A stretch of DNA of 64,000 bases. Origin: Candidatus Ecksteinia adelgidicola. GTDB lineage: Bacteria > Pseudomonadota > Gammaproteobacteria > Enterobacterales > Enterobacteriaceae. The first letter of the stretch is position 1. Every line of letters begins with the position of its first letter. Made by a program: the position numbers and the translations under genes. The notes beneath the pieces are model-generated. The model was not told where the DNA came from. It searched no databases and worked only from the letters and a program-made list of their open reading frames with translations. This document shows, piece after piece, positions 1-64,000 of the stretch. The stretch is from assembly GCA_020541345.1 (NCBI GenBank), contig CP045239.1, positions 682,001 to 746,000 on the forward strand, read 5' to 3'.

Positions 1-1792
1 TAATAAAAAAATTATTGCTAACACAAATAAAAACAACGAAAAAATAGAAAAAAATTAATTATCATATAACTTAATGAACAACAAGAGATTTTTAAAACAA
101 CATTCAGACATTTGTTATTAATTTTATTAATTATCAAAAACATAAGTTAGTTTAAATATAAAAGATATTATTTAAAACAAAATAATTTAAATCTTATTAC
201 TAATAATATATTAAAATGCTATAAAATTTTTTAAAATTATATTTTTTATTTTTTATATAGTGATTTTTTTTTAAAAAAAAAAGTTTTTTGATTATTTTAA
301 CTAGATTAAATAATTAAAATTAGATAAAAATTATTAAAAACCATAAACCATAATATAAAATTATATTATAGTAACTACTTAAATTATTTAAAATTATTAG
401 ATTTATGCATAAATATAATATTATATATAATTATTTATATAAACAATTACTGATTTTTTATAATCGAAAAACATTTCTATAAATAAAATATACTTTATAC
501 TTTATACTTATATATTAGTTTAATATAATGATATTAGGATTTTAAAGTTATATTGTATCATTAAAAAACTTTGTTAATAAGTTAACTTAATTAATAATAA
601 ATATATTATTTTTAACTAAAATATAAATAATATTAAAAATCTTTTTTTAACATAATATTTTTATATTTCATATTATTTTTATTTCTTTTTTTAATAAATT
701 ATATTCTTATAATAATTTTTTATAAAATAATTTTAACAAATGTATGAAATATTATTAAGATGTAACTCTTAATATAAAATAATAACTAGCATGAATGTAT
801 TATATTAAATAATAATTTTTATTAAATTATTTGTGTTTAAAAAAAATATAATTTTTTTAACGTTAGATGATTTATTTTAATTATTGTATGATTTTAATTT
901 TTTAAAAATTTTTATAAAAAAGTTCTTAAAGTTAATAAAAAATGTAATATTTTATTTGAGTTATAATATATTAATAAACAAACATTTGAGATCGGATGTA
1001 TTTATTAATTAATTGTTCTTTATAATATACTATATTTATCTAACAAAAAAAATAAAATTTAATACACATGTATTTACTTAAAATTTATTTGTTCAAATTA
1101 AATAAAATATAATTCTTGTCATAAAATAAAAAGTTAATACATTATAATTAATAATCATATTTTATTATAAATAAAAAACTTAAATAGTCTATAACTTTAT
1201 TATATTTTATTAATATATTTATTGTATCATCGTTTTTTGTTTATTAATAGATAAATAAAGGTGAATTTACTCTTATAATATTTAACTTTATTACAAACAT
1301 TTCATATATTTTATCTTTAATTTATAACATTAAAAAAATTAAGATTTAATCTTACTATAATTTTAACTACAATGAATACTAACGTTGAGTCATAATATAT
1401 AGATAATCTATAAAGTATAAAAATTTCTTTTTATATGATTTAAAATTTATAAAATTATCTACATTAATAAACATTATATATTACATATCAATAAATAATA
1501 ACAAAGGAAAATTAATTAATATATTTAATAAAGTGACAACTATTAAATATTTAATTCAAAATTATGTTTTGTTTTAAAATGATATTTTATATAATAAATA
1601 TCTCTTCTAACAAAATATTATATAAATAATTTTTTTTCACATTATTTTTACAAATAACAAAAATTTTTAATTATTTTATATTTTAAATAAATTAGTTCGT
1701 ATTTTTTGTCTTTTTAAGATAATTTATTAAAAATTTTATAATAAATTTGATAAAGTTATTATATTAACTATAATTTTATTTTTTAGATATAA
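1..1792. other. AT-rich gene-free stretch at left edge
   Basis: No open reading frame with coding character, no RNA gene and no clear terminator is visible on either strand. The sequence is almost entirely A and T with many homopolymer runs. It lies beyond the 3' end of sohB. Confidence 0.7.
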
Positions 1793-2812
1793 CTATCGTA
1801 ATAGTAAATAATCAACACTTTTTTTAACAATATTTCCAATAAAACGATCTATTAAACGTTTTTGTTGTCTATATTGTACAGAGATAACTTTATGAGTATC
1901 TATTTTATCAATAATAAAATCATCACTAGTTCCTATTTCATCAATAAGTCCTTTTTCTTTTGCTTCTATTCCAAACCAATGTTCACCTGAAGCGACATTA
2001 TTAATATCTATTAAAGGACGTTTCTGATGAACAAATTTTTTAAATAATACATGTGTAGTATTTAATTCTTCTTGAAATTTTTCTCGTCCTTCTTTAGTAT
2101 TTTCACCAAAAAGAGTTAAAGTACGTTTAAATTTTCCAGCAGTATGTTGTTCAATGTCAATATTATTCTTTTTTAACAATCGATAAAAGTTTGGTATTTG
2201 TGCTACAACACCTATTGATCCGATAATAGAAAAAGGAGCTGCTATAATTTTATTGGCTACACAAGCCATCATATAACCTCCGCTAGCTGCTAGTTTATCA
2301 ACTATTACTGTTAAATTAATGTTATTTTTTCGTAAGCGCTCTAATTGAGCAGCTGCAAGTCCGTAACCATGTACTAAACCGCCTGCACTCTCTAATCGTA
2401 TAAGTACTTTGTCTTGAATAGTAGCTACTGATAGTATAATTGAAATTTCTTCACGCAAAGCAATTACTTCACGAGCGTCTATACTACCTTTAAAATCAAG
2501 AATATAAAGATAAGGTTTAATCGTTTCAATGTTAGATAACTTTATATTTTTTCTTTTGATTTTATTATTTTCTTTAGTTTGTTTTTTAAATTTTTTTATC
2601 CAAGTTTTTTTTTCTAACTCAGTCATTCCAGCTAAGCGAATCATTCGCTGCATTTCACTATATTGCTTACTTAAATCATTTATTTCGAATTCTACTTTTC
2701 GTCGAGACTTATTTTGTTTAAAAATAAATACTAAAAATATTAGTATGCCCATAGCTACTATAATAGTAAGAATTTTCGCTAAGAATAAAATGTAAATCAA
2801 TATAAAATTCAT
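1793..2812 (-). CDS. sohB: SohB, inner-membrane serine protease of family S49
   Basis: Membrane-anchored protease of the SppA/SohB family, thought to act on the periplasmic side, possibly on signal peptides or misfolded proteins. At 339 residues it is near the E. coli length (about 349). A hydrophobic N-terminal anchor spans roughly residues 4-31, followed by a charged, probably coiled linker (about 40-95) and the S49 domain. The nucleophile is probably Ser177 in LAASGGY and the catalytic lysine Lys229 in GKFKRTLT, both present, so the enzyme looks intact. The gene stands alone, divergent from accD. The ATG start gives a clean membrane anchor. Identification rests on near-continuous similarity to SohB, including GEHWFG and KRLIDRF near the C-terminus; function beyond proteolysis is family knowledge only. 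Confidence 0.93.
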   Translation of the reverse strand: MNFILIYILFLAKILTIIVAMGILIFLVFIFKQNKSRRKVEFEINDLSKQYSEMQRMIRLAGMTELEKKTWIKKFKKQTKENNKIKRKNIKLSNIETIKPYLYILDFKGSIDAREVIALREEISIILSVATIQDKVLIRLESAGGLVHGYGLAAAQLERLRKNNINLTVIVDKLAASGGYMMACVANKIIAAPFSIIGSIGVVAQIPNFYRLLKKNNIDIEQHTAGKFKRTLTLFGENTKEGREKFQEELNTTHVLFKKFVHQKRPLIDINNVASGEHWFGIEAKEKGLIDEIGTSDDFIIDKIDTHKVISVQYRQQKRLIDRFIGNIVKKSVDYLLLR

Positions 2813-3631
2813 ATATTTTACCTTTTATAAATTATTGATGTTATTAAAATTAATTTATCAAACTATATATAAAATATAGTATCATAAATAGATTAAAACT
2901 TTATAATCTTATTTTATTTATAAAAATATTATAACTTGACTAAATAATTGTCTTTTGAAAGATGATATCATTTTTACATATTCAATTTCATTGCATGTTA
3001 TATATATTAATTAAAATGATTTTAGCTATTTCTATAATGAAAATTAAATTAATAACAGTTATAATATTTTAATTTTTATATAATGTTATTGAATATTAAA
3101 TTTTGTTTTAATAATAAATTTTAAACATCTTATAAAATTTATAACAAATTTTTTAATGGTTATTAAAAATTTATTTATCTATTTAGTTGTATGTAATATA
3201 AAAAATTATTATTCTATGTTTATAATGTTAAATTCAATATTTTTGACAATTAAATTTTACTGAATAAAAAAGTCATTTTAATAAAAAACATAATGTTTTC
3301 ACTACAAAAAAATTATTTTGTAATTAAACACATACTTTATATTAAAAATTTTATTTATTTTAAACATAAAAATTTTATAGATAAGAAACTAAATAACTTA
3401 TATTAAAATATAATAAAAAATAAATTTTTTAATAATTTAAAGTAATAATTAAAAAACTAACGCTATTTAGAAATTAATTTTAAGTAAATATATTTAATTA
3501 AAATAACATAAAAGAACTGTTTTATTTTTTATAAAAAAAACTTTAAAAATGTTTAAAATACAAGTCAATATATACATAAGAGATGATTATTTTACAACAC
3601 TATTTTACAATACTAAAAGAAAAAATTTTAA
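2813..3631. other. Divergent intergenic region sohB/accD
   Basis: About 0.8 kb between two divergently read genes, so it should hold promoters for both. In such AT-rich DNA TATAAT-like boxes occur everywhere, and I could not single one out. No coding remnant is recognisable. Confidence 0.6.
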
Positions 3632-4492
3632 ATGAGTTGGATTGAGCGTATTTTAAAAAAAAGTAAAATGATACAAACAAGAAAAACAAACATTCCAGAA
3701 GGAATGTGGACAAATTGTGAAGGTTGTCATGAAATTATCTATCGTGACGAATTAACACGTAATTTAGAAGTTTGTCCTAAATGTGATTATCATATGAAAA
3801 TAACAGCACGTGTTCGTTTACATTCTTTGTTAGATATAGGAAGTGAAGTAGAATTAGGAAGTCAATTTGAACCCCAAGATATTTTTAAATTTAAAGATAC
3901 CAAAAAATATAAAAATCGTTTACTTTCTGCACAAAAAATAACTGGTGAAAAAGATGCGTTAATAGTTTTAAAAGGAACATTATATAATATGCCTATTATA
4001 GCAGCTGCTTTTGAATTTAATTTTATTGGTGGTTCTATGTCATCTGTAGTTGGAGCACGATTTGTTTGTGCTGCTAGACAAGCGTTACACGATCAATGCC
4101 CGTTTGTCTGTATTTCTTCTAGTGGAGGAGCTCGTATTCAAGAAGCATTAATATCGTTAATGCAAATGGCAAAAACTAGTGCAATATTAGCTAAAATACA
4201 AGAATCTAGAATACCCTATATATCAATATTAACTAATCCAACTATGGGTGGTGTGTCTGCTAGCTTAGCAATGTTAGGTGATATTAATATTGCAGAACCA
4301 AAAGCTTTAATTGGTTTTGCTGGACCGCGAATTATAGAGCAAACAGTGCATGAGCAATTACCATCGCATTTTCAACGTAGTGAATTTTTAATAAAAAAAG
4401 GTGTAATTGACATGATTGTTCGTCGTCCAGAAATACGTCAAACTTTAGCAAGTATTCTTTCTAAGTTAACGAATCAACCAACACCATTTTAA
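3632..4492 (+). CDS. accD: Acetyl-CoA carboxylase carboxyltransferase subunit beta
   Basis: With AccA it forms the carboxyltransferase half of acetyl-CoA carboxylase, moving carboxyl from carboxybiotin to acetyl-CoA to give malonyl-CoA for fatty acid synthesis. The N-terminal zinc ribbon is complete (Cys29, Cys32, Cys48, Cys51). The crotonase-like domain keeps the glycine-rich [10 protein letters not shown] and the [14 protein letters not shown] stretch. Length is 286 residues against about 304 in E. coli, with the difference at the C-terminus. The Shine-Dalgarno sequence before the ATG is weak. folC follows on the same strand after 124 nt, as in E. coli, so the two may share a transcript. 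AccA, AccB and AccC must lie elsewhere. Confidence 0.97.
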
Positions 4493-4616
4493 AGAAAAGA
4501 TTTCTTAAGTATAAATACTTAAATTATCAAGCACAATCTTAAGATGAATCAATATAAAAAAATCATGTATAATATTGATATATCATATATAGCTATTTTT
4601 AAAATATCAGGTCATT

Positions 4617-5894
4617 ATGCAAACTTACTCTATTTTACATGATAAATCAAAATTAAAAACATGGTTGTGTTACTTAGAATGTCAACACAATAAAAATGTT
4701 ATAAAAAATTTAGAACATGTGAAGTGTATTGCAAAAAAACTTAAATTAATGCATCCAGCGAAAACGGTATTTACTATTGCTGGAACAAATGGTAAAGGAA
4801 CTACTTGTCGTATCCTAGAAATGATTTTATTAAATTCTAATATACGCGTTGGTGTTTATAGTTCACCACATCTTTTTTGTTATACTGAACGGGTTCGAAT
4901 TCAAGGCAAACAATTAAAACAATCAGAATTTAGTCGATCTTTCTCTATGATTAAAAAAAATCGTGGAAACAGTTTACTTACGTATTTTGAATTTTCTACT
5001 CTATCAGCCTTATATTTATTTAAACAAGCAAAATTAGATGCAATTATTTTAGAAGTTGGTTTAGGAGGACGTCTAGATGCTACTAATATTATTCATCCAA
5101 GTGTAGCTGTTATTACTAATATAGCATTAGATCATACTAATATTTTAGGAAAAAATATTGAAAGCATCGGTAGAGAAAAAGCAGGTATTTTTCGTTCTAA
5201 AAAACCGGCTATCATAGGTGAAAAAAAAATTTTGAAAAGTATTCAACAAGCAGCAGATAAAATAAATGCACCATTGTATTACTATGGAAAATCGTGGAAT
5301 TACATTAAAAAAGAAAATTCTTGGACATGGGAAAATAATAAAACTTTATTAATTGATTTACCAATACCATATTCAACATTAGATAATGCTTCTACTGCAC
5401 TAGCAGCTCTTAGTTATTCCTCTTTAAATATTAGTAAAAAAGCTATTTGTTCTGGATTACAAACTGCATACTTACCAGGTCGTTTTCAACTTATTCAAAA
5501 AGAACCAAGATTAATATTAGATGTAGGACATAATCCACACGCAGCTAAGTATTTAGCAAGTCGTTTATCTGAATTACCTCGAAATAATAGTAAAGTTCGA
5601 GCTGTAGTTTCGATGTTACCGAATAAAGATATCGTTGGATTTTTGGAATGCCTATCTCATCAAGTAGATAAATTTTATTATACTGTACTTAAAGAAAAAA
5701 AAAACATAAAGAATAAATTATTAACGCAACTTTTATCACAACATTATTATTTTGATAATGTTGAAATCGCTTGGAAACAAGCCATGAAGGATTCAAATAA
5801 AGAAGACATTGTTATTGTATGCGGATCTTTTCATGCTGTGTTAAAAATAATGATGTTAAATAAAGATAATATACAATTCTTGATAAATAAATAA
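4617..5894 (+). CDS. folC: Bifunctional folylpolyglutamate/dihydrofolate synthase
   Basis: Adds glutamate to dihydropteroate to make dihydrofolate and extends the polyglutamate tail of folates, in the cytosol with ATP. The ATP-binding loop GTNGKGT is at residues 56-62, and the Mur-ligase middle domain keeps EVGLGGRLDATN and TNIALDHTN. Near the C-terminus are DVGHNPHA and VCGSFH. At 425 residues it matches the E. coli length (422). An AGG sits just upstream of the ATG. It lies downstream of accD as in E. coli, while the usual next genes (dedD, cvpA, purF) are absent. A strong inverted repeat starts right after the stop. Together with thyA it marks an active folate cycle. Confidence 0.96.
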   Translation: MQTYSILHDKSKLKTWLCYLECQHNKNVIKNLEHVKCIAKKLKLMHPAKTVFTIAGTNGKGTTCRILEMILLNSNIRVGVYSSPHLFCYTERVRIQGKQLKQSEFSRSFSMIKKNRGNSLLTYFEFSTLSALYLFKQAKLDAIILEVGLGGRLDATNIIHPSVAVITNIALDHTNILGKNIESIGREKAGIFRSKKPAIIGEKKILKSIQQAADKINAPLYYYGKSWNYIKKENSWTWENNKTLLIDLPIPYSTLDNASTALAALSYSSLNISKKAICSGLQTAYLPGRFQLIQKEPRLILDVGHNPHAAKYLASRLSELPRNNSKVRAVVSMLPNKDIVGFLECLSHQVDKFYYTVLKEKKNIKNKLLTQLLSQHYYFDNVEIAWKQAMKDSNKEDIVIVCGSFHAVLKIMMLNKDNIQFLINK

Positions 5895-5895
5895 T

Positions 5896-5930
5896 ATTTT
5901 CTAATTAAAAATAATTTTTAATTAGAAAAT
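5896..5930 (+). terminator. Perfect 16-bp inverted repeat after folC
   Basis: Arms at 5896-5911 and 5915-5930 are perfect reverse complements with a 3-nt loop, and the repeat begins two bases after the folC stop. The position suggests a transcription end or an RNA-stabilising hairpin. The stem is almost all A-T and no long T run follows, so intrinsic termination is unproven. Confidence 0.5.
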
Positions 5931-7935
5931 CTTATGATTTTACAAATTGAGATATTCTCTAGTTTTTGTGTATAATGTTGTCTAAATAATATTTATATTA
6001 TTAATTATGCTATTTTAACAATGGTAGTAAAAATTAAATTATTTTAATAATGTTAACATAATCTTTAATAAAATAAAAATTTAGTAAAAAAAGTTATATT
6101 TAGATAATAATAAATAAGATTAAAAAATCTGTTTTCTTTTTAAATATAGATAATTAGAATTAATATATTACACTCATATTAATTTACTGTAAAACTTTAA
6201 TATATTTACTATCTTTTTATTTTTATTTTATTAAAATACGTTCATAATAGATAGATTTTTTTTTAAAATATTAAAAGAATGACTCTACTAAAAAAATAAA
6301 TTATTATATTTTACTATGATAGTATATATTATTAAAAAAATAAATTTTTATAAATATTTTAAAATATGAAAAATAGTTAAACAATATTAATAAATTTTCT
6401 TTAAAATTTTAATTGTTATTTTTGTTAAAAATAGATATATAATTAATGTTTTTTGCTATTATACTTAATATTATATTAATAAATAAGTTATATTGATATT
6501 TTTTGTTTTAATCAGTATTTTAAAATAATTTGATTACATTTTAAATTTATTAAATAATACTAAAAATATTTTATTTTTAAAATATTATGTGCAATAGAAT
6601 TTAATTAAAAATCAACATCTTAGTGTAATATGACTATTATACTATTATCTTCATCTACAATAAAAAGATATTTAAGATATTTTAAATATCTTATATTTTT
6701 TATAAAATTTTTTAAAAAATAAATTATATGTTACTATATGATTTATTTTATTTGTTTTAATAGTTAATTTTATTTTAAACATAATAATAAATTTATTATA
6801 TTAAAAAATTTTTAAGTTAGTTCTTAACTTTATTAAAATATTTATTGTTTCTTATATGTTTATTATTAATAAATAAAATTAATAATAATATAACATTTAT
6901 TATATAACAAATTTTTATATATTCATTTATATTAAATAATAAATAATTATTTAATTAAACATTATTAAAAATAACACTTTATATATTGAGTTTATATGTT
7001 AAAAAATATTTTATATTATGGTTCTATAAACATAATGTTTATAGTAATTATTAATATTATTATATATTTATAGAAAATAATATAAAAAAGTTTAATTTTA
7101 AAATGTAATTACATTACAATTTTTTTTAAATTAAACTTTAATTTTAATATAAAATTTTATTAATAGATTTTACGTTATAAAATACAAATTTTAATTAATA
7201 TTAAAAAAAATCAAAAAATATTAATTATTTATTTTAATAATAATTAATTATTTTTAAAATTAATATAATGTAGTATAAAATTAAAATTAATATAATATTA
7301 TTTATTTTTTTATACTATCTTTTATGTAATGCTTATTTTATATAATGAAAATAGCTGTTTAAGATCTTAATTTATTATTCAAAAATAGAATATTTATATT
7401 TTGTTTTCAATATTTAAAAACTAAAAATTTATTACTATTTTAAAATAAATTTTTATGAAAATTACAGAGCTATATAAAAATTATGTTTATTTCACTAAAA
7501 TTTTATTTTATGATTTATACTTAAAAAAATAAAAATAAAATGATTATAACAAAAAAAAATAACACATATCTAGTATAGAAATAAATAATTAATTTTTATA
7601 TTTTAAAGTAAAGAACATAAAACAATTTAAGTCTAATAACTAAACTAATATTTAAATTAAAATTCAATATTTTCAAATACTTTATTAAAAAAATAAATTT
7701 GTCATAAAATATTTTTAACGTTTAAAAAGCAGTTAAAATGAAATAGTTAAATAATTTAATTAATAAAGTAATTGTTTTACTTAAAAAAAAGAATATATTA
7801 AATTTAAATTATCAATATAAAATTTTGTCTAATATTATTAAAAATATGATATGTTATTTTTAAATTTTATTTTCTAATAATACAGATAACTATATTTAAC
7901 ATTTTTTGTATGAATATAGCATATTAAAATTTATT
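5931..7935. other. AT-rich gene-free stretch between folC and pcnB
   Basis: Two kilobases between the converging 3' ends of folC and pcnB. I see no coding remnant, RNA gene or repeat that I can name. Confidence 0.6.
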
Positions 7936-9123
7936 TCACCATCTTGTTATTTTACTTATTTCTTGATGATTTTCTACTTCAGCTCGTAATGCTAATAAGT
8001 CATAGGCAGAGATTAACTTTGAATTATTTATTAACTTATATGCTCCTTTTCCTTTCCATCGAGTCAATCGTAACTGTAAATACCAAATTTCTCGTATTAA
8101 AGTAGCAATACGTTTTGGAATAGCAAGTGAAGATTGTTGTTTTTTCAAAATATTGTTTATAGACACTAAAAAAGCATCATAATTACTAAGATTATTTTTT
8201 TTAGTTAATATTTTTACTTGTTCTAAAAGAGGTTGCCATAACATAGCAGCAAATAAAAATTCTGGATTAACATAGATGCCACTTTGAAAACGATTATCGA
8301 TATTTTTTAATGCTTGAACTACAGTTCGTTCTATTAAAGTAGTTGAATTTAATGCGATATGATAAGGAATTAATGGAAATAATCGTTGAAATAATTGATA
8401 TTCACATAATTTTAAATATGTTAAATAACCATAACCAGTTAAAAATAACTTAAGAGATTCTTCAAACAAACGTGAAGATGAAATTTTATTTAAGAGCATA
8501 GATAAACGGGGAATTGGCTTAGCTGTTTCATCACTAATAATCATGCTTAGTTTGACAGAAAAACGCACTGCACGTAACATACGTACCGGATCTTCACGAT
8601 ATCGAGTTTCTGGATCACCAATTAAACGAATTACTCCTTTTTTTAAATCTTGTCGACCATTCACATAATCATGTAAAGTAAAATCTGCTATACAGTAATA
8701 TAAACTGTTTATGGTAAAATCGCGACGTTGTGCATCTTCTTGTATTGAACCAAAAATATTATCACGTAATAAAATACCATGTTTTGTTTTTTTAGAAACA
8801 TTTTGATTGACTTTTAAAGACTTTATGTGTTGTTTACGAAAAGTAGAAACCTCGATTATTTCTACTCCAAACATTACATGTGCTAAACGAAATCGTCGAC
8901 CCACTAAACGACAATTGTGAAATAAATTACGCACTTGTTCTGGTGTAGCGTTAGTACTAATATCAAAATCTTTTGGTTTTTTGCCTAACAATAAATCACG
9001 TACACTGCCTCCTACTAAATAGGATGCATATCCAAATTTATTTAAACGATATAATACTTTTAATGAATTTATGCTAATATCTTTACGTGAAATTGAATGT
9101 TTTTCACGTGGGACAAAACTCAT
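7936..9123 (-). CDS. pcnB: Poly(A) polymerase I (class II nucleotidyltransferase)
   Basis: Adds poly(A) tails to RNA 3' ends and thereby promotes decay. The nucleotidyltransferase head carries GGSVRD (39-44) and the metal-binding pair Asp52/Asp54 in KDFD, followed by [10 protein letters not shown]-like and [12 protein letters not shown] motifs typical of the PcnB/Cca superfamily. The opening [13 protein letters not shown] stretch favours PcnB over Cca. It is 395 residues, against roughly 465 in E. coli PcnB. The missing part is the arginine-rich C-terminal tail: the protein ends with Trp followed by TGA where E. coli has two tryptophans, and the next codons read Asn-Lys-Phe and then TAA. The catalytic core is intact. 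folK, its usual neighbour, is absent. Confidence 0.93.
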
Positions 9124-10322
9124 ATAAGTTGCTCTTTTTTTTCGTATAAATTAAAGTTTTAGGCATTAAAAAATGACGTATGATTAAGAATATTATTTTT
9201 TTGATACAACGTATACTATATGTTATAATTTTACAGTATAAACATTTATTATAGTATTATTTTAAATAATTAAATTATAACTAGAATGCTACATTTTATC
9301 ATAGAGTAATGTTATAAAAAATATATTATTTATCAATTTTTTTATTAAAATTATATATAGCTATAACTAAACTAAAAAATAAAAATAAATAAAACATCAC
9401 TAAAAAAAAAGATAAATAATAACAGTTTTTATATATTTGAATATTTTTATTTTTTTTATATATTTTAACATTTTTTGTTTTTATAAAAATTATTTAATTT
9501 TATTAAAATATTTTATCTTTATGATAAAAAACGATATTAATTTTTATTAAAATACATGTTTAACTAAATTTTTAGTGGTAATTTATTATATACTAAATAT
9601 AAATGAATTATTTTTTATGAATTTATGTAAAATACATTATTTACTTTTAATAAACATTATTAATTTTAAATTAAACATAATTTATATAACAATATAATTA
9701 TATTTTTATATAAAATTTTGTATTTAATAATTATTTTAAATAATGTTTTCAAACTATAACAGAATATTTTTTATTTTATTTATCAACTTTAAGATAATAG
9801 TATATTATTTAAATAAACATTATATTGTTACATTTAAAACTTTGTATTTTTTTTATTAATAAATATTATTTTAAATAAAAAAAATCAATTGTTTATTAAA
9901 ATTATAAATTGTGTAATAAAAAATATTTTCTATTTTAAATGTTTTAAAAATATTATTTTTAATAAAAATATATTAAGTTAATTTTGTATGCGTAAAAAAT
10001 TTTTTAAAGAAAAAATAAATTAATAAAAAAATAAAAATCAATATTTTTTAAAAGTAAATTGTTTGTTTTTAATATTTTATTTTACATACAATAATTATAT
10101 AAATCGAAATAAAATAAGCATAAAAGCTATTGTAGTTGTTTAGTATGTTTATAATATTTTAATATTACTGTATATTTACAAGTAATTCAAGAACTAATAT
10201 ATAATACAATTGTTAACTATATTAATCTATCTATATAATAAATAGATTAAAAAATATACATAATATAAACATTAAATTATGATAAATCTCTTTTATTTAA
10301 AGTTTAGTATAGTAGATACACT
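9124..10322. other. Divergent AT-rich region pcnB/smpB
   Basis: About 1.2 kb upstream of both pcnB (minus) and smpB (plus). Promoters must lie here but none stands out from the AT background. A short inverted repeat (AATCTAT and ATAGATT arms, near 10222-10246) lies about 80-100 nt before smpB. No gene remnant seen. Confidence 0.55.
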
Positions 10323-10799
10323 ATGATAAAAATAAAAAAATATAATTCTACTATTATCGTAAAAAATAAACGTGCAAAATTCGATTATTTTATTGAAAAC
10401 GAAATTGTAGCTGGTTTAGTTTTACATGGATGGGAAGTTAAATCTTTACGTTCTAATAATGTTAATATCAATAACAGCTACGTAATATTACGTGATAATG
10501 AAGCTTATCTTTTTGGTGCCGTTTTTTTACCATTAACTATTTCTTCATCACATCTAACGTATGATGCGAAACGCATTCGAAAACTTTTATTACATAAAAA
10601 CGAATTAAACTCTTTATATAAATCCGTGAATCAAAAAAGATATACCATAATAGCTATATCAATGCATTGGAAAAATAGTTGGGGTAAAGTTAAAATTGGT
10701 ATAGCAAAAGGGAAAAAAAACTATGATAAACGTAATATTATCAAAGATAATGAATGGAGAAGAAAACAATCACAAATCATAAAACATATCAATTATTAA
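10323..10799 (+). CDS. smpB: SsrA-binding protein SmpB
   Basis: Binds the tRNA-like part of tmRNA and carries it to stalled ribosomes for trans-translation. The protein is 158 residues (E. coli 160) and keeps the opening signature NKRAKFDYFIE, the conserved GLVLHGWEVKSLR, and the basic C-terminal tail with KNYDKR that enters the ribosomal mRNA channel. The ATG has only a weak Shine-Dalgarno sequence. The tmRNA gene ssrA starts 46 nt after the stop on the same strand, the classical arrangement, so partner and RNA are kept together. A small hairpin (arms TAACAT and ATGTTA, 10814-10829) lies between them. Confidence 0.97.
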   Translation: MIKIKKYNSTIIVKNKRAKFDYFIENEIVAGLVLHGWEVKSLRSNNVNINNSYVILRDNEAYLFGAVFLPLTISSSHLTYDAKRIRKLLLHKNELNSLYKSVNQKRYTIIAISMHWKNSWGKVKIGIAKGKKNYDKRNIIKDNEWRRKQSQIIKHINY

Positions 10800-10844
10800 T
10801 TTTTTAGATAAAGTAACATATTTATGTTAAACTATTTTACATTG

Positions 10845-11205
10845 GGGGCTGATTTTGGATTTGACGAAATTCACAAAACTTTAGGAGCATGTCGAGGAGC
10901 GGTTTGCCTCGTATAAAAAGCCGCAAAAAATAGTTGCAAATGACGAAAACTACGCACTAGCAGCTTAATAACCTGCTTAGAGCCCTCTCTCTCTAGCCTT
11001 TTCTCTTAGGACGGATGCAAAAGAGAGGTCAAAAAAAAGAGATCGCGTAAACATCTTGCCTAAAGATAAAACGTTAAATATAACTAGGCTAGTTTTTTAG
11101 TAACGTGTCTATCCGAGACTAACGAATGAAAATAAAGATTAGACTAAGCATGTAGTGCCAATAGTGTAGTAATTTCGGACGGGGGTTCAAATCCCCCCAG
11201 CTCCA
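10845..11205 (+). ncRNA. ssrA: Transfer-messenger RNA (tmRNA)
   Basis: Rescues ribosomes stalled on broken mRNA and tags the product for proteolysis. The 5' end GGGGCTG (10845-10851) pairs with CAGCTCC (11198-11204) as the acceptor stem, and a T arm with loop TTCAAAT precedes it. The tag frame is 10936-10968 and reads ANDENYALAA then TAA, identical to E. coli. Pseudoknot 1 is visible: CGAGG (10893-10897) with CCTCG (10907-10911), and GCGG (10899-10902) with CCGC (10921-10924). Length of about 361 nt matches the E. coli mature RNA. After the discriminator A at 11205 the DNA reads ATA, so the 3' CCA is not encoded and must be added enzymatically. Confidence 0.98.
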
Positions 11206-12129
11206 ATAATTAAAGAATTTTATAATTTTAAAAAATATTATTTATATGAAATTAAAAGCTATATATTAGCGTCTATAAATAATCTAAACTAAAATTAAAT
11301 AAAAATGTTATTACAAGTATTATATAGTGTTAAAAAAATAAATTTTAATATTTTTAATAAATTAAAATTATTCTTTTTAATATAAAAATAATATTTTATG
11401 AAATATACTAAAAATAAATTTAAAATTACTTGTCTTGTATGAATCATTTATAAAAATTAATATTTTTTAACATTTTAATTTTTTATGTATTATATACATG
11501 CAATTATTATATTGCTGTTGATTGTTTTATAAATAAAAAAACATTCAACATATTGATATTTTTTATAAAATTTTTCATATTTAGTCAATTGAAAATAGCA
11601 ATAAAAAAATACATTGTAATAGATAGATAACATTTTAAAAATAAAATATTCATTCATATAAAAATGACAAAATTTTTATATTATTTATCATTGTATTATT
11701 TAAAATAATATATGTTTGTTAACTATTGACATAACAAATATTAATTTAGCATCTTTAATATAGAAAATATAATCTATAAAAAATTAAATTTTATTTCTAT
11801 AAAAATTATCTATATTCTTGTATATTATAATATTTAATAAAAAACATTTTAAATAAACACATTTTTTCATATAATGTATTTATTTAAAATTTAATTAAGA
11901 ATATTTTTTAAAAAAAGATGCATATTCTATATTTTTTTGTAATTGTTTACAATAATTTTTAGAAATTCATAAATATTTTAATATATAAATATTACTACTA
12001 TAATAATAAATATATAATATTTTTTTTAGAAATAAAAAATCAAAAACAATAAAAAATATTAAAAACATACAATAAAAACGTTTTTTTTAAGTAAAAAAAG
12101 ATTTAATATAATAAAAATTTGTTATTATT
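11206..12129. other. AT-rich gene-free stretch between ssrA and thyA
   Basis: In relatives the 3' end of ssrA is a common integration site. I see no repeat of the ssrA end, no integrase and no other coding remnant here, only AT-rich sequence. Confidence 0.6.
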
Positions 12130-12942
12130 TTAAATAGCTATAGGCGCATAGATTGATGGATAAGCATTATATTCTTTTAAACAAATATCTTGAAAACGAT
12201 ATTCAAATAAAGACAGTGGTTTTCTTTTTATTGTAAGTTTTGGTAATAAATATGGTTTCCGAGTTAATTGTAACTTTGTTTGTTCAATATGATTTTTATA
12301 TAAATGAACATCACCTCCACTCCAAACAAGAGTACCTACTTTTAGATCACATTGTTGTGCTATCATGTGCATTAACAAAGCATAACTAGCTATATTAAAT
12401 GGTAAACCGAGAAATACATCGCATGAACGCTGATATAATTGACAAGATAACTTTCCTTTAGCAACATATAATTGAAATAATATATGACATGGCATTAATG
12501 CCATTGTTTCTAATTCACCTACATTCCAGGCAGAAACAACCATACGTCGCGAGTGTGGATCTTTTTTTAGCTGTTGAAGTACATTACTTAATTGATCAAT
12601 TTTTTTACCATGAGCACTATTCCATTGTCGCCATTGTTTTCCATAAATTGGACCAAGATCACCATTTTCATTAGCCCATTCATCCCATATTTTAACATTA
12701 TTTTTACGCAAATAAGTGATGTTAGTATCACCATTTAAAAACCATAATAATTCATAGATTATAGAAGGTAAATGACATTTTTTAGTAGTGACTAATGGAA
12801 AACCTTCTTGTAAGTCAAAGTGCATTTGATACCCGAAAATAGATAAAGTACCAATTCCAGTGCGATCAGGTTTGAATGTTCCATTGTTTAGTATTTTTTT
12901 CATTAAACTTAAATATTGTTTCATTAATTTTATATGATTCAT
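12130..12942 (-). CDS. thyA: Thymidylate synthase
   Basis: Methylates dUMP to dTMP using methylenetetrahydrofolate, releasing dihydrofolate. The active-site cysteine is Cys152 in LMPCHILFQ. The folate- and dUMP-binding motifs DRTGTGT-like (DRTGIGT), [18 protein letters not shown] and GDVHLY are all present, and the C-terminus ends in the family PIAI. With the outermost ATG the protein is 270 residues. E. coli ThyA (264) aligns from the seventh residue, MKQYL, giving an alternative start at 12924. The AGGA before the first ATG is too close and is too far from the second, so the start is undecided. It lies downstream of lgt as in E. coli, but with a 470-nt gap in place of near overlap. Confidence 0.96.
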
Positions 12943-13124
12943 CCTAATTTTATTATTTATTTTAAATATAAAATATTACTTTTGTGTGTAGTTTATCTTT
13001 TTAAAGCTTAACGTTTAATATAAAAATTAATTTTTTTATTTTAATAAAGATAAATAATTTTATAAATTTGATTTAAATAATTTAATTATTTATAATTTCA
13101 TTATTGAGCGTATATTAAAATACA

Positions 13125-13156
13125 TTAGTTATTTTGTATTTTAGTTATTTTATATT
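13125..13156. repeat. 16-bp tandem duplication
   Basis: TTAGTTATTTTGTATT at 13125-13140 is followed directly by a copy differing at one base. Confidence 0.6.
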
Positions 13157-13180
13157 TTTTAATCAAAATCAATAATTTTT

Positions 13181-13210
13181 AAAAATAAATGTATTAAAAA
13201 TAAATGTATT
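13181..13210. repeat. 15-bp perfect tandem duplication
   Basis: The unit AAAAATAAATGTATT occurs twice head to tail without mismatch, probably by replication slippage. Confidence 0.65.
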
Positions 13211-13412
13211 ATATAGTATTTTGACTATATAATATATTAAAAAGTAACATTGATTATTAATATATTTACATGATATATTATATTTAATGTTGCTCTTGTA
13301 TTTATTTGATAAATATACTAATTTTATAACATGATTTTTAATATTTAAACATAAAAATTTTATATGATGTTTGTTGTAAAATAAATAAAGATTTTTTAAA
13401 TATATTTTAATA

Positions 13413-14282
13413 TTAATTATTTTTACGATTTCTTATATATGTTAAAACTATAATTATCATTCCGACTAGTACCATTGGAAAAGAAAGTATTTGTCCCATA
13501 CTAATATAGTTGTTAAAAAGACCAATTTGAATATCTGGTTGTCGGAAAATTTCAATAATAATACGAAATATTCCATAAGTAAACAAAAAAATACCAGACA
13601 CAGCACCGATAGGACGTTGTTTTTTAATAAATAGATGTATTATAGTAAACAATACTAATCCTTCTAAAATTAATTCATATAATTGTGATGGATGGCGTGG
13701 TAGTACACCATATTGATGTAATAATTTTAGAAGAGTAGGATTAGTAGTAGCAATCATTTCATCTTCTTTTTTAGAACCTGGAAATAACATAGCCCAAGGA
13801 GTATTAATTGTTATTCTTCCCCATAACTCACCATTAATAAAGTTGCCAAAACGCCCACAACCTAGTCCGAATGGAATTAATGGAGTAATAAAATCAGAAA
13901 TTTGAAAAAATGGACGGCGAGAATAATAAGAAAAAAAAAATATTACTACAACTACTCCTATTAATCCACCATGAAATGACATACCCCCATTCCATACTTT
14001 AAACAAATATAACGGATTGTTTAAAAAAAAAGAAAAGTTATAAAAAAAAACATAACCAAGACGACCACCAATTAAGACACCAAGAAAACTATTATATAAT
14101 AATGATTTTATTTCGTTTTTGGTCCAATATCCATTATACAAATTGTAAGTAGGTCGTGATGCGAAATATACAGAAAAAATAAAAGAAATTAAATACATTA
14201 ATCCATACCAATGTATACAAATTGGACCAAAAGAAAAAAAAATTGGATTAATATTAGGAAATTTTAAATAATTGTTATTCAT
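13413..14282 (-). CDS. lgt: Prolipoprotein diacylglyceryl transferase
   Basis: Inner-membrane enzyme that transfers diacylglycerol from phosphatidylglycerol to the lipobox cysteine of prolipoproteins, the first step of lipoprotein maturation. It is 289 residues (E. coli 291) with several hydrophobic segments spread along the chain. Key residues are present with numbering shifted by one from E. coli: His104 in MSFHGGLIG, Arg144, Asn147 and Glu152 in [15 protein letters not shown] likely substrate in this window is BamB, which explains keeping the enzyme. It is upstream of thyA as in E. coli; ptsP, the usual gene before it, is not present. Confidence 0.97.
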
Positions 14283-15345
14283 TGATCACCGTAATATATC
14301 TATTATTATAGTGTTTTTTTTAATTGTGATAAAGTTGTTTATTGTTATATAATAATTATTATTATAATATTCATTATATTATGCATAAAATAAATAAATT
14401 TTTTAAAGATAAAAATTAACAACTTAGATAAATGTTAAATATTTACTAATTTATGATGATTGTAAAATTTATATTATAAGTTATTAAAATATTATTTATA
14501 AAAGAAATCTTTTCTAACTATTTATTTTTATATTTTTTATTAAACATAAATTTAAAAATAAACATTTTTTTGTAAAAATTTGACAAAATATTAAAAAAAT
14601 TCATTACATCTGCAAATTTTTAATATTTTATTTATTTCTTAAATAAATTAATCATGTTATATTTAATATTTATTATTAAATCATAAAATTTTTATTTTAA
14701 AATACTTAATAATTAATAGTTATTTTTAAAAAAATATAAAAAATTTTAATTAATGTGAGAATAAAATAAAATTTATGATAATGTATATGAATATAAATAA
14801 ATTAAATAAAAAATTATTAATAATAAAAATTAATAATGTTTATTGTATAATAAAATAAATTTTATTTTTTTATTATCATAAATTTTTAATATAATTTTTA
14901 ATTTAAAAACAATTATAAAATTAAAAGTCAATCTTTTAAATATTTTATATTTTCTGATATATTATTATTTGATCTTATATGTTATTATTTTAATATAGCA
15001 CTATAAAATCAATCGATAAAAAATTAATAACTTACTTTAAAATATTGGAAAGATTAATTTTTATATTTGTGATAAAATCTAGGAAATATAAAATTATTTT
15101 TTAACTGAATTAATTTAATTGTTTTTTAATAAATAATATTTATTAATATCATTTTTTATATTAACATTTTTTAATAATAAATTAGTATCATATTTTTTAA
15201 AATTTAAATTAATAAAAGTATTAATTTCTTAAAAACTAAAATTTAAATACATATTCTGATAAATAAAAAATTTTAAAAAATCATTTTTATAATTGTCTTT
15301 ATTATTTATTCTTCTTCATAACATTGCTTTATAATCATTTATAAA
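14283..15345. other. AT-rich gene-free stretch between rpsT and lgt
   Basis: About 1.1 kb of AT-rich DNA with no recognisable gene, RNA or named repeat. It must contain the lgt promoter. Confidence 0.6.
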
Positions 15346-15609
15346 TTATTTCATTGTATTAATGCGTAACATTAGATGCGATTTACATCGTGCTGCTTTG
15401 TTTTTATGTATTAGACCTTTAGATACTTGCCGATCTAAAATTGGTTGCATTCTAAAAAATGCATGTTGAGCTTTATTTTTATCAGATTCTATAATAGCTA
15501 GATCTACTTTTTTTATAAAAGTTCGTATCATTGATCGATAAGAAGTATTATGTTGTCGTCGTTTTTCAGACTGTATAATTCTTTTTTTAGCTGATTTAAT
15601 ATTTGCCAA
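15346..15609 (-). CDS. rpsT: 30S ribosomal protein S20
   Basis: Small basic protein that binds 16S rRNA early in 30S assembly. At 87 residues it has exactly the E. coli length, with the signature [10 protein letters not shown] at the start and [10 protein letters not shown] near the end. The start codon is TTG (minus-strand 15609-15607), preceded at good spacing by AAGGA. E. coli rpsT also uses a rare UUG start, which is linked there to low intrinsic initiation and autogenous control, so the start choice is well supported. Neighbouring genes of E. coli (ribF, ileS) are absent. Confidence 0.97.
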
Positions 15610-17142
15610 GGTATGTCCTTAAAAAAATATATTTTATATAGTTAAATGTTTGATTATTGTATTATATACTAATATGTTTTAAAATGTGATATTTTTATAA
15701 AAAAATATAGTCTTCATAGACATTATCGATAACATTGCTAATCAATTATTTTGTATAATCATCTATATTTTTAATATAGCTATATGAATATTATATTTTT
15801 TAGAAAAAATTACTGAAGTTATTAACGTGTTAATTTTTTATACTTTTATGTAATGATTGTTATCTTGAATAAAAGATTAAATAAAATAATTAAATAGTAA
15901 TATTAATATCATAAAGATAAAAATATTAATATATTAATTAAATTACACTATAGTATATTGTACTAAGAATATTGATATATTATTATAAAATAAAAAATAT
16001 TATTACATATTAAATATAATAATTAATAATATTGTTATAATTTAATTTAATAAAAAAATAATACTATTACAATAAAACACATATACTATTAGCTATGAAT
16101 ATATAATTAATTAAATAAAAAAACATATTTTTTATTTTTAATAGGTTATTTTAAAAGTAAAACTATTTTATATAAAAGTTAAATTTAAAAGTTTATATAA
16201 ATACTTCATATGTAAACTCTTTTATTTTTATTCTTAATATAAAATTTAAATAATTAATTTTATTTATCTTTTATCTACAGAAATAAAAATATTTATATAT
16301 CTCTTTATTAGAATTAAAAATTTTTATAAAAATTTTTACATAAAATTTAAAAAATAAGTTATAAATAATTTAAATTTTTATAAAAAAAATTATTAATTCA
16401 TAATAAATAAACTTTGTAGTTAAAAAAATAAATTTTTTATATTTATTCATTTTATTTATTATTTTATTTTTTTATATTAAGAAATAAAAATATCACAATA
16501 AAAATTTAACATGAATATTACAACATAAAAGTTTATATCATCATGTTAAATTTGATTAAAAAAAATTTAAATGTTTATCACCTATCTACTTCATAATTTT
16601 GTGATATATTTTTATAATGAATATTAAAAATTATCGTATAAATTTATTAAATTTTAAAAAAATTTTATTAATAATTTAATATAGTATTATTATGTTTTAT
16701 TTGATTTATAAATACATTTTTAAAAAAAGTTTATTTTCTTTATAAAAAATATTATTTTTTAATTGAATAAACTTAAAAAATTTTTTATTTATTTTCAATT
16801 AAATAAACTGTAAAAATTTTAGTAAAATAAAAAATTTTATTAACATTAAAGATAAATAAATTTAAATATAACATATGTATTTAAAATAGTTAATATGTAA
16901 TGTAAAATAATAAAAAATAATTTTTTATATCATTAAATATCTATATTTATAATAGAAAATATTATGTGAATATAAACATATTTGTCATTAATGTAATGTT
17001 ATTATGAAATGATATTTGATTTATTTTTTAAAAAATATTATTTTAAAATAAAATTAAATATATATTTAAATATATATTCTTTGTTACTTTAATTCTATAT
17101 TTTAAATATAAAAAATAGTTTTTTACTTATTTGGAGAATTTA
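15610..17142. other. Divergent AT-rich region rpsT/fpr
   Basis: About 1.5 kb upstream of both rpsT (minus) and fpr (plus). I see no gene remnant. The fpr ribosome binding site GGAG is at 17133-17136. Confidence 0.6.
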
Positions 17143-17892
17143 ATGATGACTGAATGGATTACAGGTGAAGTTATAAAAGTTACAACATGGACAAAAAAGT
17201 TGTTTAGTATTTTTATTAAAGCACCAATTATTCCTTTTATTCCAGGACAATTTACTAAATTATCATTAGAAATTAATGGAAAACGATTACAACGTGCTTA
17301 TTCATATGTTAATGCTCCTAAAGATTCAAATATAGAATTTTATTTAATTAATGTCCAAGAAGGACAATTAAGTCCAAAGCTTGCCAAATTATGTCCTGGA
17401 CAAAAAATTATGATCACTAAACAAGCAGCTGGTTTTTTAGTATTAGATAAAGTTCCTATATGTGAAAATCTTTGGATGATCGCTAGTGGTACTGGGATTG
17501 GTCCTTATTTATCTATTTTACAAGAAGGGGTTGGACTCAATAGATTTAAACATTTAGTATTAATTCATGCTGTACGTTTTTCAAAAGATTTAAGTTATTT
17601 ACCTCTTATGAAACAACTTAAAAAATCATATAATGGTAAGTTACAAATTCAAACTATTCTTAGCCAAGAAGTTATGGAGCATAGCCTTACCGGTCGTATA
17701 CCGGCACTAATTGAAAATAATCAATTAGAAACTAAAATAGGATTAATAATTAATCCAAAAAACACGCACGTATTACTGTGCGGAAATCCTAAGATGATCT
17801 ACGATACTCAAAGTATTCTTAAAAATAAACGAAATATGAAAAAACATTCACGCCATAATCCTGGTCATTTTTTTAGTGAAAATTATTGGTAA
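17143..17892 (+). CDS. fpr: Ferredoxin/flavodoxin-NADP+ reductase
   Basis: FAD enzyme passing electrons between NADPH and ferredoxin or flavodoxin, feeding Fe-S and radical-SAM enzymes such as IspG and RlmN encoded in this window. The FAD domain shows RAYSYVN, the NADP domain ASGTGIGPYLS and LCGNPKM, and the C-terminal aromatic residue needed for flavin stacking is Trp (ENYW). An in-frame TTG lies at 17131, but GGAG at 17133-17136 serves the ATG at 17143 (6-nt spacer) or the one at 17146 (9-nt), and E. coli Fpr aligns from there. The protein is 249 residues (E. coli 248). It is isolated between large deserts. Confidence 0.96.
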   Translation: MMTEWITGEVIKVTTWTKKLFSIFIKAPIIPFIPGQFTKLSLEINGKRLQRAYSYVNAPKDSNIEFYLINVQEGQLSPKLAKLCPGQKIMITKQAAGFLVLDKVPICENLWMIASGTGIGPYLSILQEGVGLNRFKHLVLIHAVRFSKDLSYLPLMKQLKKSYNGKLQIQTILSQEVMEHSLTGRIPALIENNQLETKIGLIINPKNTHVLLCGNPKMIYDTQSILKNKRNMKKHSRHNPGHFFSENYW

Positions 17893-19739
17893 ATTTATTA
17901 ATTTATAACTTAATTAAATATATTAAATGAATAACAGAAATCAAGCAATTCAGAGTAATTAAACAATATAGAACATAAGATAATATATTATACGTTTTTA
18001 GCATCAATTATTGTATTAAATTAAATTTTTTATCTTATTTTTTATATTGATTTAAATATTACTTTAAAACTTTTTATAATATTTAATTAAAAAATATTAT
18101 TTTTGTAACATTAAATTAATCAATATTATTTTTTTAAATATATATATTATTGAATATAATATATAAATGTCATTTATTATAATATAAAATATAATTTATT
18201 ATATTAAATTTATTTTATTTATAATATTATTATATAGAAATTAAATTTATTTTTATTGATCAAAGTTAATTGTTTTTAATTAAAAATTTTTAAATAAATA
18301 TTGATAATTAAATTTATTTATTAATATAAATAATATTTTAAAGATTTTTTAGAATAAATTATATAATTTCTTAATATAAATAATGAAAAAAGTTATTTTA
18401 AATAAAATGTAAACAATAAAATTTAAATAAGAGAATACAATAAATAACGTTGTTTAATACAATATATAAAAATTTATAATAATTTTATCTTTTATTTTTC
18501 TATGTATTTTATTTATATTACATATTTAGTGCATATATATTAATAATAAAATATATTTAATTTTTTATAAAAAAATTGACATGTATTTTTTTTAAACTAA
18601 AAAATTTTATTAATACTATAAAAATATTATTTTTAAGATATATTAATTCATTTTTTAAAACAATCTTAGTATTAAAATTATATAAAAAATAAAACGCATC
18701 ATTATATGATATTTTAAAAGATATTTCATAATCTATAAAAAAATAATATATTCATTTTCAATCTTTATTAAGATTTTATCTTAATAGTTCTTTTAAATAA
18801 AATGTTTATTATAAAATTGTATCAACAAATAATCATTAGATATTTTCTAAAACTCAAGAATAATATAGTTGTGCTGATTATATTTAAAACAAAATTAATG
18901 TAAAAAATGTTATAAAATAAAAAAATAACATGATAAAATTTTATAAAATTATAGCATGAGATTACTATTTGATATCTTTATTTTATAATTACAATAAATT
19001 ATTGACAATTAATAAAAAATTTATACATAAATTAATAATTTTAATATGATATATTATAGTTATGTTAATATTATAATTATTATATTAATTTTAAACACCT
19101 TATTAATATCGATTTTATTCTTACAAAATTCTATAAAAATAATAAATATAAAATTAAAATTTTTTTTAGAAAATCATATAAAAAATTATTATAAAAAATA
19201 TAATTAAAAAAACTGTTTATTATTAATAAATAGAACATGATTAAAGAAATGATTATTTACTCTTCTACAAATATATAATATTCATAAGATCTTTTTAAGA
19301 TAATATTAATGTTGAAGAAATATAAAAATTTTTAAAATTGATCTATAAAATAATATTAAGCTTACAATATTATATTATTAGTAAATTACTCTATTAAACT
19401 GTGTTCAATCAATAATTAAGTAAATTTTTTATTTCTTTTTTTATAATATAATCTATTTTGTTTATAAAATATGATGTGACGATATTTTAAATTAATTTAC
19501 TAATTGTAATTTTACACAAAAAATATTATATACTTAAATTTTAAAGTAATTATTAATAGTGATTTTCTATATTGAATAATCTAGTATAAAAATAGCTATT
19601 TTAAAAAAAATAATTAAAAATTTCATCTAAAAATAGAAATTAAATTATTTTATACTAGAAAATAACATTATCTGTATAGTAAATGATGTTGAATAAGCTA
19701 TAAGTATTATTGTAAATATAATCTATTATATCTTTATAG

Positions 19740-20700
19740 AATACTAAATTTTTTAGTTATAAGTAACAATATTACCATAGAACCCGTTTATGAAACATTT
19801 AAAAATAGTATTATTTAACAAATAAATTTAAAAAAAACGTTAAAAATATTTTTAATGGTATTGTTTACCATAATATTATTATAAATAATATTATTATATA
19901 ATCGTAAAAATAAAAATATATATGTTATTGATAATCTTTTAAAAGTAAATCATTTCATAAATTAAAGACATTATACTTAAAGATATTATATTTAAAGACA
20001 TTATATTTAGAGATTTAAAATCAGAAATTAGTAATGTAAAATTATTACTATAATTTATTCAACTAATGCTCTTGAAAATTATTATATTCAAAAAGAACAT
20101 CAATCATGCCAATTTTTATTTGATAAAGATGTCATAATTATATCTCAGAGTTTTACTAGTGATTAAAGAATGTTTCATAGTTAACATACTATTTTCATGG
20201 TATTAAATTTGTTGAAAAACCAAAATCAATAGTTAGACTAATTATTTAAGATAAAGAAGAAATTTAATGTTTAGAACGTCAAATATTTATATTCATGCTT
20301 AAAGAAATTAAAATTACTAATGCTTAATACATTAGTTATTTACGTTTTTTAAAAAGACTATTTTAGAAAGAATTGATTGAGGTATACAATTAATTATTAC
20401 TATTACTAATTAAGTATGTCAATATGCAATAGATATTAACATAATAAACAAAACTAAATGTAACTATTATTTAAATAATTAGTTTCACTCTTTTAGACAT
20501 GATTACTTTTAATGCTTATATTATTAAAATTGTATTAAGTAATATAATTCAGTTATAAAAAATTCAGAATTATTTTAATATTTCGTAATTTAACATATTA
20601 TAACATGACTAAACGAACTGCTAATTTTATTTTAGTTAATTTAAATATGAAGATATTAGTAGTAATATGTAATCTAGATCTAATTTTATTTATATTATAA
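19740..20700 (+). pseudogene. Possible unidentified gene relic
   Basis: Within the desert this stretch reads like faded coding sequence on the plus strand. One open segment of about 35 codons just after 20050 includes NALENYYIQKEHQSC and DKDVIIISQSF, then a stop. Further fragments include GIKFVEKPKSIV and, near 20270-20330, LERQIFIF and KEIKITNA, broken by stops and frame changes. G and C are commoner than in flanking DNA. I could not assign a family, so the parent gene is unknown, and chance in AT-rich DNA is not excluded. Confidence 0.25.
19964..20008. repeat. Three-copy 15-bp tandem repeat
   Basis: Units AAAGACATTATACTT, AAAGATATTATATTT and AAAGACATTATATTT follow head to tail with one or two differences. 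The unit length is a multiple of three. Confidence 0.6.
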
Positions 20701-22635
20701 AAATATTCTAGAATATTTTTATATTTCAATAATAATTAGAGTAATTAATAATAATTCTAAAAAATAATCATTTATATTAAAGATATATTACTAAACTTAA
20801 TAATAAATTCTATTATTGTAATATTACTATAGTATTACTGTGTTGATAAATAAATGAATAAGACGTTTCATCACAATTATTAAAAAATAAAAAATATAGA
20901 AAAAGCGTATCATAAATACTTAAACAAAAGCGGGAATAAATATTTTTATAATTTATATTATATTAGTAACATAAAACAAACAATGTTATAACACGATTAT
21001 TAAACAATATAAAATAAATTAAATTATTATGGTCATTATAATATAGTTATTATAATATATTACATATGAATATTTTTATATTAATTTTATGTATTTATTG
21101 ATTATCAATCACATCGTAATTTATAAATTATTTTGTATTATAATATAATAAATACGAATCATGTTTAAAATAATTTATTTTTTTTAATTTATTAATACTT
21201 ATGAATATAATATTATAAAACTATTAAATATTAATAAAATATTTTAAATATTAATCGTTAAAAAACTTGAATGTAAATGAATATTTAAAATTAACTATTA
21301 TAATAATTAAAAATATAAAAATATCTATGCTGTCTTTAATTTTATATAAAATAAAATTAAATTAAATAATGTTATTTTAAATAAAAAAATAACAAAATAC
21401 TAAGTAAAATTATATTTTTAATTTATTATAAAAAATTTAAATATGAATTTTAAATTTTAATAAAGTAAAAAATAATATAATTTTTAGAAAATTATTGTAC
21501 AACATTCATATAAAAATATAAAAAAATAACATCAAAATTTTAAAAAATATATTTATTTAATTGAATTAAAAATAAAAAAAATAAAATATATAATTATATA
21601 TTTAAATTATTTAATAACAAAAATTTTGTTTTATAATAATATTTAAAGATTATAAAATTAAAATAAATTTTTAAATATTATATTAAAATATAAATTGTTT
21701 TTTTTTAAAAAGATACAATACTAGTTAATAATGCTAAAACAAGAAATTGTAATATTTTAATAAAATTTTTTTAATAAAGATAATATTAGATTAAAAATTT
21801 GTTTTTTTAATAAAAATTCTTGTTAAAAGTAATAAATTAAATATAAAAAATTTTATTTAAATTGTTATATATTAATATTATATTAATATTAATAATCATT
21901 TACTAATATATTCATAATAAAAAAATAGAAATAACATTCATTATAAAATGTATTTAATACACAAATAATCGTTGTTAAATTATAATACTACTTAAAGAGT
22001 TAATTATATTAGTAGTTAATTACATTAAAATCTTAATATTTCTAAATAATAAACACAAAACGTTAATACATATAAAATTAAGATACTTGATTTATTAAAC
22101 GATTTATGTAATAATTAATTATTATAAAAAACTTATTTATTATATTTTTTGTATTTTTATATTATGATAATAAGTGATATAAAATATTTTATTATATACT
22201 TTATTTTTTTTAATAATTACAAATAGCATTAATTATTATAAATAAGTGAAAATAAACTTTCAATTAATAGACTTTATATTTTTTATAATTTTATAATAAT
22301 TTTACATTGTATGAATTAATATATCATTTAAAAATAAAATTAAAAGTAAAATATTTATTATTTATAAAAAATTTTATTTTATCATATAAAAAAATATTTT
22401 TTATAAAGCAATGTATAAATATTATAATTAATATTAATCAATTAGAATATACAACTATTATTAATATTAGAAACTAATTAAAATTAAATTATTTTTAAAT
22501 ATGAATAATTATAAAAATTTTTATTTTTATGTTAGACTTTAAGAATTAGTATTTAAACAAATTATATATTATTTTACTCAACTAACAATTTTACTTTCTC
22601 ATAAGCTTTATAACAGATATAATAAGGTTGATAAA

Positions 22636-23820
22636 ATGAACGATACCAATCGCATACGCCTTCTCTGGATAAGCTTTCTCTCATATGCACTTACTGGCGC
22701 TTTAGTTATTGTGACAGGAATGGTAATGGGAAATGTTTCAAATTACTTTCATCTTCCTATTTCTAGGATGAGTAATACTTTTACATTTTTAAATGCTGGA
22801 ATTTTAATTGCAATTTTTATAAACGCATGGTTAATGGAAATTATTTCTTTAAAACGTCAAATTTTATTTGGTTTTGTTCTTATGATTTTATCAGTAATCG
22901 GGCTTATAGAAAGCAAGAGTTTAATTTTATTTTCATTGTCTATGTTTGTTCTTGGTGTCATTAGCGGTATTACTATGTCAATAGGAACTTTTCTTATTAC
23001 ATATATGTATTCTGGAAAAAAACGTGGTTCCCGTTTACTTTTAACTGATTCCTTTTTTAGTATGTCTGGCATGATATTTCCAGTTATTACAGGTATTTTT
23101 TTTAAAAAAAATATTCATTGGTATTGGATTTATGCTTGTATCGGATTGTTATATATGGGTATCTTCTTATTAACATTGTGTACAAACTTCCCAATATTAA
23201 TAAAAAAAGATAGTGATATGAAAAAACCTATCATTAAAGAAAAATGGGGTATTGGAGTTTTATTTTTATCAATTGCTGCTTTATGTTATATCCTCGGTCA
23301 ATTAGGGTTTATTCAATGGGTTCCAGAATATGCTATAAAATCATTTGGAATGGACATTAGCAATGCAGGAACGTTAGTTAGTAATTTTTGGATTTCTTAT
23401 ATGATTGGAATGTGGACTTTTAGTTATATTCTGCGTTTTTTTGATTTACAACGCATTAGTACCTTACTAGCATTTTTGTCAACAATAATAATGTATTTTT
23501 TTTCAAATACTCATCAAGTAGAATATTTAAATTACTATATTATAATGTTAGGTTTTGTATCTAGTGCAATTTATACTACATTAATTACTTTAGGTTCATT
23601 ACAAACTAAAGTTGTATCACCTAAGTTAATTAATTTTATTTTAACTTGTGGAACTATCGGAACTATGCTGACTTTTATAATTACTAGTCCTATTGTAGTA
23701 AAAGGTGGTGCTCACGCAGCGTTAAACACTGCTACTTTATGTTATGCAATAGTAACAGTGATGTGTATATTACTTGGTTTTGTCACCAAACATCGCAATT
23801 ATCAGAATGTAATACATTGA
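22636..23820 (+). CDS. tsgA: TsgA-type major facilitator superfamily transporter
   Basis: Inner-membrane secondary transporter of the MFS, matching the TsgA family in length (394 residues, E. coli 393) and in conserved stretches near the start ([19 protein letters not shown]) and end. About twelve hydrophobic segments can be counted. The substrate of TsgA is not established; in Salmonella the gene was noted for induction by tellurite, selenite and growth stress. Codon use fits the other genes, with no sign of transfer. AAGG 9 nt before the ATG is the ribosome binding site. Both sides are deserts, so retention suggests selection. It is among the few transporters in the window. Confidence 0.9.
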
Positions 23821-25714
23821 TTACATTAGATATTAATTATATTATAACATTTAAATATTAAAATAAATTACTGATTTTATAATTATCTTAAAATATAAAA
23901 AACAATATTGTTAAATCATGAAAGATTTTTATAATTATTATTTAAAAATAAAAAAATAAGAAAATTTTTTATTTATATTAAAAAATTATATGAATATTAT
24001 TTTATAGTTACAATATAACTTTATTACATTAATATTATTATTTATGAAAATTATTTTTAAAAAATTTTTAATAAACTTATAATATTTAATATATTTTTAT
24101 ACAAATAATTAAGTAAAAATAATTTATTTTTTAATCAAATTTTATTAATAAAATATTATTTTATAACTTATTTTACATTTTAAATATTTGATTTTTACAT
24201 TAATAATTAATATTAATTATTAATATCTTAACAAAAATATTTAAATACATATTTATAGCATATGTTTTCATTATTTTTTTATTAAAACAATTTTATTATA
24301 TAGTAAATAGATAATCAGTTAATAAATTCTTATTAAATAATCATAAATAAAAAAGTTAATAAATTCATTGTATAAAAAATAATTATAATCTATAATATTA
24401 ATATAAAAAAATTTGTTTATAAAAATTTTTGTTATAAAATATTATTCTACTAGCATATAAATATAGTATATTTATTTAATATTTCATAGATTATTTTTTA
24501 ATAAAGTTTTATAAAATATTATTTTATTATTATTCTTAATATTGAATTAAGTATTTAGTATATTAAATAATATACAATATAAAAACATATATGTTGTATA
24601 TTATAAATTAATAAAAATATAAATATACTAAAATTTAATAAAATTTTATATATTAGTTTTTAATCTTGATACAATACATAATTAAAAAAAATAAAAAATA
24701 TAATAAATTACAAAATTTATAATGTATAAATTCAATTAAAATTTTAAAATACGCAATAATAAAATTCAAAAACACATATCTTGTTCAAATAACACCTCAT
24801 AAAATAACATAACTAACATATTTTAAATGTAAGTTAATATGTTTATTTTTTACATTAATATTAATGTTATATGTAAAAATAAAACATGTTTGTTTCTAAT
24901 AAAAATATTTAATGTACGCATTCATACTATATGTTATTTTTTTTAAAAAAATATATTTTAAATATAAAATTAATATTATTACATATTTTATAATATTTCT
25001 TATTTTATTTATTTTAAATTTATATTTAATAACTAATGAGAAAAATAAAATAAAATATTATAAAATTGTTATTAAACTTATAATACATATTATTAAATAT
25101 CACATTGATTAATAATATATTAATAAATATATTTAAAAATATACTATTAATAAGACAATAAATGATAGATAAAATTTAATAAAAATTTTATATCAAAACA
25201 TTTTTATTTCTATTATTTAAAACAACTACTAATCTCTTATATAAATTTTTAAAGTAATATGTTATATATAAATTCTTAATTTGCTATTAAATAATGTTTA
25301 TTATTAATACATTTATATTTTATATTAATTTTTAATATGTTTGATAATAATATAAAAACTAAAATAATATTATAACGTATTATTTTATTATTAAATAAAT
25401 TCTACGTATTATAAAGATAATATTTACATTACACTGTGTTATGATTTTCTCTATTTTACTATTTATTTAATTTTTGACCATTTAAAAATTGTTACGATAT
25501 ATTTTAAGATTTTTTATATAATATAGAAATTAATTTATTTATATAGCTAATATTTTATGTTTAAAATATATTAAATTATTTATATAAATTGTTTAAAATT
25601 AAATTTTTATAATGTTTTTATTATCTTTTTAAATTAAAATAAGAAACAAATTATATGATGTTAACTAACCTATTAAAAATTTCATCAAATGAAAAATTCT
25701 AATGGAAAAATATT
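23821..25714. other. AT-rich gene-free stretch between tsgA and proS
   Basis: About 1.9 kb. A 66-codon open frame at 24912-25112 is low-complexity Ile/Lys/Tyr text and is not believable as a gene. A weak 8-bp inverted repeat overlaps the tsgA stop (23806-23827). A TTGACC with ATATAT 17 nt further on lies about 230 nt before proS and could be a promoter. Confidence 0.55.
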
Positions 25715-27436
25715 ATGCGTACTAGTCAATATCTACTTTTTACTCAAAGAGAGTGCCCTTCTAATACTGAAATAATTAGTCATAAATTGATGCTTCGTGC
25801 TGGAATAATTCGAAAGTTATCTTCTGGTTTTTATACATGGTTGCCAACTGGTCAACGTATTTTAAAAAAAATAGAAAATATTGTTCGTGAAGAAATGCAT
25901 CATGCTAATGTAATAGAGATTTCTATGCCAATAGCCCAACCTTCTAGTATATGGAAAAAAAGTGGTCGATGGGAAAAATATGGTAAAGAACTAGTACGTT
26001 TTATTGATCGAAATAATGGTTTGTTTGCTTTAGGTCCTACTCATGAAGAGGTAATCACTCATCTAATTAGAAATGAAATTAATTCATATAAACAATTACC
26101 GATAAAATTATTTCAAATTAAAACAAAATTTCGTGATGAAATACGTCCACGATTTGGAGTAATGCGCGCCCGTGAGTTTTTAATGAAAGACGCTTATTCA
26201 TTTCATATTTCACAAAACTCATTACAAGAAACTTATAACTTAATGTATAAAACTTATAGTAAAATTTTTAAACGAATTGGATTAAATTTTCGTCCAGTAT
26301 ATGCTGATACTGGTTCGATTGGTGGTATCATGTCTCATGAATTTCAAGTAATTGCTGATAGTGGTGAAGACAACATTGCATTTTCTACTGATTCTGAATA
26401 TGCAGCTAATGTTACGTTTGCAGAAGCAGTTTTTCCTAAAACGATACGTAAATCAGCTAATGAGACACTTCGAATTGTTGATATTTCTAACTCGAAAACT
26501 ATTATTGAATTTATTAAAAAATTTCAGTTACCATTAAAAAGAACAATTAAAACACTATTAGTGCATGCTAGTAACAATCAAGATTATAAATTAATTGCAC
26601 TCTTAGTCCGTGGAGACCATGTATTAAATAAAATAAAAGTTGAAAAGATTAAACAAGTCGCTACACCACTTACTTTTGCTACAGAAGAAGAAATTCAAAC
26701 GACTTATGGTGTAGGATCTAATTCTATAGGTCCAATAAATTTAAAACACGTTCATATTATCGCTGATCGTAGTGTAGTAACGATGAGTGATTTTTTTGCT
26801 GGAGCCAACATTAAAGATAAATATTATTTTGGTATTAACTGGAACCGTGATTTACCCTTACCTCAAGTAGAAGATATTAGAAACGTAGTAGAAGGTGATT
26901 TTAGTCCAGATGGAAAAGGTACATTGTTAATTAAACGTGGTATTGAAGTAGGTCATATTTTTCAACTTGATACTAAATATTCAAAAAAAATGAAAGCAAC
27001 AGTACAAGGAAAAGATGGACAACATCATGTTTTAAAAATGGGATGTTATGGCATTGGCATTACTCGTTTAGTTGCTGCTGTTGTTGAACAAAATTACGAT
27101 GAATATGGCATTATTTGGCCAAACTCAATCTCACCTTTTCAACTTGCAATTATACCTATTGACATACATAAATATTTTCATGTAAAAAATTTATCAGAAT
27201 ATTTATATAATGTTTTATCTTCCAAAAATATCGAAGTTCTTTTTGATGACCGACAAGAACGTCCTGGTGTTATGTTAACTGATATGAAATTAATTGGTAT
27301 ACCACATTTTATTATTATTAATAATAATGATCTTAATAGTCAAAACATTGAATATATAAATCGTCAAATTAACGAAAAAAAAATGATAAAAATTAATGAT
27401 ATTATTGACTTTTTATTACAAAAAATTCAACTATAA
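25715..27436 (+). CDS. proS: Prolyl-tRNA synthetase
   Basis: Class II synthetase that charges tRNA-Pro. The 573 residues equal the E. coli length (572), meaning the bacterial form with the central editing insertion (roughly residues 220-400). The catalytic core keeps the TXE-like PTHEE motif, the [25 protein letters not shown] region (motif 2) and motif 3 around [10 protein letters not shown]. The anticodon-binding domain occupies the last third and includes DDRQERPGV. The start ATG follows a GGA about 10 nt upstream. No truncation or frameshift is seen. The gene stands alone. Confidence 0.98.
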
Positions 27437-28101
27437 TTACTATAATTAAATAAAATGATTCTTATAAAACTTTAACATATGTAAAAATCGTATGAATATA
27501 TTGTTTTCATAAATATTCATGCTATTGTATTAATAGCCAAGATATATATTAATATTTTAAAAATATTAAATTTAAATATTGTATCTTTCTAAAAATAAAA
27601 TATATTTAAAATAATAAAACTATTTTAACAAATTTATAAAATATATTATATTTATAATATATTATAAATAATTTTATTAACAAATTAATTATTTAATATA
27701 AAATATAAATTTTTATTAATTATTAAATATTTTATGACATAAAACATACTTTTAGTATTTTAAAATAAAATACTTTATATATTATAATACATCTTTATTT
27801 TAAATTACTTAAAATTAAAAAAATTAATAATCTTATTCATATAAAATTTTTTATTATAATATTATAAATTATAAATCTTTATAAATATTATTTATTTTTT
27901 TATGTGTATATGACTTTGTTTTATTAATTTTTAATATTATAAAATAATTATAAATAATAGTTTTTTTTAATAAAAATAATACTATTATAAAATCTTATAT
28001 ATTCTAAAAAATATAAAAATATATTTAAGTATTTATGTAACATATAAAAAACTATAAATTTATAAAAATAAAATAACATTATATGTTGAATGATATAAGA
28101 A
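27437..28101. other. AT-rich stretch between converging proS and gapA
   Basis: No gene or RNA seen. Short imperfect inverted repeats near 27490-27530 (ATGAATAT and ATATTCAT arms) could form a weak hairpin downstream of proS. Confidence 0.55.
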
Positions 28102-28128
28102 AGAGAGTAATAAAATTAATTACTCTCT
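28102..28128 (-). terminator. Hairpin downstream of gapA
   Basis: Arms AGAGAGTAAT (28102-28111) and ATTACTCTCT (28119-28128) pair perfectly over 10 bp with a 7-nt loop, 24 nt beyond the gapA stop at 28152. It is more G/C-bearing than the surroundings. No T run follows on the minus strand, so termination by the intrinsic mechanism is uncertain. Confidence 0.5.
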
Positions 28129-28151
28129 CTCTTTAACTTAATACTATAATA

Positions 28152-30116
<1,965 letters not shown>

Positions 30117-30419
30117 ATGAATAAAAGTCAATTAATTAATGTAATTTCAAAAAAAACTAATTTTTCTAAAGAGCATATTAAAATAATATTAAAATCTGCT
30201 TTGGATATTATCACCCAATCTTTGAAAGAAGGAAACGTAGTACAATTAGTAGGTTTTGGTACTTTTAAAGTACATTATCGTTGCGAGAGAATTGGACGAA
30301 ATCCGAAAACTGGAAAAAAAATTAAAATTTTAGCCACTAAAGTGCCTTCATTTGTTTCAAGTAAAATATTAAAACATTCATTAAAATCATTCAATAATGA
30401 TTTCAAAAGTAAAAATTGA
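30117..30419 (+). CDS. hupA: DNA-binding protein HU-alpha
   Basis: Nucleoid protein that bends and compacts DNA. The 100 residues comprise the usual 90-residue HU fold plus a short extra basic tail ending KSKN. Conserved features are MNKSQLI at the start, GFGTFKV at the hinge, and the DNA-clasping arm with [12 protein letters not shown]. The [14 protein letters not shown] segment resembles HU-alpha more than HU-beta or IHF. AAGGA sits 4-8 nt upstream of the ATG, and a strong terminator follows. With so much AT-rich DNA to fold, HU may be the main nucleoid protein here; that last point is inference. Confidence 0.95.
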
Positions 30420-30436
30420 TTATTTTTGATATTAAT

Positions 30437-30470
30437 CAGTCAGGCATCGCAGTTGTCTGACTGAATTTTT
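30437..30470 (+). terminator. Rho-independent terminator of hupA
   Basis: A 10-bp stem with one G-T pair joins CAGTCAGGCA (30437-30446) and TGTCTGACTG (30454-30463) around a 7-nt loop, followed by AATTTTT. It begins 18 nt after the hupA stop. This is the clearest intrinsic terminator in the window. Confidence 0.9.
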
Positions 30471-31557
30471 AAAAATACTTTTATTAATGTTGTTATTAAT
30501 TTATATGTAAAATAACATTTGTATACAACACAAATATAAAATATTTAAAAAAAGTAATGTTTTAAATATTTTTTAACACTTTCTTCAAAAACTTTCAAAG
30601 TTTAATAAAATTTTTAAAATAAAGATTTTTATTTTAAAATATTAATTGATTAATATCATAATATTATTTATTTTTAAATGAAAAATATTTAAAATTATTG
30701 ATAATAACTATAATAAAAATACTTAGAATAAATAATTTTATGTATTATATAACATTTAAATAATGCTATTTTATAAGATATGTTTATATTTTTTTTTAAT
30801 ATTTTATAAAAATATTTTATTATTTTTAATTTTATAAAATAGACTCTATTGTTTATTATAATTGCATAGACCTTATTTATAAATATTTTTTTATTTTTTT
30901 TTAATCGTATTAAATAATGAATACTTGTATATGTTATAAATATATTTATTTTTTTATAGACATGCTAAATATTAGTACTTTATAATTATAAATAAAAAAT
31001 ATTATTTATTCTTATCTTAAATATTAACATGAATTATACTTATATAAGATATTAACACTATATGATAATCTTTTATTTTTAAAATGTATTTATGTTTAAT
31101 TGATAATATTTTTATTAACGTAATAATCTTATAATATTAATTATTTTTATAAAAAAAATGATAATAAATATAAAACAAAATTATAAATATTTATATAAGT
31201 CTTAATTAAAACAATAATTTATTTTAAGATATGTTTACATTTTATTTTATTTAATATCAACGTTTGTTTTATATATAATTTTTATAGATTCTTTTCTTTA
31301 AAATTTTAAAAAATTATATGATATTAATAAAAAAATAAAATATGTAATTTTATGTTTAATAAAGTTTATTATAGTGTATAATACATTTTAATATTTTATT
31401 TTTGAAGTTTTTATTATACTATTAATAATTTAATCGATAATTGTAAATTTTATAATTTTTTAATTAATACAATATGAAATATTCATTTCAATCATTTATG
31501 TCTTATATTTATACATGTTTTATATATTTATGCTTTAATATAATTATAAAAAAAATT
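30471..31557. other. AT-rich gene-free stretch between hupA and yigL
   Basis: About 1.1 kb between converging genes. Nothing recognisable beyond the hupA terminator. Confidence 0.6.
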
Positions 31558-32358
31558 CTAAAGTAAGAATATTTTTCTTAAATAACGTGATACTGCATCA
31601 TCAATATTAGATTCAATTATTTCTAAATTAGGTAATTGATCTTTTAAACGTTGATGAGCAGAACTCATTATACATCCTTTTCCAACTATTGATAACATCT
31701 CTAAATCATTCATTCCATCTCCAAATGCAATACATTCTTTTAATGTATAACCAATTATCTTAACTACTTTATCTAATGCAATTCCTTTAGACACTCCACC
31801 TGCCATTACTTCTAAACAAGTTGGAAATGAAAAACTAACATTCACTCGAGTACCCCAACGTGCATTAATAGTATTTTCTAATAATAATAATTTTTTATAA
31901 TCATGACAAGTAAAATATACTTTATAAACTCCAGAAGTTCCAAGCATTTTTGGTTCAAATGTTTTATGTTGAAAATAAGATTCTTTAAAAAAAATATTTT
32001 GATCTGCATAATCATGATTAACAAACCAATCATCATGACGATAAACATTTGTAGTAATATCAGTAACATTATGTACTACGTGATATAAATAAATAACAAT
32101 GTCTTCATCTATGTCATAACTAAAAATTAATTCTTTATTAGAATTATGTACTCTAGCACCATTTGAAGTAATCATAAAAGCATCAATTTTTAGATAATCA
32201 CGCATTCTTGCAACATCGACATGATGACGACCTGTTGCAAAAATAAAATATACATTTCGTTTTGATAATAACTTTAATGTTTCTTTAGTATGAAAAGATA
32301 TAACATGATCAGAAGATAGTAATGTGCCATCTAAATCAGAAGCAATGACATGATACAT
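31558..32358 (-). CDS. yigL: YigL, HAD-superfamily (Cof-type) sugar/pyridoxal phosphatase
   Basis: HAD phosphatase of the Cof subfamily; E. coli YigL acts on pyridoxal phosphate and sugar phosphates and takes part in glucose-phosphate stress relief. The nucleophile/acid pair Asp8 and Asp10 is in ASDLDGTL, motif II/III residues follow, and the metal-binding GDGMND is at 213-218. The 266 residues equal the YigL family length. The stretches KETLKLL, FATGRHHVDV, TSNGARVH and CLEVMAGGVSKG match YigL rather than YidA or Cof. The gene stands alone. Its retention while neighbouring genes vanished suggests a useful housekeeping phosphatase role, which is inference. Confidence 0.92.
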   Translation of the reverse strand: MYHVIASDLDGTLLSSDHVISFHTKETLKLLSKRNVYFIFATGRHHVDVARMRDYLKIDAFMITSNGARVHNSNKELIFSYDIDEDIVIYLYHVVHNVTDITTNVYRHDDWFVNHDYADQNIFFKESYFQHKTFEPKMLGTSGVYKVYFTCHDYKKLLLLENTINARWGTRVNVSFSFPTCLEVMAGGVSKGIALDKVVKIIGYTLKECIAFGDGMNDLEMLSIVGKGCIMSSAHQRLKDQLPNLEIIESNIDDAVSRYLRKIFLL

Positions 32359-33922
32359 AGAATTTATATTCTAACCTCGTGATTAATTTGATATTTTTTA
32401 ATAAAGTTGTTAAAAATATATAAAAAATTGTTTATATTTTTTAATAATCTTAATATTATTTTAAAAAAATTTTAATATACTTTATATCATTTATAGAATG
32501 ATTTATATTCAATGTCATATAATAATTAGTTTTGTAGTTTTATAAGATTACTTATTCTATTTCTTTATAACAATAAAAATTATCACTAACATTAACAATG
32601 TATAAATTATTTAATAGTAAGTTTTCATTTTTATTATTAAAATCAATAATATATATTGTTTAGAACTATTGATAAAATTTTGAATAATTAATGCCTAATT
32701 TTAATTTAAAAATTTTAAATATGTTGTGTTACATATTTTTAATATAATAAAATATAAAAAACTAATCATAAAATTATATTATGTTAATATAATTTTATAG
32801 ATTCGTAAAAATAAAATATAGTGACAATATAGTAATTTAGAAATATAATCTTTAATTATTTTAATTAAAAGGTTAAATAATATTTTTATAAAATTATTTG
32901 TATGACAAAATTATTAAATAAAATAAGAATATATCGATGTATATCTTATTTAATACTTAATTTTAATACATTAAATAATTAGATTATAAACAATATACAG
33001 TAAACTAATTCTCAAATTTAAGTTTATTATTATAACTAACTACTTTATTTATTTATATATAATTAATAATGTTGATTTTTTTTAACTTTTCTTTAATAAG
33101 AATATTATAAAATAATACACTATTTATTTTTATCAAAATATTTTTTACTTAATTAATAATAAAATTTTATATCAAAACTATAAGATTTTGATAAATATTT
33201 ATATGTCTAAAAATATTAAAGTAATTTTGTTTATTGTATATTTTACTTTTGTTTATAAAAATTTTTATAATAAAATTATACATTTTTTAATAAAAAAATA
33301 AAAATTTTTGTAATTAATCATTTGTCAATTTATTTATTATATTTTAGTAATTATTAATATTATTAAAAATAAAAAATATAGTAACATAACATTATATAAT
33401 AAAACATTTTTATTTCATTCAATATTTTATATTATATCAAATATTAATATTTTTATTTATAAATTTTATTGCTTAATAATTATTTATAATAAAAAAATAA
33501 AAATTTTTATAATTAATGAATATTAAAAATTTAATATAATGAATTCATTATAAAAATTATTGTTATTAAAAAATGCTATTTTTGTTATTAAAATTTTTTA
33601 TAATTTATTTCTTATAATAAAATTGATAAAGATTTATATCTTTTTTTTGTTATTTAATAATTTTATCAGAAAAAATATTTTAATAAAAATAACATTATAT
33701 TAATAATATAATTACATAACATAATTAATGATATAAAAAATTGTATTTTATTTATTTATAACAGTGAATAGATATTTTAAGTACAAATGATAATTATATA
33801 TCTTAAATACCAATAAAAGCAAATTATATATTTTAAATATTAACTTTTTTATTATTAAAATTATAATACTATAAAATAACTATTAATTATTTAATAAACA
33901 AGTTAATACAAGGAAAATAAAA
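32359..33922. other. Divergent AT-rich region yigL/recD
   Basis: About 1.6 kb. In E. coli recB lies directly upstream of recD; here no recB-like coding text can be read in this stretch. No RNA gene or named repeat seen. A GGA lies before recD. Confidence 0.55.
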
Positions 33923-35773
33923 ATGAGAACGTTATTAAATCAAGCAATAACATTTAATTTAATGACATCATTAGATATTCAATTTGCAAGCATGATAGCA
34001 AAAAAAAATGAACCTGATATTTTATTAGCAGCAGCTTATTTAAGCTCATATACAAGAGCTGGTCACGTTTGTTTAATGTTAGAGCAACTTCAAGTTTCTC
34101 AATTATTCTCAGGACAAAAACCTGAATTAGCAAAAGCTGTTTGGATAGCTTCTGGAAAACTAGATGTTTTATGTTGGAATAAACGTTTGATGCAATGTTC
34201 TGCTGTAAGTGATGGTAGTAGTCCAACACCATTGGTATTGCAAAACGAGTGCCTCTATCTACATCGTATGTGGAAAAATGAAAGTAATGTTATTGAATTT
34301 ATTAAGACAAATCATCCATATCAATTAGCAGATAAATCTCGAATACGTTCTACTTTAAATCAATTATTTAGTTCACCTTCTTATAAAATAAATTGGCAAA
34401 AAATTGCTGTAGCAGTAGCGTTAACTCGACGTATTTCTATAATTTCTGGTGCTCCAGGTACTGGGAAAACTACAATTGTTGGAAAATTATTACTAGCATT
34501 ACTTCAACTTAATAATAATAATAAATTTCGTATTCAATTGTCTGCTCCAACTGGTAAATCTGCAGCACGACTCACTACATCACTTCAATCTATGTGTGAC
34601 CAATTAATGCTAACTAAAAAACAGAAAGCATTATTTCCAACTCAAGCGATAACTTTGCACCGTCTCTTAGGCGCAAAATTTAATACTCGAAATATGAGAT
34701 ATAATCAGAACAATCCATTACATCTCGATGTATTAGTAGTAGATGAAGCATCTATGATAGATTTATCAATGATGAATTATTTAATTCAGGCTTTACAAAA
34801 ATGGACAAAAGTAATTTTTCTTGGAGATAGTCATCAACTTTCTTCTTTGGAATCTGGGGCAGTATTTAGTGATCTTTGTTCATTTTCTACAGAAGGATAT
34901 AGTAAAATCCGTACTAAAGAGTTAAATTATTTAACTGGTTATTTATTAAAAAATAAAAAGAAACAATCAACATCAATGATTAGTAATAGTATATGTATGT
35001 TGCGAAAAAATTATAGATTTAATGTTAAATCAGGTATTAGTCAACTATCTAAAGCAATTAATGTTAGCGATATTAAAAAAGTTAAGAAAATAATTGATAG
35101 TAATTTAAATGATGTTACGTATTATTTTTTTAAAACAGAGTTAGAGTATCAGTTGTTATTAAAAACACATCTTATGGGATATTATAATTATTTTAAAAAT
35201 GTACATTCCAAATTTGATATAATTACATTATTTTCTTCCTTTCGTCGTTTTCAAATATTATGTGCATTACGAGAAGGTCCTTTTGGTACTTTTCATGTAA
35301 ATCAACAAATTGAATTTTTATTACAACATGCTGGATTAATTCATTATTCATCAAGACAGTGGTATTCAGGAAAACCAATTATGATTACACGAAATGATAG
35401 TTTTTTAGAATTATTTAATGGTGACATCGGCATTACTTTGTTAGATGAGAAAAAAGATTTCAGAGTGAATTTTTTATTACCAAATGGTAGTATTAAATCA
35501 ATTCACACAAATCGTTTACCAATGCATGAGACCGCTTATGCTATTACAGTACATAAATCTCAAGGTTCTGAGTTTGATCATGTAACACTAATCTTACCAA
35601 ATTATTCTCTTCCAATATTAACTCGAGAATTAATATATACTGCTATTACTCGAGCGCGTTATTATCTTTCGTTATACATTAATAAAAAAATATTTATACA
35701 ATCAATTTGCACATTTATGCATCGAAATAGTGGATTAATTAAAAGATTAAAAATGTTAAAATATAAAAAATAA
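33923..35773 (+). CDS. recD: RecBCD exonuclease subunit alpha (RecD helicase)
   Basis: 5'-3' helicase subunit of RecBCD, which resects double-strand breaks and recognises Chi. The 616 residues compare with 608 in E. coli. Helicase motifs are all visible: P-loop GAPGTGKT (176-183), Walker B VVDEASMIDL, GDSHQLSSLESGAV, the VHKSQGSEFDH block and YTAITRAR. No frame break is seen, and the open frame suggests selection. recB, recC and argA, its E. coli neighbours, are not in the window, so the complex depends on genes elsewhere; without RecB and RecC this protein would have no known role. Confidence 0.96.
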   Translation: MRTLLNQAITFNLMTSLDIQFASMIAKKNEPDILLAAAYLSSYTRAGHVCLMLEQLQVSQLFSGQKPELAKAVWIASGKLDVLCWNKRLMQCSAVSDGSSPTPLVLQNECLYLHRMWKNESNVIEFIKTNHPYQLADKSRIRSTLNQLFSSPSYKINWQKIAVAVALTRRISIISGAPGTGKTTIVGKLLLALLQLNNNNKFRIQLSAPTGKSAARLTTSLQSMCDQLMLTKKQKALFPTQAITLHRLLGAKFNTRNMRYNQNNPLHLDVLVVDEASMIDLSMMNYLIQALQKWTKVIFLGDSHQLSSLESGAVFSDLCSFSTEGYSKIRTKELNYLTGYLLKNKKKQSTSMISNSICMLRKNYRFNVKSGISQLSKAINVSDIKKVKKIIDSNLNDVTYYFFKTELEYQLLLKTHLMGYYNYFKNVHSKFDIITLFSSFRRFQILCALREGPFGTFHVNQQIEFLLQHAGLIHYSSRQWYSGKPIMITRNDSFLELFNGDIGITLLDEKKDFRVNFLLPNGSIKSIHTNRLPMHETAYAITVHKSQGSEFDHVTLILPNYSLPILTRELIYTAITRARYYLSLYINKKIFIQSICTFMHRNSGLIKRLKMLKYKK

Positions 35774-37197
35774 ATTTTTTAAAATTTTTAAGACTTGTTT
35801 AAAATATTAAAACATATTCATAATACTTGATATGTTATTATTAATTATTTAAAACAAAAACATTTTTTAAAACATATTATAAAATAATTTTTATTAAATT
35901 CATGTAAAATATTAATTGGTTTTCATCTTTTATTTGTTATATATGATAAAAAATTTTATTATAGTGTATCAATATTAATTTTATATATGAATATATAAAC
36001 ATTTTAATAAATATTTTTATAAAAAATATTGTTTACTTTTTAATATATTAGGTTTACAATAGAATTATTATTATAATTAAATTATTATATAACATTAGAT
36101 AATTCATTTTAATATATTTAATAATAAGTAAAATAAATAAAATAAAAAAATTTATAGATAATATACAAAATAAAATATTTGTTATTAATTATTATCTATA
36201 ATATATAAAATTTTTCTATTTTAAATAAAAATATACATTTTACAATAAAATATTTTTATCATTAATACATATTAAAAAATATTTTAATGTTGAAAAGTAT
36301 TTATGTTTTTTGTGTTTTATTAATATAAAATTTATATATGTTTTTAAAAATTTTTATATTTATTCATTTTCTATATTAGTTTATTATTTTATATTATAAA
36401 AAATACCAACACTAATTAAAAAGTTATTTTATAAATGAAATATTTTGTGTTTAAACATATTTTAATTATAATATTTAATGCTTAAAATACAAAAAAATAT
36501 ATTAACATTTAAAATAACTTTATTTTATTATAAAATAAAAAATATTTTTGTATTATGCAGTACCATTATTTGTTTTTAAAACGTTAAACAACGTAAAAAT
36601 AAATAAATTAATCATACTATTTAAGAAAATTAATACTTTATATTATAATTAATTTTATGTCTATTTTTATAAAATTGCATTTGAATTTTAAAATACATAA
36701 ACTAAAATATTTATCATGAATAGAACATGATATAAATATTTTATGTATTTAGACAAATTAAGTAAAAAATATTTATTTTATATTATTTCAATAAGAATAT
36801 AATAAAAAAAATTATATTTGTTTTAAATAAAAAAATGTTTCGTAAAATTATTAATATAAATATTTTTAATAAAATAAATTAACATATTTATTATATATTT
36901 TATTTAATTTAAACATAAATAACGCTTTATAATATAGTAATTTTATTTTAAATGATATATTGTAATTTAAAATTAATTATTTATTGTTATATGAAAAATT
37001 TTTTATTTTCATAATATTTATAAATAATTTCAATTTTTTACACGAAGAAAAAACTCATACAAGTAATATAATTACTTATATGATTATAAGAAATTAATAA
37101 ATGTAATAAAAATAATTTTTTAATTGTTTACATAAAATATTAATAAAGTTATTATATTTTATAAAAAATTTTATTATTAATAATAAAAAAGTAACAT
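35774..37197. other. AT-rich gene-free stretch between recD and waaA
   Basis: About 1.4 kb. Nothing recognisable. The apparent open frame at 37094-37390 on the minus strand is mostly the antisense of waaA. Confidence 0.6.
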
Positions 37198-38478
37198 ATG
37201 TATAAAATATTATTATGTTGTTATCAAATATTATTCTATTTGATTCAACCTTTAATTTGGATTTATTTATTACTTCGCAGTCATAAAAATCCAGATTATC
37301 GAAAACGCTGGTTGGAACGATATGGTTACTATCGTAAAAAAATAATAGCAGGTGGTATTGTACTACATTCTGTATCTGTTGGTGAAGCATTAACTGCTAT
37401 TCCACTAATAAAAAAATTACAAAAATATTATCCTAACATTTCAATTACTATTACCACAATGACTCCAACAGGTTCACATTGTATTAAATGTGCTTTTTGT
37501 GATAATTCTAAAATAAATAATATTTATTTACCTTATGATTTATCTAGATCTATAGAGCGGTTTCTCAATCAAGTGAATCCAAAATTATTTATTATTATGG
37601 AAACTGAATTATGGCCTAATTTAATTAATTCATTGTATAAAAGAAACATTCCTTTAGTTATTGCTAATGCTCGTTTATCAGAACGTTCAGCTAAAAAATA
37701 TAAAAAAATTAGTAAATTTATTTATCATATTTTTAATCGTATTACATTAATTGCTGCGCAATATCAAAAAGATAAAGATCGATTTATAAGTCTTGGAGTA
37801 AAGAAATCAAAAATTATTATTACTGGTAATTTAAAATCAGATATTTCTATTACTTCAGAGTTATTGTCTCAGTGTACAATTTTACGAAATAAATGGGCAC
37901 GAAATCGACAAGTTTGGATTGCAAGTAGTACACATAATGGAGAAGAGAGTATTTTACTTTCAGCTCATCAAAAACTTTTGAAAAAATATCCAAATTTATT
38001 GTTTATTTTAGTTCCACGCCATCCAGAACGCTTTTCTTTTGTTATATCACTAGTAAAAAAATTTGGTTTTAATTACATCTTACGAAGTACTAATCATATT
38101 CCTTCATCTCATACACAAGTAATAATTGGAGACACTATAGGTGAATTAAACTTACTTTATGGTATTTCTGACTTGGCTTTTATTGGGGGAAGTTTAGTTA
38201 ATCATGGTGGGCATAATCCATTTGAGGCGACCATTTACAATATTCCTATTATTATGGGACCATATATATTTAATTTTGATAATATTTTCACATCATCATC
38301 AAACAGCAAAGCATTAATAACTATAACTAATGAAGAATTATTAATTAAAAAAATAGAAATATTACTCACTAATAAAGATTATCGTCAATATTATTGTAAT
38401 CATATTATAAAAATATTGTCTAAAAACACAAAAGGAGTATTAGAACAATTGTTAGCGTTATTAAAGTTTTATCTATAA
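37198..38478 (+). CDS. waaA: Kdo (3-deoxy-D-manno-octulosonic acid) transferase
   Basis: Transfers Kdo residues from CMP-Kdo to the lipid A precursor, the first inner-core step of LPS synthesis, at the cytoplasmic face of the inner membrane. It is 426 residues (E. coli 425). A hydrophobic N-terminal anchor covers about residues 3-27. The catalytic base is Glu63 in SVSVGEA. The C-terminal domain keeps GGSLVNHGGHNPFE, which binds CMP-Kdo. The ATG has no clear Shine-Dalgarno sequence. coaD follows on the same strand, as in E. coli, but after 357 nt. Presence of this gene implies a symbiont still making LPS with Kdo. Confidence 0.97.
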   Translation: MYKILLCCYQILFYLIQPLIWIYLLLRSHKNPDYRKRWLERYGYYRKKIIAGGIVLHSVSVGEALTAIPLIKKLQKYYPNISITITTMTPTGSHCIKCAFCDNSKINNIYLPYDLSRSIERFLNQVNPKLFIIMETELWPNLINSLYKRNIPLVIANARLSERSAKKYKKISKFIYHIFNRITLIAAQYQKDKDRFISLGVKKSKIIITGNLKSDISITSELLSQCTILRNKWARNRQVWIASSTHNGEESILLSAHQKLLKKYPNLLFILVPRHPERFSFVISLVKKFGFNYILRSTNHIPSSHTQVIIGDTIGELNLLYGISDLAFIGGSLVNHGGHNPFEATIYNIPIIMGPYIFNFDNIFTSSSNSKALITITNEELLIKKIEILLTNKDYRQYYCNHIIKILSKNTKGVLEQLLALLKFYL

Positions 38479-38835
38479 GCACTCTTAAATAAAAAAATAG
38501 AAACTATATTAATTTTTAGCATTAACATTCATATTATTAACATAAATATAAAAAATATTTTTTATTTCTTCTTCAAGAATGTATCTCAATAGAAAATAAA
38601 ATATTATATAATAACAATCATGAATATAAAAGAATACGTAATGCATGAACATATATTTTAAAAATAAGTATTGTCATTATTTCTTTATATTCACTGTTTA
38701 TTTTTTTATATTTTTTAAATATATATTTGATATATAATAATTATGATTAGTATTATTTTTTGTAACTATATAACATATTTTAAAAACATATAATATTGTT
38801 TATATTAAATTATCGTTTTCGTATAGAGGTTTATA
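38479..38835. other. Expanded gap between waaA and coaD
   Basis: In E. coli the two genes are nearly adjacent, and in several other Enterobacterales a glycosyltransferase gene (waaE) lies between them. The 357 nt here show no readable coding remnant, so loss of such a gene is possible but not shown. Confidence 0.5.
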
Positions 38836-39327
38836 ATGGTTAAGAAAGCTATCTATCCAGGAACATTTGATCCTATAACTAATGGTCATTTAGATATATT
38901 AAATCGAGCGTTATTGATTTTTGATTATGTTTTTTTAGCTGTTGCTATTAATTTAAATAAAAAAACATTGTTTACTTTAAAAGAACGTATTATTTTAGCA
39001 ACTCAAGCAACTTCACATCTTAACAATGTAACAGTTTTAGGTTTTAAAGAATTAATAATAAATTTTGCAAAATATCATCAAATAACCACTCTTATTCGAG
39101 GTTTAGGTGTAATGTCTGATTTTGAGCACGAATTGCAATGCGCACATATGAATCGATATCTTATGCCTACTTTAGAAAGTGTTTTTTTAATGCCATCTCA
39201 AAAATGGTCTTTTACTTCTTCTTCGATGATTAAAGAAATATCAAGTTATGGTGGAAATGTTAAATTTTTTGTTCCCGATATTGTGGAAAAAGCTCTAAAA
39301 AATAAATTTAACACTAAAATATTTTAA
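38836..39327 (+). CDS. coaD: Phosphopantetheine adenylyltransferase
   Basis: Fourth step of coenzyme A synthesis: makes dephospho-CoA from 4'-phosphopantetheine and ATP. The nucleotidyltransferase motif is PGTFDPITNGH (the family T/HxGH, ending at His18), with LIRGLGVMSDFEHELQ in the middle and SSSMIKEISSYGG near the end. The protein is 163 residues (E. coli 159). GAGG lies 8 nt before the ATG. Its downstream neighbour mutM, present between coaD and rpmG in E. coli, is missing. Confidence 0.97.
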   Translation: MVKKAIYPGTFDPITNGHLDILNRALLIFDYVFLAVAINLNKKTLFTLKERIILATQATSHLNNVTVLGFKELIINFAKYHQITTLIRGLGVMSDFEHELQCAHMNRYLMPTLESVFLMPSQKWSFTSSSMIKEISSYGGNVKFFVPDIVEKALKNKFNTKIF

Positions 39328-39947
39328 TAAGTTTTACGCTGATGATTCATGAACGTTTTTTAATGTTATATTTTTTTATATTTAAACTTTTTTATATTTG
39401 AACCTAGATAATAAAATCTTTAACATATTTTTATAAAAGTAATTTACATTAAATTATATTAATATTTAATATTCTTCGATAACTTTTGAGATGAAAAATT
39501 ATTATTTATTGTTTAATTATGGATATTTTTTTAGAATTAGCAATAAAAATATTATAAAATAAGTAAAAAATTTAATATATAATACTGATTTTGAGTAATG
39601 ATAATTCTAAAAATAACTAACTATTTGATAAATTTTTAAATAAAAATATTTTATTGATGTAGTAATTAAACTAATAATATTATTATATAAAGTTGTTATT
39701 TTATATAAAATCAATATTAATAATTTTTACTACTAATTTTTTAAAAATTTTATTTAATAGATCAAACTAACAAATAGTTATATAAAAAATTAATCATTTA
39801 AAAATAATTAATATATTTTTTTAAGAAAAAAAATAAATAATATAAAGATTAATTTTATGATATTAATCATATTTCTTTATGTTTTTATAAATATTTACAT
39901 TGTATTATATAAGTTTATTATATAAACAAAAATATTCTGTTTCAAAA
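39328..39947. other. Gap between coaD and rpmG where mutM lies in E. coli
   Basis: About 0.6 kb between converging genes. No MutM-like residues could be read in any frame. Nothing else is seen. Confidence 0.55.
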
Positions 39948-40115
39948 TTATTTAATTTTAGCTTCTTTATACATTATATGATGACGTACAACTGGATCAA
40001 ATTTTTTTAATTTTAACTTTTCTGGATTAATACGTTTATTTTTAGTTGTTGTGTAAAAATGACCAGTACCAGCAGAAGAAACAAGCTTAATTTTTTCACG
40101 AACACTTTTAGCCAT
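39948..40115 (-). CDS. rpmG: 50S ribosomal protein L33
   Basis: Small protein of the large ribosomal subunit near the E site. The 55-residue product opens [21 protein letters not shown] and continues [12 protein letters not shown], ending KEAKIK, matching E. coli L33 in length and sequence. An AAGGAAA ribosome binding site lies 8-14 nt before the ATG, next to the rpmB stop, so rpmB and rpmG form an operon with 14 nt between them, as in E. coli. No cysteines are present, so this is the zinc-free form. Confidence 0.96.
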
Positions 40116-40129
40116 TGATATAATTTTCC

Positions 40130-40366
40130 TTAATATTTTTTACTACGAGAATGTAAGTGAGATAATACTGTTTCAATTCCTTTTTTATCGATTATACGCA
40201 TACCTTTTGCAGATAAACGCAATGTTATAAAACGTTTTTCAGTTTCAATCCAAAAACGATGTGAGTGTAAATTAGGTAAAAAACGACGTTTTGTTGCATT
40301 CATTGCATGAGAACGATTATTACCACTTATTGGATGTTTTCCAGTAATTTGACAAACTTTAGACAT
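40130..40366 (-). CDS. rpmB: 50S ribosomal protein L28
   Basis: Protein of the large ribosomal subunit. The 78 residues equal the E. coli length. The signature [23 protein letters not shown] is followed by [14 protein letters not shown], and the C-terminus is [10 protein letters not shown]. It is the first gene of a two-gene operon with rpmG. Confidence 0.97.
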
Positions 40367-41575
40367 ATTAGATTTCCAAAAAAATATCTATAAAAATATA
40401 ATGTTTAAAACATTATATTAATTATTAAAAATTAGTTTTAATTTTTAATTTTTTAAAAAAAAGTGAAATTATTAGTTAAGAAATATGTTTTATTAGATAT
40501 TAATAAAAACGTTATAACATTCAACAACACTATAGTATACACTTGTATTTAAAATTATTCAAGAGATAAAAATGTTATAACTTTATTCAAAGTTAAGAAA
40601 TATCTTCAAATTTTTATAATATTTTAAAAATTTATTTTTAAAAATATAATAATATTTACAAACGTAAAGAAGCATTATATAATGAAAAATTATTTTTTAG
40701 TTTATAAAAATTTTATTTTTAATGTTTTACATAATGTATAATTAATATCAATAAAATACTCTAAATAATAGAACATAATTTTTATTTTTATCAAATATAT
40801 CGTCAATTAATAGAATATTTATAAAAAAATTATTACAAAAAACATATGTTATTTTTAAATAATTTTTAAAATTTAATATTAGATATATTTTATAATTATT
40901 AGAAATGTTTTATAATTATAAAACATTTCTTAAAATGTAAATAATAATTATATTGAATAGTTTTTTTGTAACATTCATCAGATATTAGATCTTTTTTATT
41001 ACTTATAAAAATTAACAATATTTATGATTTATCAAGTGATTTTATTATGCTTTATATAATAAATATTTAAATTATTTATATATATTTATATCAAAAAATA
41101 ATTAGTTTTATGATTTAATGATATTGTTATTAACTGTTTATAATATTTTACATATACAATCAAATAATTTTTAATAAAAAAATTAAACAGATAATGTTTA
41201 CTTATAATATATATTTAAATTCAAGATGACATTAAAATTAATTCATCCTTACGTTTATTATTTTTAATAAAATTTTATATATCAATATACTTTTTAACAC
41301 TGACATTGTTCTATTGATAGTTTCATATAACATTTTGATATAACTAAAACAACATATAACATTACAATACAATGTATAAAAAAATAATATTTTTAAAATG
41401 AATAAATAGTATTTATATTATATAATAAAAAAATAAAATATTACAATTATAAACAATTTTATATAATTAATTTAATAAACATTATCTAACTAAAATAAAT
41501 TTAATTTTTTATAAAATAACATATTTTATATAGTTATTTTTTTTAAAAAAATGATAAATATATTATTGTATATTA
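40367..41575. other. AT-rich stretch between guaA and rpmB with a perfect palindrome
   Basis: About 1.2 kb that should hold the rpmB promoter. It contains a 30-bp perfect palindrome at 40901-40930. No coding remnant is seen. Confidence 0.6.
40901..40930. repeat. 30-bp perfect palindrome
   Basis: The first half, AGAAATGTTTTATAA, is the exact reverse complement of the second, so the whole 30 bp is self-complementary without a spacer. It lies about 650 nt beyond the guaA stop and 535 nt upstream of rpmB. It could be a protein-binding site, an RNA hairpin or chance in AT-rich DNA. Confidence 0.7.
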
Positions 41576-43156
41576 TTATTCCCACTCAATTGTTGTCGGT
41601 GGCTTTCCACTAATGTCATATACTACACGAGAAATACCTCTTACTTCATTAATAATACGATGAGAGACAAGATCTAAAAAATCATATGGCAAATGAGCCC
41701 ATTGTGCAGTCATAAAATCAATAGTTTCTACTGCACGAAGTGCAATAATCCATTCATATGTTCGAGCATCACCCATTACGCCTACAGTTTTAATTGGTAA
41801 AAATACAGCAAATGCCTGACTTATTTTATTATACAAATTAGCTTTACGCAATTCTTCAATAAAGATTGCATCTGCACGACATAATAAATCGCAATATTCT
41901 TTCTTTACTTCACCCAGAATTCGAATACCTAAACCAGGGCCAGGAAATGGATGGCGGTGTAAAACATCGTATGATAAACCTAGTTCTAGTCCAATTTTTT
42001 GTACTTCATCTTTAAATAATTTTTTTAAAGGTTCTATTAATTCTAATTTCATTTTATTTGGCAAACCACCTACGTTATGATGTGATTTGATTACATGTGC
42101 TTTACTAATAGTAGAAGACGTAGTGGATTCGATAATGTCTGAATATATAGTTCCTTGAGCTAACCATTTGATATTTTTTTGTTTGCATGCTTCTTCATTA
42201 AAAATATCTATAAATAATTTACCAATAATTTTACGCTTACTTTCTGGATCTTTAATGCCGATTAATGCAGTTAAGAAACGCTTTTCTGCTGATATATATA
42301 TAATTTTGAATCTAAAATGATTTTTAAATATTTTTTTTATTTCATTTATTTCATTTAATCGAAGTAAACCATTATCAACAAATACACAAGTGATACGTGA
42401 ACCAATGGCCTGATACATTAACATAGCAGTAACAGAAGAATCAATGCCTCCAGATAAACCAATTATAACATTTTCTTCTCCTACTTTTTTACGAATATAT
42501 TTAATTACATTTTTAACAATACTAGTTGGAGTCCACAGAGCCTTACAATGACAAATATTTACAATAAAACGTTGTAAAATATAAGTGCCTTGACGAGTAT
42601 GAGTTACTTCTGGATGAAATTGTACACCATAAAAACGTTTTTCTTCATTAACTATAATAGCAAATGGACAATTCTTTGTGCTACCAGCTACTACAAAATT
42701 AGGTGGAATAGAAATAACTTTATCGCCATGACTCATCCATACATCTAAAAAAATGTTATCAGATAGATCAATCATATGATCAACATCATGCAATAGTTTT
42801 GTTTTCTTTATAACTTTTACTTGTGCATATCCAAATTCACGATGATGACTTTTCTGTACAGAACCGCCTAACTGCATTGCCATAGTTTGCATTCCATAAC
42901 ATACACCTAACACTGGAATACCAGCATTAAAGACATATTCTGGAGCACGTGGACTATTATTGTTAGTTGTACTTTCTGGACTTCCTGAAAGAATAAATCC
43001 ATTAGGATTTAATTTTTTAATTTCTTTTTCAGTTATGTTCCAGTTCCATAATTCACAGTAAACACCAATTGCACGAACACGTCGTGCAATTAATTGACTA
43101 TATTGGGATCCAAAATCTAAGACAAGTATTAGATGTTTATGGATATTTTTTTTCAT
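41576..43156 (-). CDS. guaA: GMP synthase (glutamine-hydrolysing)
   Basis: Aminates XMP to GMP with ATP and glutamine. The class I glutaminase triad is Cys86 (GVCYGMQ), His181 and Glu183 (FHPEVTHT), numbered as in E. coli. The ATP-pyrophosphatase domain has the P-loop [10 protein letters not shown], and the C-terminus ends in PPTTIEWE as usual. It is 526 residues (E. coli 525). It follows guaB by 110 nt in the same direction, the conserved guaBA operon, so IMP to XMP to GMP is complete in this window. Confidence 0.98.
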
Positions 43157-43266
43157 AACAGAAAATTTCTTTCAATAAAAATTTATAAAAAATTAAATTA
43201 TTAGAAGTTAACTAAGTTAAGAATATTTTTAATATAATCTTTATACCTTCACATAAATAAAACTTC

Positions 43267-44739
43267 TTAAAATTCGCTCATTCGATAATTTGGTGACTCT
43301 TTTGTAATGGTGACATTATGTACATGACTTTCTTGAATACCAGCTCTACTAATTCTAACGAACTCTGCTTTCGTTCGTAATTCATCAATAGTAGCACAAC
43401 CAGTTAAACCCATGCAGGATCTTAAACCACCCATCTGCTGGTGTATAATAGATTTAAGCATTCCTTTATATGCTACTCTACCTTCAATACCTTCTGGAAC
43501 AAGTTTGTCTGTAACATTATTACTCTGAAAATAACGATCTGATGAACCTTTAAACATTGCACCTAACGAACCCATTCCTCGATAAGATTTAAATGCACTT
43601 CCTTGATACAATTCAATATCACCTGGTGATTCTTTAGTGCCTGCTAACATAGACCCAACCATTACACATGATGCACCTGCTGCAATAGCTTTAGCAATAT
43701 CACCAGAAAAACGAATGCCACCATCAGCAATGACTGGAATGCCAGTTCCTTTTAATGCATACGCTGCATCAGCTATAGCTGTAATTTGTGGAATCCCTAC
43801 TCCAGTTATCATACGAGTAGTACAAATAGAACCAGGACCAATACCTACTTTTACTGCATTTACGCCAGCTTCAACTAATGCCTTAGCACCTGAAGCCGTA
43901 GCAATATTTCCACCAATGATCTGTAAATTTGGATGTTTATTACGAGTTTTTCGAATACATTCAAGTACATGTATAGAATGGCCGTGCGAAGAGTCAATTA
44001 AAAGAACATCTATACCTGCAGAAACAAGTGCATTAATACGTTGATCATTATCATTTACATTAATACTAACCGCTGCACCTATCCTTAATCTACCTCGATC
44101 ATCTTTGCAAGCGTTTGGTTTACGTTCTGCTTTTTGAAAATCTTTAACAGTAATCATCCCTAATAAATGAAAGTTATTATCCACTACTAATGCTTTTTCA
44201 ACGCGTTTTTCATGCATTTTTTGTAGTACGTTTTCTCGAGATTCATTTTCTTTTACAGTAACAAGATTTTTTTTTGAAGTCATTACTTTAGTAACAGGTT
44301 GATTTAAATTAGTAACAAATCGAACATCACGACTAGTAATAATTCCTACTAATTGATTATCTTTGGTAACCACTGGGTATCCTGCAAATCCATTACGAAG
44401 TGTTAAAATTTTAATTTTTTTTAAAGTAGTTTCTGGCGTTACAGTTTGAGGATTAATGACTATACCACTTTCATACTTCTTAACTCGATTGACCTCTTCT
44501 AATTGTCGTTTAATAGACATATTTTTATGAATAAAACCTAATCCACCTTCCTGTGCTAATGCAATAGCTAAGTTAGATTCAGTTACAGTATCCATAGCAG
44601 CAGACAGTATAGGTATATTTAGACGAATATGCTGAGTTAATTGTGTACTTAGCTCTGCTGTATTAGGAAGTACCGTAGAATAGGCAGGAATTAAGAGTAC
44701 GTCGTCGAATGTTAAAGCTTCTTTATCAATACGTAACAT
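43267..44739 (-). CDS. guaB: IMP dehydrogenase
   Basis: Oxidises IMP to XMP with NAD+, the committed step to guanine nucleotides. The catalytic cysteine is Cys306 in GPGSICTTR; two CBS domains occupy about residues 90-205 inside the barrel, and the flap region keeps RYFQS. The start at 44739 ([13 protein letters not shown]) is preferred because E. coli GuaB aligns from exactly there and gives 490 residues (E. coli 488). An in-frame ATG at 44784 would add 15 hydrophobic residues with no match in the family and has no ribosome binding site. First gene of guaBA; xseA, divergent from it in E. coli, is missing. Confidence 0.97.
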
Positions 44740-46161
44740 AAATATTTTTAAACCAAGATAGCTGTAAATAAAATATAATGTCATTATAAAAATATATAAA
44801 AATCATTAATTTGTATTAAAATATTGTTTTTTAAAATTCTACATTAATTTTAAACAACATACATGTAATTTATATATACTAATTTTTTTTGACATTAACT
44901 ATAAATTAGATGTTGCCAACTAATTTCTTATCTTTTTATTTTAATTAATTGAATTTATTGTTGTAAAATTTTTATATTTGAACTAAATTTATTTCTAATG
45001 TTTTTATGATATTCAAAGAAATAATTTTTTGATATATATAGAATGTTATGTAAATCGAATACATAAAACATACTATATTTAAAATCATTAAATAATTTAA
45101 TTAAGAATAAGCAATGGATACAAATTTAGTATATATAATTTTAATATTACATCTATAATAACAATATAATTAATTCTTAACTATACATTAAAAATAAAAA
45201 TAAATAATAGTTAGACGCTTAATTGATTTTTATAATGAAATAATAACGAATGTCATAATAAATTAATATAGTATTGTAAAATAATTTTTTACGTTAATAG
45301 GATACATAGTACTAACTTTTTAAAAACTATAATTATATTATTATTTTTATTAATTATTTTTTTATTTATTAATAAAAATTAATAAAATATTTTTATTTAA
45401 AATTAAAGCTTTACAATACGAAAAATATATAAATTTTTTATTTTTTATTATTTATAATTATTATATAATATCATAAAATTAATATTTTTTGTAAAGAGAT
45501 TTTAATTCTAAAACAATTAAAAAAATAGAGTAAATTTAATAGTTGAATTTGTTTGATTTTTATTATTTGCATAAAAATTTTATATTGATTTTTTTATTAT
45601 CAAATGATAATAAAAGTTAAATTTTATAAATGATAAATATTATCATAATAATATAATATATTATTATATAATATATACTTAATAAGTTTTAATTAGACAT
45701 AATTATTAAATAAAATATTGTTATGTTAGATTTTAATTTATAACAAAACTTTATTTAACTGATTAAATATAATTATTTTTTTAAAAAACAATTAATATAT
45801 TTAACATATTTTAAATGTATTTAATTTTAATTACAAGATCGTATTTAATATTTAAATTTAAATATATATGTTAAAAATTATTGAATATTATTACTTTTTA
45901 TTATTTATTTCATAACAAACGTATTAATATTATATGATAACATATTTCTAATATTAAATTCTATAATTTTTGATTAAAAAATGACTATTGTAACGAAAAT
46001 TTATTAAAATATCTCACAACTTTTTTTTAACTAGTGTGCACTATGTAAAAATATTTTAAATAAGAATTTTTTAGTATAATAAAAATTTTATTTATTAATA
46101 ATGTCGTATATGAGATAAATAATAGTTTTTAAATGAAAAGTGATTTTTTAATGTATGTTGT
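44740..46161. other. AT-rich gene-free stretch between der and guaB
   Basis: About 1.4 kb. In E. coli xseA and a small gene lie here. I could not read any xseA-like residues. It must carry the guaBA promoter; PurR-type operators were not recognised. Confidence 0.55.
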
Positions 46162-47619
46162 TTAACGATGACGTTTATGTATTTTTCTTAACGTTAGCAC
46201 ATGGTTTTTATCTGAAAATGGATTATGACTTTCTTTAAATTGAATTTGAATGGGTGTTCCACTCATTTTAAGTGAACGGCGAAAACAGTTAGTTAAATAA
46301 TGTTTATATGAATTAGATAAACATGTAACTTGATTACCATGAATAACTATAAGTAGCGGATTATATCCTCCAGAATGAGCATATTTTAATTTTATTCGAC
46401 GACCACGAAAAACTGGTGGTTGATGTTCTTTAACAGCAATTTTCATTATTTTAGTAATCATCGAAGTATTAATATGATTAATAGAACACTTATAACTTTT
46501 GAAAACAGACTCAAGTAAATTATTAATACCACTGCCATTTATTGCCGACACAAAATGCAAAGGTATGAAATGAGCAAATTTTAAACGAATAGTAAGAATG
46601 TTTTTAACATATATACGTTTTTCTTTATTTAGAGTATCCCATTTATTAATTGCAATTATTAATGATCGACCGCTTTTAATAACAAAACTAAGTAAAGCAA
46701 GATCTTGCTTAGAAAGTCCTACATATGCATCAATTGTTAAAATAATTATATTGGAATTTTTAATTTCTTGTAATGTTTTAATAGTAGAAAATTTTTCTAC
46801 TGTATTATTTATTTTGTTAAATTTTCGTATTCCTGCTGTATCAACTAGTATGTATTTATTATCTTTATGAACCATAGGAATACGAATACTATCTCGGGTC
46901 GTGCCTGGTAAATGATGTATAATTACACGATTTTCATTAAGAATACAATTAATTAATGTAGATTTACCTGCATTAGGACAACCAACAACTGCTAATCTGA
47001 TTGGAAGATTTTCTGAATAATTTTTGTCTTTTTCTTTATTTTCTTTTTGTTTGAAGTTAATTGTTTCTTCTTTAAGAAATTTCGAAATATTACTTAATTT
47101 TTTAGTGTGTTTTACTATTGCTTTTTCAGGAAAAAATAATATGACTATATTATGAACTAATTCTTTGATCCCATAACTATGTGTAGCTGAAATAGCAAAT
47201 ATTTTATTTAATCCTAAAATATGAAACTCAGAAATAGCTACATTAAAATTTAAACCATTAATTTTATTCACTACTAAAAATGTTGTTTTTTTTTGTTTAT
47301 GTAAATATTTAGCTATATCCCTATCAAGAGGTATTAAACCCTCTCGACTATCAACTATAAATAGTATAACATCACTCTCTTTAATTGCTTGAAACAACTG
47401 ATTTTCTATGCAATTAGAAATATTATTTTTATCACAATTCATGCCTCCAGTATCAATAACAATGAATTCATAACCTTGAAATATAGTATATCCATAATTA
47501 CGATCTCGTGTTAAACCTGAAAAGTTTGTTACTAATGCATCACGTGTTTTTGTTAAACGATTAAATAAAGTAGATTTACCTACATTCTGACGTCCAACTA
47601 ATACAACGATGGGTACCAT
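46162..47619 (-). CDS. der: Ribosome-assembly GTPase Der (EngA)
   Basis: Double-GTPase needed for 50S assembly. The 485 residues (E. coli 490) contain G domain 1 with P-loop GRQNVGKS (9-16) and DTGG, a charged linker (about 165-205), G domain 2 with P-loop GCPNAGKS (213-220), DTAG and NKWD, and the KH-like C-terminal domain with GRRIKLKYAHSGGYNP. In G domain 1 the NKxD base-specificity motif reads NKIN (118-121), with Asn in place of Asp, codon AAT. G domain 2 keeps the Asp. It is the last gene of the hisS-yfgM-bamB-der block, as in E. coli, 244 nt after bamB. Confidence 0.97.
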   Translation of the reverse strand: MVPIVVLVGRQNVGKSTLFNRLTKTRDALVTNFSGLTRDRNYGYTIFQGYEFIVIDTGGMNCDKNNISNCIENQLFQAIKESDVILFIVDSREGLIPLDRDIAKYLHKQKKTTFLVVNKINGLNFNVAISEFHILGLNKIFAISATHSYGIKELVHNIVILFFPEKAIVKHTKKLSNISKFLKEETINFKQKENKEKDKNYSENLPIRLAVVGCPNAGKSTLINCILNENRVIIHHLPGTTRDSIRIPMVHKDNKYILVDTAGIRKFNKINNTVEKFSTIKTLQEIKNSNIIILTIDAYVGLSKQDLALLSFVIKSGRSLIIAINKWDTLNKEKRIYVKNILTIRLKFAHFIPLHFVSAINGSGINNLLESVFKSYKCSINHINTSMITKIMKIAVKEHQPPVFRGRRIKLKYAHSGGYNPLLIVIHGNQVTCLSNSYKHYLTNCFRRSLKMSGTPIQIQFKESHNPFSDKNHVLTLRKIHKRHR

Positions 47620-47863
47620 AATTGTAACCTTATTTTAAATAACTAATTTATTTTCTACATTTGAGATAAATAGCCTAATATATAGTTTTATTATACGATA
47701 AATTTTAAATATGTTAATTTTAGTTATTTTTATGCTATTTAAAAAATAATTTTTTATTAAGTTAAAATGAATTTTCATTATATTTTTATTGATTAACTAT
47801 ACAATAATATATTATTATTATTATAATAATTTCAAAAAAATATTTTTAAAATGTTAAAAGTCA

Positions 47864-49057
47864 TTATGCTTGTAATGAATAAGAAAAAGCATAAATCTTT
47901 CCATTTCGAGCTTGAATAAACAATTTATCGTTTATTGCTATAGGTGAAGATAGAAAACCAGAATTATCAATTTTATATTTAGTTATAAAACGACCATCTC
48001 TAACACTGATCCAATACAAGTAGCCTTTAGTATCACCAGTTATAAGATAATCATGAAATATTACTGGAGATGTTAAATTATGATGTAATAATTTTTTTTG
48101 TTTCCATATAGTATGTCCATCTTGAGTATTTATTGCTAATATATTTCCATTTTGATCAGTTAAATAAATATAGTGTGATAAAACAATAAAATCATTAATT
48201 AATCCTAAACTACGATTCCATAAAATTTGACCAGAATAAAAATCTAGTGATGTAAAATTTCCGTTATAAGCTGATGCATAAATAATATCTTTAACAATTA
48301 TGGGTGTAGTATCTATATCATGAATATTATCAACTTCAGTTATTTTTTTTGACGAAGCAATGCGATGATCCCAGATTAATTGCCCGTGATTTAATGAAAT
48401 AGCGCTTATTTTCCCAGTATCACTACCAACAATTACTGTATCAAATGCTATACATGGGGAAGATTCTCCACGCAAAGAAAAAGATAGTTGTTCTAAACTT
48501 ATCGTCCATTTTATAATACCGTTAGATTTATAAAGTGCTTGTAATTGACCATTAGATGTATGAATTAATACTAATCTTTTACTGACTACTGGACGAGATA
48601 TTGCTTCTCCTGCTACTTTTGATTTCCAAGCAATGCTACCATCAGAAATATTTAATGCATAAACGATTCCGTATTCACTACAAACATAAAGCTTGTTATC
48701 TGATACTGTTACCCCTCCAGCTAACATAGCTGACTGTTTATGAAATAAAAAACGATCGTTATTTAAAAGATTTATTTTCCATTTTTCATGACCAGTATTA
48801 CTGTCCATGGCCTTAATTATCCCGTAACGATCAGCTGCATAAACAGTATTATTTTGAAAATCTAAACAAAGATGAGAGTAAAATTTTCCGGTTCCATGTC
48901 CAACTGACGTGTGCCATATATTTTTTAAAGTAAAAGGATGCTTTATTTTATTTAATGATGACATCATCATTAAATTTTCTTCTTTTCTTTGAAGAGAACA
49001 CGCGTTTATAAAAATTAAAAATATAAAAATAACAAAAAATTTTTTATATAGTTTTAT
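47864..49057 (-). CDS. bamB: Outer-membrane assembly lipoprotein BamB, apparent ATA start
   Basis: Lipoprotein subunit of the BAM complex that inserts beta-barrel proteins, anchored in the outer membrane; an eight-bladed PQQ-type propeller (repeats such as GHEKWK, GSIAWK, GQILWN, GHTIWK). From the first canonical ATG (48970) the protein would lack any signal peptide. Reading upstream in the same frame gives a short basic start KLYKK, a hydrophobic run and lipobox INAC, with the cysteine at codon 49000-48998. This begins at ATA (49057-49055), 5 nt after a strong AAGGAGG that overlaps the yfgM stop. No ATG, GTG or TTG lies in frame between. I infer that ATG mutated to ATA and is still used; the alternative is a shorter cytosolic protein from 48970. 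Confidence 0.88.
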   Translation of the reverse strand: MKLYKKFFVIFIFLIFINACSLQRKEENLMMMSSLNKIKHPFTLKNIWHTSVGHGTGKFYSHLCLDFQNNTVYAADRYGIIKAMDSNTGHEKWKINLLNNDRFLFHKQSAMLAGGVTVSDNKLYVCSEYGIVYALNISDGSIAWKSKVAGEAISRPVVSKRLVLIHTSNGQLQALYKSNGIIKWTISLEQLSFSLRGESSPCIAFDTVIVGSDTGKISAISLNHGQLIWDHRIASSKKITEVDNIHDIDTTPIIVKDIIYASAYNGNFTSLDFYSGQILWNRSLGLINDFIVLSHYIYLTDQNGNILAINTQDGHTIWKQKKLLHHNLTSPVIFHDYLITGDTKGYLYWISVRDGRFITKYKIDNSGFLSSPIAINDKLFIQARNGKIYAFSYSLQA

Positions 49058-49062
49058 AACAA

Positions 49063-49069
49063 CCTCCTT
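49063..49069 (-). promoter_or_regulatory. Strong ribosome binding site for bamB
   Basis: AAGGAGG on the minus strand, overlapping the TAA of yfgM (49070-49068). It is the best Shine-Dalgarno match noticed in the window and sits 5 nt before an ATA codon that opens a perfect lipoprotein signal, which decides the likely bamB start and suggests translational coupling to yfgM. Confidence 0.8.
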
Positions 49070-49688
49070 AACAAGGTAAATTATTTAATTTTATTCGAAC
49101 TAATTCCTGAAGTGTTGGAGAAATTTTCGATTCAACAACTGAGCTATAAGTTTTTTTAGCTTCTTTTATCTTTCCTTGTATTAATAAGACATCGCCACGT
49201 ATATTTTGTGCTAGTTCGATCCAATCTAGATTTTTTATATGATCTAATGTTTTTAAAGCTTCATCGAATTTTTTTTCTTGTAATTGAATTCGCGCTAAAC
49301 GTAAATAAATTTGAGTAAGAATATTCTTATCTTGAGTTTTTATTTCTTCATAAATAAGTATTTTCTCTGCTTTAAAAAAGTTATTTTTATTAACAAAATA
49401 TTTTGCTAATTCTAATGCAACTAATACACCATAGATATTATTATTATTCTTAATAAATTTATGAATTTCTATTATTTTATTTTGTTTACTACTATTCAAT
49501 AGATTATTGATTTCTTGATAAAATTGAGATGTTTGTGTTAAATTAGATTGTTTTTTATTTTTCGAAAAAAAACATGTGCTTGATATAGCAATAATAATAG
49601 CTAAGCTTATTAACAACACTTTAAAATTTTTAATAAAAAATTGACAAAAAATGTTAAATTTTTTATTTTTAATAATATTAATTATCAT
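49068..49688 (-). CDS. yfgM: YfgM, SecYEG-associated inner-membrane TPR protein
   Basis: Inner-membrane protein with a large periplasmic TPR domain; in E. coli it joins PpiD at the Sec translocon and helps hand proteins to periplasmic chaperones. A single membrane segment lies at about residues 24-42 after a basic stretch, followed by helical repeats (for example LRLARIQLQEKKFDEALKTL). The 206 residues equal the E. coli length. It lies 12 nt after hisS with AGAGAA as ribosome binding site, and its stop overlaps the bamB ribosome binding site. Overall residue identity is lower than for other genes here, and position in the operon supports the call. Confidence 0.9.
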   Translation of the reverse strand: MIINIIKNKKFNIFCQFFIKNFKVLLISLAIIIAISSTCFFSKNKKQSNLTQTSQFYQEINNLLNSSKQNKIIEIHKFIKNNNNIYGVLVALELAKYFVNKNNFFKAEKILIYEEIKTQDKNILTQIYLRLARIQLQEKKFDEALKTLDHIKNLDWIELAQNIRGDVLLIQGKIKEAKKTYSSVVESKISPTLQELVRIKLNNLPC

Positions 49689-49700
49689 TTTTGTTCTCTT

Positions 49701-50978
49701 TCAAAGAAATATCGTTGATAAACGTTGAAATACTTGACTTTGAGTTAATGTTTCTTGTTGTCCATTTTTAAGATCTTTTATTGTTACTTCTTTTAAAGTT
49801 GTTTCATTTTCTCCTAAAATTAATACAACACGAGAACCAAATTTATTTGCACGAGCAATCTGTTTTTTTAAATTGCTATTCTTATAATTAGTCATGATTT
49901 TTAAATTTGGTAATACATCACGTATTTTTTCAGCCAGTTGTATTGCTATTTTTTGTTCTTTTATTCCGATAGAAATTATATATATGTCAACAATAGGAGG
50001 AAATACAAAATCTGGATTAAGAATTTGAAATAATAACATTAATCGTTCTAAACCTATAGCAAGCCCTACTGCTGGAATTTTTTTTCCTCCTAAATGTTTT
50101 ACTAAATTATCATAACGTCCTCCTGCACATATTGTACCTTGAGATCCTAAATTACTAGTAACCCATTCAAAAACTGTTCGATTATAATAATCGAGACCTC
50201 TTACTAAATTTTGATTAATAGTATATGAAATACCGATTTCTTTTAAAAATTTACACAAACTACTAAAGTGAATTTGAGATTCTTCATCTAAATATTCTGA
50301 TAAACGTGGAGCATATTTTAATATTTTTTGTATTTTAGGTTTTTTTGAATCTAAAATACGCAGTGGATTACAATATATTTGTTGTTTAGAATTGGGATCT
50401 AATTCATTGATATGCTGTTTAAGAAAAACTACTAATGCATTGCGATAATGAGCACGAGCTTCTAATGAACCAATAGAATTTAACTCTAACTTAACATAGT
50501 TAGAAATTCCTAAAGCTTTCCAAAAACGAGCACTAATTAAAATTAATTCAGCATCAATATTAGGACCGCATAAACCAAATACTTCAATTCCTAATTGATA
50601 AAACTGACGGTAACGACCTTTTTGTGGACGTTCATAACGAAACATTGGACCAATATACCATAAACGCTGTTCTTGATTATTATAAATTAAACCATGTTCA
50701 ATACTAGCGCGAACGCAACCAGCTGTACCTTCAGGTCGTAATGTTAAACTATTTCCATTACGATCATTAAAAGTATACATTTCTTTTTCTACAACATCTG
50801 TCATTAAACCAATCGCACGTTTAAATAACAAAGTTTTTTCTATAATTGGTAAATGAATTTCACAATAGCCATAATTTTGAAGAACTTTTTTTAGAATGAT
50901 TTCAATATGTTTCCATAATGGAATATCTTTTGGTAAATAAGCATTCATTCCACGAACAGATTGAATATTTTTTTTCAT
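49701..50978 (-). CDS. hisS: Histidyl-tRNA synthetase
   Basis: Class II synthetase charging tRNA-His. The 425 residues (E. coli 424) show RPEGTAG, motif 2 around [14 protein letters not shown], the histidine-specific [14 protein letters not shown] and motif 3 GLAIGLERL, then the anticodon-binding domain. It heads the tight cluster hisS-yfgM-bamB, and lies 152 nt downstream of ispG on the same strand, matching the E. coli order. Confidence 0.98.
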
Positions 50979-51130
50979 ATGAGTTCTCTATCAACTATCT
51001 TGAAAAACGTAATTACAAAAAATTTTTATGCTATATGTAATATATAGAAATATATATAAATATATCAAAAAAAATAAAATATAGTGTTTTATTAAAATAA
51101 CAGTCATGTTTTTAATATATTAATTAATAT

Positions 51131-52225
51131 TTAATTAGTTTTGTTTATGACAGACACTTTATCTCGAATTTTAGCCTCTAGTTGATCAATAATTTTATTA
51201 TTATTAAAACGTTCTTTTTGACGTACTCCATTTTCGTAAACACTACTTGTATGATAAGATCCTGTAACACCTAAAGTTGACGATAGTGCTTCACCTGGTC
51301 CATTAACTACACACCCAATAATTGATACATCTATTGGTGAAACAATATCCTGCAAACGTTGTTCTAATGTATTTACAGTGTTAATAACATCAAATTCTTG
51401 ACGTGAACAAGTTGGACAAGCAATAAAATTAATTCCACGTTGACGAATTCCTAATGCTTTTAAAACATCGAAACCAACTTTTATTTCTTCTATTGGATCA
51501 GCTGCTAACGATATCCGTAATGTATCTCCAATACCCTCTGATAATAATAATCCTAATCCAATTGCTGATTTAATTGTACCACTTCGTATACTACCAGCTT
51601 CAGTAATACCAATATGTAAAGGTTGATCAATTTTTTTCGCTAGTAAACGATAAGCATGTACTGTGAGAAATACATCAGATGCTTTAATACTCACTTTAAA
51701 TTGATCAAAATTTAGACGATCGAGTATGTCTACATGGCGCATTGCTGATTCTAATAATGCTATTGGAGTAAGTTTATTATATTTTTTTCGAATATCTTGC
51801 TCTAATGAACCAGCATTTACACCTATTCGAATTGGAATATTTTTATCACGTGCACAATCTACTACTGATCGTATTCGTGATTCATTTCCGATGTTACCAG
51901 GATTAATTCGTAAACAATCTACACCATATTTTGCTGCTTGTAATGCAAGACGATAGTCAAAATGAATATCAGCAACTAATGGTACATTAACCTGTTGTTT
52001 AATTATTTTAAATGCTTCAACAGCTTCTTTATTAGGAAGGGCAATTCGAACAATATCAGCGCCTGATTTTTCTAATTCTTTAATCTGATTAACTGTAGAA
52101 ATGACATCAGTAGTACGAGTATTAGTCATTGATTGAACACTAATTGGTGCACCATTACCAATAGGAACTTTACCAATATAAATACGTGTTGATTTTCGAC
52201 GATTAATATATGTCTTTTTATGCAT
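51131..52225 (-). CDS. ispG: 4-hydroxy-3-methylbut-2-en-1-yl diphosphate synthase
   Basis: Penultimate step of the MEP isoprenoid pathway, making HMBPP from cyclic MEcPP with a 4Fe-4S cluster and reduced flavodoxin. Cluster ligands Cys270, Cys273, Cys305 and Glu312 are present at E. coli numbering. The TIM-barrel N-terminal domain keeps [10 protein letters not shown] and DIHFDYR. It is 364 residues (E. coli 372), slightly short at the C-terminus. Fpr in this window could supply its electrons. rodZ, normally just upstream, is missing. Confidence 0.98.
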
Positions 52226-53838
52226 AGAGTTTATTCTCCATTACTACATAATTGTTTTTATAAAGTTATGATTAAAAAATAACTAATAAAAATTATTTTG
52301 TGAAATATAGCTAGGAAATTAATGAAAAAACAATTTAATAAATTAGACGAAGAAAATTTATTATCATACAATAATTATGCTAATAAAAAATCTATTAATC
52401 ATTAGTATGTATGCTATGACTTAAGTCAATTAAAATTATAGTATTTCTTATATATTTAAACGAAATTGTTTATTATTATATATCATCATCAATTAAAAAT
52501 CATAAAATAATTATTATTTATACAGTTTTTCAGTATTTGTGCATTATTATTAAAATTAAAAAATTTTTTATATCTTAAATAATATCATGTCTAGAAGATA
52601 TATTTTTAGATAACAAAAAATACTTTTAACAAAAAATAAACTCTTTAATTTAAGAGTGATATAAATATTAACATTACATAATATATAATATTGTTTTCTA
52701 TTAATTGTATAAATATTTAATTATATAAACATTTTACTAGTATATAATTTAATATTTATATGTGTTAATTTTTTATTAATTATATATTTTAAAAATAAAT
52801 TATATTGCAATTGTTTTACTGTTATTTTTAATAAATATTTTTATATGAAAAGTAAATATATTTTATAAAACAACTATAAATTAAAAAATTTTATTATTAT
52901 ATAAGTTTTTTCGATGATATAATCATATATAACTCTATGAAATACATTAAATTTATATAAAAAAATAAAAATATTAAAATATAATAATTTTCTTTCATAT
53001 TTTAAATATGAAAACGTTTTAAATACTAATAATTTCTTATTAATAATCATATTAAGATAATATAAAAAATTTAGTATAAGATAAAAATTATTCATTACAA
53101 ATTACTTTTAATAAAAATTTTTATATGTTTATTAAAAATAAACTATTGTTTTTAAAATTTTAAAAAATTTTATAATAAATTTTATGATCAAATTAAACTC
53201 TATTTAAAAATTTTTTAAATTAACTAAACAAAATGTTAAAAATTAATTAATAATGAGTATTAATAATAAATATAAATACTCAATATACAGCTATTTAAAG
53301 TATATATTTTATTTCAATAATTTTATTATTATTATTTATGAAATGAAAACCATTGTATTAAATTAACTTAAATACATAATTTTATAAAAATAAATATATA
53401 AATATTTTACTGATTTTAATACATAACATACTAAGCATTATTAAGTTAAATTATTGTTATCTATAATCAGATATAATTATATAATATAATATTGTTTTAA
53501 ACATTACAGTATAAAAAATGTAAAATAATATTTTTTTAAAAAAATAAATTAATTATTAATTATAACACTAAGTTATAAAGTATTGTCATAATATTTTATT
53601 AAAAAAATAAAACAACGAATTCATTAAATTAAAATAATGAACACTTATAATAAAATGTATTTTTATAATATTCTATAAAAAATTTTATATATAAAAAATA
53701 TTTTAATTAAAAAACAATATTGTAATAAAAACATTACATATTTTATATTGTACCATTTTTGTTTTGTTTACGATTTATAAATTTATTATATTCACAAGAT
53801 TTTTTGTGTATTAAATAAAAAACTTAAGAAAAAAAATT
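52226..53838. other. Gap between rlmN and ispG where rodZ lies in E. coli
   Basis: About 1.6 kb without a supported gene. No RodZ-like helix-turn-helix text was read on the minus strand. On the plus strand a 27-codon frame (52322-52405) has a good AGGA 5 nt before its ATG and is discussed as a finding. The 73-codon frame at 52874-53095 (minus) is low-complexity Phe/Ile/Tyr/Lys and not believable. Confidence 0.55.
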
Positions 53839-54957
53839 TTATGTCATTGATCTATAAATTATCATTTTATTAATTTTATGTTTAAAAATACGTTTTGTTC
53901 GATCAATAACTTCACCAGTTAACTGTCCACAAGCAGCATTAATATCATCACCTCGTATCCTCCGAATAATAGTTATAAATCCATATTTTATTAATATTTT
54001 AGAAAAACAATCTATTTGACTATTAGAACTGCAATAATATTGTGATTCTCGAAATGGATTCCATGGAATAAGATTAATTTTACATGGTAAATATTTTAAT
54101 ATTTGAGCTAATTCATGTGCATTGTCAATACTATCATTTATATTATTCAGCATTATATATTCAATTGTAATTCTCTTTTTATTTGCTTTAGATTTTTGTA
54201 AATATTTTTTCGCTGAATCTAAAATATTTTTAATGTTATATTTATTATTAATTGGCATAATTTTACTGCGGATTTTATCATTTGATGCATGGAGTGATAT
54301 TGCTAATACTACATCAATTAAATCACCTAATTTATCTAAAGCTGGAACTATACCAGAAGTAGAAATAGTAATATGACGCTTAGATAAATTAAAACCAAAA
54401 TTATTAATCATAATTTCTATTGCCGGTACTACATTTTTTAAATTAAGTAATGGTTCTCCCATACCCATCATTACTATATTAGTAATAAGACGTTGACCTG
54501 TGTTCTTTTTAGTACCCATAATTTTTACAGCTCGCCAAACTTGGCCTATAATCTCTGATACATACAAATTACGATTAAATCCTTGTTTTCCAGTTAAGCA
54601 AAAACTACAATCTAAAGAACAACCTATTTGAGATGAAATGCATAATGTAGTTCGATTTTTATCTGGAATATATACAGTTTCTATTTTCTGATTACTTACT
54701 TTCATAATCCATTTAATTGTGCCATCTATTGAACATTGTTCTTCAGATATCTCTGGTGCTTGAATTGTAGCAATATTTTTTAATTTTTTTCTTAAAGTTT
54801 TATTAATATTTGTCATTTGATCAAAATCATCGCAACAATAATGATATATCCATTTCATCACCTGATCAGCATGAAAAGGAGGTTCATTAATCTGAATAAA
54901 AAACTTACGCATTTTCTGATGATTTAAATCTAATAAGTTAATTTTATTCTTAATCAT
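53839..54957 (-). CDS. rlmN: Dual-specificity 23S rRNA/tRNA adenine C2-methyltransferase RlmN
   Basis: Radical-SAM enzyme methylating A2503 of 23S rRNA and A37 of some tRNAs. The cluster motif CxxxCxxC is Cys113, Cys117, Cys120 in CSLDCSFC. The methyl-carrying cysteine is Cys343 in [11 protein letters not shown], and the companion cysteine is Cys106. MGMGEPLLN binds SAM. It is 372 residues (E. coli 384). In E. coli it precedes rodZ and ispG, with ndk upstream; both rodZ and ndk are gone here. Retention suggests pressure for translational accuracy. Confidence 0.97.
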
Positions 54958-55512
54958 GTTTAACTCGTGACTATATGATAAAATTTGTGAATTTTTTTTT
55001 ATAAAATTTTTTAGATATAATAAATTTTAATATAATAACTTAAAATTATATATAAATGTAATAAACTAAAACAACAAAATGTTTTTAAAAAAAATTTAAT
55101 ATATATAATAATAATTATTTATTTCTTTTTAAATTTAAAACAAAAAATATTTTTATTAATTTTATCTTAAATATAGTGTATAAACAAAGTAAAAATAGAA
55201 GTCTATATATTTAGTTATAATGAACATAGTTATAATTAATAATAACATAATTTAAATATAATTTTAATTAATTTAAATTAAATTAAAATTTTATTTTAGT
55301 GAATTATTAAAAAAATAAATCAACATTAATTTAATTTAAATATAAAAAAATACATGATTTTAATCAAGTACGTATTTGTGATTTTATATAAATTACTTTA
55401 AAACTACGTAATTTAAAAAATTTTTACATTAATCTACAACATATTAAAACTATTTAATTTCAAGAAAAATAAAAAATTGTTTATTTTTAATTATTACATA
55501 ACTACATTTTTA
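54958..55512. other. AT-rich stretch between pssA and rlmN
   Basis: About 0.55 kb, containing the rlmN promoter by position. No coding remnant of ndk could be read. Confidence 0.6.
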
Positions 55513-56871
55513 TTATAATATATAATTTATTAATTTATCTATATGAGCAAAACGCAATCGGCGTATTAATGTTCTTATTTTAGAATGATATTGCTGGACG
55601 TTTTCTAATTCAAAATAGTTTTTTAATATAATTGTATGCATACGAATACATGAAAGTTCTTTATATTTTTGATCATATAATTCTTGTTTAGGATCATGAA
55701 TTAAAATAGCATTTTCTAAATCTAAAGACCAAGCACGTGCGTTAAGATTATTTCCAGTAATTAATTGCCATTCTTCATCTATCCAAATACCTTTAAGATG
55801 AAAAGTATTATTATTATTCTTCCATAGACGTATGATTAACTGTTTATTATCTATGTAATGTTGTAAACCCTTTACAAAAAAACGTAGATTAATTTCATAC
55901 AAATAAGGTAGAATGCTGATTATTTTAAATGGTTGATTTTTTGAAATATAAAAATCATTAGCAGATTTGTCACTGACAATAATCTCTACTTTTCTTCCTG
56001 TTTTCAAAAGAAGTGTGATGTTACGTGTTAGCAATTTAGGTAAATTAAAGTAAGGTGTACATAAGATTATTTTTTTATTAACAGAAGACACTAAATGATG
56101 AATAGTAGTGTTTAAAATATTATTTTTTCCAAGTCCAACTAAGGGTGTAACAGCTAATTCATTATTACTTGCTTGATTTTGTGTTTGATAATTAATACAA
56201 CGTAACTTAGAACGAAATTGACGAATTTTATTTTTAATATCTTTTTTTTTCATCCAACACTTATAATCTAATCGTTGAACAGCATTATCTGTGATCAAAT
56301 ATTTTTGAATGTACTCAATCATTATATTAGATAAACTATTATTACTTATTAATTGATAACGATCATATCGATATTTTTCATATCGATGAAAATAGAGATT
56401 ATTAATACTAGCACCGCTATAAATAACTGTATTATCGATAATAAAACCTTTTACATGAAAAATACCTAATACCTCTTGTGTGTTAACAGGTATACCATAT
56501 ATTGGTATTGATATATTTAAATATTTCTTGGCTATTAAATGATACCAATTATAATTAATAATGTCTTTAACATCACCAATTCGTTTACGTTGTGCACGAT
56601 GCCAATCAACTAAAATACAAATATCTAAATGTGGAAGTAACTTTTTAGCATGATAAAGTGCGTGTAAAATTTCTTTTCCTGTGTTATCGTTTTCTAAATA
56701 TAACACAACTAAGTAAATTCGATAATTAGCATTAGCTATTTGTTTTAATAAAGTAATACGAAAATCTAACGGTGTATATAATGTATCAATATTAGTAGAT
56801 GTTTGAGGAATTTTAGGTAATTTATTAAGATATTCATAATGTTTTGTATTATTTAATTTTGATAATGTCAC
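55513..56871 (-). CDS. pssA: CDP-diacylglycerol-serine O-phosphatidyltransferase
   Basis: Makes phosphatidylserine from CDP-diacylglycerol and serine, the route to phosphatidylethanolamine. It belongs to the phospholipase-D type of the gammaproteobacteria, as the two HKD motifs show: His139/Lys141/Asp146 and His358/Lys360/Asp365. At 452 residues it equals the E. coli enzyme (451). It is associated with the membrane surface and ribosomes in E. coli. A Psd decarboxylase and a CdsA must lie elsewhere. Its E. coli neighbours are absent. Confidence 0.97.
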   Translation of the reverse strand: MTLSKLNNTKHYEYLNKLPKIPQTSTNIDTLYTPLDFRITLLKQIANANYRIYLVVLYLENDNTGKEILHALYHAKKLLPHLDICILVDWHRAQRKRIGDVKDIINYNWYHLIAKKYLNISIPIYGIPVNTQEVLGIFHVKGFIIDNTVIYSGASINNLYFHRYEKYRYDRYQLISNNSLSNIMIEYIQKYLITDNAVQRLDYKCWMKKKDIKNKIRQFRSKLRCINYQTQNQASNNELAVTPLVGLGKNNILNTTIHHLVSSVNKKIILCTPYFNLPKLLTRNITLLLKTGRKVEIIVSDKSANDFYISKNQPFKIISILPYLYEINLRFFVKGLQHYIDNKQLIIRLWKNNNNTFHLKGIWIDEEWQLITGNNLNARAWSLDLENAILIHDPKQELYDQKYKELSCIRMHTIILKNYFELENVQQYHSKIRTLIRRLRFAHIDKLINYIL

Positions 56872-57948
56872 AATTTATTACTTCTTTAATAAAAAATTTT
56901 TTAATAAAAGATATTACAATATAATATTAAATTAATAATAACATAGCACATTTCTTTTATTATTAATCTATTTTAATATTATAACAAGTAACTTGATTAT
57001 TTTAGTATAATTTATAACATAGTGTTTCTAATTTTATAAATTAATATATCAATGTTAATATTTAAAATATAAGAAAAATATTTTTTTATTATTTAAAAGA
57101 TAAAATTTAATTTATCTAAGTAAAATAAAACATTTAAATAAACAATTAAAACAATTAAAAAATAAATTATTTATAATAAAATGTTTTAATACATTAAATA
57201 CAATTTTATTGTTGTTTTAAATTAATTAACTTTTTATTAATTATTTTTTGTTTAAAAAAATTTTAAATATTTAAAGTTATTTAAAATGATAATGCATCTA
57301 TTTTTATAAACTATATAATAATAAATAATCATGTATTAAAAAAAAATAAAAAAATATTTATTTTATTATTTAATAATAAAATAGAACATGAAAAATATTA
57401 ACATTTAATAAAAATTAAGAAATATCAAAACATTTATATATTTATATATTTTATATTAATACAATTTATTTTTATAAAAAAAAATAAATAAATGTGTATT
57501 TATTATATTAATAAGTACATTTGTATTGGTTATATTATTACATAAAAAAACAATTTTTAATTCATATAAATATTTATTGTAAATAACTTGTATTGTTGTT
57601 TATTTTACATTTTTTTCAAGCAGTATCACTTTATTTATAGTAAAAATTTATCTTGTAGAACAATATTATACAATAATATTTTATAAAATAGCTATTTAAT
57701 ATATTATTTCAATAAACGACACTTTAATTTTTAATATATGTAAAATAAATTATAAAAAAACATGAAATTTTTCATAATTTAATAAATAAAAATTATAATA
57801 CTAAATTACGATAAAGATTGCATATTAAAATTTTCTATAATATTAAACAATTAATAAAAAAAGAAGCAATCAAGTATTTATAATATACTATAAATTATTA
57901 TTTATGTTTTATAATAAGAAACAAATATATTGATATATGGAGTTATTA
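56872..57948. other. Divergent AT-rich region pssA/tyrS
   Basis: About 1.1 kb upstream of pssA (minus) and tyrS (plus). No gene remnant or distinct promoter. The tyrS ribosome binding site GGAG is at 57939-57942. Confidence 0.6.
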
Positions 57949-59223
57949 ATGATAAATAATAATTTGATTCAACAACTAGAAGAGCGAGGTTTAATTGCTT
58001 CAATAACAGATAAAAAAACTTTATCTCAACGATTAAAAAAAGAACCAATTATTTTATATTGCGGTTTTGATCCAACTGCAGATAGTTTACATTTAGGTCA
58101 TTTAATTCCTTTATTATGTTTAAAATATTTTCAATTAAGCGGACACAAACCTATTGCTTTAATAGGTAAAGCTACTGGTCTTGTTGGTGATCCTAGTTTT
58201 AAAGCAAAAGAACGAAAGCTAAATTCTTACAAAATTATAAATCAGTGGACAAAAAAAATTTCTCGACAAATAACCCAATTTCTTGATTTTAATTGTGGAA
58301 GTAATAGTGCTATTATTATTGATAATTATGATTGGTTTCATGATATGAATATATTGACTTTTTTACGAGATATCGGTAAACATTTTTCTGTAAATCAAAT
58401 GATCAATAAAGAAGCAGTAAAATTACGCATTAATCGTAATAATTCTGGAATTTCATTTACTGAATTTTCCTACAATTTACTACAAGCTTTTGATTTTTCT
58501 GAATTATATAAACGTTATCAAGTAGAAATGCAAATCGGTGGATCTGATCAATGGGGAAATATTATTTCTGGGATTGACTTAACTCGTCGTATTCATAAAA
58601 AATTAGTATTTGGTTTAACTATTCCATTAATTACTCAAGAAAATGGTACTAAATTTGGAAAGACAGAAAAGGATACAATTTGGTTGTCAGCAGAAAAAAC
58701 AAGTCCATATAAATTTTATCAATTTTGGATTAATACAACTGATGAAGATGTATATCGTTTTTTAAAATTATTTACTTTTTTAAGTTTAAAAGATATTCAA
58801 AAAATTGAAAATAAAGATAAAAATAGTGATAAAATGCCACAAGCTCAATATATATTAGCTCAAGAAGTTACCAGTTTAGTACATGGAATTAAAGGACTAA
58901 CTATTGCTAAACGTATTACTAAAAATTTATTTTCCGAAACTTTAGATGATCTCTCTGAAGAAGACTTTCAACAATTATCTCAAGACGGAATACCTACTAT
59001 TCAACTACTGAAAAATATAGATCTTCAAGAAGCTTTAGTTAGCACTAAATTAGTATCATCACGTAAACAAGCACGCGTTATGATTGAGTCGAATGCAATT
59101 AGTATTAACAGTAAAAAACAAACTAATATAAGATATATTTTATCTCATTCTGATCGTTTATTTAATCGTTATACTTTATTGCGTCGAGGTAAAAAACATT
59201 ATTGTTTGATAAATTGGAAATAA
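57949..59223 (+). CDS. tyrS: Tyrosyl-tRNA synthetase
   Basis: Class I synthetase charging tRNA-Tyr. The HIGH-type motif is HLGH in [11 protein letters not shown], the KMSKS-type motif is KFGKT, and a C-terminal S4 RNA-binding domain is present ([18 protein letters not shown]). An ATG at 57937 is in frame, but it overlaps the ribosome binding site GGAG (57939-57942), which serves the ATG at 57949 with a 6-nt spacer; that start gives 424 residues, exactly the E. coli length. pdxY, which follows in E. coli, is missing. Confidence 0.98.
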
Positions 59224-59281
59224 CAATCTTTAAATGTTTTATGAAATATAAAAATATAAATTCACTCATCTTAATATGTTG

Positions 59282-59325
59282 TATTATCTTTCTTATAAAG
59301 AATTATTATCTTTCTTATAAAGAAT
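59282..59325. repeat. Two-copy 22-bp perfect tandem repeat
   Basis: Two identical head-to-tail 22-bp units (59282-59303 and 59304-59325), each containing TTATCTTTCTTATAAAGAAT, about 60 nt after the tyrS stop. Confidence 0.75.
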
Positions 59326-59517
59326 TATAAAAGTATCTAATGTAATTATTTTACATCATTATTTAAAAATAAAAAAATCAGTGTTATTTTCAATCAATCT
59401 CTAGAATTTTTTTATAAAAAATGAAATTTTAGATTTAATAACATATTATTTTTATTACTGATAAACATATACAAGTAAGATGTTAAATATAGAAATTATT
59501 GTTTAAATATATTATGT

Positions 59518-59542
59518 AGCTTCACAGATAAGGCTTTTTTTT
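59518..59542 (+). terminator. Hairpin with T run downstream of tyrS
   Basis: AGCTT pairs with AGGCT-side bases (59518-59534, short stem including a G-T pair) and is followed at once by eight T. It is about 295 nt beyond tyrS and could end its transcript, or be the leftover terminator of a lost gene. The stem is short. Confidence 0.4.
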
Positions 59543-60116
59543 AAATTAAGATTTAGTATGATGTACTATTATAAATTCATTTTTTTATATTTAATATTAT
59601 ATGTCATGTCCTTTAAGATAAAATTTTTTAAAATAACATTAAATAATAATAATTTTTATATAAATAATTTATTATAATGAATTTATTAAATATTATAAAT
59701 TTAAAAAAATTATATTTCTATAAACAAAATTTTAATATTTTATTCTCGAAATAATTTTAGTTTTAATTTAACTATTCTATTTTTTATTTTGATTTTATAA
59801 AAATATATTATTAATTTAATTTATAAAAATTTTTATAAAAATAATATTATTTCAAATAATTTTTAATGTTTTAAACATCTGAACTGCGATCATTAAGTAA
59901 ATACATTTATAAACATTTTTTAGATACAAATAAAGAATATAAATATTTTACAATGAACATATACGATTTTTTTAGTTAATTATTTGAGATAATTTAATAT
60001 AGATGTAATATTATTTAAATTTAAAATCAGTTAATAATTTTACATTTTATAAAAAATATTTTCATAGTACTTTCTAGCGTATTAACAAATACAAAAACGT
60101 ATTTAGTGGTGCTTTT

Positions 60117-60142
60117 AAATAAATATATGAAATAAATATATG
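60117..60142. repeat. Two-copy 13-bp tandem repeat
   Basis: AAATAAATATATG occurs twice head to tail without mismatch. Confidence 0.55.
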
Positions 60143-63042
60143 CCAAGAAAATTATTTAGTATATGAAAATTTTTACTCTTGTAAAATTTAAAAAATATTA
60201 ATATAAAATTTTTTATCAATATAAAATCTTTTAATGAATTATATTATATTTTATAAAATAATATAAAATTATTTTATACATATTATTTAATTTTTTTAAT
60301 TATATTTAAAATTTAAAAAATACCTATGTATAAAAGAATTAAAATTTTAATTTAATTCAAAGTAAAAATTTTATTTATAAAAATGTTAAATCAATTAAAA
60401 ACATATTAATTCATTTTACATAAAAATAAAATATGAATATTTATTAAAGAATTTTTTTTAAAAAATATTAATATTTCTATGTTATTTATTTAACACAAAA
60501 TTATGATCTATAATTATTTTTAAAATTATTATCTATAATTATTTATAATATATACAATTAAAAATATGATATAATTATCATAAAATAAAAAGTATATCAA
60601 ATAGATATTAATAATAAAATATTCATACGAAATTTAAATATTATAAATTTTATAAAATTACTAGTTTTAAAGTGAATAATACAAAATTTTTATTATTCTT
60701 AAAAAGAATCTTATATTAATATTGATTTTTTTAAAAATTATTTTTATACGACAATGATTATTCATGTTTATAATTGTATTTATAATAAAAAATATTTTTA
60801 GTTATAATATTAAAATTCAATAATTCAATTATAATTTGATTAATGTATTAGTAAGTTATTTAATAATAAATTAGAATTAAAATAAATTTATTACTTATAT
60901 ATTATTAAATATTTTAGCATTAATAAAATAATACAACATATGTTATTAAAGTATAATCATAATAAAATAGTATAATAAAATATTTCTTTATTAATGAAAT
61001 ATGTTAGATGAGATTAATAAATATAATAATATATAAATTTTATTTTTATAATTTTATTTTAAAAACACGTGTACATTTTAAAAAATTTTTTTTAATGTTT
61101 ATTTTTTTTATTTTTTTATAAAATTCAAATATTATTTGATATAACAATAATTTATTTAAATTATAAAAAATATTTTTAATATCAATATATAAAATTATAT
61201 TTATATTAAAACATTATTAAATATTTCTATCATATTAAAGTAATAAATAAAAATATTATATTAAATATAAGACATTATAAAGTTAAAACTATTTATTAAA
61301 ATAAAAATATTAACTAATCTACAAAAAATAATTTTAAATTATTATTATATAAGTATATAAGTCGCTATTAAATTATTAAAACACTATTTTATAAATAGCA
61401 GTTAATTGTCTAAAAACATATTTATTCTTTTTTTATTTCAATTAAAAAAACACTTTATACAATAAAATTAATATCATTTTTAATAAAAAAGTTAAAAAAT
61501 ACTATTCAGTAGAATGACAATTCTATCATGAAGAGAATCATAAAAACTAACAATTTTTAACAATTGAGCTTTAATTAATATATTGATGTTTATCAGTAAA
61601 ACAACACATCACATGATATGTTACCTATTAAAAAAATAATTAAAATAGATAATTTTAGTTTAAAAATAATGCTTTTAAACTTGCATTAATAATATTTTTT
61701 TTTAAATTTTTTTTATAAACATTAATTATTATAAACGTAAACATGTTGTTACAAAGAACAAATTTATAACAGTAATATTAAAAAATTACATCTTTAAAAA
61801 AATGTTTTAATTGTTAAATCTGTGAATAATGAAAAATAAAAAAGATTAATTTTTAATAAATTACTTAATATTTTATTAACGCTAATAAAAATGTTTTATA
61901 ATTATTCTTATCAAGACTATCATGTTTATATAAAAAAACATAATATAAATCAATTATAAAAATATTGTATTATCAATATATAAAATATTATATCTGTATA
62001 TTTATATTTTTTAAAAGATCTTATATACATGAAATCATTTAAACTACTTACACGAAATAAATATCTAAAATTTTAATACAATTACGATTAATATAAAACA
62101 TTATAATTAAACAATTTTGTTAAATTTATGATGCATATTTAAATTATTTTTTTACTTATAATAAATTGATACATAATTTAGTTTTCAATGCATATTAGAT
62201 ATTTTAATGTTGAAATAAATGATTACATTTCTTTTTCATAGAGATTCGTATTTGTAATAATACATGATAAAACTAAGTAATTAACTATATTTTAACTTTT
62301 TTGTAATGTATATCAATAAAATTTTTATTGCTTAGTATTGTGTTATAATAATTTGAATATAATACAATAATAACAATATAAACAAAATAACATAATCAAC
62401 TGTATTTTATTTTTATTACCTAAGTTTTATCATTAAAAATAATTCTAAATTCACGAAAATAATACTAACACTTTTTATTTAATATTAAACATTATACAAA
62501 TTTTTTTATATTTATAAAATTTTGTCACTGTTAATATTTCTGCTATTTTAATATAAAACGTTGTAATTTTATTAAAAAAAGATATAATTTTTATATTTTT
62601 AAAGCATGTTTAAAACTGTATTATATTTTATATAATAAATCATTTTTGATACAATATATTTTTAGAAAATAAATAAAAAATATATTAATTACTAAAATAT
62701 TTTTTATAAAAAAATATACAATATATTTATAACTGTTATATTTATTTTTCATCTTTTATATTATTTTATTAATAAATTTTAGTTTTATTGAATGAATAAT
62801 ACAATAATAAAAGTTATATTTAACTATTTTTGTTTTAATTTAACAAAATGATTATTAGTATGGATATTTATACAAAAACATACTTAATGTGTATTGTAAA
62901 ATTTTATTAAAATAATAAATATTTTTAGATAAGTAAAATAAAGAATTATACATTTTTAAATAAGTTTTTATTTATATTTTTAAAAAAAATAAAAATCATT
63001 TATTAAATTGTTTAATTTGAGTTAATTATTATGTTTTAATAG

Positions 63043-63196
63043 TTTATTATATTTAATAGTAATGTTTATTATATTTAATAGTAATGTTTATTATATTTAA
63101 TAGTAATGTTTATTATGTTTAATAGTAATGTTTATTATGTTTAATAGTAATGTTTATTATGTTTAATAGTAATGTTTATTATGTTTAATAGTAATG
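63043..63196. repeat. Seven-copy 22-bp tandem repeat (minisatellite)
   Basis: Seven head-to-tail units, each TTTATTAT followed by A or G, then TTTAATAGTAATG. Copies 1-3 (63043-63108) have A at the variable position and copies 4-7 (63109-63196) have G; otherwise all are identical. A degenerate unit lies just upstream (63021-63042). No spacers, so this is not a CRISPR array. Confidence 0.92.
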
Positions 63197-64000
63197 TTAT
63201 AAGATCTGATCAACTATTCATACTTATAATAACATTATACTAAAAATGGTATCAACTAATTTATAAGTAATAAAATAAACATTGTTATTATTTTATTAAT
63301 CAAATATACATTTAACTTTAAATTTTATTTAAATAAACATTTATTTAAGAATCATGCAATATTTAACTAAATTAAACATATATTTTAATAAAATAGCTAT
63401 TAATATTAATACAATAATAAATGAAAAAATATCGTTTTATCATAACGTTTACTAATGTATTTCTAATAGTTAATGGTGATTTTTAAAAAAAATACATTAA
63501 ATTGAGTTATAGTATTAAAAAATTTTATAAATAGTTAAATACGTTGTTTTTATAAAAAATATTAAATTTTTTAGTCAATACAATCTCAATTGTATAAATT
63601 TACATCTTAATGAAGAACAATCAAGTTTAAATTAATTTTTAAAATTTATTAATTGCTACAATTGATCATATGAAACATTATATATTTAACTAAAAATGTA
63701 TTACGTAATCATATTTTTAATATCAATGTAAAATATTTACTATTATTTTATTTTAAAATATAAAAATATAAAAAATATAATTAATATTTTTTATTTTTTA
63801 AATATATAAATTATTATTTATATCTTATTCTTAATTTTATTTTTTTTTAAAAAAATATTTTCTTTATAATTAATCTATAAATTATTGAAATATATTAAAA
63901 TAACACTTAATATATGTTTTTATTATTATTATGCAATTAAATAAATAAAAAATTCAATGTTAACTGTTTATTTTTTATCTAAAGATCTTATAAAATCTTG

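Follow-up and report, generated by a model that had tools for sequence, protein, structure and literature searches.

The bamB locus

The window, a stretch of 64,000 nucleotides, belongs to an AT-saturated enterobacterial genome that is shrinking and resembles that of an insect symbiont. About 45% of the window is coding according to its own ORF list, and its intergenic DNA is 11% GC, as in a genome in mid-reduction. On the minus strand, a frame stays open from 47864 to beyond 49057, free of frameshifts and stops. Read from an ATA codon, it comprises 397 codons and a stop (47864..49057). The 397-residue product scores above the cut-offs of NF008351 (475.7 bits, cut-off 423) and TIGR03300 (361.4 bits, cut-off 285.2), and aligns with the solved E. 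coli BamB over nearly its whole length. Gene order is hisS-yfgM-bamB-der, as in Enterobacterales. Judged by family scores and gene order, the gene is bamB. Directly upstream lies yfgM (49068..49688, minus strand), whose TAA stop (49070-49068) is followed after 10 nt by the ATA, the same yfgM-bamB spacing as in E. coli K-12.

Around the start, the minus strand reads TTGTTAAGGAGGTTGTT ATA AAA CTA TAT AAA AAA. An earlier sequence-only reading had placed the ATA at 49057-49055, 5 nt after an AAGGAGG that overlaps the yfgM stop; coordinates and sequence are confirmed, the motif lying at 49069-49063. It had also described the 29 codons between this ATA and the first canonical in-frame start, an ATG at 48968..48970 (minus strand), as devoid of ATG, GTG and TTG, and reading the frame upstream of that ATG yields none of the three. 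Beyond the ATA the frame continues open for 9 further codons, with an ATA (49084) and an ATT (49081) side by side (49079..49084, minus strand), no canonical start and no Shine-Dalgarno (SD) sequence; these two codons are unlikely as alternative starts.

Read from the ATA, the extension encodes IKLYKKFFVIFIFLIFINAC followed by S (signal peptide and lipobox at 48998..49057, minus strand), with a basic start, a hydrophobic core and an INAC lipobox. The Cys expected to be lipidated is at codon 20, 19 codons past the ATA, with Ser at +2. This position is that of E. coli and most relatives, in agreement with the lipoprotein signal recognized in the earlier reading. The Asn at -2 is unusual, yet another symbiont (G014) has LLNGC.

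Translation might instead start only at the ATG at 48970, giving a signal-less cytoplasmic protein, or at the AUU or AUA upstream, which have no SD. At 48970 three consecutive codons (ATG ATG ATG) stand in an A-rich context, which speaks for initiation there. The SD energy of this site is only -1.8 kcal/mol, however, and a periplasmic propeller that binds BamA would be stranded in the cytoplasm. The signal peptide with its Cys at codon 20 is present only when bamB is read from the ATA, and its retention, together with a perfect SD in front of 49057, would be left unexplained. We consider this set of alternative starts highly improbable.

Start codons of bamB in relatives

We retrieved the bamB loci of relatives belonging to the same family and order, and read their starts individually. 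At the column of the ATA (49055..49057, minus strand), some 19 codons ahead of the lipobox Cys, the relatives have an ATG, and in the alignment M is invariant at this column in 24 of 24 large-genome relatives. Because relatives carry ATG at the homologous column, the ATA derives from an ATG through a G-to-A change. It is thus by comparison that an ancestral bamB ATG is shown to have mutated to ATA, in line with extreme AT bias, which is the change that had been proposed from the sequence.

The sole exception among the loci read is a symbiont with a 0.6-Mb genome (G008, locus L187:640-760). There, the bamB ATG and the signal peptide are in different frames, with an A7 tract between them, and slippage at this tract could bring the two back into frame. 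Over the whole protein, the BamB studied here keeps 79 of the 104 columns invariant in relatives, four other listed genomes keep 85 to 91, and G008 keeps 59. No close relatives of the protein were found in the genome collection searched.

The sole congener in the genome set (G001) has lost bamB but keeps BamA. Its bamB slot (L182:609-1702) consists of 1.1 kb made up almost entirely of A+T, in which at most a faint trace of the gene survives (best tblastn E 0.025), too eroded for its start to be read. Comparison of the codon in related genomes, which had been suggested as a check, therefore returned M in the large-genome relatives, the only congener examined being without the gene. A non-canonical bamB start shared with related genomes was not found among these loci. 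Since the congener has no bamB, loss of the gene is tolerable in the genus.

An exceptional Shine-Dalgarno sequence

The SD of bamB, TAAGGAGGT (49062..49070, minus strand), is a 9-nt perfect complement of the 16S tail, and its first three bases are the yfgM stop TAA. The 16S 3' end of this genome reads GGATCACCTCCTTA, and the anti-SD was verified there. A spacing of 5 nt is near the best for such an SD. Its duplex energy with the 16S tail, -13.3 kcal/mol, is the strongest that we found. Sixty genes of the same genome with a conserved canonical start have a median of -3.8 and a best value of -9.2 kcal/mol, so that bamB ranks first. When the best of the first three starts was taken in 171 long ORFs, the strongest SD reached -10.8 kcal/mol, below that of bamB. 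The bamB sites of 28 relatives are all weaker too (mean -7.2, best -9.2 kcal/mol), and random 19-nt stretches of the genome equal the bamB value at about 1e-4. The ribosome binding site, already described as strong, is exceptional compared with the rest of the genome.

The sequence TAAGGAGGT has three occurrences in 980 kb: the bamB SD, the complement of the 16S 3' end, and an antisense copy inside a gene reading as priA. It serves as an SD nowhere else in the genome. In the yfgM-bamB spacer, 5 of 10 bases are G, against 5.6% G in the intergenic DNA of the window. At the same site, the congener lacking bamB reads TAAAAATATT, and its spacer after yfgM begins AAATATTATA. Such a density of G in G-poor DNA, together with the changed spacer of the congener, indicates that the SD has been kept, or strengthened, against mutation. 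Signs of a pseudogene, whether an interrupted frame or a decayed SD, were not found in bamB. A weak hairpin is predicted between the end of yfgM (ACCUU) and the SD (49056..49084, minus strand), no better than in shuffled sequences (z -0.31), and a special RNA structure at the bamB start is unsupported.

Were the ATA due to random recent loss of the gene or to a base error, chance would have had to place it in the very gene whose SD is strongest, with odds of roughly 1 in 60 to 1 in 170; this favours use of the codon. The case for use depends chiefly on this point, which is statistical and bears on one gene in one genome, at a site chosen by a reader aware of the SD.

The ATA is known from one assembly, in which a single base decides, and a consensus or sequencing error at that base, the true codon being ATG, would account for it. 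Substitution errors are rare in finished genomes, which counts against this explanation. The assembly does not look error-rich, as about 46 mapped genes have no internal break (a loose count, antisense and rRNA frames included), and the coincidence with an extreme SD would again be left unexplained. We hold such an error to be improbable.

Survey of start codons

The survey covered 464 kb (47% of the 980-kb genome, window included), compared with 2.0 Mb of the large-genome relative closest by BamB protein (G025); counts were taken with overlapping antisense and rRNA frames removed. Sixty of the 95 mapped reading frames have a canonical start aligned to one in this relative (56 ATG, 3 GTG, 1 TTG). 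Among about 90 genes, bamB alone shows homology that passes its first canonical start and extends to the reference ATG with no canonical codon there. The remaining flagged cases reflect similarity that extends upstream of an ATG common to both genomes, except for one, which is the broken lolD.

The organism carries a second AUH start: infC, which was examined separately (L065:1228-1245), keeps the AUU known from E. coli, with the site TTGGAGG at -10.7 kcal/mol. This AUU and its strong SD raise the possibility that the IF3 start-codon discrimination loop still operates in a reduced genome. IF3 is intact and the initiator tRNA is normal. We considered an altered initiator tRNA but rejected it, since the three tRNAs with a CAU anticodon look normal and no UAU anticodon was seen among the loci scanned.

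Like other members of the AUH-start class, bamB has an AUH codon at the homologous start and no canonical start upstream in frame. It also shares the unusually strong, well-spaced SD of infC, pcnB and ccpN.

Lipoprotein modification and sorting

The window encodes Lgt, and LspA, Lnt, BamA and BamD are present too, as is a BamE-like ORF. The lolCDE cluster (contig about 347753-350902; L073:4753-7902) is broken by frameshifts, several of them at A or T runs: lolC and lolE are frameshifted, and lolD combines a frameshift close to its start with a TGA. An HMM search did not find LolA, and the lolB-like ORF is the only intact one of the Lol system. Intact Lol delivery to the outer membrane, a feature of the pathway and not of BamB itself, was therefore not found. 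With the Lol system broken, the usual sorting of mature lipoproteins to the outer membrane probably does not take place. In this genome, the modifying enzymes outlast the transporter, lgt, lspA, lnt, lolB, bamA and bamD being intact.

The sequence-only reading had argued that BamB without its lipid anchor would be useless. The argument is weaker than stated: it presumes a working Lol system, yet lolCDE is broken and LolA was not found.

Probable use of the AUA codon

The question arises as to what has become of bamB expression. We consider it probable that AUA initiation at bamB is real and functional, although weak, and compensated by the extended SD. The gene would still be translated from AUA, at a reduced rate, by the ordinary initiator tRNA. 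The extended and well-spaced SD may keep the 30S subunit at the codon for so long that the near-cognate AUA is accepted. Ribosomes that end yfgM 10 nt upstream probably help, through a translational coupling that would deliver subunits and open the site or its hairpin. The predicted product is a complete BamB precursor that begins with Met. It would be exported, then lipidated by Lgt, LspA and Lnt, all three encoded in the genome. Its arrival at the outer membrane is doubtful, given the broken Lol system.

The decay of envelope lipoprotein genes weakens the case for AUA use: bamB is absent from the only congener, and in the same genome lolCDE is broken and LolA was not found. These observations point to a different scenario, a very recent loss, in which the start mutation silenced bamB while frame and SD had no time to decay. 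That the congener lost bamB and kept BamA fits such a loss, as do the Lol defects and the low coding fraction of the window; decay can easily begin with a start mutation. Against this scenario, mutation would have had to strike by chance the one gene that, of about 60 to 170, has the strongest SD, and the 397 codons of bamB bear no other lesion. We regard recent loss as unlikely, although it deserves to be kept in mind.

If AUA is indeed used, a tentative history may be proposed. The G-to-A change at the start would have been fixed under AT pressure and compensated by evolution of the strongest SD of the genome, with expression set low, bamB and infC being the two visible AUH cases. This sequence of events is possible, and we would not put it higher. 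Were it true, genes could survive the erosion of their start codons through strengthening of the SD. bamB also provides an opportunity to test whether an SD can compensate for start-codon decay where G is being purged from the genome. There is also a practical consequence, as annotation limited to ATG, GTG and TTG would set the bamB start 29 codons late and omit the signal peptide, or else treat the gene as broken.

Comparison with known systems

With BamB (YfgL) of Enterobacterales, the gene shares its order, family scores above the cut-offs and the 10-nt spacing of E. coli; it differs in its ATA and in a far stronger SD. To our knowledge, few natural AUA starts have been described in bacteria, and no ATA start in an endosymbiont was found in the literature searched. 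In E. coli, infC and pcnB have AUU starts that limit expression. bamB resembles them in its near-cognate AUH start, and the infC AUU with a strong SD is also found in the present genome. IF3 autoregulation fits infC; we know of no such role for BamB.

A closer parallel to the mutation itself is an E. coli rpoS mutant with ATG changed to ATA, which makes at most 5-fold less protein (PMC12864459). As in bamB, a single G-to-A change affects the start, and the rpoS protein is lowered, not abolished. The rpoS change arose in culture, with no SD change mentioned in the passages considered, whereas that of bamB stands in a natural genome behind an SD stronger than those of its relatives. Values quoted in the same paper are less favourable to AUA use: in E. 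coli reporters, ATA gave up to about 1% of the output of ATG (Hecht 2017, quoted in PMC12864459).

In S. aureus, initiation profiling located the AUA starts of infC and ccpN, for which extended SDs are predicted, and AUA in ccpN and citZ gave about 10-30% of the AUG output (PMC13009471). bamB would share with infC and ccpN the combination of an AUA start and an extended SD. The ccpN AUA is conserved and tied to regulation, whereas the bamB ATA occurs in one genome, a decaying one, and in an envelope gene. AUA starts are thus already known in bacteria, and bamB would add a further example.
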